From Timaviella obliquedivisa GSE-PSE-MK23-08B (GTDB lineage Bacteria > Cyanobacteriota > Cyanobacteriia > Elainellales > Elainellaceae), in contig JAHHII010000001.1 of assembly GCA_019358855.1 (NCBI GenBank), forward strand, positions 496,001 through 560,000: a stretch of 64,000 nucleotides of DNA, written 5' to 3'. Position numbers and translations under genes: made by a program. Below are positions 1 to 64,000 of the stretch, piece by piece. The notes under the pieces are model-generated. The model did no database searches. It saw only the letters and a program-made list of their open reading frames with translations, and was not told the origin of the DNA. How positions within the stretch are numbered: position 1 is the first letter of the stretch; every line of letters begins with the position of its first letter.

Positions 1-1590
1 CCAGTTGCCGCTACCAGAATGACGGGCGATCGCAAAATCGCGCCAAGTCTCAGTGCTTTGCAATCGTAATGTTGCACCTGGTCGGTCTGCCTTGACCCAG
101 CCTTCCACCTGATAGAGTGTGTGTCCCTCACCTACAAATTCTTGGCTGATCCATGTGAGATTTGTAGCCTCGACCCGTAAACCGAGATCTCCATCGCGGC
201 TGGCTGTCGGATCGGCAAGCACTTGTCCGTCGCCATCAATCTGCCAAGCTGTGGGTTGGGAGGGTGTGATCCATTGTTCAAAATTACTGTTGATAAGGGA
301 GAGCGATTGCGCATCAGAACGGCTGAGTTGCGTTAAAACATTCTGTGTGATTTGAGAAACTGGGCTGTCCGGATCTTGCAATCCCCTTGCCCATTCGATC
401 GTGCCTGCGGTGAAAACAGTACCTTTATTTCGATAAATCCCCATCGTTGCCATGCCTGCCTGCCCTAGACCCCTACCCCAATCTTTCAGTGCGGCAAAGG
501 CAAGAACAATAAGGTTTCGGGGAGTACCGTTTGCTCCTGTAACCATTGGGATGCCTTGAATTTCACGGAACTGCGCCGCGTCGGTTTCGTAGCCAATAAT
601 ATTGTCATCTGCACCAAATCTGTCATCGTAGGCGAGTCCCGTCCCGTCAAAAACCCAATGCTGCGGGAACCGAACTCGATAGTCTACAGCGGGACGATCG
701 CCATTTTCACCACTCCAAAAGGCTCCGTGGGCAAAACTCATGCCTGTCATTTGTTCTTCGGGACGGTTGACAGGTTGCTCGCGCCATCGAACTGTTGTAC
801 GGCTGCGATCGCTCACGGGGTCTTGGTTGGCATCGTGGTAACAAACCAGGGTGCGATTTCGTTGTTCTAGCCGTGCTTGCCACCAACAAAGATTGGCACC
901 AAAGAAAGCAACATTGCCGCCTTGAGCAATGAACGCTTCAACGCGATCGCGCATTTCTTTTGACCAGTATTCATCGTGTCCAATACTGAGAAAAAGTGAA
1001 TAATCATTTAACAACGCGGGTTCGTCATGCAAATCTACATTGGTGCAATAGTCTACAGCAAAACCGTTAGACTCGATCCACCGAACAAAGTGAACATCCC
1101 ACTGAACAAAGAAATTTGCTTCAGGATCAAGTGGGCGATCGAACGAAACTTTATTAGATTTAACTTGATCTTTAGAGTTATAGTTATAGAGGCTCTTACC
1201 GCCCCAGTTATTGTAGGCTTGATAAGTATTAACCGCTAACTGCAACAGAATTTTAGAATGATCGGAATGAGCAGATTTAACAATAAATAATACATTGGTA
1301 ATTGCTCCTAAACTGCTGATGAGCCGAGCAATATAAACGCCACTTTTCCAAGCATTCGGAATGGTAAATTGATAGGCAGGTGACCAATCACAACCCACTT
1401 CGTAAGCGTTGATCGGTGTGTCGTAGTCTTGGGCGATCGCGGTAGCCTGATGCATCAGAACTTCGGTTTCACCCTGGCGATAAATCTCAATGCGAAAGCG
1501 AAAGTGTCCAAGTTCAGTACGAACATGGAATGCTAAGGGGTCGCCAGGATAGACAGATATGGCAGATGCATAGGCTTCGATAGGGTTCAT
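1..1590 (-). CDS. N,N-dimethylformamidase beta-subunit-like protein, 3' end outside the window
   Basis: Reading the minus strand from the ATG at 1590, the frame stays open for 530 codons to the window edge, so the C terminus is missing. The signature around residues 204-209 (GHDEYW), followed by a stretch ending GGNVAFFGAN and a WW pair, is typical of the C-terminal domain of the large subunit of N,N-dimethylformamidase and its relatives (DUF6605). From about residue 430 the sequence changes to a beta-rich region (SNFEQW...TAWQ) resembling carbohydrate-binding modules. Known relatives hydrolyse formamides, but most bacterial homologues have no known substrate, so only the fold is supported. 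No signal peptide is visible. A 144-bp gap with the chlB terminator separates it from the gene upstream. Confidence 0.72.
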   Translation of the reverse strand, partial: MNPIEAYASAISVYPGDPLAFHVRTELGHFRFRIEIYRQGETEVLMHQATAIAQDYDTPINAYEVGCDWSPAYQFTIPNAWKSGVYIARLISSLGAITNVLFIVKSAHSDHSKILLQLAVNTYQAYNNWGGKSLYNYNSKDQVKSNKVSFDRPLDPEANFFVQWDVHFVRWIESNGFAVDYCTNVDLHDEPALLNDYSLFLSIGHDEYWSKEMRDRVEAFIAQGGNVAFFGANLCWWQARLEQRNRTLVCYHDANQDPVSDRSRTTVRWREQPVNRPEEQMTGMSFAHGAFWSGENGDRPAVDYRVRFPQHWVFDGTGLAYDDRFGADDNIIGYETDAAQFREIQGIPMVTGANGTPRNLIVLAFAALKDWGRGLGQAGMATMGIYRNKGTVFTAGTIEWARGLQDPDSPVSQITQNVLTQLSRSDAQSLSLINSNFEQWITPSQPTAWQIDGDGQVLADPTASRDGDLGLRVEATNLTWISQEFVGEGHTLYQVEGWVKADRPGATLRLQSTETWRDFAIARHSGSGNW

Positions 1591-1681
1591 GATTCTGTCC
1601 CTTAATTGCTCCTCATTATCCGAGGTCAAAAGTGGAAAAGTCAGTCCCCTAGCGGGTAATCTTTAATGTAGAATTTCTCTT

Positions 1682-1709
1682 AAAAAAAGAGGCACCCATT
1701 GGGTGCCCC
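1682..1709 (-). terminator. Rho-independent terminator of chlB
   Basis: The minus strand has a 7-bp GC-rich stem (GGCACCC with GGGTGCC, 3-base loop) followed after two bases by a run of seven T. It lies 26 bases beyond the chlB stop codon. Confidence 0.8.
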
Positions 1710-1734
1710 TCATCTCTATCAGACCTAAAAAATC

Positions 1735-3261
1735 TTAAGCTCCTACAGCTTCCTTAGCTGCATACAAAACCTCAGCGGTGATTTTCTCAACGCCTCGCTC
1801 ACGCGCAAACTTTTCAGTGTTGCGCTTTACCTTACCCCGGACAAAACCCGGAATTTTGTTCAGTTCAGCCAAACCATCTTTGCTCCAACCTAAGTCAGAG
1901 TCAGCCGAGATGCCTTTAGTAATGCCCTCTTTTGTATCGTGTCCACCAAAGATTTCTAGCAGATGATCTTCCATGCCGAGAGTAAAGGAGTTGTAGACTA
2001 AATCAGCAATTTGGTTAGTGCCCTCGTAACCCATGAATGGCTTGTAGCCAATGGGAAAGTTCTGGATGTGAATAGGGGCAGCAATTACGCCGCAAGGAAT
2101 GTCGAGACGCTTACCGACGTGGCGTTCCATTTGGGTGCCAAAGATAGCCGAGGGTTCTAAACGGGCGATCGCATCTCCAATTTCCCCGTTATCTTCGCTA
2201 ATCAATACATCATCACAATAGCCGCTCACCTGCTCTCTAAACCAGTCAGAATCATACTTGCAGTAGGTTCCAGCCAGCACCACCTTAATCCCCATTTCCC
2301 GCGCCAAAATCTTGGTCATTGCCGCCGCATGAGTATTATCGCCAAACACAACGGCTTTTTTGCCTGTCAGGTTTTGGCAGTCAATGGAGCGAGAAAACCA
2401 AGCAGCTTGTGAGACATATAAAGTCTGGTCGTTAATGTATTCTTCGTAATCTACTGCTGCGCCTTGCTCGTTCAAAACCTGCTGAATCTTGCGAATGCAG
2501 CGAGCAGTCTCGACCACGCCCATCGGGGTGATATCGACGTAGGGCGTATTGAACTGCTCTTGCAAGTATTGGGCAGTCGTCAAACCGAGTTCGCGGTAAG
2601 GGAGCAGGTTGAACCAGGCGCGAGACATATTTTTAATGTCGTAAACCGAAGCCCCTTCGGGAATGACCGCATTCACCTCAATGCCCAAAGCTGCCATTAA
2701 CCGCTTCAGTTCGGTGCAGTCATGATGATTGTGGAATGCCAGGGTGGAAATGCCGATGATATTAACCGAGGGCTTTTCGGTTTTGCCTTCAGGGAGTTCG
2801 CCGCGCTTGCGGGCTTTCTCGGTGTAGTAATGAACGACTTGTTGCAGAGTACGATCGGCAGCTTGCAACTCGTTGTAGCGGTAGTGGTTAACATCTGCCA
2901 ATATCACGTCGCCTTTGGATTCAACCTGGGCACGATTGACGAAGTTCTGCAAATCTTCTTGCAAAATGCTGGAGGTGCAGGTCGGGGTAAGCACAATTAA
3001 ATCAGGGTGTTCTTCGGCATCTTTGCGGGTGATGTTGTCCACCACTTTTTCTTGGGAACCGCGCGCCAGAACGTTGCGATCGACCACGCTAGTGGTAACA
3101 GGGGTGAAGTCCCGCTCGCGTTCTAGCATGGAGCGCATGACGTTGAAGTAGTCGTCACCTAAGGGCGCGTGCATGATGGCGTGGACGTTCTTAAAGGAGG
3201 TGGCAATGCGAAGGGTGCCAATGTGGGCAGGGCCAGCATACATCCAGTAAGCCAATTTCAT
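1735..3261 (-). CDS. chlB: Light-independent protochlorophyllide reductase subunit B (ChlB)
   Basis: ChlB pairs with ChlN to form the NB-protein of dark-operative protochlorophyllide oxidoreductase, which reduces ring D of protochlorophyllide with electrons from the ChlL iron-sulfur protein. The product is 508 residues, the usual ChlB length, starting [15 protein letters not shown]. The frame extends 22 codons upstream, but the conserved N terminus and a GGAG-like site before 3261 support this start. A PTCTSS motif near residue 95 carries a conserved Cys of the NB-protein cluster region, and the C-terminal DPOR-specific helix domain is present. chlN and chlL are not in the window. The gene is monocistronic here, with its own terminator. 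Confidence 0.97.
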
Positions 3262-3676
3262 AAAAACGATCTCCGTTATGCTGAGTTTAGGTGCGCCGAG
3301 CACGATTTGAAGAAGCGATGGCGGCAAGTTTGAGGCTGTTTCTGATTGTCTCAGAGATGGAGCGTTTGAAAATAGGGATGTAAAGGGAAAATGGAGAGGG
3401 GGCGATCGCTCTATTCCTTGCTGTGCAAGGCTTAGATGCTTGTTTGTGGTTGGCGATCGTTAAACAATTCTCAATAACTCTTAATGCGGTAAGCCAATCG
3501 AGGTTTGGGAATGCTCAATCAGTTGCTTCAGATTTGTGATTGATGGGGCGATCGTTTTCCATAGGACCAGTTTCATAGCAAACGCTTAAACGGTATATTA
3601 AGATTTTCAGCGATGCTTAAAGTTGCTCGGAGTTTTAGTAGGTTTTGATGATGGGAGAAATAGAGTGAGAGAGCCA
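3262..3676. other. Intergenic region between divergent chlB and the KAP gene
   Basis: About 415 bp without a supported gene. It must hold both divergent promoters, but I cannot place a clear -10/-35 pair. It contains HIP1-like GCGATCG sites and the left copy of the direct repeat at 3452-3479. The frame of the next gene is open from a TTG at 3623, but its ATG at 3677 is the better start. Confidence 0.6.
3452..3479 (+). repeat. Left copy of 28-bp direct repeat bracketing the accessory island
   Basis: Positions 3452-3479 match 6946-6973 at 26 of 28 bases in the same orientation. The two differences are T/C at offset 9 and C/T at offset 14. The shared core ends AATTCTCAATAACT. It lies about 200 bp before the first island gene. 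Confidence 0.75.
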
Positions 3677-5608
3677 ATGACTCAAGGCAATCAAATCAAT
3701 CATCATATAGAAGAATATCTAGACTATTACTGTGGATTATCTCATGCACCTGGTTTTGCCGTTCTACTGAAGGGACAATGGGGATCTGGTAAAACATGGT
3801 TTACCAACAGATATTGTGAAAGATTTCAAGAGAGTGAGCAGGAAGAGAATGAACAGCGATATTTTTATATAAGTCTTTATGGTGTTACTACTCTTTCTGA
3901 AATAGAAGATAAATTCTTTCAGTTACTGCACCCTATACGGTCATCAAAGGGAATGGCAATAACAGGAATAATTCTTAAAGGACTGCTAAAAGGTGCATTA
4001 AAAATCGACTTAACTGGCGACGGCAGAGATGATGGAACATGGAATATTCAAATTCCAGAAATTAATCTTCCGAAGCATTTAGAGAATGTCAATCAGAGTA
4101 TTTTAATTTTTGACGATTTAGAGCGTTGCAAAATAGACCTTGGCAGCCTATTAGGGTATATCAACTATTTTGTCGAGCATCAGGAATTAAAGGTAATTCT
4201 TATTGCTAACGAAGATGAATTATTCAAAAACATCAACTATCAAGTTATCAAAGAGAAGCTAATAGGTAGAACTTTCGGTGTGTCGCTTGACTTTGAAGGA
4301 GCATTGGAGAACTTCATTACTAGAACAAACGATTCAGGTGTCAAAACTTTTTTATCTGACAACACTAAGTTAATAAAAGATTTATATGACAAAGCTGAAT
4401 ATGGGAACCTAAGAACTCTGAGACAAATTATTTTAGAATTTGAGAGGATTTTTAAGACACTTCCAGATAGGGCAAAACGAAAAATAGAGCTTCTGCAAGA
4501 CTTGCTAAAATTACTAATAGTTTTTTCTATTGAGATTAAACAAGGAACAGTATATCCAAAAGACATTAGTAACTTGGACAAAAAATATCAGTCGAGTGAA
4601 GTATCTGACAGATCATCTAGTCTAACGATGAAAGGCAATGCCGAAGATCAAACTTCTCTACAGAGAATGTTGAGCGATAAATACACCATGCTCGACCTGT
4701 ATGAGCCATTCCCAAGTAAAGTTTGGTGGCAAATATTTTTTGATGAAGGCAGCATCAATACAAAGGAATTAGAGCAATCAGTACTAACCAGTAAATACTT
4801 TCAGGATGAAAATACACCTCATTGGGTTAGGTTATGGCATTTCCGAAATCTTGCAGACGAGGAATTTGGTTGTGTACTAAAAGAGGTTGAATCGGAATAT
4901 TCTGATAGAAAGTTTCTTGATCCTCAAGTGATCCAGCATGTTACTGGAATTTTTCTGACTCTGTCTGATATCGGGCTATATTTTAAAGATAAAAGAGACA
5001 TATTGTATGATTCAAAGCTTTATATTAACCAGATGAAAGAAAATGATCAGCTAGAGCCTCTACCTCAATATGTTCCTTTATCTGAAGCAATTGGATATAT
5101 GTCTGGGAGCTATCGTGGACTTGGATTTTATGGTAAGGAGCTTCAAGAGTTCAAAGAATTTAGCTCTTACCTTGATACAACTCGTGAGTCGGTGAGAATT
5201 GAGAGAATGCCAAGTGCTGGTCAAGATCTACTTGCCATCATGCAGAATGATGTCTGGAAGTTTCACAGCATAATTTGTCTCAGTGGCTCTGAAAATCAAG
5301 ATGCAACACAGAAATATTATGAAACGCCTATATTCAAATATATAGAACCAACTGATTTTATGGAAAAAATTTTACTTGCTAAGCATGAAGCCCAACGGCT
5401 TATTTTTTGGTCACTTGCCGAGCGGTACAAATATGATAGTACTAATGAAAAGTTAATTGAAGAATTGGAGTGGCTTAAATCTATTCGGAGCCTTTTGTAT
5501 AAAGAAGTGAGTCTAAAAGGAAATAGAGTCAGCGGATATAATCTAAAGTCACTAATCGGAGAGTACTTGGATAAGATAATTGAGAAGCTTCAGGTAAAAA
5601 GAGTATAA
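3677..5608 (+). CDS. KAP-family P-loop NTPase
   Basis: A 644-residue protein with a Walker A motif (GQWGSGKT, about residue 34) and a Walker B motif (ILIFDDLER, about residue 153), the hallmarks of KAP/STAND-like P-loop NTPases. The rest is a long alpha-helical C-terminal region with no recognised effector domain and no obvious transmembrane segments. KAP NTPases are patchily distributed and several antiphage systems use them, so a defence role is a reasonable inference. The gene is clearly more AT-rich than its neighbours and I see no HIP1 octamer in it, which suggests recent transfer. The start is the ATG at 3677, preceded by GAGAG; an upstream TTG at 3623 is possible. It is first in an island of toxin-like genes. 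Confidence 0.8.
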   Translation: MTQGNQINHHIEEYLDYYCGLSHAPGFAVLLKGQWGSGKTWFTNRYCERFQESEQEENEQRYFYISLYGVTTLSEIEDKFFQLLHPIRSSKGMAITGIILKGLLKGALKIDLTGDGRDDGTWNIQIPEINLPKHLENVNQSILIFDDLERCKIDLGSLLGYINYFVEHQELKVILIANEDELFKNINYQVIKEKLIGRTFGVSLDFEGALENFITRTNDSGVKTFLSDNTKLIKDLYDKAEYGNLRTLRQIILEFERIFKTLPDRAKRKIELLQDLLKLLIVFSIEIKQGTVYPKDISNLDKKYQSSEVSDRSSSLTMKGNAEDQTSLQRMLSDKYTMLDLYEPFPSKVWWQIFFDEGSINTKELEQSVLTSKYFQDENTPHWVRLWHFRNLADEEFGCVLKEVESEYSDRKFLDPQVIQHVTGIFLTLSDIGLYFKDKRDILYDSKLYINQMKENDQLEPLPQYVPLSEAIGYMSGSYRGLGFYGKELQEFKEFSSYLDTTRESVRIERMPSAGQDLLAIMQNDVWKFHSIICLSGSENQDATQKYYETPIFKYIEPTDFMEKILLAKHEAQRLIFWSLAERYKYDSTNEKLIEELEWLKSIRSLLYKEVSLKGNRVSGYNLKSLIGEYLDKIIEKLQVKRV

Positions 5609-5727
5609 ATACAAATCAATAAGTACTGATGTATATTCACGTTGTTCGTTCTAGCACCACAACATAGGTTCTAAGATGGATGACATACAGTGTAGGTTAA
5701 AATGGAGAAACTGGTAACACATTTCAA

Positions 5728-6201
5728 ATGAGTGAAACCGTCTACATAGAAACCAGTATGGTTGGTTACTTGACAGCCAGACCCAGCAATAACTTGATTC
5801 TCATGGCAAACTTGGAGGTTACGCAAGAATGGTGGGATAATCGCCGAGATCAATTTACTCTATATATCTCCCAAGTTGTTTTGGACGAGGTGGCGCGAGG
5901 CAATGCAGAAATAGCAAATAGGCGGCTTGAGATCCTGCGTGATTTTCCATTGCTCAAAGTCAACGAAAGCGTTCAAGGTTTAGCAACCCAGTTCCTCGCA
6001 AAAAGTAATCTTCCTGCTAAAGCTTTTGATGATGCGCTTCATATCGCTGTAGCTACGTTTTATGGACTGGACTATCTTTTAACTTGGAACTGTAAACATA
6101 TTGCCAACGCTCAAATTCAAAAGAAACTCGCACAAATCAGTACTGAAGCAGGATACGAGTTGCCGACGATTTGTACACCCTACGAACTAATGGGAGAGTA
6201 A
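5728..6201 (+). CDS. PIN-domain protein, VapC-like toxin candidate
   Basis: A 157-residue PIN-fold protein. Acidic residues expected at the metal site are visible: the N-terminal VYIETS (Glu in place of the common Asp), DEV near residue 53 and DDALH near residue 101, followed by a strand-plus-WN motif (LTWNCKH) typical of this cyanobacterial PIN subfamily. PIN toxins are Mg-dependent RNases cutting tRNA, rRNA or mRNA. The next gene starts 2 bp after this stop and encodes a small protein, so the pair looks like a toxin-antitoxin module with the toxin first. The exact RNA target cannot be read from the sequence. Confidence 0.78.
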   Translation: MSETVYIETSMVGYLTARPSNNLILMANLEVTQEWWDNRRDQFTLYISQVVLDEVARGNAEIANRRLEILRDFPLLKVNESVQGLATQFLAKSNLPAKAFDDALHIAVATFYGLDYLLTWNCKHIANAQIQKKLAQISTEAGYELPTICTPYELMGE

Positions 6202-6203
6202 CC

Positions 6204-6398
6204 ATGTGGAATGATGAAGTTCTCGAAGAGATTTATAAAATTCGAGAAGAACACGCTAAGTCTTTTAACTATGATTTGCAGGCAATCTGCGATGACCTTC
6301 GGAAAAAGCAAGCTACTAGCGGCAGAAAAATTATTTCCGCTCCGCTCAAGTTTCGCAGTCAGCCGCATAAAAAAAATGCTGGAACTGACCGTGTATGA
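6204..6398 (+). CDS. Small partner of the PIN protein, putative antitoxin
   Basis: A 64-residue protein starting MWNDEV at the ATG 2 bp after the PIN stop codon; the tight spacing suggests translational coupling. The N-terminal half (EEIYKIREEHAKSFNYDL) is helical and charged. The C-terminal part is basic and probably disordered, as in many antitoxins. I recognise it as a short protein that recurs beside PIN genes in cyanobacteria, but no DNA-binding motif is evident. The longer in-frame start at 6171 lies inside the PIN gene and is less likely. Confidence 0.65.
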   Translation: MWNDEVLEEIYKIREEHAKSFNYDLQAICDDLRKKQATSGRKIISAPLKFRSQPHKKNAGTDRV

Positions 6399-6561
6399 GG
6401 TAATCTTTCAGATACTAAGGTTACTAGCCGTAGATCAGTTCAATAGTTAGGACGATGAACTTTCAAGTCAGTCAGAACAGTGCAATGTGTTGGACTTGAA
6501 TTGGCGATCGCCTTACAAAAATGGATAAATCAGAAACTTGAAGCCTTAGGAGCAACATGAG

Positions 6562-6885
6562 ATGACTATTACCATTACCGCAATCAATCTGCCGATGGAA
6601 AAAATTGCTGAGTTTTGCGATCGCTGGCAAGTCATTGAGTTTGCCCTGTTTGGCTCTGTCCTACGCAATGACTTTCGCCCTGAAAGCGACATTGACGTGA
6701 TGGTGCAATTTCACCCAGAAGCCCATCCTACTTTCAAAAGCCTAGATCAGATGGAAGCAGAGTTAAGAAGCATTTTTCATAGAGACATTGACCTAATCAC
6801 CCGACAAGGTATTGAAACCAGTCGTAACTACTTACGTCGCCAAGAAATTCTTTCCTCCGCCCAAGTGATTTATGCAACGGGATAA
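6562..6885 (+). CDS. MNT-type minimal nucleotidyltransferase (MntA-like antitoxin)
   Basis: A 107-residue minimal nucleotidyltransferase with the catalytic GS-x10-DxD signature: GSVLRNDF followed by SDIDVMV, and a further Asp in RDIDLIT. In MntA/HepT systems this protein AMPylates a HEPN RNase toxin encoded directly downstream. Here the downstream partner is missing: an ATG inside this gene's 3' end at 6872 opens a frame that begins like such a partner but stops after 19 codons. The enzyme itself looks intact, so it is an orphan antitoxin or acts on another substrate. Confidence 0.85.
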   Translation: MTITITAINLPMEKIAEFCDRWQVIEFALFGSVLRNDFRPESDIDVMVQFHPEAHPTFKSLDQMEAELRSIFHRDIDLITRQGIETSRNYLRRQEILSSAQVIYATG

Positions 6886-6931
6886 GTTACAAATTCCGTC
6901 TGAAAGTTTAGGTATGATAAGCAATTGCTAG
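6872..6931 (+). pseudogene. Stub of a HEPN (HepT-like) gene start
   Basis: A frame overlapping the 3' end of the MNT gene starts MQRDKLQ at 6872 and ends at a TAG at 6929-6931 after 19 residues. HEPN partners of MNT proteins often start in this overlapping position with M-x-RD. The rest of the expected protein of about 110 residues, including the RX4-6H motif, is absent. This suggests 3' deletion, with the break point near the right-hand direct repeat at 6946. Confidence 0.5.
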
Positions 6932-6945
6932 TTTTAGAAAAAATG

Positions 6946-6973
6946 GGCGATCGCTAAATAATTCTCAATAACT
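6946..6973 (+). repeat. Right copy of 28-bp direct repeat bracketing the accessory island
   Basis: It matches 3452-3479 at 26 of 28 bases in the same orientation. It lies 15 bp after the stop of the HEPN stub, at the border between the accessory island and the chromatic-acclimation-like cluster. Confidence 0.75.
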
Positions 6974-7099
6974 ATGAGCTTTTTGCCAAAGAATCGTTGT
7001 CCAGCTTGATCTCAAAATTCTAGAGTTTCAGGAATTGAAGGAATCTACCAGAATCAGGCAAGATTAAATAGAGATCCTTCAATCTGTGCGATCGCCGAT

Positions 7100-8872
7100 A
7101 TGCCTAAGCGTTCCTCCCACAAATCTTCATCGCGCCGCAACTCGAAGCCTAGCCATTCACGGCAAATCAAAGACGAGCGATGGCAACAGCAACAATGGAT
7201 TGAATTGTTTTCAGAAGTCACATTTAAAATTCGGCAATCGCTACAGCTAAAAGAGATTTTGCGGGCAACTGTCACCGAAGTGCAACGGATTTTGCAAGCC
7301 GATCGCGTGCTGATTTACCAGGTTTTTGCTGATGGGACGGGCAAGGCAATTAGTGAAGCAGTTCTGCCAGAATATACTGCAATTCTGGACTTGCAGTTTC
7401 CTGAAGAAGTCTTTCCCCGAGAATATCAAAAGCTATACTCAGAAGGGCGAGTACGGGCGATCGCCAACGTCCATAGTCCGGCTGAGGGGTTAACCGATTG
7501 TTTGATCGAGTTTATCGACCAGTTTGAGATTAAAGCAAAGCTAATTGTTCCAATTCTACAAACCCCCCATACTCCGAGTGAAGTCCATCACCCAAAGCTG
7601 TGGGGCTTATTGATTGCCCACTATTGCGATCGCCCTCGGCGATGGGGCGAATTTGAGTTGCAGCTAATGCAACAACTGGCAAATCAAATTAGTATCGCTC
7701 TGGCTCAGGCACAACTGCTTGAACATTTGGAAGAAATGGTTGAAGTTCGTACCACTGAACTCAAAGACGTTAACCACAACTTGCAACAAGAAATTAATGA
7801 TCGGATGCAAGCAGAAGAAGCTTTGCGCCGTAGCGAGGAGCAGCTACGCCTAGTGACTAATGCCCTGCCCGTGCTGATTGCTTATGTCGATGATCATCAA
7901 CATTATCAGTTCAATAACCAAGCCTACGAAGATTGGCTCGGACAGTCGCCCACAGATATCTATGGCAGTCATCTTCAGGAGGTATGGGGCGCGGAATGCT
8001 ACCAGCGAATGCAAGTCCATGTGGAAGAGGCATTGGCTGGACGAGGGGTAACTTACGAAAATGAAATAGTCCTTAAAGACGATCGCCCTTGCTCAATCAG
8101 CATGACCTATATTCCCCACGTGAACGAGCAGAATACAGTCCAGGGATTTTTTGCGTTAGCAAGTGATATCAGCGATCGCAAAGCTATTGAACGAATGAAG
8201 GATGAATTTATCTCAGTCGTTAGCCACGAACTGCGCACGCCTCTGACCTCTCTTCACAGCGCTCTCAAAATTTTGACTACTGGGCGGCTGGGAACTCTTT
8301 CAACCGCTGGTCAGCAAATGCTAGAGATTGCTGATGATAACACTGAAAGATTAGTTCGTCTTGTTAACAATGTTCTGGACTTGCAGCGAATTGAAGCAGG
8401 CGAAGTTACTATGGAAAAACATGGCTGTAACGCCACCGAATTAATGGTGAAAGCAACTGAAGCAATGCAGCCAATGGCACAACAGCATGAAGTCAAATTT
8501 TCAACGCAACTCGCTAATATTCAACTCTGGGTAGACTCTGATTATATTGTCCAAGCGCTCACTAATTTACTCAGCAATGCCATTAAATTTTCACCTGAAG
8601 GTGGAACAGTTTGGTTAACAGTTGAGAGACACAAGGCTGAAGCACTGTTTCAGGTACGGGATCAAGGACAAGGAATTCCAACAAATAAGCTAGAAAGCAT
8701 CTTTGAGAGATTCCATCAGGTAGATTCTTCCGATTCGCGCAAAAAAGGGGGCACCGGATTAGGGTTGACAATCTGTCGTAAGATTATTGAACAGCATGAT
8801 GGCAAAATTTGGGCAGAAAGTGCGCTGGGACAGGGGAGCGTTTTTTCTTTCACTTTGCCAGTTCAAGGCTGA
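7100..8872 (+). CDS. rcaE: GAF-PAS sensor histidine kinase, RcaE-like
   Basis: A 590-residue soluble kinase. In order: basic N terminus, GAF domain (about 35-205), coiled coil (205-250), PAS (250-365), HisKA with SHELRTP (His376) and HATPase with N box NLLSNAIKFS and GTGLGL. In the GAF, Cys134 sits just before the strand leading into KLIVPIL, where cyanobacteriochromes bind their bilin, although the usual following His is Leu. The same layout (one GAF, one PAS, kinase) is found in RcaE of Fremyella, the green/red sensor of complementary chromatic acclimation. Two matching response regulators follow, then pcyA, which makes phycocyanobilin. I did not confirm the residues that tune RcaE colour. 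The symbol is by architecture and context. Confidence 0.72.
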   Translation: MPKRSSHKSSSRRNSKPSHSRQIKDERWQQQQWIELFSEVTFKIRQSLQLKEILRATVTEVQRILQADRVLIYQVFADGTGKAISEAVLPEYTAILDLQFPEEVFPREYQKLYSEGRVRAIANVHSPAEGLTDCLIEFIDQFEIKAKLIVPILQTPHTPSEVHHPKLWGLLIAHYCDRPRRWGEFELQLMQQLANQISIALAQAQLLEHLEEMVEVRTTELKDVNHNLQQEINDRMQAEEALRRSEEQLRLVTNALPVLIAYVDDHQHYQFNNQAYEDWLGQSPTDIYGSHLQEVWGAECYQRMQVHVEEALAGRGVTYENEIVLKDDRPCSISMTYIPHVNEQNTVQGFFALASDISDRKAIERMKDEFISVVSHELRTPLTSLHSALKILTTGRLGTLSTAGQQMLEIADDNTERLVRLVNNVLDLQRIEAGEVTMEKHGCNATELMVKATEAMQPMAQQHEVKFSTQLANIQLWVDSDYIVQALTNLLSNAIKFSPEGGTVWLTVERHKAEALFQVRDQGQGIPTNKLESIFERFHQVDSSDSRKKGGTGLGLTICRKIIEQHDGKIWAESALGQGSVFSFTLPVQG

Positions 8873-8913
8873 ATCCCAGGACTAATCTTAGATCCGACGA
8901 GAGATACAGCTTT

Positions 8914-9300
8914 ATGGTAACCAAACGAATTTTAATTGTTGATGACGAAGAAACTATTCAAACCGTTGTGCAATTCGGTATTCGGATGCGGGCAGGTTGG
9001 CAGGTTCTCACAGCCAGTTCGGGGCTGCAAGGCATTCAAATCGCCCAAGCTGAACAACCTGATGTGATTTTGTTAGATGTAATGATGCCCGAAATGGACG
9101 GCATTGACACCTTTAAAAGCCTCCAGTCCCATCCTAAAACCGAACGGATTCCGGTGATTTTTCTGACTGCTAAAGCTCAAACTGCAGAGAAACGACAGTT
9201 TAATGAGTTAGGAGTCAACGGAGTGATTACCAAACCCTTTAACTCTCTAGATTTACCGGAGCAAATTGCAAAAATCTTGCGCTGGTCATTGCCGTTATGA
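8914..9300 (+). CDS. rcaF: Single-domain response regulator, RcaF-like
   Basis: A 128-residue receiver domain with no output domain. The acidic pocket is at DDEE (residues 10-13), the phosphoacceptor is Asp55 in ILLDVMMPE, the Thr is in FLTAKA and the Lys in TKPF. A shuttle of this kind (RcaF, about 124 residues) lies between the kinase RcaE and the multi-domain regulator RcaC. The ATG at 8914 is used; the frame is open further upstream but would overlap the kinase. Its stop overlaps the next start by 4 bases (ATGA), so translation is coupled. Confidence 0.78.
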   Translation: MVTKRILIVDDEETIQTVVQFGIRMRAGWQVLTASSGLQGIQIAQAEQPDVILLDVMMPEMDGIDTFKSLQSHPKTERIPVIFLTAKAQTAEKRQFNELGVNGVITKPFNSLDLPEQIAKILRWSLPL

Positions 9301-10889
9301 AAATTTTACTGGTTGATGATGATGACTTTTTAGGCGATCTCCTGACCCGAAGTCTTGCCGCCTACCATTATGTGGTGGATACGGTCAAAGATGGAGAAAT
9401 GGGTTGGACTTACGGTTCTACCTTTGACTATGACCTGATTGTGCTAGATATCATGTTGCCAAAGCTGGATGGCATTAGTCTCTGTCAGCGGTTTCGCGCA
9501 GAGGGATATACGACTCCTATTCTGTTGCTGACGGCACAAGATACCAGCATAGCAAAGGTGAATGGATTGGATGCCGGAGCCGATGATTATGTTGTTAAAC
9601 CCTTTGATGGGGCGGAGTTAAGTGCGCGGATTCGAGCCTTGCTTCGACGCAGCAGTGTTAATCCTTTTCCGTTACTAATTTGGGGTGACTTGCTGCTTAA
9701 TCCTAGCTCATGTGAGGTCACCTATAATGCTCAACCGCTTACCCTGACCACTAAAGAATATGAACTATTAGAGCTTTTTATGCGTGAAAGTCAGCACGTT
9801 TTTAGTACTGATGAAATTTTGGGGCGGCTCTGGTCTTCAGAAGAATTTCCATCGGAGGCAACGGTTCGATCGCACATTCGTCGGCTGCGTCATAAGCTAG
9901 TTGCAGCGGGTGCTCCTCCAGATTTTATTGCCACAGTTCATGGTCGCGGTTATTTCCTCAAGGCAGGCGGCGAGATGCAGTACGGGACACAGAGCATAAC
10001 CCCCGATCCTTTCGAGATACTCGGAAGAAGTCGTTCTGAGCTATCTGTAGGCGATCGTCACACCGTTGCCCAAGCCCAGTACTTAGCATTTCTCGACGAA
10101 ACCTGGCTCGCCCAAAAAGCCAAAATTCTCAACCAACTAACCATTTTCGAGCAAGCGATCGCCACTCTTCCTCAGCGTACAATTCCCCCCTCTTTACAAG
10201 AAAAAGCCTACGCCGCTGCCCATAAACTTGCAGGCACTTTAGGCACCTTTGGGTTGTCTCAAGCCATGGCTTTCGCGCGTCAACTAGAGCAAAGCTTCGC
10301 TCCTGCTAGTCCCCAGCCCAGCATTATCGATCTGGTGACTTTGCTCAACGCCCTTCAACAAGAAATTCAAAATTGGCAAACGCTCGACAACCTCCCGGCG
10401 GGCTCTTCGAGATACCCGCAAGGGGTCGCTTCAAAAGACTCGCAGGGACGCGTTGCACCCTTATCTTTAGAACAAGATATTTTTGAACAAAACGCTTTTG
10501 AACAAAACGCTAAAGTCATGATTGTCGATGATGATCAGCATTGGTTAAAAACTCTACCCAATTTGCTCAAACCGTGGGGCTTCAAAATCACCACCTTGGC
10601 AGAACCCCAGCAATTCTGGACGGTACTACGATCGGTTACCCCAGACCTTTTAGTATTAGATGTCAATATGCCCGACGTGAATGGTTTAGAACTCTGTCAG
10701 GCATTGCGACACGACCCCCGCTGGCAACGGCTGCCTATTGTGGTTTTAAGTGGGCTAACTGATCAAACGACCCAGAATCAAGCTTTTACCCTGGGTGCCG
10801 ATGACTATTTGTGTAAGCCTGTTGTGGGCGTTGATTTAGCAAACCGAATTCTTAATCGTCTCCGTAGAATTAGAGCCTGGGCAACCTAA
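9297..10889 (+). CDS. rcaC: REC-wHTH-Hpt-REC response regulator, RcaC-like
   Basis: A 530-residue regulator. Receiver 1 (about 1-117) has phosphoacceptor Asp51. An OmpR/PhoB winged helix (about 128-224) ends HGRGYFL. An Hpt domain (about 255-365) carries His309 in AAHKLAGTLG. Receiver 2 (about 405-525) carries Asp455. This unusual order is that of RcaC, the DNA-binding regulator of chromatic acclimation, which also has its first receiver Asp at 51; here the protein is shorter than the roughly 650 residues of Fremyella RcaC. RcaC binds the L box, and an exact L box lies upstream of cpcB in this window. The start overlaps the upstream receiver stop. Confidence 0.82.
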   Translation: MKILLVDDDDFLGDLLTRSLAAYHYVVDTVKDGEMGWTYGSTFDYDLIVLDIMLPKLDGISLCQRFRAEGYTTPILLLTAQDTSIAKVNGLDAGADDYVVKPFDGAELSARIRALLRRSSVNPFPLLIWGDLLLNPSSCEVTYNAQPLTLTTKEYELLELFMRESQHVFSTDEILGRLWSSEEFPSEATVRSHIRRLRHKLVAAGAPPDFIATVHGRGYFLKAGGEMQYGTQSITPDPFEILGRSRSELSVGDRHTVAQAQYLAFLDETWLAQKAKILNQLTIFEQAIATLPQRTIPPSLQEKAYAAAHKLAGTLGTFGLSQAMAFARQLEQSFAPASPQPSIIDLVTLLNALQQEIQNWQTLDNLPAGSSRYPQGVASKDSQGRVAPLSLEQDIFEQNAFEQNAKVMIVDDDQHWLKTLPNLLKPWGFKITTLAEPQQFWTVLRSVTPDLLVLDVNMPDVNGLELCQALRHDPRWQRLPIVVLSGLTDQTTQNQAFTLGADDYLCKPVVGVDLANRILNRLRRIRAWAT

Positions 10890-10908
10890 TCGCCTCTAAT
10901 GCCTGTAG

Positions 10909-10926
10909 CTACACACATTTTGCACA
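10909..10926 (+). promoter_or_regulatory. Degenerate L box upstream of pcyA
   Basis: CTACACA-CATT-TTGCACA: the second half matches the L-box heptamer exactly and the first matches 5 of 7, with correct 4-base spacing. It lies 34 bp before the pcyA start and 19 bp after the RcaC-like stop. In Fremyella, RcaC controls pcyA through such an element. One half alone is weak evidence; the spacing and the gene make it credible. Confidence 0.55.
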
Positions 10927-10960
10927 AGCTATCCGGCAATCTAGGGTATAAACATTTCTA

Positions 10961-11743
10961 ATGAAAGAGAAATTTATGAATAAGTCGATGCCCGAATCGA
11001 TGCCAGACTCAGTGAAACCAAAATCGGTTAGAGAACAGCAGCATCCATTGATTCAACGGCTTGCCAATTGCATTGAAGCAACCTGGCAGCAGCATCTTGA
11101 CCTATCACCCTACCCAGTTCCCGCAGATTTAGGCTATGTGGAAGGCAGCTTGGAAGGAGGGCGACTGATCATTGAAAATCACTGCTATCAAACTCCACAG
11201 TTTCGCAAACTTCACCTCGAACTTGCTCGTGTGGGCAACGCTTTAGATATCCTTCACTGTGTCATGTTCCCTAACCCTGAATATGCCCTGCCCATTTTTG
11301 GCGCAGATTTGGTGGGCGGACGGGCTGGGATTAGTGCCGCGATCGCCGATTTATCTCCTGTCAATGGCGATCGTTCTTTGCCGCAAAATTACCAAACTGC
11401 ATTGTCTAAGCTTGATTCCTATCCCTTCACCCAGCGGAGAGAACTGCCACCCTGGGGCAATATTTTCTCAGACTTCTGTCTATTCGTGCGTCCTGCGACT
11501 CCCCAGGAAGAAGATGCTTTTTTGGAGGAGGTTCAAAGCTTTTTGACCTTACACTGTCAGTTTGCTGGTGCCACATCCCCCCTAAACTCGCAAATTGAGG
11601 TCGCTAAAGTCCGGGTAGGGCAGCAATATTATTGTCAACAGCAACAGCAAAATGATAAAACGCGGCGGGTTCTAGAAAAATCTTTTGGTTCAGAATGGGC
11701 TGAGCGCTATATGACAACAATGCTATTTGATTACGTTGCTTAA
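10961..11743 (+). CDS. pcyA: Phycocyanobilin:ferredoxin oxidoreductase (PcyA)
   Basis: PcyA reduces biliverdin IXalpha by four electrons from ferredoxin to phycocyanobilin, the chromophore of phycocyanin and of many cyanobacteriochromes. The 260-residue product has the family-specific stretches DILHCVMFP (conserved catalytic His), FGADLVGG (catalytic Asp), ELPPWG, and a C-terminal [17 protein letters not shown] followed by WAERYM. Length is near the usual 240-250, with about 15 extra N-terminal residues. A second ATG at 10976, preceded by AAAGAGAAA, may be the true start. It lies between the RcaC-like regulator and cpcB, so chromophore and apoprotein genes are neighbours. Confidence 0.96.
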
Positions 11744-11777
11744 TAGCATTGCTGAATCGTGATGTGAAAATCATGTT

Positions 11778-11874
11778 CCCCTGCCCTCGCAGAGAAGGGG
11801 CTAGGGGTTAGGTCAAGTCCTGCAACGCAGCGAGAGAGACCTCTCCCCAAGCCCCTCTCCTGCGAGGGCAGGGG
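11778..11874. repeat. Long imperfect inverted repeat (MITE-like hairpin)
   Basis: Two arms of about 35 bases, starting CCCCTGCCCTCGCAG at 11778 and ending CTGCGAGGGCAGGGG at 11874, pair almost throughout around a central loop near 11815-11838. Such GC-rich 'GAGGGGCTTGGGG' hairpins are common dispersed repeats in cyanobacterial genomes. It sits between pcyA and the cpc promoter and could also end pcyA transcription, though no T run follows. Confidence 0.7.
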
Positions 11875-12135
11875 CTTTGAAAGATTCATACTTTCATTCA
11901 GCAGCGTCGCTTAATAACCCACTAGGAAGCATTCTCATTGTGTTATTGATCTACCCAGGAGCGATTATAGCCATTGGGTGAAATTGACGATCGTCACAAT
12001 GCTTAACAAATATCACCTAACATTAAGATAAATCAACAAATTCTCATCTTTGAAAAAACCTAAAAGACTTGTAGAATAAGGGTTTCAGGTTTTCTTATTA
12101 TTTCTTAACGCGCTTGCTGATCTACAGTCTGAGAA

Positions 12136-12153
12136 TTGCACAATAATTGCACA
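12136..12153 (+). promoter_or_regulatory. L box: predicted RcaC operator of the cpc operon
   Basis: TTGCACA-ATAA-TTGCACA: two perfect heptamers with the 4-base spacer of the Fremyella L box, the RcaC-binding site of the red-light-activated cpc2 and pcyA promoters. It lies 318 bp before the cpcB ATG, leaving room for a promoter just downstream and a long leader, as is usual for cpc operons. I cannot fix the transcription start. Confidence 0.85.
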
Positions 12154-12189
12154 AATGAATTGCTTTAATCAAATTGTTCAAAAGCCATT

Positions 12190-12217
12190 GAACCCTTGAC
12201 TTGCAAGGTCAGGGTTC
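12190..12217 (+). other. Hairpin in the cpc 5' region
   Basis: GAACCCTTGAC pairs with GTCAGGGTTC across a 7-base loop with a single bulged T. It lies in the probable long leader between the L box and cpcB. It is not followed by a T run, so it is more likely an RNA stability or processing element than a terminator. Other parts of the 727-bp pcyA-cpcB gap show no further gene. Confidence 0.45.
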
Positions 12218-12470
12218 AGATTCTTCAGGCTCACGGTAAGGCACTGACTGCCCTGCTCGGCTGGAAGACTAGATTGAAATTTGATTGAATTTGCCCGATA
12301 GGACGTTGCTCTGAGCTAATTGTTAGAGTTTCGCTCTCTTTGCCATGCCCATTCAAGCTGGGTTTGGTTGACTTGTTGCAGTTTGCTTACTCTGCCCATT
12401 TGTGGCTCTGTTCTTTCATTTCAGTCGGGCTTTGAACCCTTACTTCGTGCAAATCTTAGGAGATACTTGA

Positions 12471-12989
12471 ATGCTAGACGCTTTTACTAAAGTAGTTGCC
12501 CAAGCAGATACTCGCGGCGAATTTGTGAGTGATGCTCAAATCGATGCCCTCAAAGCCATGGTATCGGAAGGACCCAAGCGCATGGATGTGGTGAATCGCA
12601 TTACCTCTAACTCATCCACCATTGTGGCAAATGCAGCACGGGCTTTGTTTGCAGATCAACCTCAGTTGATTGCACCCGGTGGCAATGCCTACACCAACCG
12701 CCGCATGGCAGCCTGCTTGCGCGATATGGAAATTATTTTGCGCTATGTTACTTACGCGGCATTTACCGGAGATGCCAGTGTATTAGAAGATCGCTGCCTC
12801 AATGGTCTACGGGAAACCTACTCAGCTTTGGGCGTGCCCGGTGGCTCGGTTGCAACTGGCGTGAACAAGATGAAGGAAGCGGCGATCGCCATTGCCAACG
12901 ATCCTAACGGTGTAACCCGTGGCGACTGTAACTCACTGATGTCTGAGTTGAGCAGCTACTTCGACAAAGCTGCCTCCGCTGTCGGTTAG
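12471..12989 (+). CDS. cpcB: C-phycocyanin beta subunit (CpcB)
   Basis: A 172-residue phycobiliprotein of the phycobilisome rod. Chromophore cysteines are Cys82 (AACLRDME) and Cys153 (GDCNSL), and Asn72 in the GGNAY context is the residue methylated in beta subunits. The sequence follows phycocyanin rather than phycoerythrocyanin. A strong site (AGGAG, 12459-12463) precedes the ATG. It is first in a cpcB-cpcA-linker-linker-cpcD operon, the order of the inducible cpc2 operon of Fremyella (cpcB2A2H2I2D2). The L box upstream supports light-colour control. Confidence 0.97.
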
Positions 12990-13082
12990 TACTTTCTCTT
13001 TCTTAATTCGACTTCAATCTGAAGTCACTTTTCAAGCTCAAAAACAATTCACAACTTTTCACAACCAAAAGGACGACTAAGT

Positions 13083-13571
13083 ATGAAAACGCCTTTAACA
13101 GAAGCGGTCGCAACATCAGATTCTCAAGGACGCTTTTTGAGTTCCACCGAACTCCAAGTTGCATTTGGTCGCTTCCGTCAAGCCGCAGCTAGCCTTGATG
13201 CTGCCAAAGGCTTGAGTTCCAAAGCTTCTAGCTTGGCTGAAGGAGCGGCTAACGCGGTTTACCAAAAGTTCCCATACACCACCCAAATGCAAGGGAACAA
13301 CTATGCTTCCAGCAACACAGGCAAGGCAAAGTGCGCTCGTGACATCGGCTACTACATCCGCATGATCACCTACTGTTTGGTCGCAGGCAGCACGGGCCCC
13401 ATGGATGATTATTTGGTGAGTGGTTTAGCCGAAATCAACCGCACCTTTGAATTGTCTCCTAGCTGGTATGTAGAAGCGCTAAAGCACATCAAATCTAATC
13501 ATGGTTTGAGCGGTGACCCTGCTGTAGAAGCCAACTCCTACATTGACTATGCCATCAATGCCCTAAGCTAA
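13083..13571 (+). CDS. cpcA: C-phycocyanin alpha subunit (CpcA)
   Basis: A 162-residue alpha subunit with the single phycocyanobilin-binding Cys84 ([10 protein letters not shown]) and the family C terminus [15 protein letters not shown]. It pairs with CpcB to form the (alpha-beta) monomer of rod hexamers. It lies 93 bp after cpcB, with AAGGACG as ribosome binding site before the ATG. The alpha lyase genes cpcE and cpcF, which often follow, are not here and must be elsewhere. A large terminator-like hairpin follows. Confidence 0.97.
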
Positions 13572-13582
13572 GGGATTGTTTT

Positions 13583-13687
13583 CGCCCAGAACAACAAAAT
13601 GCTGTGGATGCTTGTTTGCATAGAATGCTTAGTTGCATAAAGTGCTTAATTGTATGAACAGCGATTGTTGTTCTGGGCGCGTTTTTT
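13583..13687 (+). terminator. Attenuator/terminator between cpcBA and the linker genes
   Basis: A perfect 14-bp stem (CGCCCAGAACAACA, 13583-13596, with its complement at 13666-13679) encloses a 69-base loop and is followed by a T-rich tract (13682-13687). It begins 11 bp after the cpcA stop. In cpc operons, partial termination or RNA processing here yields excess cpcBA mRNA over linker mRNA, which fits the stoichiometry of subunits to linkers. Confidence 0.75.
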
Positions 13688-13725
13688 GTCATTAATATTC
13701 CCATTAACATTTAAGGATTTTAGAC

Positions 13726-14544
13726 ATGACAAGTACTATGGCAGCTACCCAGTTAGGCTTCGAGCCATTTGCCGTCACCTCTCCGGTAGAACTACGGGCA
13801 AACTGGTCGGAAGGAGATGTGCAAGCGGTAATTGCAACAGCGTATCGTCAGGTGTTCGGAAATGATCATTTGATGCAATCCGAGCGATTAACTAGCGCTG
13901 AGTCTTTACTGCGTCGAGGCGACATTAATGTGCGTGAATTTATTCGTGCGTTAGCGCAATCAGAGCTATATCGAAAAAAGTTTTTTTACTCCACTCCCCA
14001 AGTGCGTTTTATTGAACTGAACTATAAGCATCTACTGGGTCGGGCACCCTATGATGAGTCTGAAATTACAGAGCACGTAAATCTCTACATTGAACAAGGC
14101 TATGAAGCTGACATCGACTCTTATCTGGATTCTATGGAGTACCAGGAGAGCTTTGGCGACTCGATTGTGCCTTACCACCGGGGCTTTGCGACTCAACGGA
14201 ACCAGAAAACCGTCGGGTTTCCTCGCATGTTTCAGCTTTACCATGGCTATGCCAATAGCGATCGCGCTCAGGGTAGAAACAAATCGGCTTGGCTAACTGA
14301 AGACTTGGCGCACAATACAGCAACCTCCGTGCGAACTCCTAACTTTGGCAAGGGGTTAGCCGGAACGACCACTGGCGATCGGGGTGATCTTTTCCGAGTG
14401 CGAGTGATGCAGGCAAATCGCAGCAACACGCCTCAAGTTCGTCGCAGTGTGAGCGAGTATTTGGTAAGCTACGATCAGCTTTCACCTACCCTTCAGCGCC
14501 TTAACCAGCGCGGCGGTCGAATTGTGAGTATTCTCCCCGCCTAA
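13726..14544 (+). CDS. cpcH: Phycobilisome rod linker, phycocyanin-associated (CpcH/CpcC type)
   Basis: A 272-residue rod linker. The N-terminal Pfam linker domain (about 20-150) carries [11 protein letters not shown] and [11 protein letters not shown]. The C-terminal CpcD-like domain (about 220-272) starts LFRVRVMQ and ends [10 protein letters not shown]. It joins phycocyanin hexamers end to end in rods. The start at 13726 follows an AAGGA site; a second ATG at 13738 is possible. As one of two tandem linkers before cpcD, it matches cpcH2 of the Fremyella cpc2 operon; it could equally be named cpcC. Confidence 0.92.
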
Positions 14545-14590
14545 TTTAAACTCATGCTGAATCTCTTAATCTCCAAAGAAGACTAAACCT

Positions 14591-15460
14591 ATGGCAATTA
14601 CTACTGCGGCTTCCCGCCTCGGCACCAGCGCCTACACCGACCGACCTCCCGTCGAACTTCGTCCTAACTGGACACCCGAAGAGGGCGCTAATGCCATTCA
14701 GGCGATTTACCGCCAAATTTTGGGCAACGATTACCTGATGGCAACCGAACGCCAGGTGGGTCTAGAATCTTTGCTGTGCAATGGACAAATTACAGTGCGT
14801 GAATTTGTCCGAGCTTTGGCTAAAACAGAGCTCTACAAGACCAAATTTCTTTACCCTCATTTTCAAACCAGGGTCATTGAATTGAACCTCAAGCATTTGC
14901 TAGGACGCGCGCCCTACGACGAATCTGAAGTGGTCGAGCACTTGGATCGCTATCAAAATCAAGGTTTTGAAGCAGATATCGATTCCTACATCGATTCTGA
15001 CGAATACGAAGCCAATTTTGGCGATTCTATTGTGCCTTACTATCGAGGGTTTTCTACCCAAACGGGGCAGAAAACGGCTGGTTTTACCCGGATGTTTCAG
15101 CTTTATCGGGGATATGCCACTAGCGATCGCTCTCAAATTGCGGGTTCTTCCTCGCGTTTGGCAGGTGAGCTAGGTAGAAATAGCGTCTCTGCTGTGGTCG
15201 GGCCTTCGGGTGCTAACGAGGGCTGGGCATACCAACCTTCTAAGCAAAACGTGGCACCTGCCCGTGCATTCGGGCGTTCATCGGTCAATTCATCCGATCG
15301 CCTCTATCGCATTGAAGTATCGGGTATCAGCTTGCCCAGATATCCCAAAGTGCGGCGCAGCAGTCAAGAGTTCATCGTGCCCTACGAGCAACTCTCTAGC
15401 ACGCTCCAGCAAATTAACAAGATGGGCGGTAAAGTGGCTAGCGTCTCGATCGCCCAATAA
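14591..15460 (+). CDS. cpcI: Phycobilisome rod linker, phycocyanin-associated (CpcI/CpcC type)
   Basis: A 289-residue paralogue of the preceding linker. It has the same linker domain ([22 protein letters not shown]) and a C-terminal CpcD-like domain beginning LYRIEVSGI, and a longer Ser/Gly-rich joint around 190-235. It starts [13 protein letters not shown], the common N terminus of CpcC proteins, 46 bp after the first linker. Two linkers with different joints probably occupy different positions along the rod. Named by position after the Fremyella cpc2 operon. Confidence 0.92.
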
Positions 15461-15592
15461 CAGCATCAGTAAGAGCAAAGCATTAGATCGAAGATTTTTG
15501 CCAATTTTTGAAGATTCTTGATCCTGTGCTTTGCTCCTCCCATTACCAGATCAAACATCAATAATTAACATCTTTAGGAGATGACCCCAACG

Positions 15593-15868
15593 ATGCTAGG
15601 ACTATCTTCTGCCAACGATCGCGTGTTTGTTTACGAAGTCGAAGGGCTACGGCAAAACGAACAAACTACAAAAAACAGTTATCCAGTACGCAACAGCAGT
15701 AACGTGTTGATTCAGGTTCCTTACAACCGGATGAATGATGAAATGCTTCGCATCAGTCGGATGGGCGGCAGTATTGTCGCAGTTCATCCCCTTGCTGGTT
15801 ATTCGGCAGCTAAGCAAGAGAATTCATGTGAGCATGATGCTCCTGTTGAAAACAATTCTGGCGAATAA
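15593..15868 (+). CDS. cpcD: Phycobilisome small rod-capping linker (CpcD)
   Basis: A 91-residue CpcD: RVFVYEVEGLRQ, then VPYNRMNDEMLRISRMGGSI and VAVHPL. It caps the outer end of phycocyanin rods. An ATG at 15581 touches the AGGAG site with no spacer, so the ATG at 15593 (12-base spacing, and the family start MLG) is preferred. About 25 hydrophilic residues follow the normal C terminus, longer than usual. Last gene of the operon; expected lyases cpcE/F and core linker cpcG do not follow. Confidence 0.92.
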   Translation: MLGLSSANDRVFVYEVEGLRQNEQTTKNSYPVRNSSNVLIQVPYNRMNDEMLRISRMGGSIVAVHPLAGYSAAKQENSCEHDAPVENNSGE

Positions 15869-15875
15869 TATCAAA

Positions 15876-15925
15876 CTAGCCTTTTGCTAATTTTTAACTT
15901 TTAAGAGACTTTAGCAGAAGGCTAG
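15876..15925. terminator. Hairpin between convergent cpcD and HNH gene
   Basis: CTAGCCTTTTGCTAA (15876-15890) pairs with TTAGCAGAAGGCTAG (15911-15925) with one mismatch. It lies just after cpcD and its right arm overlaps the 3' end of the convergent HNH gene. No strong T run follows on either strand, so it is a weak candidate bidirectional terminator. Confidence 0.5.
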
Positions 15926-16355
15926 GACGAGCAGCCTGCACATTGGAGTAAAGCTTAGGACTATGAATAAACACATAATGTTCATATTCATACCAATGCA
16001 TTTCACCCTTTTCTTCGTTACACATTTGGCAAATCACCCATAAATTCTCAAAATTCATCGATAGCCAAGGATATTGCGATCGCGGCAGTTTATGATCGAT
16101 CGTTCTTCCTCCCCGGTCAGCATATCGCTGTTCACAAATGGGACAGTTCCAATCAGAATTTTCGTCTATCCAATCTTTACTCTGTCGAGTCGATCCACAC
16201 TCACCATCTCCATTAACGCATCGCCAGTAATCATATTTTCTATAGTCTTCAAAATCTTGCTGTGTGAGCCTGTGATATCGCCTTCTACCAACCCGATCTG
16301 CCAGATCAAACAACTCTTTTAAATCCTTACTTTCAGAATTCATAGATTCTTTCAT
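15894..16355 (-). CDS. HNH endonuclease
   Basis: A 153-residue protein with a treble-clef HNH nuclease: CPIC near residue 95, the catalytic IDHKLP, then ENLWVICQMCNEEKG with the second CxxC pair. An N-terminal half of about 85 residues (RYHRLTQQDF, CGSTRQSKDW) carries two further cysteines and is unfamiliar. The ATG at 16355 shares one base with the TAA of the upstream gene (TAATG), so the two are translationally coupled. HNH nucleases of this size occur in restriction, retrohoming and phage-exclusion systems; the specific role is unknown. It is the last gene of a compact three-gene module. Confidence 0.82.
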   Translation of the reverse strand: MKESMNSESKDLKELFDLADRVGRRRYHRLTQQDFEDYRKYDYWRCVNGDGECGSTRQSKDWIDENSDWNCPICEQRYADRGGRTIDHKLPRSQYPWLSMNFENLWVICQMCNEEKGEMHWYEYEHYVFIHSPKLYSNVQAARPSLLLKSLKS

Positions 16356-16774
16356 TAGAGTTTTACCGTTCTGGATGTTTTAGAATTGCGACTTTTTCGA
16401 GGTTTCTGATGAGAAACTCCAAAATCAATAACTTCAATTTCGGTATCAGGGAATTGGCGATCGATCGCCTCTGATACTTCGTTAACTTCTTTCGCTAACT
16501 GCTGGTTAAATTCTTGAATTTCTTGAGGGCTTTGGTACTGATTACCAATGCGATCGGCTTCCAAAAATAAATCTTCAAGCGTTAGATCCTCTAATGGATT
16601 TAACAACTCCTCTATTTTCTGATAAAGGCTGATGACATTAATCCAGCCAACATTCCTATACTGATTATCTTTTAACCACTTTTGATTCTCTTTACTGAGC
16701 TTGCTCCGATTCTTTGTGTTAGCACATTGAACCTCTCGATAGCTCATTTCATTAAAAGTCTTCTTGCTTACCAT
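16355..16774 (-). CDS. Unknown protein, middle gene of the HNH module
   Basis: A 139-residue, strongly charged protein I do not assign to a named family. The N-terminal part (NRSKLSKENQKWLK, then NVGWINVISLYQKIEELL) looks like a small helical DNA- or protein-binding domain. Residues 60-105 are helical, and the basic C terminus (KPRKSRNSKTSRT) could contact nucleic acid. GAGGG lies before its ATG, and it ends within the HNH start codon. Its gene is 12 bp from the coiled-coil gene. The context suggests an adaptor between the coiled-coil protein and the nuclease, as an inference only. Confidence 0.65.
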   Translation of the reverse strand: MVSKKTFNEMSYREVQCANTKNRSKLSKENQKWLKDNQYRNVGWINVISLYQKIEELLNPLEDLTLEDLFLEADRIGNQYQSPQEIQEFNQQLAKEVNEVSEAIDRQFPDTEIEVIDFGVSHQKPRKSRNSKTSRTVKL

Positions 16775-16786
16775 TAGCTATTTCCC

Positions 16787-17371
16787 TCAACCGAGAGTCC
16801 ATTTAAATAATTTAATGAGCGCTTTACGAAGTTCATTATCTTCATATTTCAGAAGTTCATTTGTATCCCTCGCTAGCCTCAATCGGATCGCATCTACTAC
16901 ATTTTTCAAAGACTTATTATCTTTCTTGAGTTCATCATTAGCTTCAAGTAGTTCGTTGTTATTTGAAGTTAGATGACCAACCCGAATCTCCAACTCCAGG
17001 TTCTCAGAAGATAAGCCCTGAATTTGAGATTCTAGAGTTTTCTTTTCCTGCTCTAATTGTTGCTTCTTGCTTTCGAGCGTGGTCTTTGATGCCTCTATAT
17101 TTTTAATAGAAATTTCTAGCTCACGATACTCTGTTTTGACAGACTCCAGCTTACGTTCTGCTTGGCTACGCCTTAACCCAAGACTACGACTGCTATCACC
17201 TAATTCAGAATTTTTTTGAGCAAAAGATTTAATGAGTTTCGCAGCAGCCACTTCGCTATCAAGCATCTGGAGGATACTTTCACATTCCTGTGCGGTGAGT
17301 GGATCGCTTATGCCTTTATTAATGTCATGTTTTGACTTCAGAAGATCTTGCAACTCATTCTTAGATGCCAT
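16787..17371 (-). CDS. Coiled-coil protein, first gene of the HNH module
   Basis: A 194-residue protein made almost wholly of heptad-rich helix from about residue 50 to 175, with many Leu, Glu and Lys. A short N-terminal domain (ELQDLLKSKHDINKGI, LTAQECESILQMLD) and a C-terminal tail (ALIKLFKWTLG) flank it. No enzymatic motif is visible. It begins the minus-strand module that continues into the unknown protein and the HNH nuclease. SMC/Rad50-like coiled coils lack partners here because there is no ATPase head, so a sensor, scaffold or oligomerisation role is more likely. Confidence 0.7.
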   Translation of the reverse strand: MASKNELQDLLKSKHDINKGISDPLTAQECESILQMLDSEVAAAKLIKSFAQKNSELGDSSRSLGLRRSQAERKLESVKTEYRELEISIKNIEASKTTLESKKQQLEQEKKTLESQIQGLSSENLELEIRVGHLTSNNNELLEANDELKKDNKSLKNVVDAIRLRLARDTNELLKYEDNELRKALIKLFKWTLG

Positions 17372-17599
17372 TTTTATACCCTAATGAATCAAACTAATCT
17401 TGCTCAGCTGTAGCCCGATCGCCCCTCCACAGCCTCTATTGCGATTATCCTTGTTCCCTATTCTTCCCATGTCCAGTTTTTAGAGAGATTAGAAAACTTT
17501 TACTGTATCTTTATGCACGTTAATAACCTGCTAACTAAAAGCGACGATTGCCCCTAAGTCCAAGAGCGATCGCCGCCATACTTTCCTCAAAAACTTAAA

Positions 17600-17872
17600 T
17601 TAGTGATGTAACAAATGCCCTGCACTTTCTAGCAAATGCCCTACTCCCGTACCCACAGCCTCCACTCCTGCTTCAAACCCAGCCTCCACCGTTGCACTAG
17701 CAGGCTTAGAGGGATCAAGATACCCAACAGATTCCAAACCTTGCTCAACAACCGAAGGAGCAAGCAAATCATGCTGAATATTCCAGTCCTTCACTTTTCG
17801 CAAATTTTTGTATAGATAAAAGAATCCGATCGCTAGAGGAAATCCAATCAAGGGGAGGAGTAGGGCGTGCAT
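17600..17872 (-). CDS. Small single-pass membrane protein
   Basis: A 90-residue protein with one N-terminal transmembrane helix (LLLPLIGFPLAIGFFYLY) followed by a basic stretch and a soluble, Gly/Ala/Glu-rich C-terminal half ending HLLHH. The distribution of charge suggests the tail is cytoplasmic. I do not recognise the family. It has an ATG start and is alone between the HNH module and the HEPN remnant. A 228-bp gap upstream of the coiled-coil gene contains only HIP1-like sites. Confidence 0.6.
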   Translation of the reverse strand: MHALLLPLIGFPLAIGFFYLYKNLRKVKDWNIQHDLLAPSVVEQGLESVGYLDPSKPASATVEAGFEAGVEAVGTGVGHLLESAGHLLHH

Positions 17873-17961
17873 ATGAAGATTTCTCTTTCACTTTCCTCTC
17901 ATAATAGTGATTGTCATGAGCTTGATGAAAGTACCCTAGAGGATGGGAAAACCCAACCAAC

Positions 17962-18138
17962 TTATGCTTCAGGTAATGGAGCCAATAGGGGTTCTAGCTG
18001 ACTTAGTAGAGGAGATAGTTCTGAGCCAGCGATCGCCCACAAAATATCTTGATCGACCTCCTCATATCGATGGATCATAATATTGCGTAGGCTGGCAATT
18101 CGCTGCCAATCGATCGCCCGATGCGCTTGCCTAAATTC
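17962..18138 (-). pseudogene. C-terminal remnant of a HEPN (DUF86/HepT-like) RNase toxin
   Basis: The minus-strand frame from 18138 is open for 58 codons to a TAA at 17962 but follows directly on a stop and has no start codon. It reads as the C-terminal half of a HEPN toxin: WQRIASLRNIMIHRY contains the catalytic RX4-6H motif, followed by DQDILW and an LL-rich tail. The N-terminal half and the MNT partner are absent, and the fragment abuts the 3' end of the GH57 gene. It is a clear relic, too short for normal ORF calling. Confidence 0.75.
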
Positions 18139-18144
18139 TTAACT

Positions 18145-19734
18145 CTATAGAGGTCGATAAACTCGATAGTTTATCTCTGGGAAAATATTATCGATCGCCT
18201 CTACTTTCTCCAACCATCCTGAATCAATCTTCCCTGCCAAAATATCATCCCGAATCTTGTTAAACCGCTGCAAATGCGACTTAGTTCGTCGCACCGCATA
18301 CGGCACCATTGTCCCCGTCCGCATAATAAACGCCCAATCCGACGACTGCGCCAACAGCAACTCCCGTGCCGCCTGATTCAGCGATCGCCACTCCAACTCA
18401 TCCTCCGGCTCCCGCTTAGAAAGCTCAATCATCCGCTCAGCCGCCTTATGTAAATGCGGATAAATCCACGCATTCGTCTCATTCAACCAATATTCATGAA
18501 AGCCTCGGAAACCCCAACTCGATTGAGAAGGGCGACACACCTGCTGCGTAGGGTAGGCTTGCAAATAATCAGCCAAATGGGTCATAGCATACGTATTCTG
18601 GTCATGCCAAGTTTTGCGGAACAGATAGTCAATGAACCAAGGTCCTTCGTACCACCAATGCCCAAACAGTTCAGCATCATAAGGCGACACAATAATAGGC
18701 GGACGCTGCATCATATTGTGTAAATGCTCCACCTGCTGCACGCGGTTGTACATAAAATTGCCTGCGTGCTCCGCTGCCTTTTCCTTTGCCCAGTAAGGAT
18801 CGTAGAGGCTCTTTTCGCTAAGCCCCAAACCTTTCCCCGTAATTTTGTGATATTTTACGCCCGTATTTTTTCTTTGCCCATTGGGCATGATGTAAGGGCG
18901 AATATATTCATATTCTGCATCCCAGCCTAAATCTCGATAGAACTCCCGGTACTCCGACGCGCCGGGATAGCCCACTTCAGAAGACCAGACCTGTTGCGAA
19001 GATTCATGATCTCTACCAAACGCAGCCACGCCACACTCAGTATAAATTGGAGCATAACTACCAAAACGTGGACGCGGGCGAGCATAGAGGATACCATGTC
19101 CGTCGGTGAGGAAGTAGCGCAGACCTGCATCTGCTAACATACGCTCTAATCCCTCAAAATAGGCGCACTCTGGTAGCCAAATTCCCTTAGGAGGTCGCCC
19201 AAAGCTTTGCTCGTAATGCTCACATGCCACCTGGATCTGTGCCCACACGGCTTGTGGATACATTTTCATCAATGGCAAATAACCGTGGGTTGCCCCACAG
19301 GTAATAATTTCTAAGTTGTTACTGTCAAGAAATTGTTTGAAAGCTGCCACTAAATCACGGTCATAACGCTCCCAAGTTTGGCGAACCTTGTTAAACTCTG
19401 TTGCGTAATACTCAGAAAGATACCGGAGGTGAGCATTTTGGCTATTATGTTCTACCTCCAGCTCCATTAGTTTTTGTAGTTGAGTGAGGTGATGATCGTA
19501 ACGTTCTTGTAGTAAGGGATCTCGCAGCATCGACACCAACGGCGGTGTCATACTCATGGTCATCTTGAAATCAATCCCATCCCGCTTTAGTTCCTCAAAG
19601 ACCTGAAGCAAGGGGATATACGTTTCTGTAATTGCCTCAAACAGCCACTCCTCCTCTAAAACGAAATCACTCTCTGGATGCCTTACAAAGGGTAGATGGG
19701 CGTGTAATACGAGGGCAAGATATCCAATACTCAT
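18145..19734 (-). CDS. GH57 1,4-alpha-glucan branching enzyme
   Basis: A 529-residue glycoside hydrolase family 57 protein of the branching-enzyme type. The N-terminal (beta/alpha)7 barrel has ALVLHAHLPFVRHP, the nucleophile Glu189 in GIWLPECAY and the acid/base Asp353 in PYDAELFGHWW. A C-terminal helical domain (about 420-529) contains WRSLNQAARELLLAQSSDWAF, typical of this subgroup. It forms alpha-1,6 branches in glycogen. It is a complement to the GH13 GlgB common in cyanobacteria. The ATG at 19734 begins MSIGYLALVL. A 9-bp tandem repeat lies just upstream. Confidence 0.93.
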   Translation of the reverse strand: MSIGYLALVLHAHLPFVRHPESDFVLEEEWLFEAITETYIPLLQVFEELKRDGIDFKMTMSMTPPLVSMLRDPLLQERYDHHLTQLQKLMELEVEHNSQNAHLRYLSEYYATEFNKVRQTWERYDRDLVAAFKQFLDSNNLEIITCGATHGYLPLMKMYPQAVWAQIQVACEHYEQSFGRPPKGIWLPECAYFEGLERMLADAGLRYFLTDGHGILYARPRPRFGSYAPIYTECGVAAFGRDHESSQQVWSSEVGYPGASEYREFYRDLGWDAEYEYIRPYIMPNGQRKNTGVKYHKITGKGLGLSEKSLYDPYWAKEKAAEHAGNFMYNRVQQVEHLHNMMQRPPIIVSPYDAELFGHWWYEGPWFIDYLFRKTWHDQNTYAMTHLADYLQAYPTQQVCRPSQSSWGFRGFHEYWLNETNAWIYPHLHKAAERMIELSKREPEDELEWRSLNQAARELLLAQSSDWAFIMRTGTMVPYAVRRTKSHLQRFNKIRDDILAGKIDSGWLEKVEAIDNIFPEINYRVYRPL

Positions 19735-19750
19735 AGGGTTGAGGTATAAC

Positions 19751-19777
19751 GTGAGGGGCGTGAGGGGCGTGAGGGGC
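19751..19777. repeat. Three tandem copies of a 9-bp unit
   Basis: GTGAGGGGC repeated three times immediately upstream of the GH57 start. It lies in the 138-bp divergent promoter region with the acidic protein gene. Simple tandem repeats of this kind vary between strains; no function can be read. Confidence 0.75.
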
Positions 19778-19872
19778 TGTGGAGGGGAAATTGATGAGCG
19801 GGATCAGAGTTAAGTTATTGCCAAATTGTAAAGCAAAAGTTAAGCCAAAAGATTGATGCACCAAATTGAGTT

Positions 19873-22800
19873 ATGACACAGTCAAACCTTCTTGAATTGG
19901 CACAACAGGGTGATCCCCAGGCGATCGCCGCTCTAATGAATCAGTCGCTCCAACCTCGGGGCATGACTGCCACTGTCGAACGAATGGGCGATCGCCTTAG
20001 CGTGTTGCTAGAGGCAGATCAGGTTCCCAATCGTCAAACGTTAACGGCTTTTGTCCAGCGAGGCATTAGCAATCTGGGCATTGAATCGATTCGTTCGGTC
20101 AAAGTTTTGGGTCAACAATCGGGCACAAACCTCCCGGTCTGGACTCAAGACTTAACGCTGGAGCTACCGACTACAGCCGCCGATGCGATCGACGCTGTTA
20201 ATTTATCTCCCGCGATCGATTCTAGGGTGGATCTGCCTCTAACAGATACCACTGACGACGACGCCCTATGGATTGCCCCCTCTGATGAGCAATCCCAAGA
20301 TTCTCTGGCAGACCTGCTGGCAGATGAACCCACAGACGATCTTCAAGACTTATTTGATGACCAACCCGAAGAATTAGAAGTAGGAACAGGCGTTGACAAC
20401 CCGCTAGAAGACTTGCGCAGCATGTTTGGTGAGCAGTCAGAAGCAGATTTTCCACCCCTAGAAGAGTCATCTTTTAATGAAATAGATTTGAACAGCGGGG
20501 GTGGGTTTGAAAGTAACAGTCTGCAAGATTTATTTAAGGAAGACGCTGAAGTAGATTCCTCATCCCAATTTAGCGGGAGGTTCAATGAACCGACGGCTAC
20601 AGAATTTACCTTGGGTTTGAGCAACGATTTAGATAACGATTTAGATAATGATCTGGATGGTAATTTGGACAGTCTAGAGAGTGATCTAAGCAATGATCTA
20701 GGCTTAGAATTAAGCCACTCTGATAGCCTGGCGGATTTGTTTGGCGATCGGGCACCAGTGGAAGACTTAGGCATACTTGAAGAAATCCCTCCCAACGAAG
20801 AAGAGTTTCAAGAGTTGTTTGGGGAGACTGCTTCTGACCCAGCGTCTGATGTAGAAGCACTAGATGGTTTTTTAGAACAACCCTCACCTGAAGCGATCGC
20901 CCCTGAAACCTGGTCTCTACTAGACGAAGTTCCTGATCTAACTGAAAGAGCTAAGGCTGACGAGCAGCTGATGGACTTCTTGAGAGAACCTTCTGGGGGA
21001 GGTCAAGAGCCGTCTTTTAACGATACGTCTTTTACAATCGCGAATGAACAGTTGCTCAATCCCTCCGATCAAGAACTTTCAGACTTATCGTTTCTAGAAG
21101 AGTCTTCTTCAGAGAGAACCTTTCTGAGTGAACTGAGTGAATCAGATGAAGATTCTTTACTAGACTTTTTAGATCAAGAATCTGAGCAGCCTGAAGACCA
21201 TTTGGGTGAAAGGTTTGCAGGATCTGAGGCAGAGGTTTCTAAGCCAATGTTATTCAATGAGCCACGGGATCAGCCCACGTCTTTAGGTGACATTGAATTG
21301 GTTGAAGAGCCACTGTTGTTCAATGAGTTCGGTGACGAACCCATGTCCTTCGAGAGCGCTGAATCTGAGAGCGCTGAATCTGAGAGCGCTGAATCGATCA
21401 ATGAACCGCTATTGTTCGACGAGCCGCGCAATGAGCAAGAGCCTCTTGGCAATGCTGAATTAGTCGAAGAGCCGCTGTTGTTCAATGAGCTTAGTGATGA
21501 GCCCGCGTCTTTTGAGAGCGTTGAACCGACCAACGAACCGCTGTTGTTCGACGAGCATGATCGTGAGTCTGTGTTGTTTGAGAGCGCTGGATTAGTTAGT
21601 GAGCCGCTGTTATTTGATGAGCTTATTAACGAGCCTGTGCCTTTTGAGAGCGCCATATCGATCGATGAGCCACAGGATCAGCCTGAGTCTCCTGAAGGCA
21701 GTGAGTTAGTTTCCGAACCACTGTTGTTCGATGAGCCGCTGTTATTTGATGAGCCACAGGATCAGCCCATGTCTTTCGATGACATTGAAACTGATGAGCC
21801 AGTGTCTTTCTCTGAGTTCTCTGAACCAGAGCCGTCCCTTACAGGCACCTCAATTAACCCGGTCAGAAGTTTTCAAGAGCAGCAAGCCCTTGCTGACTTC
21901 TTTGCTGATGATCCGTTAGCAGATTTCTTACCCCAATCTGTTCAACCTCCTGGGGAAGAATTCCTTGAGGGCGGCTTGTCTGAACCGATGGCGGCAGCAA
22001 CGGCTCAGGATTATTTTGACTCACCAGAGCCGAGTCCTGACTTCCGAACCGATAACTTAAATTCTGTCCCCCCCCTTCTACCCGATTTGGAAGATGATCA
22101 AGATTTCCTGAACCCAATACTTCAACCCGCAGCGCCAACCGATTTATTCCTAGAGCGGATGGATAGCTTAGAAGCTGAGTTCCCTCGGGATTTTCAACAA
22201 GATTTTCAAGCCGATCCATTGGAGCAACTCGATCGCAATTTCTTAGGCGATGATGACAGGGCTTCTTTAGATAGTTGGGATGGAGCACTTGAAAACCCAC
22301 TTCCCGATGTTGAGGTTAACCAGGCTGATACAATCTCGTCGCTAGAAAGTCTCACTGATGACTCAGATCTCCTGAACTTTCCAACCCAGGCTTTATCTGA
22401 AGAACCGTCCTTCGATCGGTACGCTGAAGCAGAACCTCATGCTTTGCCAGAGTCTCTACCCAACCGCTGGGATCTGGACTCGGATGATGAACCCACGGCG
22501 ATCGAAAACCCATTGCCGCCTGTTGTAAGATTTGGAGAATCACCCAGAGCAGGTGCTTTGGAGGACTTGACCATCAGTTTGCCCAATTTGCCAGATGACG
22601 GCTATGAGCAACCTGTGGCATATCCCTCTTTGAATGATCCCACTCAAGCTCCGCCCCAGCCCAAAGGTTCGCCTTGGATTTTTCCTCTGGTACTCTTTGG
22701 CTTAACAGGATGGATCTTGGCATTGATTGGACTCTCCTACTGGTTGAAAGACCGAGATACCACGCAACCCCCCATCGTGCAGCCGTCTACGGCTCCAGAG

Positions 22801-22902
22801 CCCTCAGTTCCCTTAGCTCCAGCTTCGCCTTCCTCGGCGTTGCCAAGCTCTGAAGATTCTGCGGCATTACCCGAAAATCTAGATTGGATGGCAGTTGATT
22901 AA
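19873..22902 (+). CDS. Large acidic repeat protein with C-terminal membrane anchor
   Basis: A 1009-residue protein. The first 95 residues form a conserved cyanobacterial domain (LLELAQQGDPQAIAALMNQSL, then TLTAFVQRGISNLGIESI). Residues 130-930 are very acidic and low-complexity, rich in Asp, Glu, Ser, Leu and Phe, with recurrent EPLLF(D/N)E units around 455-640 and a short ESAESESAES run. A transmembrane helix follows (about 933-957), then a Pro/Ser-rich tail. The long linker is probably cytoplasmic and the tail periplasmic. The protein is unlike any enzyme; a scaffold, sensor or condensate-forming role is an inference. A strong terminator follows. Confidence 0.75.
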   Translation: MTQSNLLELAQQGDPQAIAALMNQSLQPRGMTATVERMGDRLSVLLEADQVPNRQTLTAFVQRGISNLGIESIRSVKVLGQQSGTNLPVWTQDLTLELPTTAADAIDAVNLSPAIDSRVDLPLTDTTDDDALWIAPSDEQSQDSLADLLADEPTDDLQDLFDDQPEELEVGTGVDNPLEDLRSMFGEQSEADFPPLEESSFNEIDLNSGGGFESNSLQDLFKEDAEVDSSSQFSGRFNEPTATEFTLGLSNDLDNDLDNDLDGNLDSLESDLSNDLGLELSHSDSLADLFGDRAPVEDLGILEEIPPNEEEFQELFGETASDPASDVEALDGFLEQPSPEAIAPETWSLLDEVPDLTERAKADEQLMDFLREPSGGGQEPSFNDTSFTIANEQLLNPSDQELSDLSFLEESSSERTFLSELSESDEDSLLDFLDQESEQPEDHLGERFAGSEAEVSKPMLFNEPRDQPTSLGDIELVEEPLLFNEFGDEPMSFESAESESAESESAESINEPLLFDEPRNEQEPLGNAELVEEPLLFNELSDEPASFESVEPTNEPLLFDEHDRESVLFESAGLVSEPLLFDELINEPVPFESAISIDEPQDQPESPEGSELVSEPLLFDEPLLFDEPQDQPMSFDDIETDEPVSFSEFSEPEPSLTGTSINPVRSFQEQQALADFFADDPLADFLPQSVQPPGEEFLEGGLSEPMAAATAQDYFDSPEPSPDFRTDNLNSVPPLLPDLEDDQDFLNPILQPAAPTDLFLERMDSLEAEFPRDFQQDFQADPLEQLDRNFLGDDDRASLDSWDGALENPLPDVEVNQADTISSLESLTDDSDLLNFPTQALSEEPSFDRYAEAEPHALPESLPNRWDLDSDDEPTAIENPLPPVVRFGESPRAGALEDLTISLPNLPDDGYEQPVAYPSLNDPTQAPPQPKGSPWIFPLVLFGLTGWILALIGLSYWLKDRDTTQPPIVQPSTAPEPSVPLAPASPSSALPSSEDSAALPENLDWMAVD

Positions 22903-22918
22903 TTCTTAATTTGCTGAG

Positions 22919-22969
22919 CGGCGCAGGTTTTACGGTAGATTTCTACTCTAAAATCCGCGCCGTTTTTTT
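22919..22969 (+). terminator. Rho-independent terminator
   Basis: CGGCGC...TTTTA pairs with TAAAA...GCGCCG around a short loop and is followed by seven T. It starts 17 bp after the acidic protein's stop. The rest of the 332-bp gap to the next gene holds a near-palindrome at 23054-23076 (GGAAGCTT-CAC-AAGCTTTCC) and nothing else clear. Confidence 0.85.
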
Positions 22970-23234
22970 GTGGTTTAACTCAGTAAAACGTTATGAACAC
23001 TAACCCCAATGAGAGGACAATGAAAGGATAAGTTATGAGTATTCGATGGCTTAATGGAAGCTTCACAAGCTTTCCATAAAAAATAAGCTGGAAGACTTCC
23101 GTTTTCGCAGATTTGTTGTATCGTTATCACTCAATCTCATACGCTCAACCTCACAACTGTAAGGGCTGTATAATCGGCATATCTTTTCAGTACGTTGATG
23201 TAGTCAGGGTTAATTAAGCCACTTTATTACCATT

Positions 23235-25241
23235 ATGATGTTGCCAAAAAAAGATGCTCCGGTAGTTGCGATCGCACTACTGCTTGCCCTCACCAATGCC
23301 CCCAAAACCTTTGCGGCATCTTGGAATCTTCAGTGGGTAGGCACAAGCGCTAATCTTGCGACGTTTCCCCTTCCAACCAGTGTGCCCAATGGTACTGCTG
23401 TTAAAATTGCGAGTTCCAGCGGTATGGCAGCCATTAGCCAAGCGCTGAAGCAAGGATTTGAAGGGAAGTTTCCAGGTTCGGCGATCGCTTCTGAAACCAG
23501 TGATGCTAACACTGCTATTAAACAACTGCTTGATGGCAAGGTTGATTTGGCGGCAATTAGTCGCCCCCTGACCGCTAATGAAAAAGCGGCAGGGTTGGTC
23601 GATGTGCCAGTTAGCCGTGACAAGATCGCGGTTGTTGTGAATGCTAACAATTCCTTTAAAGGGGAATTGACTGACGAACAATTTGCCAAGATTTTTCGGG
23701 GTGAAATCACCAATTGGTCGCAAATTGGCGGTCAACCAGGTGCTATTCGGGTGATCGATCGCCCCGAAACCAGCGATTTACGTCAATCCTTTCAGGGCTA
23801 TCCTATATTTGCTGGCAACTTTGCTACAGGTTCAAATGCAGTAGCACTATCGCAGGATAGTACCGACGAAATGCTAAAGACGCTAGACGCTAATAGCATT
23901 AGCTATGCCACCGCCAGGCAGGTTCTAGACAAACCCGGTGTGCGCGTTATTTCGATGTGGGGGACTCCTCCTACCGACCCACGCTATCCTTTTTCTCAGC
24001 CTTTCACCTACGTTTACAAAGGTCAAAACCCTACTCCAGCAGTACAATCCTTCCTCGGATATGCATCTGCTCCGGAAGCCCAACCTGCCATTGAGCAGGC
24101 AAAAACAGCAGCGATCGCCCCTGTGGTTACTGCTCCGCCATCGCCTGCCTCATCGCCTGCCTCATCGCCTACAGAGGGTTTAGTGGCAAGTCCGTCAGCA
24201 GCAGTCTCTCCGACTACTCCTGTTTCTCCAGCCGTTACCCCTTCGGGCGCAGATCAGGGTGCAACAGCACTTGTTCCAGGCGCTGAACCTGCTGCTACAG
24301 ACTGGAGTTTGCCATCTTGGATTTGGTGGCTGTTGCCCCTTGGGTTGCTGGTGCTATTGCTGGGCTGGTTGTTTGGCGATCGTCGGACTGAAGAAGATCC
24401 TGAACTCATCGCCGAGGGCGGTAGTCCTCCAGATCTCGAGGACTTTGGCAGCAGGTCAACAGCCGGATTTGCAGACAGCACCTTAGGTTCAGGGGGTGCA
24501 GCAGTGGATTATTCTGGAAATACACCTGAACCTGGAGTAAGCAGTTTTTCTAACTTTGCAGAAGATACGCCTGTTAGGGCAGACAATGTCGCTGTACCAG
24601 ATGAGAATAGGTTCACCGGACTGTGGGGCGATACGTCTGATTCAGTCCCAGACTCCGCAGGCAGAGAGGATGCTCCTTTGTCAGGCGATAATTCCTTCTC
24701 TGGATTATTTGGCGAGGCTTCTGACATGACAGGAAATGACCTGGAGTTGGGTGATGAGACTAACTTCGGGGGCACTTCAGATAGGACGGGTATGAATATC
24801 GAAGGAGGCGCGATCGCGGGTGGTGCGGCAATGGCGGCGGGTGCAGCGGCTACCGCTGGATCTACATTTTCAGGCGGCACAGATGCACCCGTAAGTCCGC
24901 TTACCGCAGGCACTAACCGCATCGTACTGGTTCCCCGCGAACCCCATCGTGCTCACGTTTACTGGGAAATTCCTAATGCTTACAAAGATGCCATTCGACA
25001 AAAAGGTGGCGAGCATCTGGCTCTGCGGCTGTATGACGTGACAGGACTGGATTTGAGCTATCAAACGCCCCATAGTGTCCAGCAGTTTGATTGTGGCGAA
25101 CTTGCCCGTGATCAAGATATCCCAATAGAGCAAAGCGATCGCGATTACATTGCCGAGATTGGGTATCTGACGGCTGACCAACGCTGGCTTAGAATGGCGC
25201 GATCGGCAGTCGTGAGAGTGCCCTCAGTCGAAGGCTACTAA
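23235..25241 (+). CDS. PstS-like solute-binding domain fused to DUF4912 across a membrane helix
   Basis: A 668-residue protein. A signal peptide (about 1-27, ending TFAAS) leads to a phosphate-binding-like periplasmic domain (about 50-285; TAVKIASSSG, EITNWSQIGG). A Pro/Ala linker and a transmembrane helix follow (about 357-380, WIWWLLPLGLLVLLLGWLF), then a Gly/Ala-rich linker, then DUF4912 (about 559-662; PREPHRAHVYWEIP). The topology puts ligand binding outside and DUF4912 inside, suggestive of a receptor rather than a transport component; no Pst permease genes are nearby. Whether it binds phosphate is unknown. A start at the second ATG (23238) is equally possible. Confidence 0.85.
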   Translation: MMLPKKDAPVVAIALLLALTNAPKTFAASWNLQWVGTSANLATFPLPTSVPNGTAVKIASSSGMAAISQALKQGFEGKFPGSAIASETSDANTAIKQLLDGKVDLAAISRPLTANEKAAGLVDVPVSRDKIAVVVNANNSFKGELTDEQFAKIFRGEITNWSQIGGQPGAIRVIDRPETSDLRQSFQGYPIFAGNFATGSNAVALSQDSTDEMLKTLDANSISYATARQVLDKPGVRVISMWGTPPTDPRYPFSQPFTYVYKGQNPTPAVQSFLGYASAPEAQPAIEQAKTAAIAPVVTAPPSPASSPASSPTEGLVASPSAAVSPTTPVSPAVTPSGADQGATALVPGAEPAATDWSLPSWIWWLLPLGLLVLLLGWLFGDRRTEEDPELIAEGGSPPDLEDFGSRSTAGFADSTLGSGGAAVDYSGNTPEPGVSSFSNFAEDTPVRADNVAVPDENRFTGLWGDTSDSVPDSAGREDAPLSGDNSFSGLFGEASDMTGNDLELGDETNFGGTSDRTGMNIEGGAIAGGAAMAAGAAATAGSTFSGGTDAPVSPLTAGTNRIVLVPREPHRAHVYWEIPNAYKDAIRQKGGEHLALRLYDVTGLDLSYQTPHSVQQFDCGELARDQDIPIEQSDRDYIAEIGYLTADQRWLRMARSAVVRVPSVEGY

Positions 25242-25275
25242 CTTCTTATTTGCTTAAACTGATCTGCTCAAAGCC

Positions 25276-25311
25276 AATCCCCTCGCCTCTAAAAGAGTTG
25301 GGGGGATTTTT
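25276..25311 (+). terminator. Rho-independent terminator
   Basis: AATCCCCTCGCCTCT pairs imperfectly with AGAGTTGGGGGGATT over an AAAA loop and is followed by five T. It ends the PstS-like/DUF4912 gene. Confidence 0.75.
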
Positions 25312-25368
25312 GGTGTTGGTCTGTAGCTGAAATTCCATGAATTAGGGAGTGAGGGAGAGCAAAAAGAA

Positions 25369-25521
25369 ATGTCATTCAGCGCTTATAAAGCAGCCAGAGC
25401 CGTGGTCAAAGATTTTCAAATTGTTTATGGCGAAGCCATTTTTATTGTTGAAAATCCTGTCACAACTAATCTCTATTTTCAAGGGAATTTAGAAGAACTT
25501 CAGCTTGAACAAGCGCCTTGA
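25369..25521 (+). CDS. Small hypothetical ORF, possibly a gene fragment
   Basis: A 50-residue frame starting MSFSAYKAARAVV at an ATG 11 bases after GGGAGAG. The N-terminal part (VKDFQIVYGEAIFIV) is well-folded in character, while the end (LEELQLEQAP) is abrupt. I have an impression of similarity to the N terminus of a short cyanobacterial protein, which would make this a truncated copy. It lies between two terminated genes and has no partner. Confidence 0.4.
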   Translation: MSFSAYKAARAVVKDFQIVYGEAIFIVENPVTTNLYFQGNLEELQLEQAP

Positions 25522-25583
25522 AAGAACCCTGACCTCAACAATCAGCCAAGGCTCCGAAGCTGGTTAGGGTTCCGAAGATAGTT

Positions 25584-27035
25584 TTAAACAACAGGCACTT
25601 TCTTATGCCACTCTGTCACCTGCTCGTAGGCATATGCTGCTTGCAGAACCAAGTCTTCTCGAAGCACATTGCCAATAATTTGCAGCCCAATGGGTAATCC
25701 CTGCTGATCAAACCCGCAAGGCAAGCTTAATCCTGGTAATCCTGCCAAGTTGACCGGAATCGTCATCAGGTCAGACAGATACATACTTAAGGGATCATTC
25801 GTCTTTTCACCTGCCTTAAACGCTGTGGTAGGCGTTGTCGGACAAACTAGAACATCGACCTGGGTGAACGCCTGCTCAAAATCTTGCTTAATCAACGTTC
25901 GCACCTTTTGTGCCTTGATGTAGTAAGCATCATAGTAGCCTGCCGATAAGGTGTAGGTGCCAATCATAATGCGGCGCTTCACCTCTGCACCAAAACCTTG
26001 GGCACGGGTTTGGGTATACATCGACATTAAATCATCGGGATTTTCAGCCCGGAAACCATACTTTACGCCGTCGTATCGGGCAAGATTTGCTGAGGCTTCA
26101 GAAGGGGCAATGATGTAGTAAGTGGGTAAGCCATAACGAAACTTGGGACAGGAAACTTCGACAATTTCTGCTCCCATTGCTTCGTATTGAGCGATCGCCG
26201 CCATCACGGCTTCGCTGACCATGGCATCCAGTCCCTCTCCAAACGTTTCTTTAATGACGCCTACCCGGAACTTAGGAGGCAGTTTGGGAGACAGGAGACT
26301 GACATAATCGGGAACTTCGACTTTGAGGCTAGTGGAATCTTTGGGATCATGCCCGGCGATCGCCCCTAGCAAAATGGCTGCATCTTCGACCGATCGCCCA
26401 AACGGCCCAATCTGATCCAACGAAGAGGCATACGCCACCAGTCCGTAGCGGGAAACTAACCCATAGGTCGGTTTCATTCCCACTACACCACATAACGCTG
26501 CGGGCTGCCGAATCGATCCACCCGTATCAGAGCCGATCGCGATCGTGCATTCGCCTCCCGCCACCGCTGCTGCCGATCCCCCTGACGAGCCACCCGGCAC
26601 GCGCTCTAGATCCCAGGGATTAGCAGTCAGTTGGTATGCCGAATTTTCGGTTGAGCTACCCATGGCAAACTCATCAAGATTAGTTTTGCCGACCATGACT
26701 GCGCCAGCCGCTGCCAGCCGCTCCGTTACCGTCGATTCGTAAGGCGGCACAAAGTTTTGCAAAATTTTTGAACCGCAGGTAGTGGGAATACCCTGGGTAC
26801 ACATATTGTCTTTAATGCCAGTCGGAATGCCCGCCAGCCAACCTATTTCTTCGCCAGCGGCAATTTGGGCATCGACCTGCTGGGCTTGCTCTAGCGCTCG
26901 GTCTGCGGTGACACATAAAAAGCTGTGCAGCTTTGGCTCCAGTGCCTGAATGCGATCTAAGGATTCTTGAGCAATTTCGACAGCAGAACGTTCTTTTGTA
27001 ATGAGTTGCTGGTGCAACTCGCGGATGGATGCCAT
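25584..27035 (-). CDS. gatA: Glutamyl-tRNA(Gln)/aspartyl-tRNA(Asn) amidotransferase subunit A (GatA)
   Basis: GatA is the amidase of the GatCAB complex, which converts misacylated Glu-tRNA(Gln) to Gln-tRNA(Gln) using glutamine. The 483-residue product has the amidase signature [12 protein letters not shown] (about 150-161) with the Ser-cisSer-Lys triad (Lys in VGKTNLDEF, Ser in SDTGGS). The frame continues 14 codons upstream, but the ATG at 27035 is preceded by GAGGT at good spacing and gives the family start MASIRELH. gatB and gatC are elsewhere, as is common in cyanobacteria. Confidence 0.97.
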
Positions 27036-27109
27036 GCAATGACCTCGCGACTGAGCAATTATAAAGTGTATCGTCAAAGGATCTACTTTAGAACCCAGCG
27101 TATCGCAAC

Positions 27110-27931
27110 ATGACCCAACGCGCGTTTGACCTAGCTGTTCAAGTTCAAGGAAAAGGCTTCCCGATTCTCTGCCTCCATGGGCATCCTGGCTCGGGGCGCA
27201 GCATGTCGGTGTTTACGGATCATTTATCGCAGCGGTTTACGACGATCGCTCCTGATTTACGGGGTTACGGTAAAAGCCAGACACGACAGGATTTTGCCAT
27301 GATCGATCATTTGATTGATTTGGAGGCATTGTGCGATCGCCTCCATCTCGACTCGTTTATCCTGCTAGGCTGGTCGCTGGGCGGCATTTTAGCCCTGGAG
27401 CTAGCGCTCAAGTTTCCGCAACGGGTCAAGGGTCTGATCATGATTGCTACGGCTGCCAGACCCTTTGGCAACCATCCACCTATTAGTTGGCAAGATAATC
27501 TGTTCACCGGGATCGCAGGGTTGATCAATCAAGTGCAGCCCGGATGGAATTGGAATATTGAAACCTTTGGGAAGCGATCGCTCTTTCGCTATTTAATTCA
27601 ACAGCATACTGCCAGCGCTTATCAATATCTTGCCAGCGAAGCTACGACTGCCTTTCTGCAAACCTCAGGTGCCGCCAATCGCGCCCTCAATACTGCTCTC
27701 AATCAGCGCTACAACCGCCTAGCAGAAATTAATCAGATTTACTGTCCTACTCTCGTGTTGGCTGGAGAGTGCGATCGTCATATTACCTCTCAGTCCAGCC
27801 TCGAAACCGCCCAGCATCTCTCTAACTGCCAATCGCACTGCTACGCTAACGTTGCCCATCTATTTCCATGGGAAATTCCTGGGCAAGTGTTAGCAGACAT
27901 TGACCGATGGTTGGCAGAAAATTTGGAGTAG
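27110..27931 (+). CDS. Alpha/beta-fold hydrolase
   Basis: A 273-residue alpha/beta hydrolase: oxyanion region [10 protein letters not shown] near residue 20, nucleophile elbow GWSLGG (Ser about 93), Asp in AGECDRHI and His in VAHLFPWE. The cap is short. It resembles BioH/MenH-like esterases, but the substrate cannot be determined. It is divergent from gatA, with a 74-bp shared promoter region. Confidence 0.85.
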
Positions 27932-27954
27932 AGGCACCAAACCAGAGCGTGTCC

Positions 27955-28239
27955 TTAGGAGGAACTGCTGAGACTGGGTGCAACGCGTCGAACCTGGCTT
28001 TTTTCAGAACTTTCATCAAAAATCGTTAGTCGGGAAGGCTTACAGCGCTTAATTGCCACTTGAAACCCTTGTGCACCTTCTTCTTCTAGGTCAAAAATGT
28101 AACCAGGCTTAGCAGACTTAGCCTCTTGAGCGTTAGGGAAAGGTCCAAAGTAGTAGGTACAAGCAGGGGTACTTGTAACAACTTCCACCCACCAAGCCAA
28201 ACCAACACTCTCAAGAATACTGATCCAAATTTCATTCAT
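27955..28239 (-). CDS. DUF1816 domain protein
   Basis: A 94-residue cyanobacterial protein starting MNEIWISILESVGLAWWVEV. The conserved core is TYYFGPFPNAQEAK...GYIFDLEEEGAQGF, diagnostic of DUF1816. In other cyanobacteria this domain occurs alone or fused to CpcD-like domains; the function is unknown. The frame is open 21 codons further upstream, but the tryptophan-rich conserved start at 28239 is preferred. Confidence 0.8.
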   Translation of the reverse strand: MNEIWISILESVGLAWWVEVVTSTPACTYYFGPFPNAQEAKSAKPGYIFDLEEEGAQGFQVAIKRCKPSRLTIFDESSEKSQVRRVAPSLSSSS

Positions 28240-28343
28240 AAAAATCTGCCTGCTTGATGGAACGTTACGAGTGCTCAATGGCATATCGTGGCGACAACTC
28301 AAGTAATTAACGCTTTTTACATCCTGGTTATACTCTGTTGAAC

Positions 28344-29897
28344 CTACTTTTGCAAAGCGTCTTTTGCAGGAGTTTCCAGATGGTGAATACGCGATCGCCG
28401 TTGACGCGATACTTCGTAAAGCGCCATTCCGGCTGCCACTGAAGCATTAAGACTAGGAGTTTTACCTCGAAGCGGAATCGAAACCAAGACATCACATCGC
28501 TGCTGCGTTAGCAAACTCAGCCCATCGCCCTCAGATCCCACAACTAAAACAGTTGCCGGATGAAACTTAACAGTATCAATGGGTTCAGCCGCCGTTGCCG
28601 CTGCTCCATAGATCCAAAAACCCGCATTTTTCAAGTCTTCCATCGCTCGGTTGATATTAACCACCCTCGACACTGGCAAGCTTTCCAATGCTCCCGCCGC
28701 CACCTTGACTACGGTAGAAGTAATTCCAGAAGCGCGTCGTTGTGGGATCACTAATCCTTGTGCCCCAAGCGCTTCCGCCGTCCGGATAATTGCGCCCAGA
28801 TTATGGGGATCGGTAATGCCGTCGGCAATGACTAAAACGGGTTGGTCGGTCGCCGCCTTCGCTCGTTCAATCAGGTCGTCAAGATCAACGTACTCATAAG
28901 GGGTTGCTTGGGCTGCAATTCCTTGGTGGTTAGCACCTTGGGTAATTTGGTCTAACCGACGGGGTTCGACTTCATCAACTACAATCCCATTGGCTTTTGC
29001 TTTAGATAAAAGTGAATGAAACCGAGGATCGTAACGCAGCTTAGTAGCAATCCAAATGCGATTGAGATGACGCGTACCCTCGATCGCTGCCAGAACACTG
29101 TGACGACCATAGATCAAATCTACGTCTGGCTCAGTATCAGGCATAACTTCTTGAATCTCAGACTCATCAAATTCGGCGCGATCGACACGGAACGACTTGG
29201 ATTTAAATGTCCTCTCTGGGGAAGAATTTCCTCCTTGCCCACCCCGATCGCTCCGCCGATCAGAGCCTCTACTAGAGCCGCCAGAGCGACCTCCTCGGTC
29301 ATTCTGCCATTCCGATCGCTCAGGACGTTCAGAGCGGACTGGGCGATTGCCTTGGGCTGGACGATCGGAGCGCACCGGACGGACTGCTTGAAAATCCCGA
29401 TCGCCTCCGCTGCGTTCTCGATCATTGGGTTGATCTGGACGGTTGGGGCGATCGCCGCGAGTAGGGCGATCGGAGCGCACCGGGCGAACTGCTTGAAAAT
29501 CCCGATCGCCTCCGCTGCGTTGCTCCATTTCAGGACGATCGCCTCGGTTCTGCCATTGCGAACGCTCAGGGCGTTCAGAGCGTTCTGGGCGTTCAGATCG
29601 ATCTAGGCGTTCCCGCCGCTCACTCTGCTGCTCGGTTCCCTTTGCTAGATAAGGTTTTTTCACGCTTGGGCGATCGTCTCTAGAACTTCTAACCTTGATC
29701 ACCCTCCCCTTAGAACCATTGGCTTTTTTAGGCGGCACAACCGCACGACCCTCCGAGCTATAGTCCTCGTTACGGCTAGCTTTGGGCTTGCGATCGCCCC
29801 TAAAAGAAGGCTGATCAGACGGAGAATCTCCACGCTTGGGCGCACTCTTGCGACGCGGCTGATCCGAGGAATTTGGGCTGCGAAATTTACCAGGCAT
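28344..29897 (-). CDS. rlmB: 23S rRNA (guanosine-2'-O-) methyltransferase RlmB with long basic N-terminal extension
   Basis: The C-terminal 260 residues are a SpoU/TrmH methyltransferase. A substrate-binding domain starts [15 protein letters not shown] (about 262), and the knotted SPOUT domain has [28 protein letters not shown] and [17 protein letters not shown]. It methylates G2251 of 23S rRNA. The N-terminal 250 residues are disordered, Arg/Ser/Asp/Pro-rich and repetitive ([22 protein letters not shown] twice), far longer than in E. coli RlmB (243 residues in total). Such extensions occur in some cyanobacteria and may bind RNA. mrnC, another 23S maturation gene, is directly upstream in the same direction. 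Confidence 0.93.
29362..29521. repeat. Two copies of a 55-bp repeat inside rlmB
   Basis: Bases 29362-29416 and 29467-29521 are direct copies with two mismatches, 105 bp apart. They encode the repeated [17 protein letters not shown] of the RlmB extension. The near identity at DNA level indicates recent tandem expansion or conversion. Confidence 0.85.
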
Positions 29898-29959
29898 GTC
29901 TTGAGTTCTCCGTGAAATTACATAATACTAATCATTCTGCAAGGAATCAGCCTTAAGCA

Positions 29960-30442
29960 TTAGCCGTTGATTTTTACAGGTTCTTCAAACTGAAGCTGTG
30001 CCAGGAGATCCATTAATCTTCGCGGGTCAGCGAGATACAAATATCCCAGCAGGGTTTCCAAACTTGTCGCCTGCTGGTAAATTTCTGGGTTAAGTCGCTT
30101 CGGACCTTTTGAAGCAGCATTCCTGCCTCGCTTAAGGATTTCCATCTCGGCATGGGTGAGATAGGGCTGAAGCGCTTGTAAATGCTGTGCTTGGCTCTCA
30201 GCCCTAACTTGAGCTACCACTTGCTCATGATAAACATGTACCCGCTTGGGTGGCAGAAGGTAGTGCGTCCGAATGTACAATTCATAAATTGCGTCACCTA
30301 CGTAAGCCAAGGCAGCAGGCGAAACCTGGTTCAGTCGGGGAGACGAGCCCAAGGACTGAAGTTCATCACTATTGAAGGATATCAATGATGCTAGTAACTG
30401 AGATGGAGAAAAGCCTAGGATTTCTTCCTCACTCGACTTCAC
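29960..30442 (-). CDS. mrnC: Mini-ribonuclease 3 (MrnC)
   Basis: A 160-residue RNase III catalytic domain without the double-stranded RNA-binding domain. ALAYVGDAIYELYIR (acidic metal ligands), RGRNA and SLETLLGYLYL are the family motifs. It trims 23S rRNA ends, so its co-direction with rlmB (62-bp gap) makes sense. The start is a GTG at 30442, with no nearby in-frame ATG. Confidence 0.93.
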   Translation of the reverse strand: MKSSEEEILGFSPSQLLASLISFNSDELQSLGSSPRLNQVSPAALAYVGDAIYELYIRTHYLLPPKRVHVYHEQVVAQVRAESQAQHLQALQPYLTHAEMEILKRGRNAASKGPKRLNPEIYQQATSLETLLGYLYLADPRRLMDLLAQLQFEEPVKING

Positions 30443-30542
30443 GCTAACCCAACCTCGCTAATGTGATCATTTTACAACGCTTATGCATAACATTTTCGAG
30501 GGCTGTGTCAAGTGAATGAAATCAGAGTCAGAGTCCAAGAAA

Positions 30543-30968
30543 TTAGCTCTTCTTGAGATTCTCAAGCGCTACATCAACCGAAGTCTGTAGAGACAAAAAC
30601 TGCTCTAGACGAACGAGCTTAACGGTTTGAGTAACACGCGGATTGGAGACGATTTGGAGAGTCCCTCCAACGCCCTGAACCTTTTTGACGAGTTGAACTA
30701 AGGCACCTAATCCAGAACTATCGACAAAATCAATCTGGGAGAGGTCAAGAATAAAGTTCTTAGGACCTTCCTCCACAAATTTATCTAGCGTCTTGCGGAA
30801 TGTTGGCTCAGAGAAAGCATCGAACAATCCAGCAAGACGAAATAGTTGGCAATTGTCCCTAACTTCGCGTGTGCCTCTTAAACTAACGGTTAGGGTAAGT
30901 GTTTCAGGAATAAAGTCCTCCTGCAGGGGTACTTTCTTAAGGTTTTCAATATGATATTTGAGGCTCAA
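30543..30968 (-). CDS. STAS-domain anti-sigma factor antagonist
   Basis: Up to 141 residues with a STAS core: FRLAGLFDAFSEPTF, then ILDLSQIDFVDSSGLGALVQLV with the phosphorylatable Ser in DSSG. It is a SpoIIAA/RsbV-like partner-switching protein whose kinase and sigma partners are not here. The start is uncertain. The frame has no ATG or GTG; a TTG at 30968 is possible, but a near-ideal AGGAGG lies inside this reading, five bases before an ATT that would begin IPETLTLTVSLRG. Confidence 0.85.
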   Translation of the reverse strand: MSLKYHIENLKKVPLQEDFIPETLTLTVSLRGTREVRDNCQLFRLAGLFDAFSEPTFRKTLDKFVEEGPKNFILDLSQIDFVDSSGLGALVQLVKKVQGVGGTLQIVSNPRVTQTVKLVRLEQFLSLQTSVDVALENLKKS

Positions 30969-31118
30969 GTATAGGGCAAGATGGCTAACGGTGCAACCGA
31001 AATTGCTTGGCTTAAGACCTAACTCAGTATAACGAAGGATGGAAAGACTGACTGGAATCTTAAAGCGCAGGAATTAAGTGCAGGCATAAGCGCAAGAATT
31101 TCAACCCTAAAGCTTGGC

Positions 31119-31847
31119 TTATCTCTCCTCTACCCCTTGCCACAAAGCTGTCGTTTGCCGCAGGCTGCAATGGTTGCCATTGCCTAAAATTAAATGATCG
31201 AGCAGCGGAATGCCTAAAAGCTGACCTCCTGCTAAAAGCTGTTTGGTCAACGCCAAATCTTCAGCGCTAGGCTCGAGGATGCCAGAGGGATGATTGTGTG
31301 CCACGATGACCCGCACTGCGCCTTGCCGGATCACCTCCCGAAAAATATCTCGCGGATGGGCGATCGTTTCTGTTGCAGTGCCAATGCTAATGATTTGGGT
31401 GCCAACCAGTCGATGCTTAATGTCTAGCAGCAGCACCGCGAACTTTTCTTGGGTTTGCCACATCAAGTCTTGACTGAGAACTGCCGCTGCGATCGCCGGA
31501 TCATCTACTACTGCTCGTTCTGCCGGACGAGAATGAAGCACCCGCTTGCCTAGCTCGATCGCTGCCAAAATTGTGGTGGCTTTGGCAGGCCCTACTCCTA
31601 ATATCTGCGTGAGTTCTCCAACACTAACGTCCCGCAGCACTGCTAACGGATCGCGTTGATTGGTGCTTAGCGTATGTAAAATATGCTGCCCTAGTCCAAC
31701 TGCCGAAAGCTTCCCGGCTCCTTGTCCTGTCCCTAGCAAAATTGCAATTAATTCTGCTGTCGCTAAGCTCCTGGCTCCTTGTGCTTGCAGCCGCTCGCGA
31801 GGTCGTTCGGTGGTGGGTAGGTCGGCAACCCGGACAGAATAGGTCAT
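31119..31847 (-). CDS. radC: RadC-family JAB-domain protein
   Basis: A 242-residue RadC. The N-terminal helix-hairpin-helix part has RPRERL and [20 protein letters not shown], and the C-terminal JAB/MPN domain has the metal motif VAHNHPSG followed by [12 protein letters not shown]. RadC is widespread; a true role in DNA repair is unproven. It is divergent from the next gene with a gap too short for long regulatory sequence. Confidence 0.93.
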
Positions 31848-31953
31848 AACAGAAAAATCAGTGGATTGTCTTATCTCATTCAGTTATCCCAAATCCCTGC
31901 CTCTGATACACTCAACTACAGTTCAATGCAGCGCCCTTACTGAGCAGTTAGAT

Positions 31954-32349
31954 ATGCAGTTAGAATTTGTCCCTGTTGAAGAATTTTATTTTGCCTTGAC
32001 ACTATCAGTCAAAACGCTAGATGAAATAGCAAACCCTGAGTTGCTAGAACAGGTGCGATCGCGCCTATCGGAAAAATTTGGTCAGCCTTCGACGATCGCC
32101 CCCAGTCGGCAAAACTTTAATTACGTGTTTCGGGTCTGCGAGTACGACAGAAACTCGGTAGATCATTCAGCGAAACCATTGATTGTTTCAATTTCAGATT
32201 GGCAAGATAAACTGCGACTGAGCAGCGACTATGGTTGGGTTCTAGATGCCGAACGGAAGCCAGTTCGATCGGCACAGTTTGAGAAGCGAGATGAGTTTGC
32301 CGAGGAACTCCGAGCGCACTTACAGGACTGGCTTGGCGTGCAGCTTTAA
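31954..32349 (+). CDS. Conserved hypothetical protein
   Basis: A 131-residue soluble protein starting MQLEFVPVEEFYFALTLSVKT. Visible elements are alternating strands and charged helices, with conserved-looking FNYVFRVCEYDRN, ISDWQDKLRLS and a C-terminal EELRAHLQDWLG. I cannot name the family. A GTG at 31861 would add 31 residues of unlikely composition, so the ATG at 31954 is chosen. It is followed after 39 bp by the ABC ATPase gene. Confidence 0.6.
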   Translation: MQLEFVPVEEFYFALTLSVKTLDEIANPELLEQVRSRLSEKFGQPSTIAPSRQNFNYVFRVCEYDRNSVDHSAKPLIVSISDWQDKLRLSSDYGWVLDAERKPVRSAQFEKRDEFAEELRAHLQDWLGVQL

Positions 32350-32388
32350 CTTTCTAGTTTTTCACTTTCATAGCCATAGCATTTGCCC

Positions 32389-34041
32389 ATGACCGTCCCT
32401 CTTTTCCAGATCGATCGCCTTCGTGTTTCCTATCCTCACTCTCCTGCGAACAGTGGGGGATGGGCAGTTGACGATGTTTCGATAACGCTGCAACCCGGAG
32501 AACGGATTGGTTTGGTGGGTGAGTCGGGCTGTGGTAAATCAACTTTAGGACGAGCAGCAATGCGACTGCTGCCAGGGTCAACTCGAATTGAGGGGCAAGT
32601 AACCTTTAAGGGCGAGTCAGTGTTTGATCTTTCCGTAGAGGAACTCCGGCGGTTCCGGGGCGAGGCAGTGGCGCTGATTTTTCAAGATCCGATGACTCGG
32701 CTTGACCCGTTAATGACCATTGGGGAACATTGTGTAGAAACCTTGCGGGCGCATCGGCAGTTGTCGCGGCACGCTGCGAAGGAACAGGCGATCGCCACTT
32801 TGGCAGCCGTCAAAATTCCAGCCAGCCGCTGGGCACAGTACCCTCACGAGTTTAGCGGCGGCATGAGGCAGCGTGTGGCGATCGCCCTGGCTCTTTTACT
32901 CGAACCCAAACTCATCGTTGCCGACGAACCCACAACCAGTCTTGATGTCACCGTCTCAGCCCAAATTTTGCAAGAGCTAACCCGTCTTTGCCAGGAACGA
33001 CAAATGGGGCTAATGCTGATTTCCCATGATTTAGCAATGGTAGGAGAATATTGCGATCGCATTGCTGTCATGTACCGGGGCAAAGTGGTGGAAACGGGAG
33101 GAGCGATCGAAGTCCTCAGCCATCCTCAGCATCCCTACACTCAATCTCTTTTGCAAGCCGCCCTCCACATCCAAGCCACACCTCCCTCCTTGCCCGATAG
33201 TCTTTTTACAGCGCCGCCCCTACTGCGTCTGCAACACCTACAACAGCATTACACCCTCGAAGAAACCTTTTTCTCCCGCTTCTTCTCTAAGCCGCAAGAC
33301 AAAACTATCCGAGCCGTCGATGGCATTGATCTGGATCTCTATCCTGGCGAAATCCTGGGGCTAGTCGGAGAATCGGGCTGCGGTAAAAGCACTCTGTCTC
33401 GGACGATTTTGCAACTGATTCGCCCCACAGCAGGCAAAGTCGAGTTTTTGGGGCAAGAGCTTACAACGCTCTCTCGGCAAGGCTTGCAGCAGCAACGGCG
33501 ACAGATGCAAATGGTGTTCCAAGATCCCCACGCCTGTCTCAACCCCTTGATGACCGTTGGCGAAAGCATTTCCGATCCTTTATTGATTCACGGTTTGGCG
33601 ACAGCGGTAGAAGCTAAAACTCAGACCCAGCAAATGTTAGAGCGCGTGGGTTTGACCCCAACCGCAGAGTTTTACAATCGCTATCCCAAAGACTTGTCGG
33701 GTGGGCAACAGCAGCGAGTGGCGATCGCCCGTGCCCTGATCACTCGCCCCAAGCTACTGATTTGCGATGAACCTGTCAGCATGTTAGATGCCAGCGTTCA
33801 GTCGCAGGTACTAGCGCTAATGCTGGAGCTAAAGGAAGAGTTTGACTTAACTTACTTGTTTATTACCCATGATTTGTGGGTAGCAAGATTTTTGTGCGAT
33901 CGCATTGCTGTGATGAGCGCAGGTAAAATTATCGAACTGGGCAAAACAGAAACAATTTTTACCCACCCCCAGCATCCTTATACCCAAACTCTATTAGCAG
34001 CAGCGCCCCTTCTCTCTCGCTTATCTTCAACCAACGGTTAA
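32389..34041 (+). CDS. Peptide/nickel-type ABC transporter ATPase, two nucleotide-binding domains fused (DppD-DppF type)
   Basis: A 550-residue protein with two complete ABC ATPase domains. Domain 1 has Walker A GESGCGKST (about 45), signature FSGGMRQRVAIA and Walker B LIVADEPTTSLD. Domain 2 has Walker A GESGCGKST (about 327), signature LSGGQQQRVAIA and Walker B LLICDEPVSMLD. Both have the C-terminal oligopeptide-transporter region (HPQHPYTQ). It powers uptake of peptides or similar solutes with permeases and a binding protein encoded elsewhere. The ATG at 32389 is used; a TTG two codons earlier is possible. Confidence 0.92.
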   Translation: MTVPLFQIDRLRVSYPHSPANSGGWAVDDVSITLQPGERIGLVGESGCGKSTLGRAAMRLLPGSTRIEGQVTFKGESVFDLSVEELRRFRGEAVALIFQDPMTRLDPLMTIGEHCVETLRAHRQLSRHAAKEQAIATLAAVKIPASRWAQYPHEFSGGMRQRVAIALALLLEPKLIVADEPTTSLDVTVSAQILQELTRLCQERQMGLMLISHDLAMVGEYCDRIAVMYRGKVVETGGAIEVLSHPQHPYTQSLLQAALHIQATPPSLPDSLFTAPPLLRLQHLQQHYTLEETFFSRFFSKPQDKTIRAVDGIDLDLYPGEILGLVGESGCGKSTLSRTILQLIRPTAGKVEFLGQELTTLSRQGLQQQRRQMQMVFQDPHACLNPLMTVGESISDPLLIHGLATAVEAKTQTQQMLERVGLTPTAEFYNRYPKDLSGGQQQRVAIARALITRPKLLICDEPVSMLDASVQSQVLALMLELKEEFDLTYLFITHDLWVARFLCDRIAVMSAGKIIELGKTETIFTHPQHPYTQTLLAAAPLLSRLSSTNG

Positions 34042-34145
34042 TCTTTGACCGCCAAACTTATGTAGTATCCTGGATCGAAGTGCCTCGATTTTACTTTCAA
34101 TAATTTCGCGGCTTCTCACCCTCCACGCCAACCCAGAGCCTGTCC

Positions 34146-35174
34146 ATGTTTGGTCTAATTGGTCATCTTACGAGTTTGGAACACGCCCAGTCCGTCGCCA
34201 AAGAATTAGGCTACCCGGAATACGCTGATCAAGGGCTTGATTTTTGGTGCAGTGCCCCACCACAAATTGTAGACACTATTAAAGTTACTAGCGTGACCGG
34301 GCAACAAATTGAAGGGCGCTACCTGGAATCTTGCTTTTTACCCGAAATGCTGGCAGCCCGACGCATCAAGGCTGCCACCCGCAAGATTATCAACGCAATG
34401 GCACACGCCCAGAAACACGGCATTGACATCACGGCATTAGGTGGCTTTTCGTCCATCATTTTTGAAAACTTTAACCTCAGCCAAATTCGCCAAGTTCGCA
34501 ACATTCATTTAGAGTTCGATCGCTTCACCACAGGCAATACTCACACCGCCTACATTATTTGCCGCCAAGTCGAGCAATCTGCCAAAAAACTCAACATTGA
34601 TCTATCTCAGGCGACGATCGCCGTTTGTGGTGCGACTGGCGATATTGGCAGCGCCGTTTGCCGCTGGCTCAGTGCCCGTTGTGATGTTGCAGAACTGTTG
34701 CTTGTTGCCCGCAACCCAGAGCGGCTTCAGGCGTTGCAAGATGAATTGGGGCGAGGCAAAATTATGGTTTTAGAAGAAGCGTTGCCCCAAGCCGATGTTG
34801 TGGTTTGGGTTGCCAGTATGCCTAAAGGAGTCGAGATTGACCCCACTACGCTTAAGCAGCCTTGCATCCTAATCGATGGCGGCTATCCCAAAAACTTGGG
34901 GACAAAGGTAAAGCATCCAGGGGTTTATGTTCTCAACGGTGGCATTGTGGAGCATTCTCTAGATATCGACTGGAAGATCATGTCGATCGTCAATATGGAT
35001 ATTCCAGCGCGACAACTCTTTGCTTGCTTTGCCGAGTCGATGCTGTTGGAATTTGAAAAGCTGTACACCAATTTTTCTTGGGGACGCAACCAAATTACCC
35101 TTGAAAAAATGGATTTAATTGGACAGGTTTCGATGAAGCACGGTTTTCGACCATTGCTAGATTTAACTTCTTAG
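34146..35174 (+). CDS. aar: Long-chain acyl-ACP reductase (AAR)
   Basis: AAR reduces acyl-ACP to fatty aldehydes, the first step of cyanobacterial alkane synthesis. The 342-residue product has the family start [15 protein letters not shown], the NADPH-binding [13 protein letters not shown] (about 159), and conserved [21 protein letters not shown] and GGIVEHS stretches. The aldehyde-deformylating oxygenase gene (ado), normally directly upstream, is replaced here by the ABC ATPase gene, and accA, often downstream, is also absent. Confidence 0.96.
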
Positions 35175-35295
35175 AGGTGTTCCGCGATCGCGTTGGAAAG
35201 TTGGAAGCATGAGTGATTCTCAAACTTCTGAATGAGATCATGAGAGGACTTATTGATGCGCCTTGCCAAACCGCATTGGGTCTAGCTGCCTTCCT

Positions 35296-35634
35296 CTAAA
35301 TCGCCAGAACGATCGCTAATGCTTCAGAGATAAGCCGCATCGTTGGGGTACTCAGTTGACCCAAATACTTAATCAAACGCATTTCAGAGATGGAGCGTAC
35401 TTGAAACGTATCTACTCCCGAATTTTTGCTGAGTCCGTTTTCTGAATCAGGTTCTAGGCAAATCATCCAAGGTCGAGTTGTAAATGTCTCTTTCCAGTCA
35501 GTAATTGGCACAATGACTTTAAGGGGTAAAATGCCGATTGAATCGTCGTTTACAATCACTGCTGGGCGAGTTTTACTGATCTCTGTGCCTATAGTTGGAT
35601 CAAGCCTAACTAGCCAAATCTCGCCCCTATTCAT
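35296..35634 (-). CDS. MazF/PemK-family mRNA interferase toxin
   Basis: A 112-residue toxin: MNRGEIWLVRLDPTIGTEISKTRPAVIV is the N-terminal signature of MazF/PemK (the conserved Arg and Thr of the active site), followed by VIVPIT and VDTFQVRSIS. MazF endoribonucleases cut mRNA at short motifs. The antitoxin gene ends 40 bp upstream. It lies at the end of a pair oriented against aar. Confidence 0.9.
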   Translation of the reverse strand: MNRGEIWLVRLDPTIGTEISKTRPAVIVNDDSIGILPLKVIVPITDWKETFTTRPWMICLEPDSENGLSKNSGVDTFQVRSISEMRLIKYLGQLSTPTMRLISEALAIVLAI

Positions 35635-35674
35635 TGAAATTCTCCAGTTTCTCTTTTTGATCTACTTTGGCTCG

Positions 35675-35896
35675 TCATACAAAGTCTTCTCCATCTAAAG
35701 CTGTAAAAGCGGTTAATTCCTTGTCTGACGAGTAATCAGAGATAGCAGTCAATGCCGCGATCGCCATCTGTTGCCGACGCTGCTCTTGAGTCAGCGGTTG
35801 TTCTTGTTGCACGAGACGAAGGGCGGCTTCGGCAATTTGAAGGCGATCGCTAATGGGCAGATTGGGGAGAGATTGCAAAATTTCTGTAGTGTTCAC
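35675..35896 (-). CDS. Antitoxin of the MazF pair
   Basis: A 73-residue acidic protein (MNTTEILQSLPNLPISDRLQIAEAAL, C-terminal TAFTALDGEDFV), the type of small addiction-module antidote that precedes cyanobacterial MazF genes. The start is a GTG at 35896 with AGGAG four bases before it; no in-frame ATG is closer to this site. Confidence 0.8.
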   Translation of the reverse strand: MNTTEILQSLPNLPISDRLQIAEAALRLVQQEQPLTQEQRRQQMAIAALTAISDYSSDKELTAFTALDGEDFV

Positions 35897-35982
35897 AAAA
35901 CTCCTGTGGTGTTATTGGAGGTAATGGTTAAGCTTGGCTCAATTATGTCTTAATTAGCCCAATAATAGGAAATCAGCAATAA

Positions 35983-37083
35983 ATGAAGCTTCCTCAAAAA
36001 ATTCTCAACGCTCGACAAACTGTATCTTCCAAGATCAATAAACAACTGTTACCAACTCTTCAACAGTTTTGGACATGGACAGAGTTAGAAAAGAAGAAGC
36101 CATGGGATTACTTGGAGCTTTTAGTCGTTCCTCTTTTTTTAGCTTTAGCTACTTTATATATTAGCGATCAGTCTTCCCGTTCCCAGAAGAACGCTGACAT
36201 AGCTCGTGCTTCTCAAGAAAAGCTTGCTGCCCAATTAGAGTCCGAGAAGGATCAAAAATTGGCTGACCAGCGTTACCGACAAAATGCATTAGAGTCATAT
36301 CTTGACGATATGACATCACTAATTGAAAAGGGCTTACTCGACGAAACCAAAAATAAACAACTAAAAACTATTGCTAGAGCAAGAACAATTACTGCGTTGA
36401 AAATTTTAGATGGTGAGTCAAATCGGCTAGTCATTCAGTTCCTTCGGACTGCGGGATTATTTAGTAAATCTGACAACATTGCATCTTTACCCCCAGTGGA
36501 TCTATACAATGCTGATTTAAAGGGTGCTGATCTTGCAGGTGTTAATCTTAGTAGTTTGAGTCTTGGAAGGTCTTCATTTCAAGACTCAAATTTGAGTGGA
36601 GCCAATTTAAGTTTCTCTTATATGGGGAAAGTTAACTTCAATGGAGATAGGCTCAGTGTTAACTTCAATGGAGCTAATCTCAGTGGAGCGATAATAAGAG
36701 GCTCAGACTTGACTGATGCACAATTAGAAAATGCCAATTTAAGCAATGCAAATCTACAAGGTTCAACCTTGGAATACTCTAATTTGAGAAATGCAAATTT
36801 AACTAAAGCAAATCTACAAGGAGGAGGTAGTCGTGCGATGGCAAAGGATTACATCAATGGTAAACCTCCGGAACCTGCTAGGCTCTTTGGATCTGATTTG
36901 ACAAATGCTGATTTGAGAGGTGCAAATCTCAGTGGAGTTGACTTGACACAAGCTAGATTATCTGGTACTAATTTCCAAGGCGCTAACTTGGAAGGCGCAA
37001 ACATCCCTGAACTAACTTCTAGCTGGTTTTGTCGGACAATCATGCCAGATGGAACAGTAGCTAATCCCAACTGTGAGAAATAG
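35983..37083 (+). CDS. Membrane-anchored pentapeptide-repeat protein
   Basis: A 366-residue protein. A helix around residues 46-63 (LLVVPLFLALATLYI) is a single membrane anchor. A coiled coil (65-115) follows, then about 130 residues of helix, then A(D/N)LxX pentapeptide repeats from about 170 to 345, interrupted by loops (GGGSRAMAKDYINGKPPEP). Pentapeptide repeats form a right-handed beta-helix; function is unknown, though DNA-mimic and scaffold roles are known in the family. The gene is AT-rich compared with its neighbours. Confidence 0.85.
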   Translation: MKLPQKILNARQTVSSKINKQLLPTLQQFWTWTELEKKKPWDYLELLVVPLFLALATLYISDQSSRSQKNADIARASQEKLAAQLESEKDQKLADQRYRQNALESYLDDMTSLIEKGLLDETKNKQLKTIARARTITALKILDGESNRLVIQFLRTAGLFSKSDNIASLPPVDLYNADLKGADLAGVNLSSLSLGRSSFQDSNLSGANLSFSYMGKVNFNGDRLSVNFNGANLSGAIIRGSDLTDAQLENANLSNANLQGSTLEYSNLRNANLTKANLQGGGSRAMAKDYINGKPPEPARLFGSDLTNADLRGANLSGVDLTQARLSGTNFQGANLEGANIPELTSSWFCRTIMPDGTVANPNCEK

Positions 37084-37101
37084 GACAATTTTTGCGCCCA
37101 T

Positions 37102-37695
37102 TCAAGTATTCAAATACCCTGCCGCCACACATTCTTCGATCGCCTCTTCCACCATCGACCACAGAGCAGGCGCGCCGACTTCTACAGGACGCATTCGTGC
37201 AACCACGCGATCGCGCCTAATCCCGTACTTGCGCCAAGTGCCACCCTGGTTTTGCTGATTGAGTAAGAAAGGCTGAATTCGATCGAGGGCTGCTGCAAAT
37301 TGGGCAGTTGGGGTTTGTTGGGCTTCAAACTCGTTCCAGAGCGATCGTAGTTCGTTGCCTTGATCGGCAGGAAGTAGCCCAAATAATCTTTCGGCGGCTC
37401 GTTCTTCTCGTTTTGCTTTGTTTCTGTTGCCTACTTCGTCGAACGCAAACGTGTCGCCTGCATCAATTTCGACGATATCGTGAATCAGCAGCATTTTAGT
37501 GGCGTGGAGTAGGTCGGTTTCGGGTGGGGCGTACTCGATCAGTACCGTTGCCATCAGAGCGATGTGCCAGGAATGTTCGGCGGTGTTTTCGGGGCGCGAT
37601 CGATCGGAAATGTAGGTTTGGCGAAGGATTTGCTTGAGGCGATCGATTTCGATAATGAAGGCGATTTGTTGAGTAAGGCGGCTGGTTTTTCCCAT
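37102..37695 (-). CDS. HD-domain phosphohydrolase, YfbR-like
   Basis: A 197-residue HD protein. The metal ligands are in ENTAEHSWH, LLIHDIVEIDAGDT and AALDRIQPFL, the order found in the YfbR/5'-deoxynucleotidase group. It dephosphorylates dNMPs in E. coli; here the exact substrate is inferred. It is convergent with the pentapeptide gene. Confidence 0.88.
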   Translation of the reverse strand: MGKTSRLTQQIAFIIEIDRLKQILRQTYISDRSRPENTAEHSWHIALMATVLIEYAPPETDLLHATKMLLIHDIVEIDAGDTFAFDEVGNRNKAKREERAAERLFGLLPADQGNELRSLWNEFEAQQTPTAQFAAALDRIQPFLLNQQNQGGTWRKYGIRRDRVVARMRPVEVGAPALWSMVEEAIEECVAAGYLNT

Positions 37696-37761
37696 GAGTT
37701 ACTGAATTCAGTACAGGGGAAGCGTATCAGAAGAACGCCTTCTTTTATGGGAAAAATCGCA

Positions 37762-38106
37762 TCAGTAATTCAAGAATAACGTGTCAAATGCAGCATCGGT
37801 GAGCTTTGTGGGCTGACGGGCTGGCAGCGGAGACGCTGGTACTTGCGGGCTATCTGAATTTGCCGGAGTTGCTTCTGCATCTCGAACCTGGTGTGCTGTT
37901 TGCTCTAAAGCTACAATGTGCTGTTCTAGAATAGTGAGGCGATCGCAAATTTGTTGGCGGCGATCGTCCATGCCTTCTAGCTCTTGTCGGAGCCGTTTTT
38001 TTTCAATGACTAATTTATAAATATCTAGGTAAGCCGCTGCCTCGGTTTGTTGCCGGGGCATGGTGCTAATTTTAGGACGAATTTGACCTTTAGGAATGCG
38101 CAGCAT
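37762..38106 (-). CDS. Small coiled-coil hypothetical protein
   Basis: A 114-residue protein with a basic N terminus (MLRIPKGQIRPKISTM), a helical segment 25-70 (AAAYLDIYKLVIEKKRLRQEL, then RLTILEQHIVALE) and a Pro/Ser-rich tail. The helix recalls the GvpV-like proteins of gas vesicle clusters, but no other gas vesicle gene is in the window, so this is only a guess. Confidence 0.5.
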   Translation of the reverse strand: MLRIPKGQIRPKISTMPRQQTEAAAYLDIYKLVIEKKRLRQELEGMDDRRQQICDRLTILEQHIVALEQTAHQVRDAEATPANSDSPQVPASPLPARQPTKLTDAAFDTLFLNY

Positions 38107-38258
38107 AGGAGGGAACCTAATTTTGTCCTAGTGTGCCCTTGCTCTGAAAATTTTCATCGCCGCCAATTTCTAAACTTTTGCAACGTCGTACTCCGAGCTA
38201 CAGTTTAGAAGTTTGGGGTAGCTGACAATGAGGCAAAACTCTGCACAGTTCCTTTGCC

Positions 38259-39968
38259 ATGAAGTCTTTTGCTATGAAGCCCCGAATTATTGTTTGTGGT
38301 TTAGGTCGAACGGGTTATCAAGTTTTTCGCTTGCTTCAGCAGCAGGGTGCAACCGTAATCGGAATCCATTCTCAGCCGCTGTCGTCACATGAGCGAGATG
38401 ACAATATTATCTTGGGAGAATTATCAGCAGCAGCAACGCTGATTGCAGCAGGAATTCGGGATGCAGATACGTTGGTGATTGTGCATGACGATGACGCGGT
38501 GAATTTGTCAGTGTTAACTCAGGCACGGGTGTTAAACCCTTATATTCGTGTAGTTAATCGGTTATTTAATGCGAGCTTGGGCGATCGCCTTGACCATTCA
38601 TTATCCGATCATTTCAGCATGAGCGTGTCGGCATTATCGGCTCCTATTTTTGCATTTGCGGCGTTGGGCAATCGGGCAATTGGACAGTTGCAATTGTTCA
38701 ATCAAACCTGGGCAATTCGAGAAGAATATGTAGACGAAGGGCATCCCTGGCTGGGGCAAAAACTAAGCGAACTTTGGGAAGATCGATCGCGGATGTTAAT
38801 CTATTATTTACCTGCCTATAGCCAGATGGATTTAGTCGCGGCGGTGGTGAGTGGACAATCATTGCAAGTGGGCGATCGCCTAATTATTGCCACCCAACCG
38901 AAGCCGCAAACAGTTCAACGGACTTTGAAGCAAAAGCTTTCTGGATTATTAGCAGGTCTACAAACTTTTCACATTCACATTAAACCAACTATTCTAGTTT
39001 CGTTAGCATTACTGTTCACAATTTTTATTGCCACGTTGACTTATACCGTTACCAATTTCCGTATTTCAGCGATCGATGCGCTCTACTTTTCAGTTGGCAT
39101 GATTACAGGCGCGGGCGGTGGCGAACAGGTTGCAGAGCAAGCGCCTGATAGCGTTAAATTTTTTACTATTGTGATGATGCTAATTGGTGCAGCGGTGGTT
39201 GGAATTTTCTATGCATTGCTCAATGATTTTGTCTTAGGAACCCGCTTTCATCAGCTGTGGAACACGGCTCAAATCCCTCATCGAGGGCATTACATTGTCT
39301 GTGGGTTGGGCGGGACAGGCATGAATGTCATGAGCCAACTTTGTGCAAACGGGTGCAGTGTGGTGGTCATTGAGCGAGATGCTAATAATCGTTTTTTAAA
39401 TGCGGCGCGATCGCTCAAAGTTCCAGTTATTCATAGTGATGCTAATTTGCTGCCTACACTTCAGCTAGTTCGTTTAACAGAGGCAGCAGCAGTTTTGGTA
39501 ACGACGAGTAATGATGTCACCAATTTGGAGATTGCGCTGACGGTCAAAGGAATTGCACCCAAAGTGCCTGTTATTGTGCGTAACCAAAACCCTCAATTTG
39601 CGCCCTTAGCCCAGCAGGTATTTGATTTTGAGGCAGTGTTAAGTCCGGCAGAGTTGGCGGCTCCTTCCTTTGCGGCGGCGGCTCTGGGTGGGCGAATTTT
39701 GGGGACGGGGGTAACGGCAGACATTCTTTGGGTAGCGCTGGCGACAATGATTACTCCGGCTCATCCGTTCTGTGGCAAACGGGTGCAGGATGTGGCAATG
39801 GATGCTGATTTAGTGCCGCTCTATTTGGAAACGGAGCGTCAAACCATGCACGGGTGGAAGTTACTAGAAATGGAGTTATCGATTGGAGATGTTCTGTATT
39901 TAACAATTCCAGCAATGCATCTCGATCGATTATGGCGAGGGGCACGGCAGAAGCTGAATTTTGGGTAG
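38259..39968 (+). CDS. RCK-pore-RCK ion channel-like protein
   Basis: A 569-residue protein with a TrkA-N/RCK domain at the N terminus (IIVCGLGRTGYQ, 1-210), two transmembrane helices (about 242-263 and 300-322) flanking a pore loop, and a second RCK domain (IVCGLGGTGMNV, about 345-565). The order resembles a potassium channel, but the pore loop reads SVGMITGAGGGE instead of TVGYGD, so potassium selectivity is doubtful. A start at the second Met (residue 6) is also possible. Confidence 0.87.
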   Translation: MKSFAMKPRIIVCGLGRTGYQVFRLLQQQGATVIGIHSQPLSSHERDDNIILGELSAAATLIAAGIRDADTLVIVHDDDAVNLSVLTQARVLNPYIRVVNRLFNASLGDRLDHSLSDHFSMSVSALSAPIFAFAALGNRAIGQLQLFNQTWAIREEYVDEGHPWLGQKLSELWEDRSRMLIYYLPAYSQMDLVAAVVSGQSLQVGDRLIIATQPKPQTVQRTLKQKLSGLLAGLQTFHIHIKPTILVSLALLFTIFIATLTYTVTNFRISAIDALYFSVGMITGAGGGEQVAEQAPDSVKFFTIVMMLIGAAVVGIFYALLNDFVLGTRFHQLWNTAQIPHRGHYIVCGLGGTGMNVMSQLCANGCSVVVIERDANNRFLNAARSLKVPVIHSDANLLPTLQLVRLTEAAAVLVTTSNDVTNLEIALTVKGIAPKVPVIVRNQNPQFAPLAQQVFDFEAVLSPAELAAPSFAAAALGGRILGTGVTADILWVALATMITPAHPFCGKRVQDVAMDADLVPLYLETERQTMHGWKLLEMELSIGDVLYLTIPAMHLDRLWRGARQKLNFG

Positions 39969-40055
39969 GGCTTGGGGCTATAAATTTCTAGGTATTGCTG
40001 CGCGATCGCCTGACACTATAATGAAAAAGCTTTTCTAAACGGAGTGAAGCGACCT

Positions 40056-40667
40056 ATGACTAATCTTGTAATTCAATTTGCACAGATGCCATTGCCGATC
40101 GATCTCTCTTCCCTGACTGCAATGGCGAAGATGAGCGATCAACAGTTTTATGAATTTTGTCGCACCAATCCTGAACTGCGAATTGAACGCAATGCTGCTG
40201 GAGAAGTGATTGTTATGCCACCTGCTTTTGCTGATACTGGAAACCGCAACTTCAAAATTTCGCAACAGATGGGCAACTGGGCGGATGAAGATGGGACAGG
40301 AGAACCATTTGATTCTAGTACGGGTTTCACATTACCTAATGGGGCAATTCGGTCTCCTGATGCCGCGTGGATTTTATCCGATCGCTGGAATGCTTTGGCA
40401 TCTGAGGAAAAAACATCTTTTGCGCCGATCGCACCGGATTTTGTGGTGGAATTACGTTCGAGTAGTGACCGCCTAAAAACTCTGCAAGATAAGATGGCGG
40501 AATATATTGAAAATGGTGTGCGGTTAGGACTATTGATCGATCGCAAGAACTGTCAGGTTTATGTTTATCGTCCTGATCAAGACGTAGAAGTTTTAGATCA
40601 TCCTGAAGCCGTGAGTTGTGAACCGGAGATGCCAGGGTTTGTTCTCAAGATGGGGAAAATTTGGTAA
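40056..40667 (+). CDS. Uma2-family putative endonuclease
   Basis: A 203-residue DUF820/Uma2 protein of the PD-(D/E)xK nuclease superfamily: SPDAAWI, then PDFVVELRSSSD, DKMAEYIENGVRLGLLIDRKN and the C-terminal PGFVLKMGKIW. These proteins are extremely abundant in cyanobacteria, with unknown targets. The ATG at 40056 follows GGAG at 40041; a GTG at 40044 is less likely. Confidence 0.9.
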   Translation: MTNLVIQFAQMPLPIDLSSLTAMAKMSDQQFYEFCRTNPELRIERNAAGEVIVMPPAFADTGNRNFKISQQMGNWADEDGTGEPFDSSTGFTLPNGAIRSPDAAWILSDRWNALASEEKTSFAPIAPDFVVELRSSSDRLKTLQDKMAEYIENGVRLGLLIDRKNCQVYVYRPDQDVEVLDHPEAVSCEPEMPGFVLKMGKIW

Positions 40668-40723
40668 AGACAAGTTGTTGGTAACAACAAGTTGATCATG
40701 ATCAAGATAGTGGTAAAGACATA

Positions 40724-40833
40724 CTACGCGACGACTTTCGCCCTGACAGCAATGTTGATATATTATCGTTCTTGACCCTGATGCTAGAACGCATCTGAGC
40801 CTCATAGATTTAGTCAGAATGGAATACCACTAA
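40724..40833 (+). pseudogene. Frameshifted remnant of an MNT nucleotidyltransferase
   Basis: From 40724 one frame reads LRDDFRPDSNVDIL, the catalytic segment of MNT antitoxins. At about 40770 the reading continues in another frame as LDPDARTHLSLIDLVRMEYH and stops at 40833. The GS motif upstream and the C-terminal quarter are missing. This is a decayed antitoxin gene, with no HEPN partner nearby. Confidence 0.75.
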
Positions 40834-40855
40834 GCAGCAAGAATCGAACTTGCAG

Positions 40856-42268
40856 CTAAAGCTTCTGAAGCTTTACCTCTACAACGGTTCCCAGCAATAT
40901 ATTAGATTTGATTTCTAACGTGCCGCCGTGCGCCTCAACAATACGTTTCACGATCGCTAGCCCTAATCCATTTCCCGTCGCTTTAGTGGTAAAAAAAGGC
41001 TTAGTGATCTGTTCAATTTTATCAGCAGGAATAGGTTCGCCCCCGTTACGAACTTTAATGCTGATTTCTTCCGCCATTAGTTGAACGCTCCAGTAAACCG
41101 TTTCGTTCTCGTTCACTGCTTCACAAGCATTACAAATTAAATTGATGAACACCTGCTTTAGTTTATCCTTGTCTCCTTGAATCACAGCAGGCGTATTAGC
41201 AGGCGTAAATCTGATGTGCTTGCCGTGAGTAGCAGGCATCTCTCGAAGCATCTCTAACATTTCGCTGATTAATAGGTTTAGATCTAGCTCAATGATGTTC
41301 AGCGTTTGGCACTTGGTGTAGTTCAGAATTTCATTTAGCAAACGTTGCAGGCGATCGGCTTCTTCCAGGGCAAGATTGAGGCGAAATTGGGCTACAGCAG
41401 GTAAATCTATCTTCTGAAAAGATTGAAGTCCCATTAGAACTGTAGTGAGCGGATTACGAACTTCATGGACAATCATGGCAGAGAGTTCCCCGACTTCGGC
41501 AAGGTTAGCAAGGGCACTTTCGGCTTGTTTACGCTCAGCGATCGCTGCCGACACTTGCTGATACATTTGGCTAAAGGCAGCAATCACATCTCCGAGTTCG
41601 TCGTGCCGCTGGGTTTGTAAAGATTCAAAAGGCGGGGGAGCTTCGTCTTGCAGAACAGCGGTTCCTGCATTTAACAAATCTTTCCGCAATAACATAATGG
41701 GTGTAATGAGCAGCGGCTCTAAAGCGACTAAAGTAGCAATGGTAACAAAAATAGAAATAATCAAAACAAGTCCAGCAATGCGTCCAATAAAGGCAATAAT
41801 ATCGGTTTGCACTGAAGTGGCATTATGACGAATAATCAGGACATATTGCCCTTCAAGGGGAGCGATCGCCCAAGCCGCATCATATTCATGACGTTGATAC
41901 AGATTAGCGCCAGGATTTGCTTGAACAGCGGTAAAACTAAGCTGTGGCATTTTGCCAAAGGTGCCGACTAGGGTGCTGTCGGGACGATACAGCGCGCCTC
42001 CCAAAATTTTAGGGTTAAGGATGCTTTGTTGCAGCCGATCTAACACTTGGCGATCGGTTGTTCCAGCAGGCAGCATCCTGAGTGCGCCCGAAGTCTCGGC
42101 AGCAGAAATTTCTTTAAGCTGCGACAATAGCTCTTGCTGACGGCGGTAAATGGAGGGCAACAAAATCAACGCTTCAATCAGCACAATACTGGCAAATACC
42201 GACAACACAATCTGCCGAGATAAGCGTGCCTGAAACAGATGTCGTAATGCCAGTCGTCGAGAAGCCAA
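40856..42268 (-). CDS. Membrane sensor histidine kinase
   Basis: A 470-residue kinase: TM1 (about 20-40), a periplasmic sensor of some 125 residues, TM2 (about 163-185), HAMP-like region, HisKA with VHEVRNP (phosphoacceptor His about 269), and HATPase with N box INLICNACEA, TKPFF and GNGLGLAIV. It is a NtrB/ZraS-type family member. The start is a TTG at 42268, supported by AGAGG eight bases upstream; no ATG follows until far inside. No response regulator is adjacent. Confidence 0.9.
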   Translation of the reverse strand: MASRRLALRHLFQARLSRQIVLSVFASIVLIEALILLPSIYRRQQELLSQLKEISAAETSGALRMLPAGTTDRQVLDRLQQSILNPKILGGALYRPDSTLVGTFGKMPQLSFTAVQANPGANLYQRHEYDAAWAIAPLEGQYVLIIRHNATSVQTDIIAFIGRIAGLVLIISIFVTIATLVALEPLLITPIMLLRKDLLNAGTAVLQDEAPPPFESLQTQRHDELGDVIAAFSQMYQQVSAAIAERKQAESALANLAEVGELSAMIVHEVRNPLTTVLMGLQSFQKIDLPAVAQFRLNLALEEADRLQRLLNEILNYTKCQTLNIIELDLNLLISEMLEMLREMPATHGKHIRFTPANTPAVIQGDKDKLKQVFINLICNACEAVNENETVYWSVQLMAEEISIKVRNGGEPIPADKIEQITKPFFTTKATGNGLGLAIVKRIVEAHGGTLEIKSNILLGTVVEVKLQKL

Positions 42269-42309
42269 TTCTTTTACCTCTTGCTGTCATCCGAAAGGCT
42301 AATCATAAT

Positions 42310-42354
42310 AAAGCCGATTATGGTAAAGCCGATTATAGTAAAGCCGACTATGGA
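42310..42354. repeat. Three tandem copies of a 15-bp unit
   Basis: AAAGCCGATTATGGT, AAAGCCGATTATAGT and AAAGCCGACTATGGA in tandem, in the 212-bp region between the divergent kinase and EI24 genes. It may be operator-like or a simple slippage repeat. Confidence 0.8.
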
Positions 42355-42480
42355 ATATCTCAGTTTTGCATGACGATCGCAATTTTCGATCGATCAACCT
42401 ATGGGGATTGAGCCTACTGGCAATGAATTGTAAACTTTCCTCAAAGCCCATTCAAAACTTCAGAGCCCTACTGTTTCCCC

Positions 42481-43473
42481 ATGACTTCAGATCCTAACCA
42501 TAAGTTCATCGTTAAGCGTGGGCCTGGTAGCTTCTTTGCAGGCGCAGTGTACCCTTTCCGGGCACTGGCTTTGTTTGCAAAAACGCCTCGCCTGCGCCGA
42601 TATGTGTTGTTTCCCATTGCAGTTAACCTGTTGGTGGGTGGCACAATTTATGCAGCACTGCTGTTTGCTGGATTCCGGGCGATCGACACTATTGTTGCCG
42701 ACGTGCCCAACTGGACAGGCAATTTAGCGCACCTTTCTCCCCATCTCCCCGCCATTCCACCCATTAGCCTGCCGCAGGTCAGCTTATCACCTGGGCAGAT
42801 GAGTTTCCCCGATTGGTTGCCCCATTGGAATCTTGCGCTCCCCGATTGGCAACTGCCGAGTCTACCAAGCTGGAATCTTCGCGCCCCCGGTTGGGCGATC
42901 GCCATTGCCGATACCCTGGGAGCTTCGTTCCTGTGGATTTTGCGCTTGCTGCTAGTGCTGATCTTGTTGCTGGTTACAGGGTTTATTTTTCTTCAGTTTG
43001 GGGTGCTGCTGGGTGCGCCTTGGTATGGCAAACTGTCGGAGGAACTGGAACTGCTAAAACTGGGCAAGTTACCGCCTATGGATTCAAGCCTTAGCCGGAC
43101 GGTTCAGGATGTGGGGCGGGCAATTTTGTATGAATTGAAAAAGCTGGTGCTGTTGATTTCAGTTGGGCTGCCCTTGCTGCTATTTAACTTTCTGCCTGGA
43201 ATTGGCACCGCGATCGCCTCTGTGGGTTACCTGACTCTCACTGCAACGATCGTTTGCCTCGATTTCTTTGACTCTGCTCTCGAGCGACGGCGATTGCGGT
43301 TTCGGCAAAAATTAGGCGTGGTGCTGCGAAGCTTGCCTGCCAGTGCGGCATTTGGACTCGTCTGTCTGGTGTTGGTCAGTGTGCCCTTGATTAATTTGCT
43401 GGCAATTCCAGTGTGTGTGGCAGCAGGAACTTTGTTTTTTTGCGATCGCATTCAACCCTGGCTTGACCCCTAA
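42481..43473 (+). CDS. EI24-domain membrane protein (CysZ-like)
   Basis: A 330-residue integral membrane protein with hydrophobic segments near 43-63, 150-180, 220-250 and 285-315. The N-terminal AVYPFRALALFAKTPRLRRY and the LGAPWYGKLSEELE motif identify the EI24/CysZ family. An insert of about 70 residues rich in Pro, Trp and Leu (LPSLPSWNLRAPGW) extends the first loop. CysZ takes up sulfate in E. coli; for this subgroup the substrate is unknown. Confidence 0.87.
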   Translation: MTSDPNHKFIVKRGPGSFFAGAVYPFRALALFAKTPRLRRYVLFPIAVNLLVGGTIYAALLFAGFRAIDTIVADVPNWTGNLAHLSPHLPAIPPISLPQVSLSPGQMSFPDWLPHWNLALPDWQLPSLPSWNLRAPGWAIAIADTLGASFLWILRLLLVLILLLVTGFIFLQFGVLLGAPWYGKLSEELELLKLGKLPPMDSSLSRTVQDVGRAILYELKKLVLLISVGLPLLLFNFLPGIGTAIASVGYLTLTATIVCLDFFDSALERRRLRFRQKLGVVLRSLPASAAFGLVCLVLVSVPLINLLAIPVCVAAGTLFFCDRIQPWLDP

Positions 43474-43539
43474 CGCTTGTCCTTTGTCCCTCATTCTTGG
43501 TATGAAAAATAGAACAATGATCCATCACTCCTAACGCTC

Positions 43540-45126
43540 ATGGTCTACGCGATTGACTTCGGTACAAGCAACACCGTCATTACCCGCTGGAATGCTGCGA
43601 CTCAGCAGCCAGAAACCCTGACGCTTCCGGGATTTTCGCTGAAGCTGGCAGAGAATCCGCCGTTGGTGCCAAGCCTGCTGTACGTAGAAGACGGCAGTTC
43701 TGGCAAAGTTACTGTAGGTCAAATGGTGCGCGATCGCGGACTCGACTTAAGTGGCGATCGGCGGTTTTTTCGCAACTTCAAGCGCGGTATTGGTGCAGAA
43801 ATCCAGGGCTTTTTGCCAGAGTTAGATGGGGCTACTATCAGCTTTGAGCAAGCAGGTACCTGGTTCTTAACAACTCTTCTGCAACAGCTTCAAGCCACCG
43901 ATCCAACCCTTGACTCGCTCGTTTTTACGGTGCCTGTAGACAGCTTTGAGGCGTATCGCAATTGGTTAACTCAGGTTTGTCGATCGCTGCAAGTAAGTCA
44001 GGTGCGGATACTGGATGAACCCACAGCAGCAGCTTTGGGCTACGGGCTGAAAGAACAAAGGACTGTGCTAGTCGTTGATTTTGGCGGCGGCACTCTGGAT
44101 TTGTCTTTAGTAAAACTGGAAGGTAGACCGGAGCAAAAGCCTGTCGGATTTTTGCTGAAGTGGGGGCAGAAAGTGCTGGAGGAATCAGCACAGCGCCCAA
44201 AAATTGCGCGTGTTTTGGCAAAGGCAGGACAGAACTTAGGTGGGGCAGATATTGATCAATGGTTAGTGAATCATTTTGCAACGACTCAAGGACTAGCAGC
44301 GACATCGCTAACGTTACGATTAGCAGAACGTCTTAAAATACAGCTTTCGCAACAGACTGAAGCCACTGAAGTTTACTTTAATGATGAAACGTTTGAAAGC
44401 TATGAGCTACAAATCAATCAAGATCACTTTAATCAATTATTAGCAGAGAATCAGTTTTTTACCCGTCTTGATGAATCAATGAGCCAAGTATTGCAACAGG
44501 CTCGTCGTCAAGGATTAGAGCCTGCGGACATTAACGCAGTTTTACTGGTGGGTGGTACTTCCCAAATCCCTGCGGTGAAAGCCTGGGTTGAACAGTATTT
44601 CTCACCCGAAAAAATTCGTTCAGAGCGACCCTTTGAGGCGATCGCCCAGGGTGCATTGCAAATTTCTCAGGGTATAGAAGTAAAGGATTATCTCTACCAC
44701 AGCTACGGCATCCGCTACTGGGACAAACGCAACAACCGCCACGCCTGGCATCCTTTAATCAACGAAGGGCAGCCCTACCCCATGCCGCAGCCCGTAGAAC
44801 TTTTCCTGGGCGCGTCTACCGAAAACCAACCCAGCATTGAATTAATCATGGGCGAATTGGGCACAGAAACGGGCGGCACAGAAGTATTTTATGATGGCGA
44901 TCGCCTCATCACTCGTTCCTCCTCCGGTGCCTCTGTAGCAAAGCCGCTGAATGATAGCGTTGAAGCTCGAACCATTGCCCAACTCACTCCTCCTGGTTAT
45001 CCGGGGAGCGATCGCATTAAAGTATTGTTTTGGGTTGATGAATCTCGGTTTTTGAGAATGACGGTCGAAGATTTATTAACCGCAGAAACGCTGCTAGAAA
45101 ACCAGGCAGTGGTGCGGCTGAGTTAA
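43540..45126 (+). CDS. Hsp70-like ATPase without the peptide-binding domain
   Basis: A 528-residue actin-fold ATPase: phosphate 1 motif AIDFGTSNT, connect region DEPTAAALGYG, phosphate 2 motif VVDFGGGTLDLS and adenosine motif LVGGTSQIPAV. Residues 400-528 replace the substrate-binding domain of DnaK with a short beta domain. Such Hsp70-like proteins are common in cyanobacteria and of unknown role. Confidence 0.9.
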   Translation: MVYAIDFGTSNTVITRWNAATQQPETLTLPGFSLKLAENPPLVPSLLYVEDGSSGKVTVGQMVRDRGLDLSGDRRFFRNFKRGIGAEIQGFLPELDGATISFEQAGTWFLTTLLQQLQATDPTLDSLVFTVPVDSFEAYRNWLTQVCRSLQVSQVRILDEPTAAALGYGLKEQRTVLVVDFGGGTLDLSLVKLEGRPEQKPVGFLLKWGQKVLEESAQRPKIARVLAKAGQNLGGADIDQWLVNHFATTQGLAATSLTLRLAERLKIQLSQQTEATEVYFNDETFESYELQINQDHFNQLLAENQFFTRLDESMSQVLQQARRQGLEPADINAVLLVGGTSQIPAVKAWVEQYFSPEKIRSERPFEAIAQGALQISQGIEVKDYLYHSYGIRYWDKRNNRHAWHPLINEGQPYPMPQPVELFLGASTENQPSIELIMGELGTETGGTEVFYDGDRLITRSSSGASVAKPLNDSVEARTIAQLTPPGYPGSDRIKVLFWVDESRFLRMTVEDLLTAETLLENQAVVRLS

Positions 45127-45175
45127 ACTTCTAGGAATTAGCCTGGTCAATAAAATTCAGGATTCTTGAGTGACG

Positions 45176-45583
45176 CTATTTTAAGGTGAGGGTGCCCTGT
45201 TCATTGACCCGATACTCTTTGCCAACATAGCCTGTACGATTATAGAAAACTTGATGAATGTACTGATCCAGTTCAACCTCATCAGGAATTTGGGGACGGT
45301 AGTAATCCTTAATTTGTTCTTCAACTCCTAGCTCATTGAGGCGATCGTGAAGTGCCTGATTATCGCTTTGAAAATATGCCGTTAGAGCAGGTTTATCTTG
45401 CAAAAAGGTTAGGATAACTGACGACGGGACACCACCAATCAACAACCCCCCTGAAAAAAACCAAACTGTAGACAGCCCCAAGCAGATCACGGTTATCAGC
45501 GTCACAATCCGCCTTAAAATGGCTGGTGTTTGAGAAGATTTCTCCTGATTGCGCGATCGCTTTGATTGTTCAAGCTGTCCCAT
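45176..45583 (-). CDS. Single-pass membrane hypothetical protein
   Basis: A 135-residue protein with a basic N terminus, one membrane helix (about 23-48, ILRRIVTLITVICLGLSTVW) and an extracytoplasmic-like helical domain ending YVGKEYRVNEQGTLTLK. GGAGG lies five bases before the ATG at 45583, so longer upstream starts are rejected. It is divergent from the aminotransferase (40 bp). Family not recognised. Confidence 0.7.
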   Translation of the reverse strand: MGQLEQSKRSRNQEKSSQTPAILRRIVTLITVICLGLSTVWFFSGGLLIGGVPSSVILTFLQDKPALTAYFQSDNQALHDRLNELGVEEQIKDYYRPQIPDEVELDQYIHQVFYNRTGYVGKEYRVNEQGTLTLK

Positions 45584-45623
45584 TCGTTCCTCCCACCTAA
45601 TAATTTCTAACCCTACCTTAGCC

Positions 45624-46787
45624 ATGCTCCCCTCTAATCGTCTACAGGCAGTGCAGACCCCTATGATTCCTATCGTGGGAGAACTGATTCGCAACTCGCC
45701 TGGAACGATTTCTTTGGGTCAGGGTGTCGTGTCCTACCCACCACCGCTCCAAGCAATCGCCCAAATTACTCAATTTCTAGCGCAGACCACCAATCATCAA
45801 TATCATCCTGTGCAAGGCATTCCGGCATTGCAAGAGGCGATCGCCACGAAGCTTTTGGCAGAAAACGGTATTTCTATTGGCGCAGAGCACTGCGTTGTAG
45901 TGACCGCAGGCAGCAACATGGGTTTCTTAAATGCGGTGCTGGCGATCGCCGATCCGGGTGATGAAATTATTTTGCAAACTCCCTATTACTTTAATCACGA
46001 AATGGCGACGGTGATGGCAAACTGTCGCCCCGTTCTCGTCAATACAAACAAAAACTATCAACTCAACCCCGACGCTATTCGTCAAGCCATTACGCCGAAA
46101 ACTAAAGCTGTTGTTACGGTTTCGCCCAACAATCCCACGGGTGTTGTCTATCCCAAAGCCGTTCTTCAAGAAGTTAACGAAATTTGTCGAGAGCGAGGTA
46201 TTTATCATATTACCGACGAAACCTACGAATACTTTACTTACGACGGTGCTTCTCACTTTTCAGTCGGATCAACGTTCGGCAACCATACCATTTCGCTGTT
46301 TAGCTTATCGAAAGCTTACGGTTTTGCCAGTTGGCGAATCGGCTACATGGTGATTCCAGCACACCTGATGTCGGCAGTGATAAAAATTCAGGATACTAAC
46401 TTGATTTGTGCCGCAGGGATTTCACAGTATGCCGCGTTGGGAGCATTGCAGGCAGGTAAACAGTTTTGTTTAGACAAAGTGGAGGCGATCGCTCAAGTTC
46501 GCCAAATTGTCCTCCAAGAACTTGCTACTATCCCTCACCTTTGCACTATTCCACCGACTCAAGGCGCGTTCTATTTCCTCCTCAAAGTTCACACAGATTT
46601 GGATTCTTTAGAACTCATCAAACAGTTAATCCATCATCACAAAGTTGCTGCCCTTCCGGGTTCTACCTTTGGTATGGAAGGCTGTTATTTACGAGTTGCC
46701 TATGGCGCTCTGGATCAAAAAACAGCGGCAGCCGGGATAGATCGATTAGTGCAAGGTTTACAAGAAATCATTAAAAAAAGGCGATAA
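45624..46787 (+). CDS. Class I/II PLP-dependent aminotransferase
   Basis: A 387-residue fold-type I aminotransferase: TAGSNMGFLNAVLAI, SPNNPTGVVYP, the YHITDETYEYF region with the conserved Asp and Tyr, and the PLP lysine in LSKAYGFASWRIGYM. It uses a 2-oxoacid acceptor, with the donor amino acid unknown. It begins MLPSNRLQAVQTPMIP at the ATG 45624; an earlier GTG is unlikely. Confidence 0.93.
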   Translation: MLPSNRLQAVQTPMIPIVGELIRNSPGTISLGQGVVSYPPPLQAIAQITQFLAQTTNHQYHPVQGIPALQEAIATKLLAENGISIGAEHCVVVTAGSNMGFLNAVLAIADPGDEIILQTPYYFNHEMATVMANCRPVLVNTNKNYQLNPDAIRQAITPKTKAVVTVSPNNPTGVVYPKAVLQEVNEICRERGIYHITDETYEYFTYDGASHFSVGSTFGNHTISLFSLSKAYGFASWRIGYMVIPAHLMSAVIKIQDTNLICAAGISQYAALGALQAGKQFCLDKVEAIAQVRQIVLQELATIPHLCTIPPTQGAFYFLLKVHTDLDSLELIKQLIHHHKVAALPGSTFGMEGCYLRVAYGALDQKTAAAGIDRLVQGLQEIIKKRR

Positions 46788-46802
46788 CAAATCGCCTCTT
46801 TT
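46774..46802. terminator. Bidirectional terminator
   Basis: GGCGAT-AACAA-ATCGCC with A7 before and TCTTTT after. It overlaps the aminotransferase stop and lies 22 bp beyond the convergent secreted-protein gene, so it can serve both strands. Confidence 0.8.
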
Positions 46803-46823
46803 CATGCAACGCTCGATCGCCCC

Positions 46824-48209
46824 CTAAAATGCAAACCCAAACAACTGTTGAATTCCCATAGGTTCATTTGCCACAGGACTCGAATCCGCTGGAACTTGAT
46901 CACCCCCAAACAACTCAACAATTTTCTCAGCCAAAAGTTGGGCAATGCCTTGTCCTGCCTGTGTAGATGAGGTCGATTGCGCCGTCACAGCGGCTTTAGT
47001 CGGTGAACTAGCAGCGTTCGCAGCAGTTGGATCTGGCAAACTGGCAACGTTTATAGCCTGTTTAACCGCATCCTGATTTACCGCGATCGCTCGGGCGATC
47101 GCAGCCATTCGGCGCGCCTGGTCGTGCCCAATGGTTTCGGCAGTATTTCCTAACCCAGGTGCATCCCACCGCTGAGTAGCCGGATTAATGAACGCGCGAG
47201 TGCGTGCCCACAACACCGCATCTGAACCGCTCATACCCTGCTGACGCGCTTGGGCTAACCAGTCTACATACCCACCCTGATCAAGAGCGGCTTTAGGCGC
47301 TTGATTTGCTAGATCAATGCCGTTGAGCTTTTCTTCTAAAGTCAATTGCAAGCCGTGGTCAGCCGCCTTTGCCTCAATAACTTTTGCCTGATCGGCTAAT
47401 CGAGACAACTGTTTTTGATCGGCATCTTCAGGAGATTGTGCTGAATGTTGGTAAGAGAAACTGCCTCGGTTCCAAACTTGGTTGCCTGGATCAACGTGAC
47501 CATAATAAGCATGAGTGCGATCGCCCTCCGGAGTCCGAGTTCCCTCAGCGCTCCCCACTGCCTTTGCAACTAAAGAATTTGTATTGCCTGTGAATAACTT
47601 GTCTGTAATCACTCCCACCTTCAAATTTGCATCCTCTTGAGGAGCCGCTGCTACAGAAGGCACGCCTTGCTCCGGCTCGTAAAGCGGTTCTGTGGGAGAA
47701 AGGCTAAATCCTAACTCGATCGGCTTGCGAGAAGCAGAGGGCGCTGGAGGTTGGACAGGTGCAGGTTGGATGGGTGTAGGTTGAACTAATGTATCTTGAA
47801 TCGGTTCAGCTTGAACGGATTCAGCTTGAGTAGATCCACTTTGAGCGACAGGTGCTCCCACAGACGTGGGTGGTTCAGCAAACGACAGGACGGGCTGAGC
47901 CGGAGCTTCTTTGCTAACAGTATCGCCCAGCTTGTTAGCAGATTTTACAGAGAGTTCCGAAGCTGTGGAATCCGGCGCGATCGCCACTGGTAACGCTTCC
48001 GTTCCTTCATTCGTTACCGTTGTCGTTGCATCAGAATTCTCCTTTTTGAGGATCGGATCTGTTGCCATCCAAATGCTACCTTCTGTTGCAGGGGGCGCTG
48101 CATGGGTAGAAGATTTGTCAAAGTGCAATGCTTCATCTGCTCTAGCCAAAGGTGCATAGCTGACCATAACCGTAACCAAACCCAGTAAACACAGGAAACG
48201 AGTTTTCAT
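46824..48209 (-). CDS. Secreted protein with lysozyme-like motif
   Basis: A 461-residue protein with a clear signal peptide (1-24, cleavage after ARA). A Pro/Ala/Gln-rich, low-complexity linker (25-195) is followed by a folded region: VAKAVGSAEGTRTPEG with a possible catalytic Glu, then YYGHVDPGN and GSFSYQH, which recalls lysozyme-like muramidase domains. A C-terminal tail of about 100 residues ends LFGFAF. Peptidoglycan cleavage is an inference. Its ATG overlaps the upstream lipoprotein stop by 4 bases. Last gene of a five-gene operon. Confidence 0.65.
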   Translation of the reverse strand: MKTRFLCLLGLVTVMVSYAPLARADEALHFDKSSTHAAPPATEGSIWMATDPILKKENSDATTTVTNEGTEALPVAIAPDSTASELSVKSANKLGDTVSKEAPAQPVLSFAEPPTSVGAPVAQSGSTQAESVQAEPIQDTLVQPTPIQPAPVQPPAPSASRKPIELGFSLSPTEPLYEPEQGVPSVAAAPQEDANLKVGVITDKLFTGNTNSLVAKAVGSAEGTRTPEGDRTHAYYGHVDPGNQVWNRGSFSYQHSAQSPEDADQKQLSRLADQAKVIEAKAADHGLQLTLEEKLNGIDLANQAPKAALDQGGYVDWLAQARQQGMSGSDAVLWARTRAFINPATQRWDAPGLGNTAETIGHDQARRMAAIARAIAVNQDAVKQAINVASLPDPTAANAASSPTKAAVTAQSTSSTQAGQGIAQLLAEKIVELFGGDQVPADSSPVANEPMGIQQLFGFAF

Positions 48210-48676
48210 AGCGATCGCAATATCCGTTCTAAAATGTCTTGTGCAGGCTCAACCATTGCCCAGGTGCCATCCGTTTGCTTCCTCAACGTGGCAAAGTGCA
48301 AATAAGCCCCTGAGCCGATAACCTCTCCTTGCTCGACCTCTCCCAACTTCAGGTTTTGCAACCCACAAAGCCGAAAAAGATAAGCAGGAATTTCTGGACT
48401 AGAGAAAACCACGCAGTTTTTAATGTTTGGCTCTAGGGGCTGTACCCGTCCGCCAAACGGCGCATAGGCGCTGTCGCCGTTCAGGTTAATTGAAATATCG
48501 CCTAATCCTGCTGCCACCTGATGACCGCCAATTGTGTCTCCCGGTTGCAACTGCCAAACTTGCTGAATTTGAATGGTTCGGGGTGGCTCTGTAGAATACT
48601 GCATAGAACAAGCGCTGCTCAGAAGTATCATCACCGCCAGCATTCCACGCTTCCCAACCCAACCAATAAACCGCAT
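48206..48676 (-). CDS. Lipoprotein with zinc-less LytM-like domain
   Basis: A 156-residue lipoprotein. The start at 48676 gives a signal peptide ending in the lipobox LSSAC (lipid on Cys23); the longer frame start is rejected because it buries the signal. The mature part has the strand pattern of a LytM/M23 domain: AYAPFGGRVQPLE, NCVVFSSP, GEVEQGEVIGSGAYLHFATLRK. In active enzymes the last motif is HLHF; here it is YLHF, and the other zinc ligands are also missing. Inactive LytM proteins usually regulate amidases. Fold call is by eye. Confidence 0.6.
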   Translation of the reverse strand: MRFIGWVGKRGMLAVMILLSSACSMQYSTEPPRTIQIQQVWQLQPGDTIGGHQVAAGLGDISINLNGDSAYAPFGGRVQPLEPNIKNCVVFSSPEIPAYLFRLCGLQNLKLGEVEQGEVIGSGAYLHFATLRKQTDGTWAMVEPAQDILERILRSL

Positions 48677-48804
48677 ACCTACTCCGAATACTGACGCAGA
48701 TACCTTTAAAGCATCCTCATTAAACTTTATATAGGGCACATATGTCCTGATCAAACAGCCTGCTTAAACAACCTGACCAAGCAGACGATCGATATCAAAT
48801 CGAC

Positions 48805-49197
48805 TTACTGAATCAAAAATCGATATCCGGCATACTCGTCCTCCTCATACAGTACGATCAGCCAAGTTTTAGGATCAAATGCCAACGGATAAACCAGTCG
48901 TTCAGCGGTAGCTCCGGCTCGCACACTCAAGTTGGGCAACTGACAATAGGGCGATTTCAAGATATCCTCTACCCTCGTCCGTGGATCTCGCTCCGAAATA
49001 GTTAGAAACTCTGCAAGCTGCTCCCGCGAAATGATCACACCTTCGTTTACAGCACCTTGGCAAGTTTCTGTCCGCCCTGGTATACGACCTGAAGACCCTA
49101 TGCCTAAATCGATCATTAAAATAGCAACCAAAGGCAGCAAAAGAGCGGCAATTAGCAGCAGTTTAGAGGGAGGAAAGCTAATTTCAGGATGTGTCAT
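48805..49197 (-). CDS. Single-pass membrane hypothetical protein
   Basis: A 130-residue protein with one N-terminal membrane helix (about 11-32, KLLLIAALLLPLVAILMI) and a soluble domain with two cysteines that could form a disulfide (CQGA and YCQL), ISREQLAEFLTI and a C-terminal WLIVLYEEDEYAGYRFLIQ. The family is unknown. Its ATG lies inside the stop of the 28-residue upstream peptide. Confidence 0.7.
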   Translation of the reverse strand: MTHPEISFPPSKLLLIAALLLPLVAILMIDLGIGSSGRIPGRTETCQGAVNEGVIISREQLAEFLTISERDPRTRVEDILKSPYCQLPNLSVRAGATAERLVYPLAFDPKTWLIVLYEEDEYAGYRFLIQ

Positions 49198-49280
49198 TGT
49201 TCTTTATCCTCGAACCCCATTGAAATGATGCAAGATAAAACGAGGGTAATCCAGAGTATGCCAAGGAGAAGAAGACTCAT
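49194..49280 (-). CDS. 28-residue membrane peptide
   Basis: A short frame starting MSLLLLGILWITLVLSC: one hydrophobic helix of about 20 residues then an acidic tail (GFEDKEQ). It starts 9 bp after the upstream gene and its TGA overlaps the ATG of the following gene (ATGA). That spacing, typical of operon genes, argues that it is translated. Confidence 0.6.
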   Translation of the reverse strand: MSLLLLGILWITLVLSCIISMGFEDKEQ

Positions 49281-49289
49281 GGTAAAGCA

Positions 49290-50261
49290 CTAAATTCTGC
49301 CGCCAATCAACAGACCGAGCAAGACGATAACTAAACGGTAACCCCAGATCAAGCTAGATTCGGAGGTGAGAGGACGACGATAGATGGCGATCGCGCTGGG
49401 TGTCACCATGATGGCGATCGCGGGTAACCACAGCCCAGGGAAGATCGTGAGGAGCGTATCTAGTAATACACGTGCCACGATCGCGCCTACAAGTAGTATG
49501 ACAGTATTGCGAACTCTAAAAGGAGAACCTTTAGAACGTTGAACAGACCGTTTCTGCATCTTAGACTGAAGCGTTTTAGACTGGGACGTTTTAGGCTGAG
49601 GTCTTTCGACCAACCAGTTCCAAACACGGCGGAATAAAGAAGAATTCTGTCGTGTTCTCATGGCACGATGACGAAGCTCTTCTGCATTTAACTCAGCTTC
49701 TCGCTCTGCCTTAAACAAATCTACAGAACGAGAAGTGACCACAAATTTACCCTGCTGATCCTTTTCAATATGAGGTACAGCAGTTTCCAAATACTCACAA
49801 ATGGGCGGAAGTCGGACAGCTTTTCCTGAACTAGCTAGATTTTTTGAATCAGATGATTGCCAATCTTGCCCGACTTGCTCGGCGATCGCTTTTAGCTTCA
49901 AAATAGCTGCCTCTTGCGCCGCCGAAAGCTGATTAACCTCTTCCGCTTGCGCATCCAGCCGCTGAAAAGCCTCATCTAAACTGTGAACTACAGGCGGCTT
50001 GGGCTGCTCCAGCTTTTTCACATAAGTACTCGTCAAATGACTTAGCCGTTGAGTTTCCATTGCCAGTTCCTGACCCGTTGCTCGATGAGTCCGCTCTGCC
50101 AAAGGCTTAATCTGCTGCATACGAGCCGGACGAGAAGAAGCTAGCGTAGGAGCATGAGCAGAACCGGGAGCAGGTGCCGGAACAGACGAACGAGGTTCAT
50201 TGGCTCGGATTGAGCGCAGGGCAACTTGAATCGCCTTGATTTCTGTTTGAAGTTCTTCCAT
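49290..50261 (-). CDS. Two-helix membrane protein, first gene of the envelope operon
   Basis: A 323-residue protein: a coiled-coil-like N terminus, a Pro/Ala stretch, helices with EEVNQLSAAQEAAILKLKAIAEQ (about 108-135), a central region, a Lys/Ser/Gln-rich basic linker (220-245) and two C-terminal membrane helices (about 252-285 and 305-322). Not assigned to a family. It leads a five-gene minus-strand operon; the 265-bp gap upstream has short palindromic AGTACTA-like sequences but no recognisable promoter. Confidence 0.7.
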   Translation of the reverse strand: MEELQTEIKAIQVALRSIRANEPRSSVPAPAPGSAHAPTLASSRPARMQQIKPLAERTHRATGQELAMETQRLSHLTSTYVKKLEQPKPPVVHSLDEAFQRLDAQAEEVNQLSAAQEAAILKLKAIAEQVGQDWQSSDSKNLASSGKAVRLPPICEYLETAVPHIEKDQQGKFVVTSRSVDLFKAEREAELNAEELRHRAMRTRQNSSLFRRVWNWLVERPQPKTSQSKTLQSKMQKRSVQRSKGSPFRVRNTVILLVGAIVARVLLDTLLTIFPGLWLPAIAIMVTPSAIAIYRRPLTSESSLIWGYRLVIVLLGLLIGGRI

Positions 50262-50526
50262 GGCAGTTTGTGAGTGTGAATGAATAGAATTTGAAGGGAA
50301 TAAACTTGTTTAATACTAATGTACTATTTCTAGATTAAATATAGTACCTAAGTACTAAATTTGCAACTCATTTCTATTAAAAACAATAAACAGGGCTAGG
50401 CAGCCCAAACGAAAAGGCGCATCAAGCAAAACTCAATGCACCTGTACAAGTGATTTGACACAGATTTTCAAACTAGTTCATAAACCTGTGCAGTTCGCCT
50501 ATCTGGCTCGGCATCTCAATTCCCGA

Positions 50527-51828
50527 CTACCCCAAAACAGCCTGCTCCACCGCGATCGCCGGACCAACTAAAGAAACGTAAGGTTGAGTAAAACAGGTCT
50601 GCGCCGCTTTCCGGGCACCTTCAGCCGTTACACCTGCTACATATTCTTGAAACTGCTCATCAAACTCAATTCCTAACCCTAACGTCTCATATAGCCCGAA
50701 AATCTGAGCAATCTGTCCATTGGTTTGTTTCCCTAGCGCGTATTGCCCCAGCAACTTATTCTTCGCTGCTTGCATTTCATCCGCCGTCAACAACACTGAA
50801 CACAGCCGATCCACTTCCTGCTGCAACCCTTCTAATGCGATCGCCGCATTATCGGGTGCAGTTCCCATATAAACGACAAACTGCGACTGATCTAACCGCG
50901 TTGGATAGAACGCTGATACCTCATACGCTAACCCTCTTTTCTCCCTCAACTCAACGAATAATCGACTCGACAACCCATTTCCCAAATACGTATTCAACAA
51001 TCGCAACGCAATATGTTCAGGGCTATTCACTGGAATTGCTAAATACCCCAACATAACGATCGCCTGCTGCGTATCTTGCACGGTCAAAACCCGTTCTGGC
51101 TGTGCCGCAATTTTTGGTAAATCTAAGCGTGGCAAAGGTATCACGCCTTGTTCTCCTTGAGGTGCCTGCCAATCTCCAAAGTGCTGCTCTAGTAGAGCGA
51201 TCGCCTGTTCTGGCGCAATTCGCCCTGCCACAGACACAATTAAATTATCAGGACGAAAGAAAGTTTGGTGATATTCCAGCAAGTCCTCACGGCTCAAATG
51301 CGAGGCTGTCTCTTCAGTTCCCAAACTCGACATAGCATACGGATGATTTTGGAACATTGCCTGCCGCAACTGGGCATTCGCCACTGAAAACGGCTGTTCC
51401 TGCATTGAACGAATTCCCTGCACTGCCTGCCGCCGCTCCAAGTCCACCTCATCCTCAGGAAAAGACGGCGATCGCATCACCTCTGCCATCAAATCCAGCA
51501 TCTCCTCAAAGTCTGCTGAAACGGTCTTCAGGCTCATCAAAAAATAATCTGCTGCCGAGTCTGCTCCTAAACTTGCCCCAACTGACTCTACGCGCTCAGC
51601 AATTTCCTGAGACGATAACCGCTCAGTTCCCTTTGTAATTACCGCCGACAGCAAATGGGAAATTCCTGCTTTGTCTGCCGTCTCGTATCGCCCGCCCGCT
51701 CTTAAAAAAAACCGTGCGGCAACAATGTCTGCTGCGGAGTTCTCAACGGCTAGTACCGTGATGCCGTTACTGAGAATCGTGCGATGGATCGTCCGGTTTT
51801 GTAGCGTCAGAGTCGTAATATGGGGCAT
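50527..51828 (-). CDS. M16 peptidase-like protein, inactive subunit
   Basis: A 433-residue M16 (pitrilysin/processing peptidase) homologue in which the zinc motif HxxEH is replaced by HLLSA (residues 58-62). The remaining fold is present (RRQAVQGIRSM, then the LRLLNTYLGNGLSSRLFVELREKRGLAY signature of the C-terminal half). It lies 30 bp after the active paralogue, and such pairs form heterodimers where the inactive partner binds substrate. Confidence 0.9.
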   Translation of the reverse strand: MPHITTLTLQNRTIHRTILSNGITVLAVENSAADIVAARFFLRAGGRYETADKAGISHLLSAVITKGTERLSSQEIAERVESVGASLGADSAADYFLMSLKTVSADFEEMLDLMAEVMRSPSFPEDEVDLERRQAVQGIRSMQEQPFSVANAQLRQAMFQNHPYAMSSLGTEETASHLSREDLLEYHQTFFRPDNLIVSVAGRIAPEQAIALLEQHFGDWQAPQGEQGVIPLPRLDLPKIAAQPERVLTVQDTQQAIVMLGYLAIPVNSPEHIALRLLNTYLGNGLSSRLFVELREKRGLAYEVSAFYPTRLDQSQFVVYMGTAPDNAAIALEGLQQEVDRLCSVLLTADEMQAAKNKLLGQYALGKQTNGQIAQIFGLYETLGLGIEFDEQFQEYVAGVTAEGARKAAQTCFTQPYVSLVGPAIAVEQAVLG

Positions 51829-51858
51829 TGCAGAATGGAAGAAGGTCGTTGAGAAATG

Positions 51859-53130
51859 CTAACACGGCTGCATGACTACTGCCGCATACCGCAGCGGCGA
51901 AAGGTATTGCTCTGCCATCTGCTGCAACTCTTCTGCCTCCAGCGACTGAAGCACCGTAGGATAAACCGCCGAGAGCTCGGCTTCAGCAATAGTATTGTAA
52001 TAGCCGTAAAGCCCTGCAATCTGGCTAGCTGTTTCAATTGAAAAAGCGTAGTCATTTTTGAGTAAGCGCTTGTAGCGAGTTAACTCGGCGTGGGTAACAG
52101 GGGCATTGGCAAGGTGGGAAAGGCGATCGCCAATAATTGCCTCAACTTGTCCCAAATGCTCTGGCTCTAACCAAGCCGTCAACATCAACAAGCTAGAATC
52201 CCGTTGCAGCGAAAAACTGCCCCCAATTTCGTAGACCAACTGCCGCTCCTCTCGCAGTTCCCGCACCAAGCGTGATGTCCGTCCTCCTGCCAACAGAACC
52301 GACAGCAAATCTAGCCCATAAGCGCTACGCACATCTTCTACTCCAGGGGCACTCCAAGCCATCATCAAGCGAGCCTGCCCCAACCGAGGCAACTCCATTT
52401 CTTGTCGCCGAATCTCATTCATCGGCGGTTCGACAGTTACCACCGGACGTGGACAAATAGCAGCAGGCGGAAATAGCCCAAAGGCCTCGTTCACCAATGC
52501 CAACGTTTGCTCTTGAGGAATATCTCCTATCACCACTACCGTCATATTCTCTGGCTGGTAATGGGCACGATGAAAACAACGCATCTCCTGGGGCGATCGC
52601 GCCATCAACACCTCTTCAGCCCCCAACACCGGACGACCATAGGGATGCTTTGGATGCAGATTCGCCATCAGCGCCTCAAACCCCATGCCATCTGGGTCAT
52701 CCTGAGACTGCCGAATTTCCTCCAGGACGACATCCCGCTCTAACTCAAATTCGTCATCTGGAATTGTGGCGTTCAGCAATAGATCTGCCAGATGAGGCAA
52801 TGTGTGAGGTAAGTCAGCCGGGGTCGTATTAATAAAGTAATGGGCGTAGTCGTGGCTGGTTGCCGCGTTCGTAATGCCGCCTCGGTTCTCAATAATTTGA
52901 TCAAACATCCCTGGAGGCAAGCGATCGGTGCCCTTAAAAATCATATGTTCGAGGAAGTGTGCCATTCCCGACCAAGGCTCGGCGATCGCCCCAGCTTTGA
53001 CCCACACATCTACCACTACAGGCGCGCCCACAACTCGCTGATGAATAACCGACAACCCATTTGCCAACTGGCAACGGTACGCCTCAAACTCACCAAAATT
53101 TGATAGTTCTGTCTTTAGGAGTGCAACCAA
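51859..53130 (-). CDS. M16 zinc peptidase, active subunit
   Basis: A 423-residue M16 peptidase with the inverted zinc motif HFLEH at residues 58-62 and the distal Glu in LERDVVLEEIRQ. The C-terminal half has LVRELREERQLVYEIG. It cleaves peptides or presequences, with unknown substrates in cyanobacteria. The start is taken as the TTG at 53130 (MVALLKTELS), with no clear site; a true start slightly downstream cannot be excluded. Confidence 0.92.
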   Translation of the reverse strand: MVALLKTELSNFGEFEAYRCQLANGLSVIHQRVVGAPVVVDVWVKAGAIAEPWSGMAHFLEHMIFKGTDRLPPGMFDQIIENRGGITNAATSHDYAHYFINTTPADLPHTLPHLADLLLNATIPDDEFELERDVVLEEIRQSQDDPDGMGFEALMANLHPKHPYGRPVLGAEEVLMARSPQEMRCFHRAHYQPENMTVVVIGDIPQEQTLALVNEAFGLFPPAAICPRPVVTVEPPMNEIRRQEMELPRLGQARLMMAWSAPGVEDVRSAYGLDLLSVLLAGGRTSRLVRELREERQLVYEIGGSFSLQRDSSLLMLTAWLEPEHLGQVEAIIGDRLSHLANAPVTHAELTRYKRLLKNDYAFSIETASQIAGLYGYYNTIAEAELSAVYPTVLQSLEAEELQQMAEQYLSPLRYAAVVMQPC

Positions 53131-53353
53131 TGGCTTACGCTTAACGCTCCGATAAGATAGCGATAACCTACTTATATTAACGCTTCCCGACCACCCTACT
53201 ACCTACGGGTTCACAGAATAGAATCAATTAATACATAGAATCACCTGCTACAGAATCTTCTGGTCTGACCGATTCCTCGTAAGCTTGGGAACTCTGAACA
53301 TGAAATCTTGATGCTTGACGCAGCCCCTGTCCTTGAAAACTCGGAGATGATTG

Positions 53354-54694
53354 ATGAATCCTCAACTACTAGCGCAAACTGAACTGACCGAACTCGACAA
53401 AATTCGGCAGCAGTACGACAACACTCCCTATCCCAAAGTCCCATTAGAAACTTCTCCCAAAGCTGACCACGAGTCTTTATACCTAAACAACCTGGTCACG
53501 CCTTACTACCTGAAGTATCGGCAGGTTGTTGAAACTGAGGGCAAACTGATTCTAGATGCAGGTTGCGGCAGTGGATATCAAGCTTTAAAGCTGGCGACAG
53601 CAAACCCTGGAGCAAAAATAGTTGGAGTTGATTTGTCTCCGGTGTCGGTAGAGGTGGCGCAGGCACGTATGAAGATGCACAACTGCGATAATGCCGAGTG
53701 TCACACTTTATCCATTTTTGATCTCCCCCAGCTTGGACTAGAGTTTGATTATATTAATTGTGATGAAGTTATTTCTTTATTCCCCGACCCAGTGGCAGGG
53801 CTACAGGCATTGAAATCTGTCCTCAAGCCAAATGGCATTATCCGAACCAATTTTCATAATGCTTACCAAAGGGCAAACTTTTTTCGATCGCAGACCTTAT
53901 TCAAAATGCTGGGCTTAATGGATGAAGGTGCAAAAGATTCTGAGCATCAAGCAGTGATCGAAACCATGCAAGCGCTTAAAGATCAGGTTCAACTTAAACG
54001 GGAAACGTGGGGCGCAGAGTTTGAAAATCCTGAATCAAGTCAAACCATAATTGGCATGAATCACCTGCTGATAGGCGACCACGGATTTACAATCCCTGAT
54101 TTGTTCAACACGCTGGAGAGAAGTGATCTTGAGTTTTTCAGCATGGTGGAATGGCGGCACTGGGATATTCTTGATTTGTTCAAAAATATCAATGATCTAC
54201 CTGCACTTTGGGACATGAGCCTAGCGTATGCGTCGGTTGAGGAAAAGCTGCACCTATTTGAACTTCTACATCCTATTCATCGGCTCATGGACTTCTGGTG
54301 TACCCATTCAGGAGTAGAAACCGGCTCACCTGTAGACGACTGGAATACATCGGATTGGCAAAATTCGACTGTCCATGTTCATCCCCAGTTACGCCATGAA
54401 GATATTAAAGCAGAAGTTCTGAACTGTATTGAATCGGGACGATCGCTGGAAGTGAGCCGCTATATCAAGAAGCCAGCCTTAGTTCCGATCCTTCTTGAGA
54501 GTACTGTCCTGGCTTGGTTATTGCCGCTTTGGGAAGGGTCACAGTCTATGAAGGCACTGTGCGATCGCTATCTCAAAATCAAACCGCTTCATCCAATCAC
54601 GTTAGAACCTCTCAGCGAATCAGCAGCTTTTGAAGAGGTCAAAACCATCTTGAACCGTATGGATGCTTTCTTATACCTATTGGTCGAAAAATAG
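53354..54694 (+). CDS. Class I SAM-dependent methyltransferase with long C-terminal domain
   Basis: A 446-residue protein. The Rossmann-like methyltransferase domain (about 60-190) has LDAGCGSGYQALKLA and VGVDLSP for S-adenosylmethionine. A C-terminal domain of about 240 residues (WRHWDILDLFKNIN, HPIHRLMDFWC) is unrelated to common methyltransferases and probably binds the substrate. A GGAG site precedes the ATG at 53354. The substrate is unknown. Confidence 0.87.
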   Translation: MNPQLLAQTELTELDKIRQQYDNTPYPKVPLETSPKADHESLYLNNLVTPYYLKYRQVVETEGKLILDAGCGSGYQALKLATANPGAKIVGVDLSPVSVEVAQARMKMHNCDNAECHTLSIFDLPQLGLEFDYINCDEVISLFPDPVAGLQALKSVLKPNGIIRTNFHNAYQRANFFRSQTLFKMLGLMDEGAKDSEHQAVIETMQALKDQVQLKRETWGAEFENPESSQTIIGMNHLLIGDHGFTIPDLFNTLERSDLEFFSMVEWRHWDILDLFKNINDLPALWDMSLAYASVEEKLHLFELLHPIHRLMDFWCTHSGVETGSPVDDWNTSDWQNSTVHVHPQLRHEDIKAEVLNCIESGRSLEVSRYIKKPALVPILLESTVLAWLLPLWEGSQSMKALCDRYLKIKPLHPITLEPLSESAAFEEVKTILNRMDAFLYLLVEK

Positions 54695-55057
54695 CGACTG
54701 AACCCAACTTCAGCACCCTGAACCCGCCATTCCATAGGAGTAGACTGGCAGTATTAGGGTGCTTTCTAGCCAGTACTCTGTACTAAATAGAGGGTAAAAA
54801 ATAATGATGAATGTGGCAAATTATGCCAATTCCCCCAAAAAACTACGGAACAACTCTCAGTACTCCAGAAAACTTTTCTAGTTACTTTAACGCTCAAACC
54901 CTTGCTGTAAGAGCCAATGAACTTTGTCTGCTAAACCTAATTCAAAAAAACGTCCGGAATCTTTGAATGGGGTGATATGAAAATGATACCGGGTGGGCAA
55001 GTTAACTTCAGGAGTTAGAAATCCCGCAACCGCAACTTAAGGAGACGTTTACTAGCT
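54695..55057. other. Intergenic region upstream of the pilin
   Basis: About 363 bp with no supported gene. It contains a short palindrome around 54772 (AGTACTCTGTACT) and is AT-rich towards the pilin, whose promoter and leader it must hold. The site TAAGGAGACG (from 55038) is the pilin ribosome binding site. Confidence 0.5.
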
Positions 55058-55486
55058 ATGAAAACTGAACTACAAGCAAAATTCTTGCACCACCTGCTCA
55101 GCAAAAAGAAAGGCAATGAAGGGTTCACATTGATTGAACTTTTAGTTGTAATCATCATCATTGGTATTTTGGCTGCGATCGCGTTGCCTTCGTTCTTAAA
55201 CCAAGCCAACAAAGCACGTGAGTCTGAAGCAAAAACCTACGTTGGCTCAATGAACCGGGGTCAGCAAGCCTACTACCTAGAAGAGGGCGAATTTGGAACT
55301 CTAGCCGAAATTGGCATTGGGATTCCTGAAACGACTGCGTATTACAAGTATGCCTCCGCTGATACTGGACTTTCCACAGGAGATAGCATTAAAGGTGCTG
55401 TTCGAGACTATAGCGGTATTGTCACAGTGGCTAAGGGCACCAGCATTGCCAAAATCTGTGAGGGTGCGCTGACTTGTGCTCCTTAA
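55058..55486 (+). CDS. pilA: Type IV pilin-like protein
   Basis: A 142-residue prepilin. An unusually long, basic leader (22 residues) ends at the PilD cleavage site (G then FTLIELLVV), with Glu5 of the mature protein present, followed by the hydrophobic helix. A C-terminal disulfide pair (CEGALTC) closes the globular domain. It is a major-pilin-like subunit for motility, adhesion or DNA uptake. It is monocistronic with its own terminator. Confidence 0.92.
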   Translation: MKTELQAKFLHHLLSKKKGNEGFTLIELLVVIIIIGILAAIALPSFLNQANKARESEAKTYVGSMNRGQQAYYLEEGEFGTLAEIGIGIPETTAYYKYASADTGLSTGDSIKGAVRDYSGIVTVAKGTSIAKICEGALTCAP

Positions 55487-55538
55487 GCCTAAGCTAAAAC
55501 GCTAAAACAACTGTTTAGCTACAACGTAATTCATTGAG

Positions 55539-55574
55539 AGGCTACCAAATGTAATGTATTTGGTGGCCTTTTTA
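55539..55574 (+). terminator. Rho-independent terminator of the pilin gene
   Basis: AGGCTACCAAAT pairs with ATTTGGTGGCCT (one G-U pair) over a 7-base loop and is followed by five T. Confidence 0.88.
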
Positions 55575-55733
55575 TTGATGTCTCAAATGTGCATAGTTAA
55601 ATTAGAGAACTTTGCCAAATATTAGTATCAGTACCTGTTAACAGATCGGCAAAGATGGATGAAACAGAAATAATGTCAGGATTTTAGCTCTTTTCGTAGA
55701 ACTGTAGATTGTTTCTAGAAGGAGGGCATACTG

Positions 55734-56664
55734 ATGGCGGCAGATTCAGAAGCTCAGGGGGAACAAATAATGGTAGTAGCAGTCAAAGCTCAATCTTTAC
55801 TGAAACAAGTTCAAGATCTATTACTTTTGGCGATCGCTCAACCCTGGTTTATCTGTTGCTGAAGATTGGAGTCGCAATCCGCCCAGCACCATTGCTCTCG
55901 AATCTGAAGACCTGGAACAAGTTCTACAAGACTTGCGAAAAGACGGTTATTTTCAACTTGATGCCATTCTGCCAGAAGCCGAAATTCTGCGCATGGCGAT
56001 CGGGGTTGATGAGCTAGTCCAGCAAGGCTTGCCCCCGGTTTTTGCCTTTGTTTACGACGAAATTTGGCGATTGCGTCAGCGGGTCACGGTTCTTCTCACA
56101 GCTATTTTAGGGGAAGGATACCTGCAACTTCCTGACTTCTGGGCTTGGTATCTGCCGCCCATTGATGGTTACGCCGGGTGGAGACAACACCGCGATCGCC
56201 AAACCAAAATGCTCTGTCCCGATGGAATGCCCACCTCTCTTACCCTTTGGCTGCCGCTGACCGATGCAACTCCTGCCAATGGCTGTATGTATATGGTTCC
56301 GGCATCTCAAGATCCCAATTATCCTGAGCAGTTGCAATCCACCGAAATTACTAACTTGCAAAGTATTCGGGCTTTACCTGCTCCGGCTGGCTCTATTTTG
56401 GGCTGGAACCAGAATGTTTTGCATTGGGGCGGAAGTAGCAGCAGCAAAGCGATCGTTCCTAGAATTAGCATTGCTTGGGAGTTTCAACGGGGAGATATGC
56501 CAGCGCAAAGATCGCCGATGCTGTTGCCCACATCGCTATTAACTTTTCCGCAGCGGCTCACCCTCATTGGTCAGCAAATTGCTCAATATCAGCACATGTA
56601 CTGTCTGTCTGAAGAACTGGCTGAGATCGCTGAAGCTTTACAGCACCTTAGCCCACTGGAGTAA
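55734..56664 (+). pseudogene. Phytanoyl-CoA dioxygenase-like gene with a frameshift near the start
   Basis: A very good ribosome binding site (AAGGAGGG, 55719-55726) lies 7 bases before the ATG at 55734, which opens a frame of 42 codons ending in TGA at 55860. At about 55848 the coding sense shifts by one base into the main frame: AQPWF then LSVAEDWSRNP and on to 56664. The main part has the iron motif WRQHRD and distal NVLHWGG typical of Fe/2-oxoglutarate dioxygenases, and ends normally. A TTG at 55933 could start a shorter protein. Either a pseudogene, a sequencing error or a rare functional frameshift. Confidence 0.75.
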
Positions 56665-56669
56665 GGATG

Positions 56670-56819
56670 TCACTTGCCATTGGTGCCATAGGTGGCGATC
56701 GGGTCAGGCGAACTTGGGGCTGTTGCGAACCTGTGGGCAGTTGTTACGCCAACAATCCCTAAAAATAACAAAGTAGACAGCACAATCACAAATTGTTGGG
56801 TCGGATCTTGACGAACCAT
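56670..56819 (-). CDS. Small membrane protein candidate
   Basis: A 49-residue frame starting MVRQDPTQQF with one hydrophobic helix (about 10-28, FVIVLSTLLFLGIVGVTT) and a short polar tail. It is convergent with the dioxygenase-like gene, 5 bp away. No clear ribosome binding site is seen, so support is only the membrane-protein character and the tight packing. The rest of the 342-bp gap to the dehydrogenase holds its promoter. Confidence 0.4.
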   Translation of the reverse strand: MVRQDPTQQFVIVLSTLLFLGIVGVTTAHRFATAPSSPDPIATYGTNGK

Positions 56820-57006
56820 AGATTTGCACGGATAGATTGCACTTCTATTGTGCCCAGCCTTCCTCAGATTCTTACCCGGCTTTTTGAGCCTTTGTAAGGA
56901 TATGCAAATAGTAATGACGCACTGTTAAAACATTGGTGGAGTAACAGGTTGAAGCCTAATAAAGTCGCTACGCTGGAAGAATATTGCAATTAAAGGGGAA
57001 AGGCTA

Positions 57007-58395
57007 ATGGCGATCGCAACAATTAACCCGACCACCGGAAAATTAATTAAAACTTTTGAGCCGCTGACGAGTGAGGCGATCGCTCACAAGCTAGACATCG
57101 CCCAAACTACTTTCGAGCAATACCGCTACACCTCATTTGAGCAGCGGGCAACCTGGCTTAAGGCGGCGGCAGATCTACTGCTGGCAGAGAAGGAGAGGTT
57201 TGGTCAGATGCTAACGCTGGAGATGGGGAAGCCCATTAAAGCGGCGATCGCGGAGGTGGAAAAATCGGCTTTGGTCTGTCGTTACTACGCCGAGCAAGGG
57301 GCGAAACATCTGGCAGATATGGCGATCGCTACGGATGCCAGTCACAGCTTTGTTAAATATCAGTCCCTTGGCATTGTCTTGGCGGTGATGCCCTGGAATT
57401 TTCCGTTTTGGCAAGTCTTCCGGTTTGCGGCTCCGGCTTTAATGGCGGGGAACGTGGGAGTACTCAAACATGCTTCTAATGTGCCACAGTCGGCGCTGGC
57501 GATCGAGGAGATTTTATTGAAGGCAGGATTTCCTGAGGGTGCGTTTCAATCGCTGCTAGTAGGAGCAGATCAGGTGACAAACATTTTGGCAGATGAGCGC
57601 GTTAAGGCAGCAACGTTGACGGGCAGTGAACCTGCGGGGGCAAGCTTAGCCAGTGCAGCCGGAAAGCTCATTAAAAAGACGGTGCTGGAGTTGGGCGGCA
57701 GTGATCCGTTTGTGGTGATGGAGAGCGCGGATTTAGAGGCGGCGGCAGCAATGGCGGTAACAGCGCGGATGATTAACAATGGGCAGTCTTGCATTGCAGC
57801 CAAGCGATTTATTGTGCAGGAGTCGATCGCAGATGCATTCATTCAAAAGCTTGTAGAAAAATACGCTGCGCTTAAAGTGGGCGATCCAATGAACCTTGAA
57901 ACAGAGATTGGGCCGCTGGCAACTGCAACGATTCTTCAGGATCTAGAGGCGCAAGTTCAGAAAGCAGTTCAGCAAGGCGGCAAAATTTTAATTGGGGGCG
58001 ATCGCTCAGCGCTAATTCAATCGAACCCTGCTCTTCAGCATGGTAACTTCTATCCGCCTACGATTTTGGTGGACATTGATATAGAGGCGGCGATCGCCCA
58101 GGAAGAGTTTTTTGGCCCTGTAGCGATGGTATTTCGGGTGCCCGATCTAGATGCCGCGATTCGGTTGGCAAACGATACGCCGTTTGGGTTGGCAGCAAGT
58201 GCTTGGACGGCAGTTGAGGAGGAGCGCGATCGCCTAATTTCAGAGATTGAAGCAGGCTCGGTGTTTCTCAACAGCATGGTCAAATCTGATCCACGATTAC
58301 CCTTTGGCGGCGTGAAGCGATCGGGCTATGGGAGAGAGCTAGGCGCAGCAGGAATCCATGAGTTTGTGAACGTAAAAACGGTTTGGGTGAAGTAA
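57007..58395 (+). CDS. Succinate-semialdehyde dehydrogenase
   Basis: A 462-residue aldehyde dehydrogenase: PWNFPFWQVFR, catalytic Glu in LELGGSDPFVV, catalytic Cys in NNGQSCIAAKRF, EEFFGPV and FGGVKRSGYGRE. In cyanobacteria this enzyme oxidises succinic semialdehyde to succinate with the 2-oxoglutarate decarboxylase whose gene follows 25 bp later; together they bypass the missing 2-oxoglutarate dehydrogenase of the TCA cycle. AAGGGGAAAGG precedes the ATG. Confidence 0.92.
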   Translation: MAIATINPTTGKLIKTFEPLTSEAIAHKLDIAQTTFEQYRYTSFEQRATWLKAAADLLLAEKERFGQMLTLEMGKPIKAAIAEVEKSALVCRYYAEQGAKHLADMAIATDASHSFVKYQSLGIVLAVMPWNFPFWQVFRFAAPALMAGNVGVLKHASNVPQSALAIEEILLKAGFPEGAFQSLLVGADQVTNILADERVKAATLTGSEPAGASLASAAGKLIKKTVLELGGSDPFVVMESADLEAAAAMAVTARMINNGQSCIAAKRFIVQESIADAFIQKLVEKYAALKVGDPMNLETEIGPLATATILQDLEAQVQKAVQQGGKILIGGDRSALIQSNPALQHGNFYPPTILVDIDIEAAIAQEEFFGPVAMVFRVPDLDAAIRLANDTPFGLAASAWTAVEEERDRLISEIEAGSVFLNSMVKSDPRLPFGGVKRSGYGRELGAAGIHEFVNVKTVWVK

Positions 58396-58420
58396 AACGA
58401 TACGTGTGAGGAACGGAAAG

Positions 58421-60067
58421 ATGAATGATATGAATACGGCAGAATTACTGGTGAAATGCTTGGAGAATGAAGGCGTTGAGTACGTCTTTGGACTGCCTGG
58501 AGAAGAGAATCTGCATGTATTGCAGGCACTTAAAGATTCTTCGATTCGGTTTATTACTACCCGCCATGAACAAGGTGCAGCCTTTATGGCAGATGTTTAT
58601 GGACGGCTGACAGGCAAGGCGGGAGTTTGCCTCTCTACCCTGGGCCCTGGAGCCACTAACTTAATGACAGGTGTAGCAGATGCCAATTTAGATCGGGCAC
58701 CTTTGGTTGCCATTACTGGGCAAGTGGGCACCGATCGTATGCACATTGAGTCCCACCAATATTTAGACTTGGTGGCAATGTTTGCACCTGTTACCAAGTG
58801 GAGTACTCAAATCGTTCGCCCCAGCAATACCGCCGAAATTGTCCGACGAGCGTTCAAAGTGGCTCAAGCTGAAAAACCAGGCGCTGTGCATATCGATGTC
58901 CCAGAAAATATTGCAGCAATGGCAGCAGCGGGCAGTCCGCTTAGGCTGGATGCGCGGGAGAAAGTCTATGCTTCTTTTCAGAGCATTGAACGGGCAGCGA
59001 CGGCAATTTCGCAAGCCAAAAACCCAATTATTTTGGTGGGGAATGGAGCTATTCGAGGCAACGCCAGCGCTGCGCTAACAGAATTTGCGACGAAGCTGCA
59101 TATTCCGGTCGCTAACACGTTTATGGGGAAAGGGGTGATCCCTTACGAGCATCCTTTGGCGCTGTGGTCGGTGGGGTTACAGCAACGTGATCATGTGAGT
59201 TGTGGGTTTGATCATACTGACCTGGTTATTGCAGTTGGCTATGACCTGATTGAATATTCGCCAAAGCGCTGGAATCCGGATGGGAAAACACCGATTATTC
59301 ATGTGGGACAAATGCCTGCGGAGGTAGACAGCAGCTACATTCCGTTAGCAGAAGTGGTCGGGGATATTTCAGATTCATTACATGAGATTTTGCGGCGGAG
59401 CAGTCGTCAAAATCAACTTGAACCTTACGCGGTAAGTCTCCGTTCAGAAATTTTAGCAGATTATGAGCAGTACGCCGATGATGATGGTTTTCCGATTAAG
59501 CCGCAAAAATTAATTTACGATCTGCGGTACGTCATGGGTGCAGCAGATATTGTTATTTCGGATGTTGGCGCACACAAAATGTGGATGGCACGGCACTATC
59601 ATTGTGAACGTCCTAATACTTGTTTAATTTCCAACGGTTTCGCAGCAATGGGAATTGCGATACCGGGGGCGATCGCCGCAAAATTAGTAGCGCCCGATCG
59701 CAAAGTCGTTGCGGTAACCGGAGACGGAGGCTTTATGATGAATTCTCAAGAACTAGAAACGGCGCTCCGCGAAAAAACTCCCTTTGTAACTATTATTTTT
59801 AACGATGGTGGCTACGGCTTAATTGAGTGGAAGCAGCAAAATTATTTTGGAGAATCCCATTTTGTTCGCTTCACCAATCCCGACTTTGTTAAATACGCCG
59901 AAAGCATGGGGCTGAAAGGCTATCGAATAGAATCAACTGCTGACTTTATTCCTACCTTAAAAGAAGCTTTGGCACAAGAGGTTCCCACCATCATCGATTG
60001 TCCAGTAGATTACCGGGAAAACCTGCGCTTTAGCCAAAAAGCTGGAGACTTGACCTGTACGATTTAG
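58421..60067 (+). CDS. 2-oxoglutarate decarboxylase (thiamine-diphosphate enzyme, acetolactate synthase-like)
   Basis: A 548-residue ThDP enzyme: catalytic Glu in TTRHEQGAAFMAD, and the ThDP/Mg motif GDGGFMMNSQELETA with NDGGYG. It looks like an acetolactate synthase large subunit, but its place directly after the semialdehyde dehydrogenase is that of 2-oxoglutarate decarboxylase of the cyanobacterial TCA bypass, so that function is preferred. Starts at 58421 (MNDMNTAELL), after GGAACGGAAAG; a GTG at 58406 is less likely. Confidence 0.88.
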   Translation: MNDMNTAELLVKCLENEGVEYVFGLPGEENLHVLQALKDSSIRFITTRHEQGAAFMADVYGRLTGKAGVCLSTLGPGATNLMTGVADANLDRAPLVAITGQVGTDRMHIESHQYLDLVAMFAPVTKWSTQIVRPSNTAEIVRRAFKVAQAEKPGAVHIDVPENIAAMAAAGSPLRLDAREKVYASFQSIERAATAISQAKNPIILVGNGAIRGNASAALTEFATKLHIPVANTFMGKGVIPYEHPLALWSVGLQQRDHVSCGFDHTDLVIAVGYDLIEYSPKRWNPDGKTPIIHVGQMPAEVDSSYIPLAEVVGDISDSLHEILRRSSRQNQLEPYAVSLRSEILADYEQYADDDGFPIKPQKLIYDLRYVMGAADIVISDVGAHKMWMARHYHCERPNTCLISNGFAAMGIAIPGAIAAKLVAPDRKVVAVTGDGGFMMNSQELETALREKTPFVTIIFNDGGYGLIEWKQQNYFGESHFVRFTNPDFVKYAESMGLKGYRIESTADFIPTLKEALAQEVPTIIDCPVDYRENLRFSQKAGDLTCTI

Positions 60068-60118
60068 CGCTCGATGGCGGACTGAAAGGGGCGATCGATC
60101 GCTTTAAGGTTGTTAACC

Positions 60119-61188
60119 TTAACGCGAAGATGGCTTTACCTGCCGAATTGGAATTTGAATCACAAACTCAGATCCTGACCCGGGCTTAGAGAAGCACTTT
60201 AATTTACCACCATGTTTTTCGGTAATGATCTGGTAGCTGATAGACATACCCATGCCCGTTCCTTTGCCAATGGGTTTAGTCGTAAAGAACGGATTGAAGA
60301 TGCTTTGCTGAACGTTCTCTGACATGCCAGATCCATTGTCCGCGATCGCAATTTCTACCCATTGCGCATCTATTGCGATCGTCCGAATCGTAATCTGATT
60401 AGGTTGCGTTTGGATCTCTTGAAACGATCGCTTGGCGTTGGTTTCATCTAAAGCATCAATTGCGTTTGCCAGAACATTCATTACCACCTGATTTAATTGT
60501 CCCGGATAACATTCTACGGACGTAAATTGCCGTAGCTTTTAATGATCTGAATCGCTGGGCGATCGGACAATGCTTTCAAACGATGCTGCAAAATCAACAA
60601 GGTACTGTCAATTCCTTCATGAATATCAACTGCCTTAAACTCAGATTCATCCAACCGAGAGAAGTTGCGTAAACTCAGCACAATCTGACGGATGCGATCG
60701 GTTCCCATCTTCATAGAAGACAGTGTTTTTGGCAGGTCATCTCTTAGAAACTCCAGGTCAATGTCGAGTATTATCGCTTGGATATCTGGGTCTATTCCAG
60801 CGTAACGTTGCTGGTAAAGATTCAGTAGCTTAAGCAAGTCTTGACTGTACTGATCGACATAACTCAGGTTGCCGCTAATAAAATTGACGGGATTGTTGAT
60901 CTCATGTGCGACTCCAGCCACAAGCTGACCCAAACTAGACATCTTCTCTGTTTGGATGAGTTGAGCCTGGGTGCGTTGCAGGTCTTGTAACGTATATTCC
61001 AGTTGCTCTGCTTGGGCAATTGCTGTCGTTGCGAGTTTTTCTTTAGCTTGCAGGGTTTGCCAAAGTTCTGCCTCAATTTGCTTGCGCTTCGTGATATCTC
61101 GCAAAATCACAATATATTCCTGAATTGCCCGATTCGATCGCTGAGAAACCGTGACTTCGATCGTGCGTCGGGCTTGATAGTCATCAAC
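60119..61188 (-). pseudogene. Histidine kinase remnant, 5'-truncated and frameshifted
   Basis: The frame begins after a TAA, with DDYQARRTIEV as the end of a PAS domain, then ILRDITKRKQIEAEL, HisKA with VAGVAHEINNPVNFI, and breaks at a TAG (60514-60516) after KSYGNLRP. A one-base shift restores SVECYPGQLNQVVMN and the whole HATPase (GSGMSENVQ, FTTKPIGKGTGMGMSIS) to 60119. Its N-terminal sensor is lost where it joins the permease remnant. It cannot yield an intact kinase. Confidence 0.85.
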
Positions 61189-62197
61189 TTAATGCTGGAA
61201 CCATTATGCCTCGTCGAGTCACCACTGCAAATACTGGAGCAGCATATCCATCTAGGGCAAGCTGGTACAAAATTCGAGGACAGTTAGAAACTGCTGTGGC
61301 AGAACTTAGCAAGCAACTACAGACTAGCAGCAAGGTGATGAGCCATGAGGCAGATTGACCCCAAAATAGGTTCGCTACAGCCAGCAAATTCAAGAATGGG
61401 CTATCGCCAAGTCTGGGCTGGGTCGCTAGCTGCATCAGTAGCCAAGAACCCCCTAGATAGATCGGTGGAATCAGCCAAGCGGAAAACGTTAGAGCTTGCA
61501 GCGTTCGGGTTGGTCGTTTGCTTTCAGCAACAAAGGAAGAGCTAGTTTCACAGTCATAAATAGCGTAGACAGCAATGAAATATCACTTTGCCCAATCAGG
61601 AAACGAGAAGCTAGCCCAATTGTGAGGGAGCAATCCGGGACTGGTAGGAGCGATCGCCAACCAGCCCAGCCCTTGAAAACAAAAGACCAGTAATAGTCCT
61701 AAGGCAGGAAACACAAAACACAAATGCAGAATGCCTAATGCCCGCGTGCCGCTAACTGCCAAAACAAACGGCAGTAAGACAAATCCAATTCTTAGCAATG
61801 TCTCAGGACAAGCAATGCCTAAAGAGGCTAGCTCTGTTTTAAGCAGATCAGTCAAGATAATTGCATTGATTGCCGGAACCGATGACCACCCAATAAAATA
61901 GCCGATCGCCGCAATGTGAGCTAGGAATGGATGATTCTTGAGCAAGCGACTGGTATAGTTCGCGTTTCCTCCCGACATTTCAGGATAATGAGTCCCTAAG
62001 CGTTTCACTTGAAGATTTAAGAGTATTCCGACAATGGCACTGGGTAGCCAAACGGCGATCGCTTGTGGCCCCAAGGCGGCGTGCATTTCCGATCCCGTAT
62101 TAATCCACAAGAGCAAACCGCTAAACCCAAAACCCCACGTCTCTAGTGAAGTCAGGCTGCGGGGAAGTGCAGAAACAGAAACTTGTGGCTGACTCAT
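61184..62197 (-). pseudogene. APC-family amino acid permease remnant with internal stop
   Basis: The gene starts MSQPQVSVSALPRSL at 62197 with membrane helices from about residue 25 and an early GNANYTS motif. An in-frame TGA at 61583-61585 follows DWAK. The same frame then goes on with YFIAVYAIYDCETSS...ESKRPTRTL, the APC central motif, and more helices to 61184, where it stops after VPALS. The C-terminal half of the permease is missing. Either the internal TGA was once TGG or the gene is dead, and the 3' end is truncated too. Confidence 0.88.
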
Positions 62198-62324
62198 ATT
62201 AAAAGCAGAGAGTGGAGTGTCTTTTCCGTAAGATTCCCCAAACTCAACCTGACGCTATTAATTTCTGCACAAATTTGTCTGCGCTTGCTGCTCGTGCCTG
62301 ATATCAAAAAAGTGAAATTTGACT

Positions 62325-62367
62325 AAAAAATTGGGGATAAGGGATCATTGCCCCTTTACCCCAATTT
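62325..62367 (-). terminator. Rho-independent terminator of folE
   Basis: On the minus strand AAATTGGGGTAAAGGG pairs with CCCTTATCCCCAATTTT around a 7-base loop, and T runs follow the stem. It lies 30 bp beyond the folE stop. Confidence 0.85.
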
Positions 62368-62397
62368 ATAGCCCTCATTTGAAAAGGATGCTACACC

Positions 62398-63087
62398 CTA
62401 AAAAGAAGGCTGATGACGAATCAGGCTCAGAAACTCTTCACGGGTTTTCGATTCTTGGAACGCCCCTAGCATTGCACTGGTTACCGTCCAAGAACCTGGT
62501 TTTTGAACGCCCCGCATCACCATGCACATGTGGCTAGCTTCCATCACAACCGCAACTCCTTGAGGCTCAAGAATCACTTGAACTGCTTCGGCAATTTGGC
62601 GAGTCAGGCGTTCTTGCACTTGCAAACGACGGCTATACATTTCTACAATACGCGCCAGTTTGCTCAACCCCACGACCTTTTGATTGGGAATATATGCCAC
62701 ATGGACTTTGCCCATGAACGGCAGCATATGGTGTTCGCAAAGGCTAAAAGCAGTGATGTCGCGCACCAATACCATTTCGTTGTGCCCTTCATCGAAAATG
62801 GCTCCGTTAACCAATTCTTCTAAAGACTGATCGTAGCCGCTGGTCAAGAATCGCATCGCTTCGGCAACGCGCTTAGGAGTTTTGAGCAGACCTTCGCGCT
62901 CAGGATCTTCACCCACTCCTAGCAGCATAGTGCGGACAGATTCCATCATGTCCTCTTGCGTGACCACAGGCTGTGCCAGAGGTTCTTGTTTGTAAGAAGT
63001 GGTGCGATCGGGACGGCTCGCAATCCGCAGGGCTTCAGCCGCTGCATCTTTATTGTTATTGATGTTGTTGGAAGAGGCAATAGTCAT
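62398..63087 (-). CDS. folE: GTP cyclohydrolase I (FolE)
   Basis: FolE converts GTP to dihydroneopterin triphosphate, the first step of folate and pterin synthesis. The 229-residue product has the zinc motif [11 protein letters not shown] and the second Cys in [10 protein letters not shown], plus [23 protein letters not shown]. An N-terminal extension of about 40 residues (SNNINNN) is disordered. The 42-bp gap to the upstream SDR gene suggests co-transcription. Confidence 0.97.
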
Positions 63088-63128
63088 GATAGGAATAAAA
63101 TCTCCAAAAAATTAAGTCAAATGACAAG

Positions 63129-63851
63129 TTAAAGCGCCCCAGCACTAGGTGTAACCATTAATTCTTCAATAACCGCTTGGGGTGGAAGCAAGGCGGTATG
63201 AAGAATAGACTGGGCAACTAGCTCAGGGGTCAGCATTTGGGAGCGATCGAAATCTGGCATGGTATCGGCATCCCAAATTGGGGTGTTGACTGCACCTGGA
63301 GAAACGGTGACCACTCGAATACCGTGGGCGCGTTCTTCGGCTGCCAGAATTTTAGAAAGGCAAAGGAGTCCTGCCTTGCTGACGCTATAAGCTCCCCACT
63401 CTGGAAAGGCTTGATGGGCGGCGATCGAGGCAATGTTGATGATGATGCCATTTTGCCGATCGCGCATTCCGGGTAAAACGCCCTGGATGCATTGCAAAAC
63501 GCTAGTGAGGTTGAGGTTAATTATCTGCTGCCAATCCTCTAAGGAGAGGGTTAACAACTCTCCTGTTCCACCCATTCCAGCACTGTTAACCAGAATGTCA
63601 AGGTTGCCAAAATCGGTGGCGATCGCTCCAATTTTTTCCTTCACCTGCTCCATAACAGACAAATCCAAGGGATAAACCTTGACTTCTACCCCAGTCCGCC
63701 GAACCTCCTCAGCGATCGCGTTTAATTTTTCGACAGAACGCCCCACCAGCGCCAAATCAATGCCTGCTTCAGCAAAAACTAGAGCAGTTGCTCTGCCAAT
63801 TCCACTACTCGCGCCCGTGATCAAAGCGCGATGATTGCTTTTAAAAGTCAT
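63129..63851 (-). CDS. Short-chain dehydrogenase/reductase
   Basis: A 240-residue classical SDR: cofactor motif TGASSGIG (residues 13-20), NSAGMGG, the catalytic Ser in NIASIAAH and YSVSK with the Tyr-x3-Lys pair. Fold and NAD(P) use are clear, the substrate is not. It is the first gene of a pair with folE; sepiapterin-reductase-like SDRs act in pterin paths, so a pterin role is possible. The 149 bp to the window end shows nothing. Confidence 0.9.
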   Translation of the reverse strand: MTFKSNHRALITGASSGIGRATALVFAEAGIDLALVGRSVEKLNAIAEEVRRTGVEVKVYPLDLSVMEQVKEKIGAIATDFGNLDILVNSAGMGGTGELLTLSLEDWQQIINLNLTSVLQCIQGVLPGMRDRQNGIIINIASIAAHQAFPEWGAYSVSKAGLLCLSKILAAEERAHGIRVVTVSPGAVNTPIWDADTMPDFDRSQMLTPELVAQSILHTALLPPQAVIEELMVTPSAGAL

Positions 63852-64000
63852 GAAGTGTGTAATTCTTTGCTAAGGTCAGCAGGTTTGAGAATAAAATGAC
63901 CGACAGTCTAAGCAGGCTGTTCATCAGTTCATAAAAAAATTGGCGTTGATTGGAAGAATTGGTTAAGAGAGCACCAAGACTTCATTTCGCAGAACCCGAC

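Follow-up and report, generated by a model that had tools for sequence, protein, structure and literature searches.

A probable RcaE-RcaF-RcaC switch and its predicted red-light targets in a Timaviella genome with broken phycoerythrin genes

Overview

The window that we analysed, i.e., a stretch of 64,000 nucleotides of Timaviella obliquedivisa GSE-PSE-MK23-08B, carries between positions 7100 and 15868 nine genes that all lie on the forward strand: rcaE, rcaF, rcaC, pcyA, and the operon cpcB-cpcA-linker-linker-cpcD (cpc2). With a probability of roughly 0.7, we consider from the sequence that they encode a genuine RcaE-RcaF-RcaC phosphorelay and its red-light targets pcyA and cpc2, kept intact after a recent loss of phycoerythrin (PE), and that this switch would tune antenna size. 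The remaining cluster is best read as the red-light arm of type-3 chromatic acclimation (CA3). Gene calls and domain and family profile matches confirmed the nine genes, their order, and their direction as an earlier note on this DNA had given them. The same note had spoken of a whole chromatic-acclimation cluster, which is right for the red-light arm but not for the PE half (cpeBA, cpeC to cpeR, pebAB), which, at the loci that we located, is deleted or broken. The layout also occurs elsewhere: in a synteny survey, 14 of the 80 named RcaE loci had the same gene order, cpc2 and pcyA stood upstream instead in seven, and rcaE, rcaF, and rcaC were found together in 59.

The Kinase and Its Relay

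The rcaE gene (7100–8872, forward strand) encodes a kinase of 590 amino acids with a GAF (50–201), a PAS (254–361), a HisKA (366–434), and a HATPase domain (479–589). No PHY domain appears among its Pfam matches, and the N-terminal PAS present in the RcaE proteins of loci L037 and L059 is absent. The bilin motif is Cys134-Leu135 and the kinase histidine is His376. When aligned to the RcaE structure 7ckv, Glu103, Leu135, and Lys147 fall on the Glu/Leu/Lys protochromic triad of the reference; the kinase has both the Leu after the bilin Cys and the triad of RcaE. Its GAF matches the RcaE structures 8k9o (273.7 bits, E = 3.8e-80) and 7ckv (235.6 bits, E = 1.3e-68) best, the next PDB match being 6oap at 119.9 bits. 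The earlier note had made its reading depend on where the kinase would group, and for this half of the test, the window GAF sits within an RcaE clade of 83 rows (99/98), apart from five outgroup GAFs that we took as CcaS-like by inference, no named CcaS being among the rows. This tree omits the duplicate rows of ten loci, two rows with less than 30% identity, and the RcaE of the same-genus genome G051, whose GAF is split; long branches were flagged for L099_12214, L045_5668, L044_19818, L161, and others.

The two following genes, on the same strand, encode the other probable members of the relay. The product of rcaF (from the ATG at 8914 to 9300) is a single receiver of 128 amino acids with Asp55, and that of rcaC (9297–10889) is a protein of 530 amino acids in the order receiver-wHTH-Hpt-receiver, the layout of RcaC. 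Its phospho-site residues are Asp51 in the first receiver, His309 in the Hpt domain, and Asp455 in the second receiver, and both the domain matches and this residue check agree with the earlier description of such a regulator with the first-receiver Asp at 51. Moreover, the best segments of the regulator are 38–78% identical to RcaC-like proteins encoded downstream of rcaE in named loci.

The pcyA Gene, the cpc2 Operon and Their L Boxes

The pcyA gene (10961–11743, forward strand) encodes a phycocyanobilin:ferredoxin oxidoreductase of 260 amino acids, which scores 356.6 bits with the NCBIfam PcyA model (cut-off 206). It is separated from cpcB by a 727-bp gap containing an inverted repeat (11778–11874) with 37-nt arms that are 84% complementary. 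In the operon, also on the forward strand, cpcB (12471–12989) is a second phycocyanin beta copy, the other one lying on contig C28, and cpcA (13083–13571) encodes phycocyanin alpha, both over the phycocyanin equivalog cut-offs. They are followed by two rod linkers (13726–14544 and 14591–15460), each with a PBS_linker_poly and a CpcD domain, and by the rod-capping linker gene cpcD (15581–15868; 110.7 bits, cut-off 80).

An exact copy of TTGCACA-N4-TTGCACA, which we take to be the L box, i.e., the RcaC site, stands on the forward strand at 12136–12153 (TTGCACAATAATTGCACA), 317 bp ahead of the cpcB start codon, and gives these five genes the same-orientation upstream element expected of a cpc2 operon under RcaC. 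The earlier note did not mention this element. Identical letters occur on contig C299 of G051, with cpcB-like and linker matches there. A degenerate L box (CTACACA-N4-TTGCACA, 10909–10926, forward strand) with two mismatches precedes the pcyA ATG by 34 bp, and its identical letters are also found upstream of pcyA in L052. Since ten L boxes with up to three mismatches were found in the window against 8.64 expected, only the exact one carries weight. We counted the two mismatches of the pcyA box against the best explanation.

The association was also found elsewhere. A cpcB2-like gene preceded by 300 bp or more of sequence occurs in 37 places, counting that of the window; the L box was exact in 16 of them and had at most one mismatch in 26, while letter shuffles gave 0/185 and 1/185, respectively. 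Before pcyA, it was exact in 5 of 44 places and had at most one mismatch in 15 of 44 (shuffles, 0/220). In PE-less genomes, the L box before a cpcB is exact in L045 and L154 (G100), has one mismatch in L081, L114, and L152 (G073), and two in L094; an exact copy is absent anywhere in the PE-less G073 and G108. A triple TTGTACA array on contig C2 of the host (C2:255209) was dropped as a further RcaC target, because the array of G051 (C299:19158) lies in DNA without a match to it.

Phycoerythrin Loss and the Fate of the Switch

In the host genome (completeness 100; 29 contigs), the CA3 components RcaE and an L-box-bearing phycocyanin operon are present, as judged on genes and L boxes, but in profile searches no gene for PE or for PEB synthesis reached the cut-off. 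There are 13 matches to PF00502, with a best CpeB-model score of 209 bits (cut-off 275), and PF05996 finds two PcyA-like genes and one fragment, the best PebA-model score being 83 (cut-off 263). We identified three loci with PE remnants. The first one holds a cpeB with an in-frame stop and a cpeY fused to cpeZ, cpeA being deleted; the second one, scraps of cpeC and cpeE and a cpeR with a stop; and the third one, the tail of pebB. The fragment C28:322-540 was rejected as a piece of pcyA, its match to PebB being far better (6.8e-21 vs 0.11). On the other hand, G051 keeps open cpeBA, cpeYZ, and pebA (CpeB 323.9 bits, PebA 371.9 bits). With its PE half deleted or broken, a swap of PE for phycocyanin is not possible in the host.

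The cpe remnants are little diverged (dN 0.024–0.075), and the loss is therefore recent; hence, that the rca genes are intact is no proof of selection since then. Between the host and G051, omega is 0.046 for rcaE, 0.059 for rcaF, 0.114 for rcaC, and 0.079 for pcyA, low values that mostly reflect the time before the loss, because the remnants themselves have diverged so little, and that we do not claim as post-loss selection. In G051, four single-base gaps interrupt rcaE and rcaC, and pebB is split over two frames; these breaks are either sequencing errors or signs of a dispensable module. On visual inspection, further overlapping open frames of that 20-kb G051 contig look broken as well.

The switch could also be a relic that no longer matters without PE, rcaE, rcaF, and rcaC being intact only because the loss is recent, and that will decay or is already uncoupled. 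We find this unlikely, though it is the most serious of the alternatives. Besides the low divergence of the remnants and the frame breaks in G051 rcaE and rcaC, it draws on the long end branch of the window GAF (0.33 vs a median of 0.11) and on relative-rate tests, in which the host RcaE had more unique changes than that of G051 with six of the seven outgroups and tied with one, none of the tests being significant (chi2 0.00–3.57). Against it stand the cpc2 L box and those active-site residues that we checked, all intact, and the PE-less sister MAGs L081 and L108, both possibly incomplete, which keep RcaE, RcaF, and RcaC with an omega of 0.14–0.19. As a sign of post-loss selection, these values are only suggestive. 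Indeed, the RcaE omega of this pair (0.140) is above those of all four PE-containing pairs tested (0.054–0.096), which leans towards relaxation.

Phycoerythrin among RcaE Genomes

At cut-off, neither CpeB nor PebA is found in eleven of 77 RcaE genomes, the host included. Two of the other ten, Scytolyngbya HA4215-MV1 and Pseudanabaena ULC068bin1, carry peb remnants, in both cases beside a cpcB; Pseudanabaena lw0831, Stenomitos frigidus ULC18, Phormidesmis priestleyi Ana, and G073 also have rcaE without CpeB or PebA at cut-off. The losses are likely separate, because PE is kept in L041 and L042 (Pseudanabaena) and in L046 (Phormidium tenue), whose GAFs fall into a single clade with those of ULC068bin1 and lw0831. 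One survey of 27 RcaE genomes reports that every one of them has PEB synthesis, and ties RcaE to PE (PMC9415938). An rcaE without PE was met in glacier MAGs, for which incompleteness was suggested as a possible cause (PMC8941735), and beyond that paper, we noticed no other case in the mostly open-access literature searched, seen in part.

That the host has an ordinary, complete CA3 whose PE genes lie in sequence absent from the assembly is very improbable. CpeB is over cut-off in 39 of 51 RcaE genomes and an assembly of 29 contigs has gaps, but completeness is 100 and the three broken loci have lost sequence when compared with G051 or with a relative that has PE. Remnants carrying stops and deletions led us to reject an assembly gap as the reason for the missing PE.

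Relation to Known Systems

The cluster resembles the CA3 system of Fremyella/Tolypothrix PCC 7601 and Synechococcus PCC 7335 in its domain orders and bilin-site residues, in the L box before cpc2 and pcyA, and in cpc2 gene content. It differs in that neither PE nor PEB-synthesis genes pass the cut-off in the genome. It also recalls the far-red RfpA-RfpB-RfpC system, a photoreceptor kinase with two receiver proteins, one of them DNA-binding. However, the residue beside the bilin Cys is Leu in the window kinase and His in RfpA (PMC9415938). No far-red antenna or photosystem gene is found among the nine genes of the cluster, which is thus not an RfpABC set of the FaRLiP type. With CcaS-CcaR (types 1, 2, and 7), the cluster shares a predicted green/red cyanobacteriochrome kinase that would control phycobilisome genes, but the window GAF is elsewhere in the tree and the regulator is RcaC-like. 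Moreover, both linkers of the cluster carry a CpcD domain, unlike CpcL, which has none. That the kinase is a CcaS or another green/red cyanobacteriochrome that lies beside cpc genes by chance is hardly credible, given its tree position, the PDB ranking, the RcaF- and RcaC-like neighbours, and the L box, even if a Cys-Leu motif is common to CcaS and RcaE (PMC9415938) and the tree held no named CcaS.

Antenna Size and Meaning of the Loss

In the known system, RcaE phosphorylates RcaC via RcaF in red light, RcaC binds L boxes and activates pcyA and cpc2, and both are off in green light (PMC8256508). By analogy, red light would pass in the host from RcaE through RcaF to RcaC and the L boxes and turn pcyA and cpc2 on, and green light would leave them off. 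Besides ApcE and a CpcG-like protein, the host genome yielded intact PF00427 linkers in cpc2 alone, which has two, and none was found in the other phycocyanin operon on contig C28. The switch may therefore set rod length. From this linker distribution, longer phycocyanin rods would be expected in red light and short ones in green light, and the switch, used for a swap of antenna colour in the ancestor, would now adjust antenna size. This rod-length reading is not general, because other PE-less genomes have more PF00427 genes (8–12 matches in G100, G108, G047, G005, and G032), further ones occurring in all named PE-less rcaE relatives except G073. The latter has the cpc2 linkers and ApcE only and no CpcG-like match, with missing sequence possible.

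We tentatively propose, as a conceivable wider pattern and no artefact, that PE has been lost repeatedly while the red arm survived, its sensor being repurposed from the swap of colours to antenna-size control in an undescribed acclimation mode that a single phycocyanin operon would drive. An intact switch and visibly broken PE genes in one genome make the sensor and PE separable; therefore, the type of chromatic acclimation is not callable from the sensor alone. The host would offer a natural system for the phycocyanin half of the response by itself, with two genomes of the same genus, one with PE and one without.

The Cluster and Its Kinase

The nine genes that the earlier note had read as a complete light-colour module, at window 7100–15868 on the + strand, proved correct in position, strand and domain order: rcaE, rcaF, rcaC, pcyA and the cpc2 operon (cpcB-cpcA-linker-linker-cpcD). 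RcaF begins at 8914; its stop and the start of RcaC share four bases. The kinase GAF domain carries Cys134-Leu135, with Glu103 and Lys147 in the remaining triad columns; these columns were assigned via alignment to PDB 7ckv (labelled RcaE), using what we take to be the RcaE reference numbering. The kinase also has His376, and the N, G1 and G2 boxes are recognisable. The RcaF receiver aspartate is Asp55, and the RcaC-type regulator, said to have its aspartate at 51, indeed shows Asp51, together with His309 and Asp455. A KAP-family NTPase, a PIN-domain protein and a small nucleotidyltransferase lie upstream, at window 3623–6885.

The top two PDB matches of the kinase both fall on the GAF domain, i.e., 8k9o (273.7 bits, “histidine kinase”) and 7ckv (235.6 bits, “RcaE”); the third-ranked match over this region, 6oap, reaches 119.9 bits. 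The grouping of the kinase with RcaE had been set beforehand as a check on the module, and the attribution held: when 99 GAF rows were placed in a maximum-likelihood tree, that of the window fell within an 83-row clade (support 99/98), apart from five rows taken as CcaS-like, which that clade joins with support 97/98. Two loci labelled non-RcaE beforehand (L160 and L161) also fall within the 83-row clade, on long branches, and the window GAF itself has a long end branch (0.33 vs. a median of 0.11). An extra N-terminal PAS domain is found in the RcaE of loci L037 and L059, and is absent from those of the window and L048 (Pseudanabaena SR411).

Gene order was compared by a kinase scan of genome contigs, which gave 80 named loci (the best 80 of 255), counted with fixed thresholds. 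Several loci stop at contig edges and some (e.g., L114) just miss the thresholds, so that the counts are lower bounds. Among these 80, rcaE-F-C are adjacent in at least 59, cpc2 and pcyA lie upstream of rcaEFC in at least seven, and rcaE-F-C are followed by pcyA and cpcBA, as in the window, in at least 14. The synteny sought by the earlier note thus exists, and the cluster belongs to a widespread arrangement.

L Boxes

We take the RcaC site, or L box, to be TTGCACA-N4-TTGCACA. The window contains a single exact L box (12136–12153, gene orientation). The form TTGYACA-N4-TTGYACA occurs exactly three times in the 4.9-Mb genome, two of them as one overlapping array outside the window; read backwards, it occurs nowhere in these 4.9 Mb. 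Exact occurrences were found in seven of nine genomes scanned, the phycoerythrin (PE)-less G073 (same family) and G108 having none anywhere. Upstream of cpcB2-like genes, the window included, the box is exact in 16/37 places and within one mismatch in 26/37, vs. 0/185 and 1/185 in letter-shuffled DNA from the same regions. Upstream of pcyA, with distance measured from the match start, the figures are 5/44 and 15/44, vs. 0/220 in shuffles. These counts exclude one cpcB place and one pcyA place, each with <300 bp of upstream DNA; a few loci contribute two places, and L154 and L076 come from the same genome.

Triple TTGTACA arrays with an 11-bp period were seen on contig C2 of the own genome (C2:255209–255237) and in the same-genus genome G051 (C299:19158–19186), in surroundings without mutual match. 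An inverted repeat with 37-nt arms separates pcyA from cpc2 (window 11778–11874); since a similar string was seen by eye near the C2:255209 array, it is possibly a dispersed element.

Loss of Phycoerythrin

The genome (completeness 100, contamination 1.57) has 13 PF00502 matches, none of them near the CpeB cut-off of 275; the best score on the CpeB model, 209 bits, comes from a phycocyanin beta. PebA was likewise not found (best 83 bits vs. a cut-off of 263), and PF05996 yields three matches: the pcyA of the window, a second, PcyA-like gene on C12, and a fragment. This second PcyA-like gene (C12:4421–5080, L021), away from any antenna operon, is perhaps a constitutive copy. Divergent PF00502 matches at C1:251583–253505 (L009) stand beside one ORF that we take to be V4R-like.

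PE remnants persist at three loci. CpeB, PebA and PcyA were named by NCBIfam models; the remaining cpe names, given by gene order, are presumptive. On C11 (L035), cpeB is left with its first 74 codons, which are 74–82% identical to the CpeB of L037/L048 and include an in-frame TGA. Relative to G051, ~950 bp (the remainder of cpeB and all of cpeA) are gone, and ~490 bp of different DNA replace ~180. Next come 126 codons from the start of cpeY and, after ~1.2 kb lost relative to G051, the end of cpeZ; the join leaves an open 239-aa HEAT-repeat frame (L035:2836–3555) that could be expressed. On C2 (L030), in the same order as in L059, lie the 3′ part of cpeC, enough for its final 96 residues (78%, with one stop where this part begins), the middle part of cpeE (70%) and cpeR (70%, in-frame TAA); at this locus, CpeD matches solely where cpeE does, and neither CpeS nor CpeT gives a match. 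On C28 (L031), a pebB tail (68 residues, 65%, one stop) precedes cpcB1, ~2 kb with pebA and most of pebB being gone relative to G051.

G051 (completeness 95) retains CpeB (323.9 bits) and PebA (371.9 bits), with cpeA, cpeY and cpeZ open and pebB split over two frames. Because a member of the same genus keeps PE, the loss is recent. Omega (dN/dS) between the two genomes, on codon pairs from the nucleotide alignment in our strain’s reading frame, is 0.046 for rcaE, 0.059 for rcaF, 0.114 for rcaC and 0.079 for pcyA, and 0.117, 0.042 and 0.099 for the cpeB, cpeY and cpeZ remnants. The remnants are conserved to much the same degree as the intact genes; these values therefore indicate that the loss is recent, and do not show that selection has maintained rcaEFC since then. 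With seven outgroups, our RcaE has more unique changes than that of G051 in six relative-rate tests and ties in one, none of the seven being significant (chi2 0.00–3.57); for RcaC, one of seven exceeds 3.84, G051 being the faster. The rcaE and rcaC of G051 each contain two single-base gaps (L137, C322, 13121–16894), its cpeBA, cpeYZ and pebA being open; these gaps reflect either sequencing error or an opposite fate. Omega between L081 and L108, two sister MAGs without PE, is 0.140 for RcaE, 0.153 for RcaF, 0.194 for RcaC and 0.169 for PcyA (72 codons), compared with 0.054–0.096 for RcaE in four PE-containing pairs.

RcaE Genomes without Phycoerythrin

The best 80 of 255 loci, less three sharing a genome by accession and L065, plus our own, represent 77 RcaE genomes. 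CpeB is below cut-off in 15 (12/51 and 3/26) and PebA in 9/51 and 4/26 (the test covering the 26 took in 31 genomes, eight of them below cut-off). Both fail in 11/77: our own, G002/L039, G005/L045, G020/L076, G023/L081, G032/L094, G041/L105, G043/L108, G047/L114, G116/L054 and G135/L112. Both are likewise absent at cut-off from G073. By identical coordinates, G108 is G002 and G100 is G020; completeness figures (99–100) exist for our genome, G073, G108 and G100. G041 may be merely incomplete, since it keeps a PebB piece. Scraps of pebA interrupted by stops in G100, and a stop-bearing pebB tail in G047, were also found beside a cpcB; the loss is therefore real in these two genomes as well. As L041, L042 and L046 keep CpeB and PebA within one GAF clade (100/95) with L039 and L114, the tree speaks for separate losses.

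In PMC9415938, RcaE is reported in 27 of 65 genomes, all 27 able to make the PE bilin (PEB). PMC8941735 mentions Group 7 MAGs with rcaE and without PE, offering incompleteness as a possible cause, cites Leptolyngbya BC1307 as lacking PE and CA components, and describes Phormidesmis priestleyi as without PE; strain Ana of this species (L094) shows a rcaEFC-pcyA-cpc2 run. In Pseudanabaena SR411, PMC11377992 locates PE genes close to rcaE, rcaF and rcaC. In the literature searched, few subscription papers among it, we noticed no account of an RcaE system that outlived PE. The cluster is of a known kind, and the PE-less genome that carries it makes it a variant.

Proposed Present Function

In the known circuit, as outlined in PMC8256508, red light drives RcaE, RcaF and RcaC in turn to L-box binding, switching on pcyA and cpc2 and repressing pebAB, and green light does the reverse. 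PF00427 matches in our genome are the two cpc2 rod linkers, four ApcE repeats, the scrap of cpeE and, on C5, one protein named CpcG-like by eye. The second phycocyanin operon, on C28, consists of cpcBA followed by two ORFs that by eye resemble cpcE and cpcF, and has no linker. As the rod linkers are those of cpc2, long rods are predicted in red light and short rods in green. The PF00427 matches of G073 are its two cpc2 linkers and ApcE only; because no CpcG-like match was found, sequence may be missing there. The PE-less G100, G108, G047, G005 and G032 have 8–12 PF00427 matches each.

The “whole” chromatic-acclimation cluster of the earlier note therefore stands for the genes of the red-light arm, and fails for those of PE and PEB, which are absent or broken in this genome. 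In this strain, only the red-light half of the circuit would be able to act; by its gene content, the system would be a type-3 chromatic acclimation of which the red-light arm is left.
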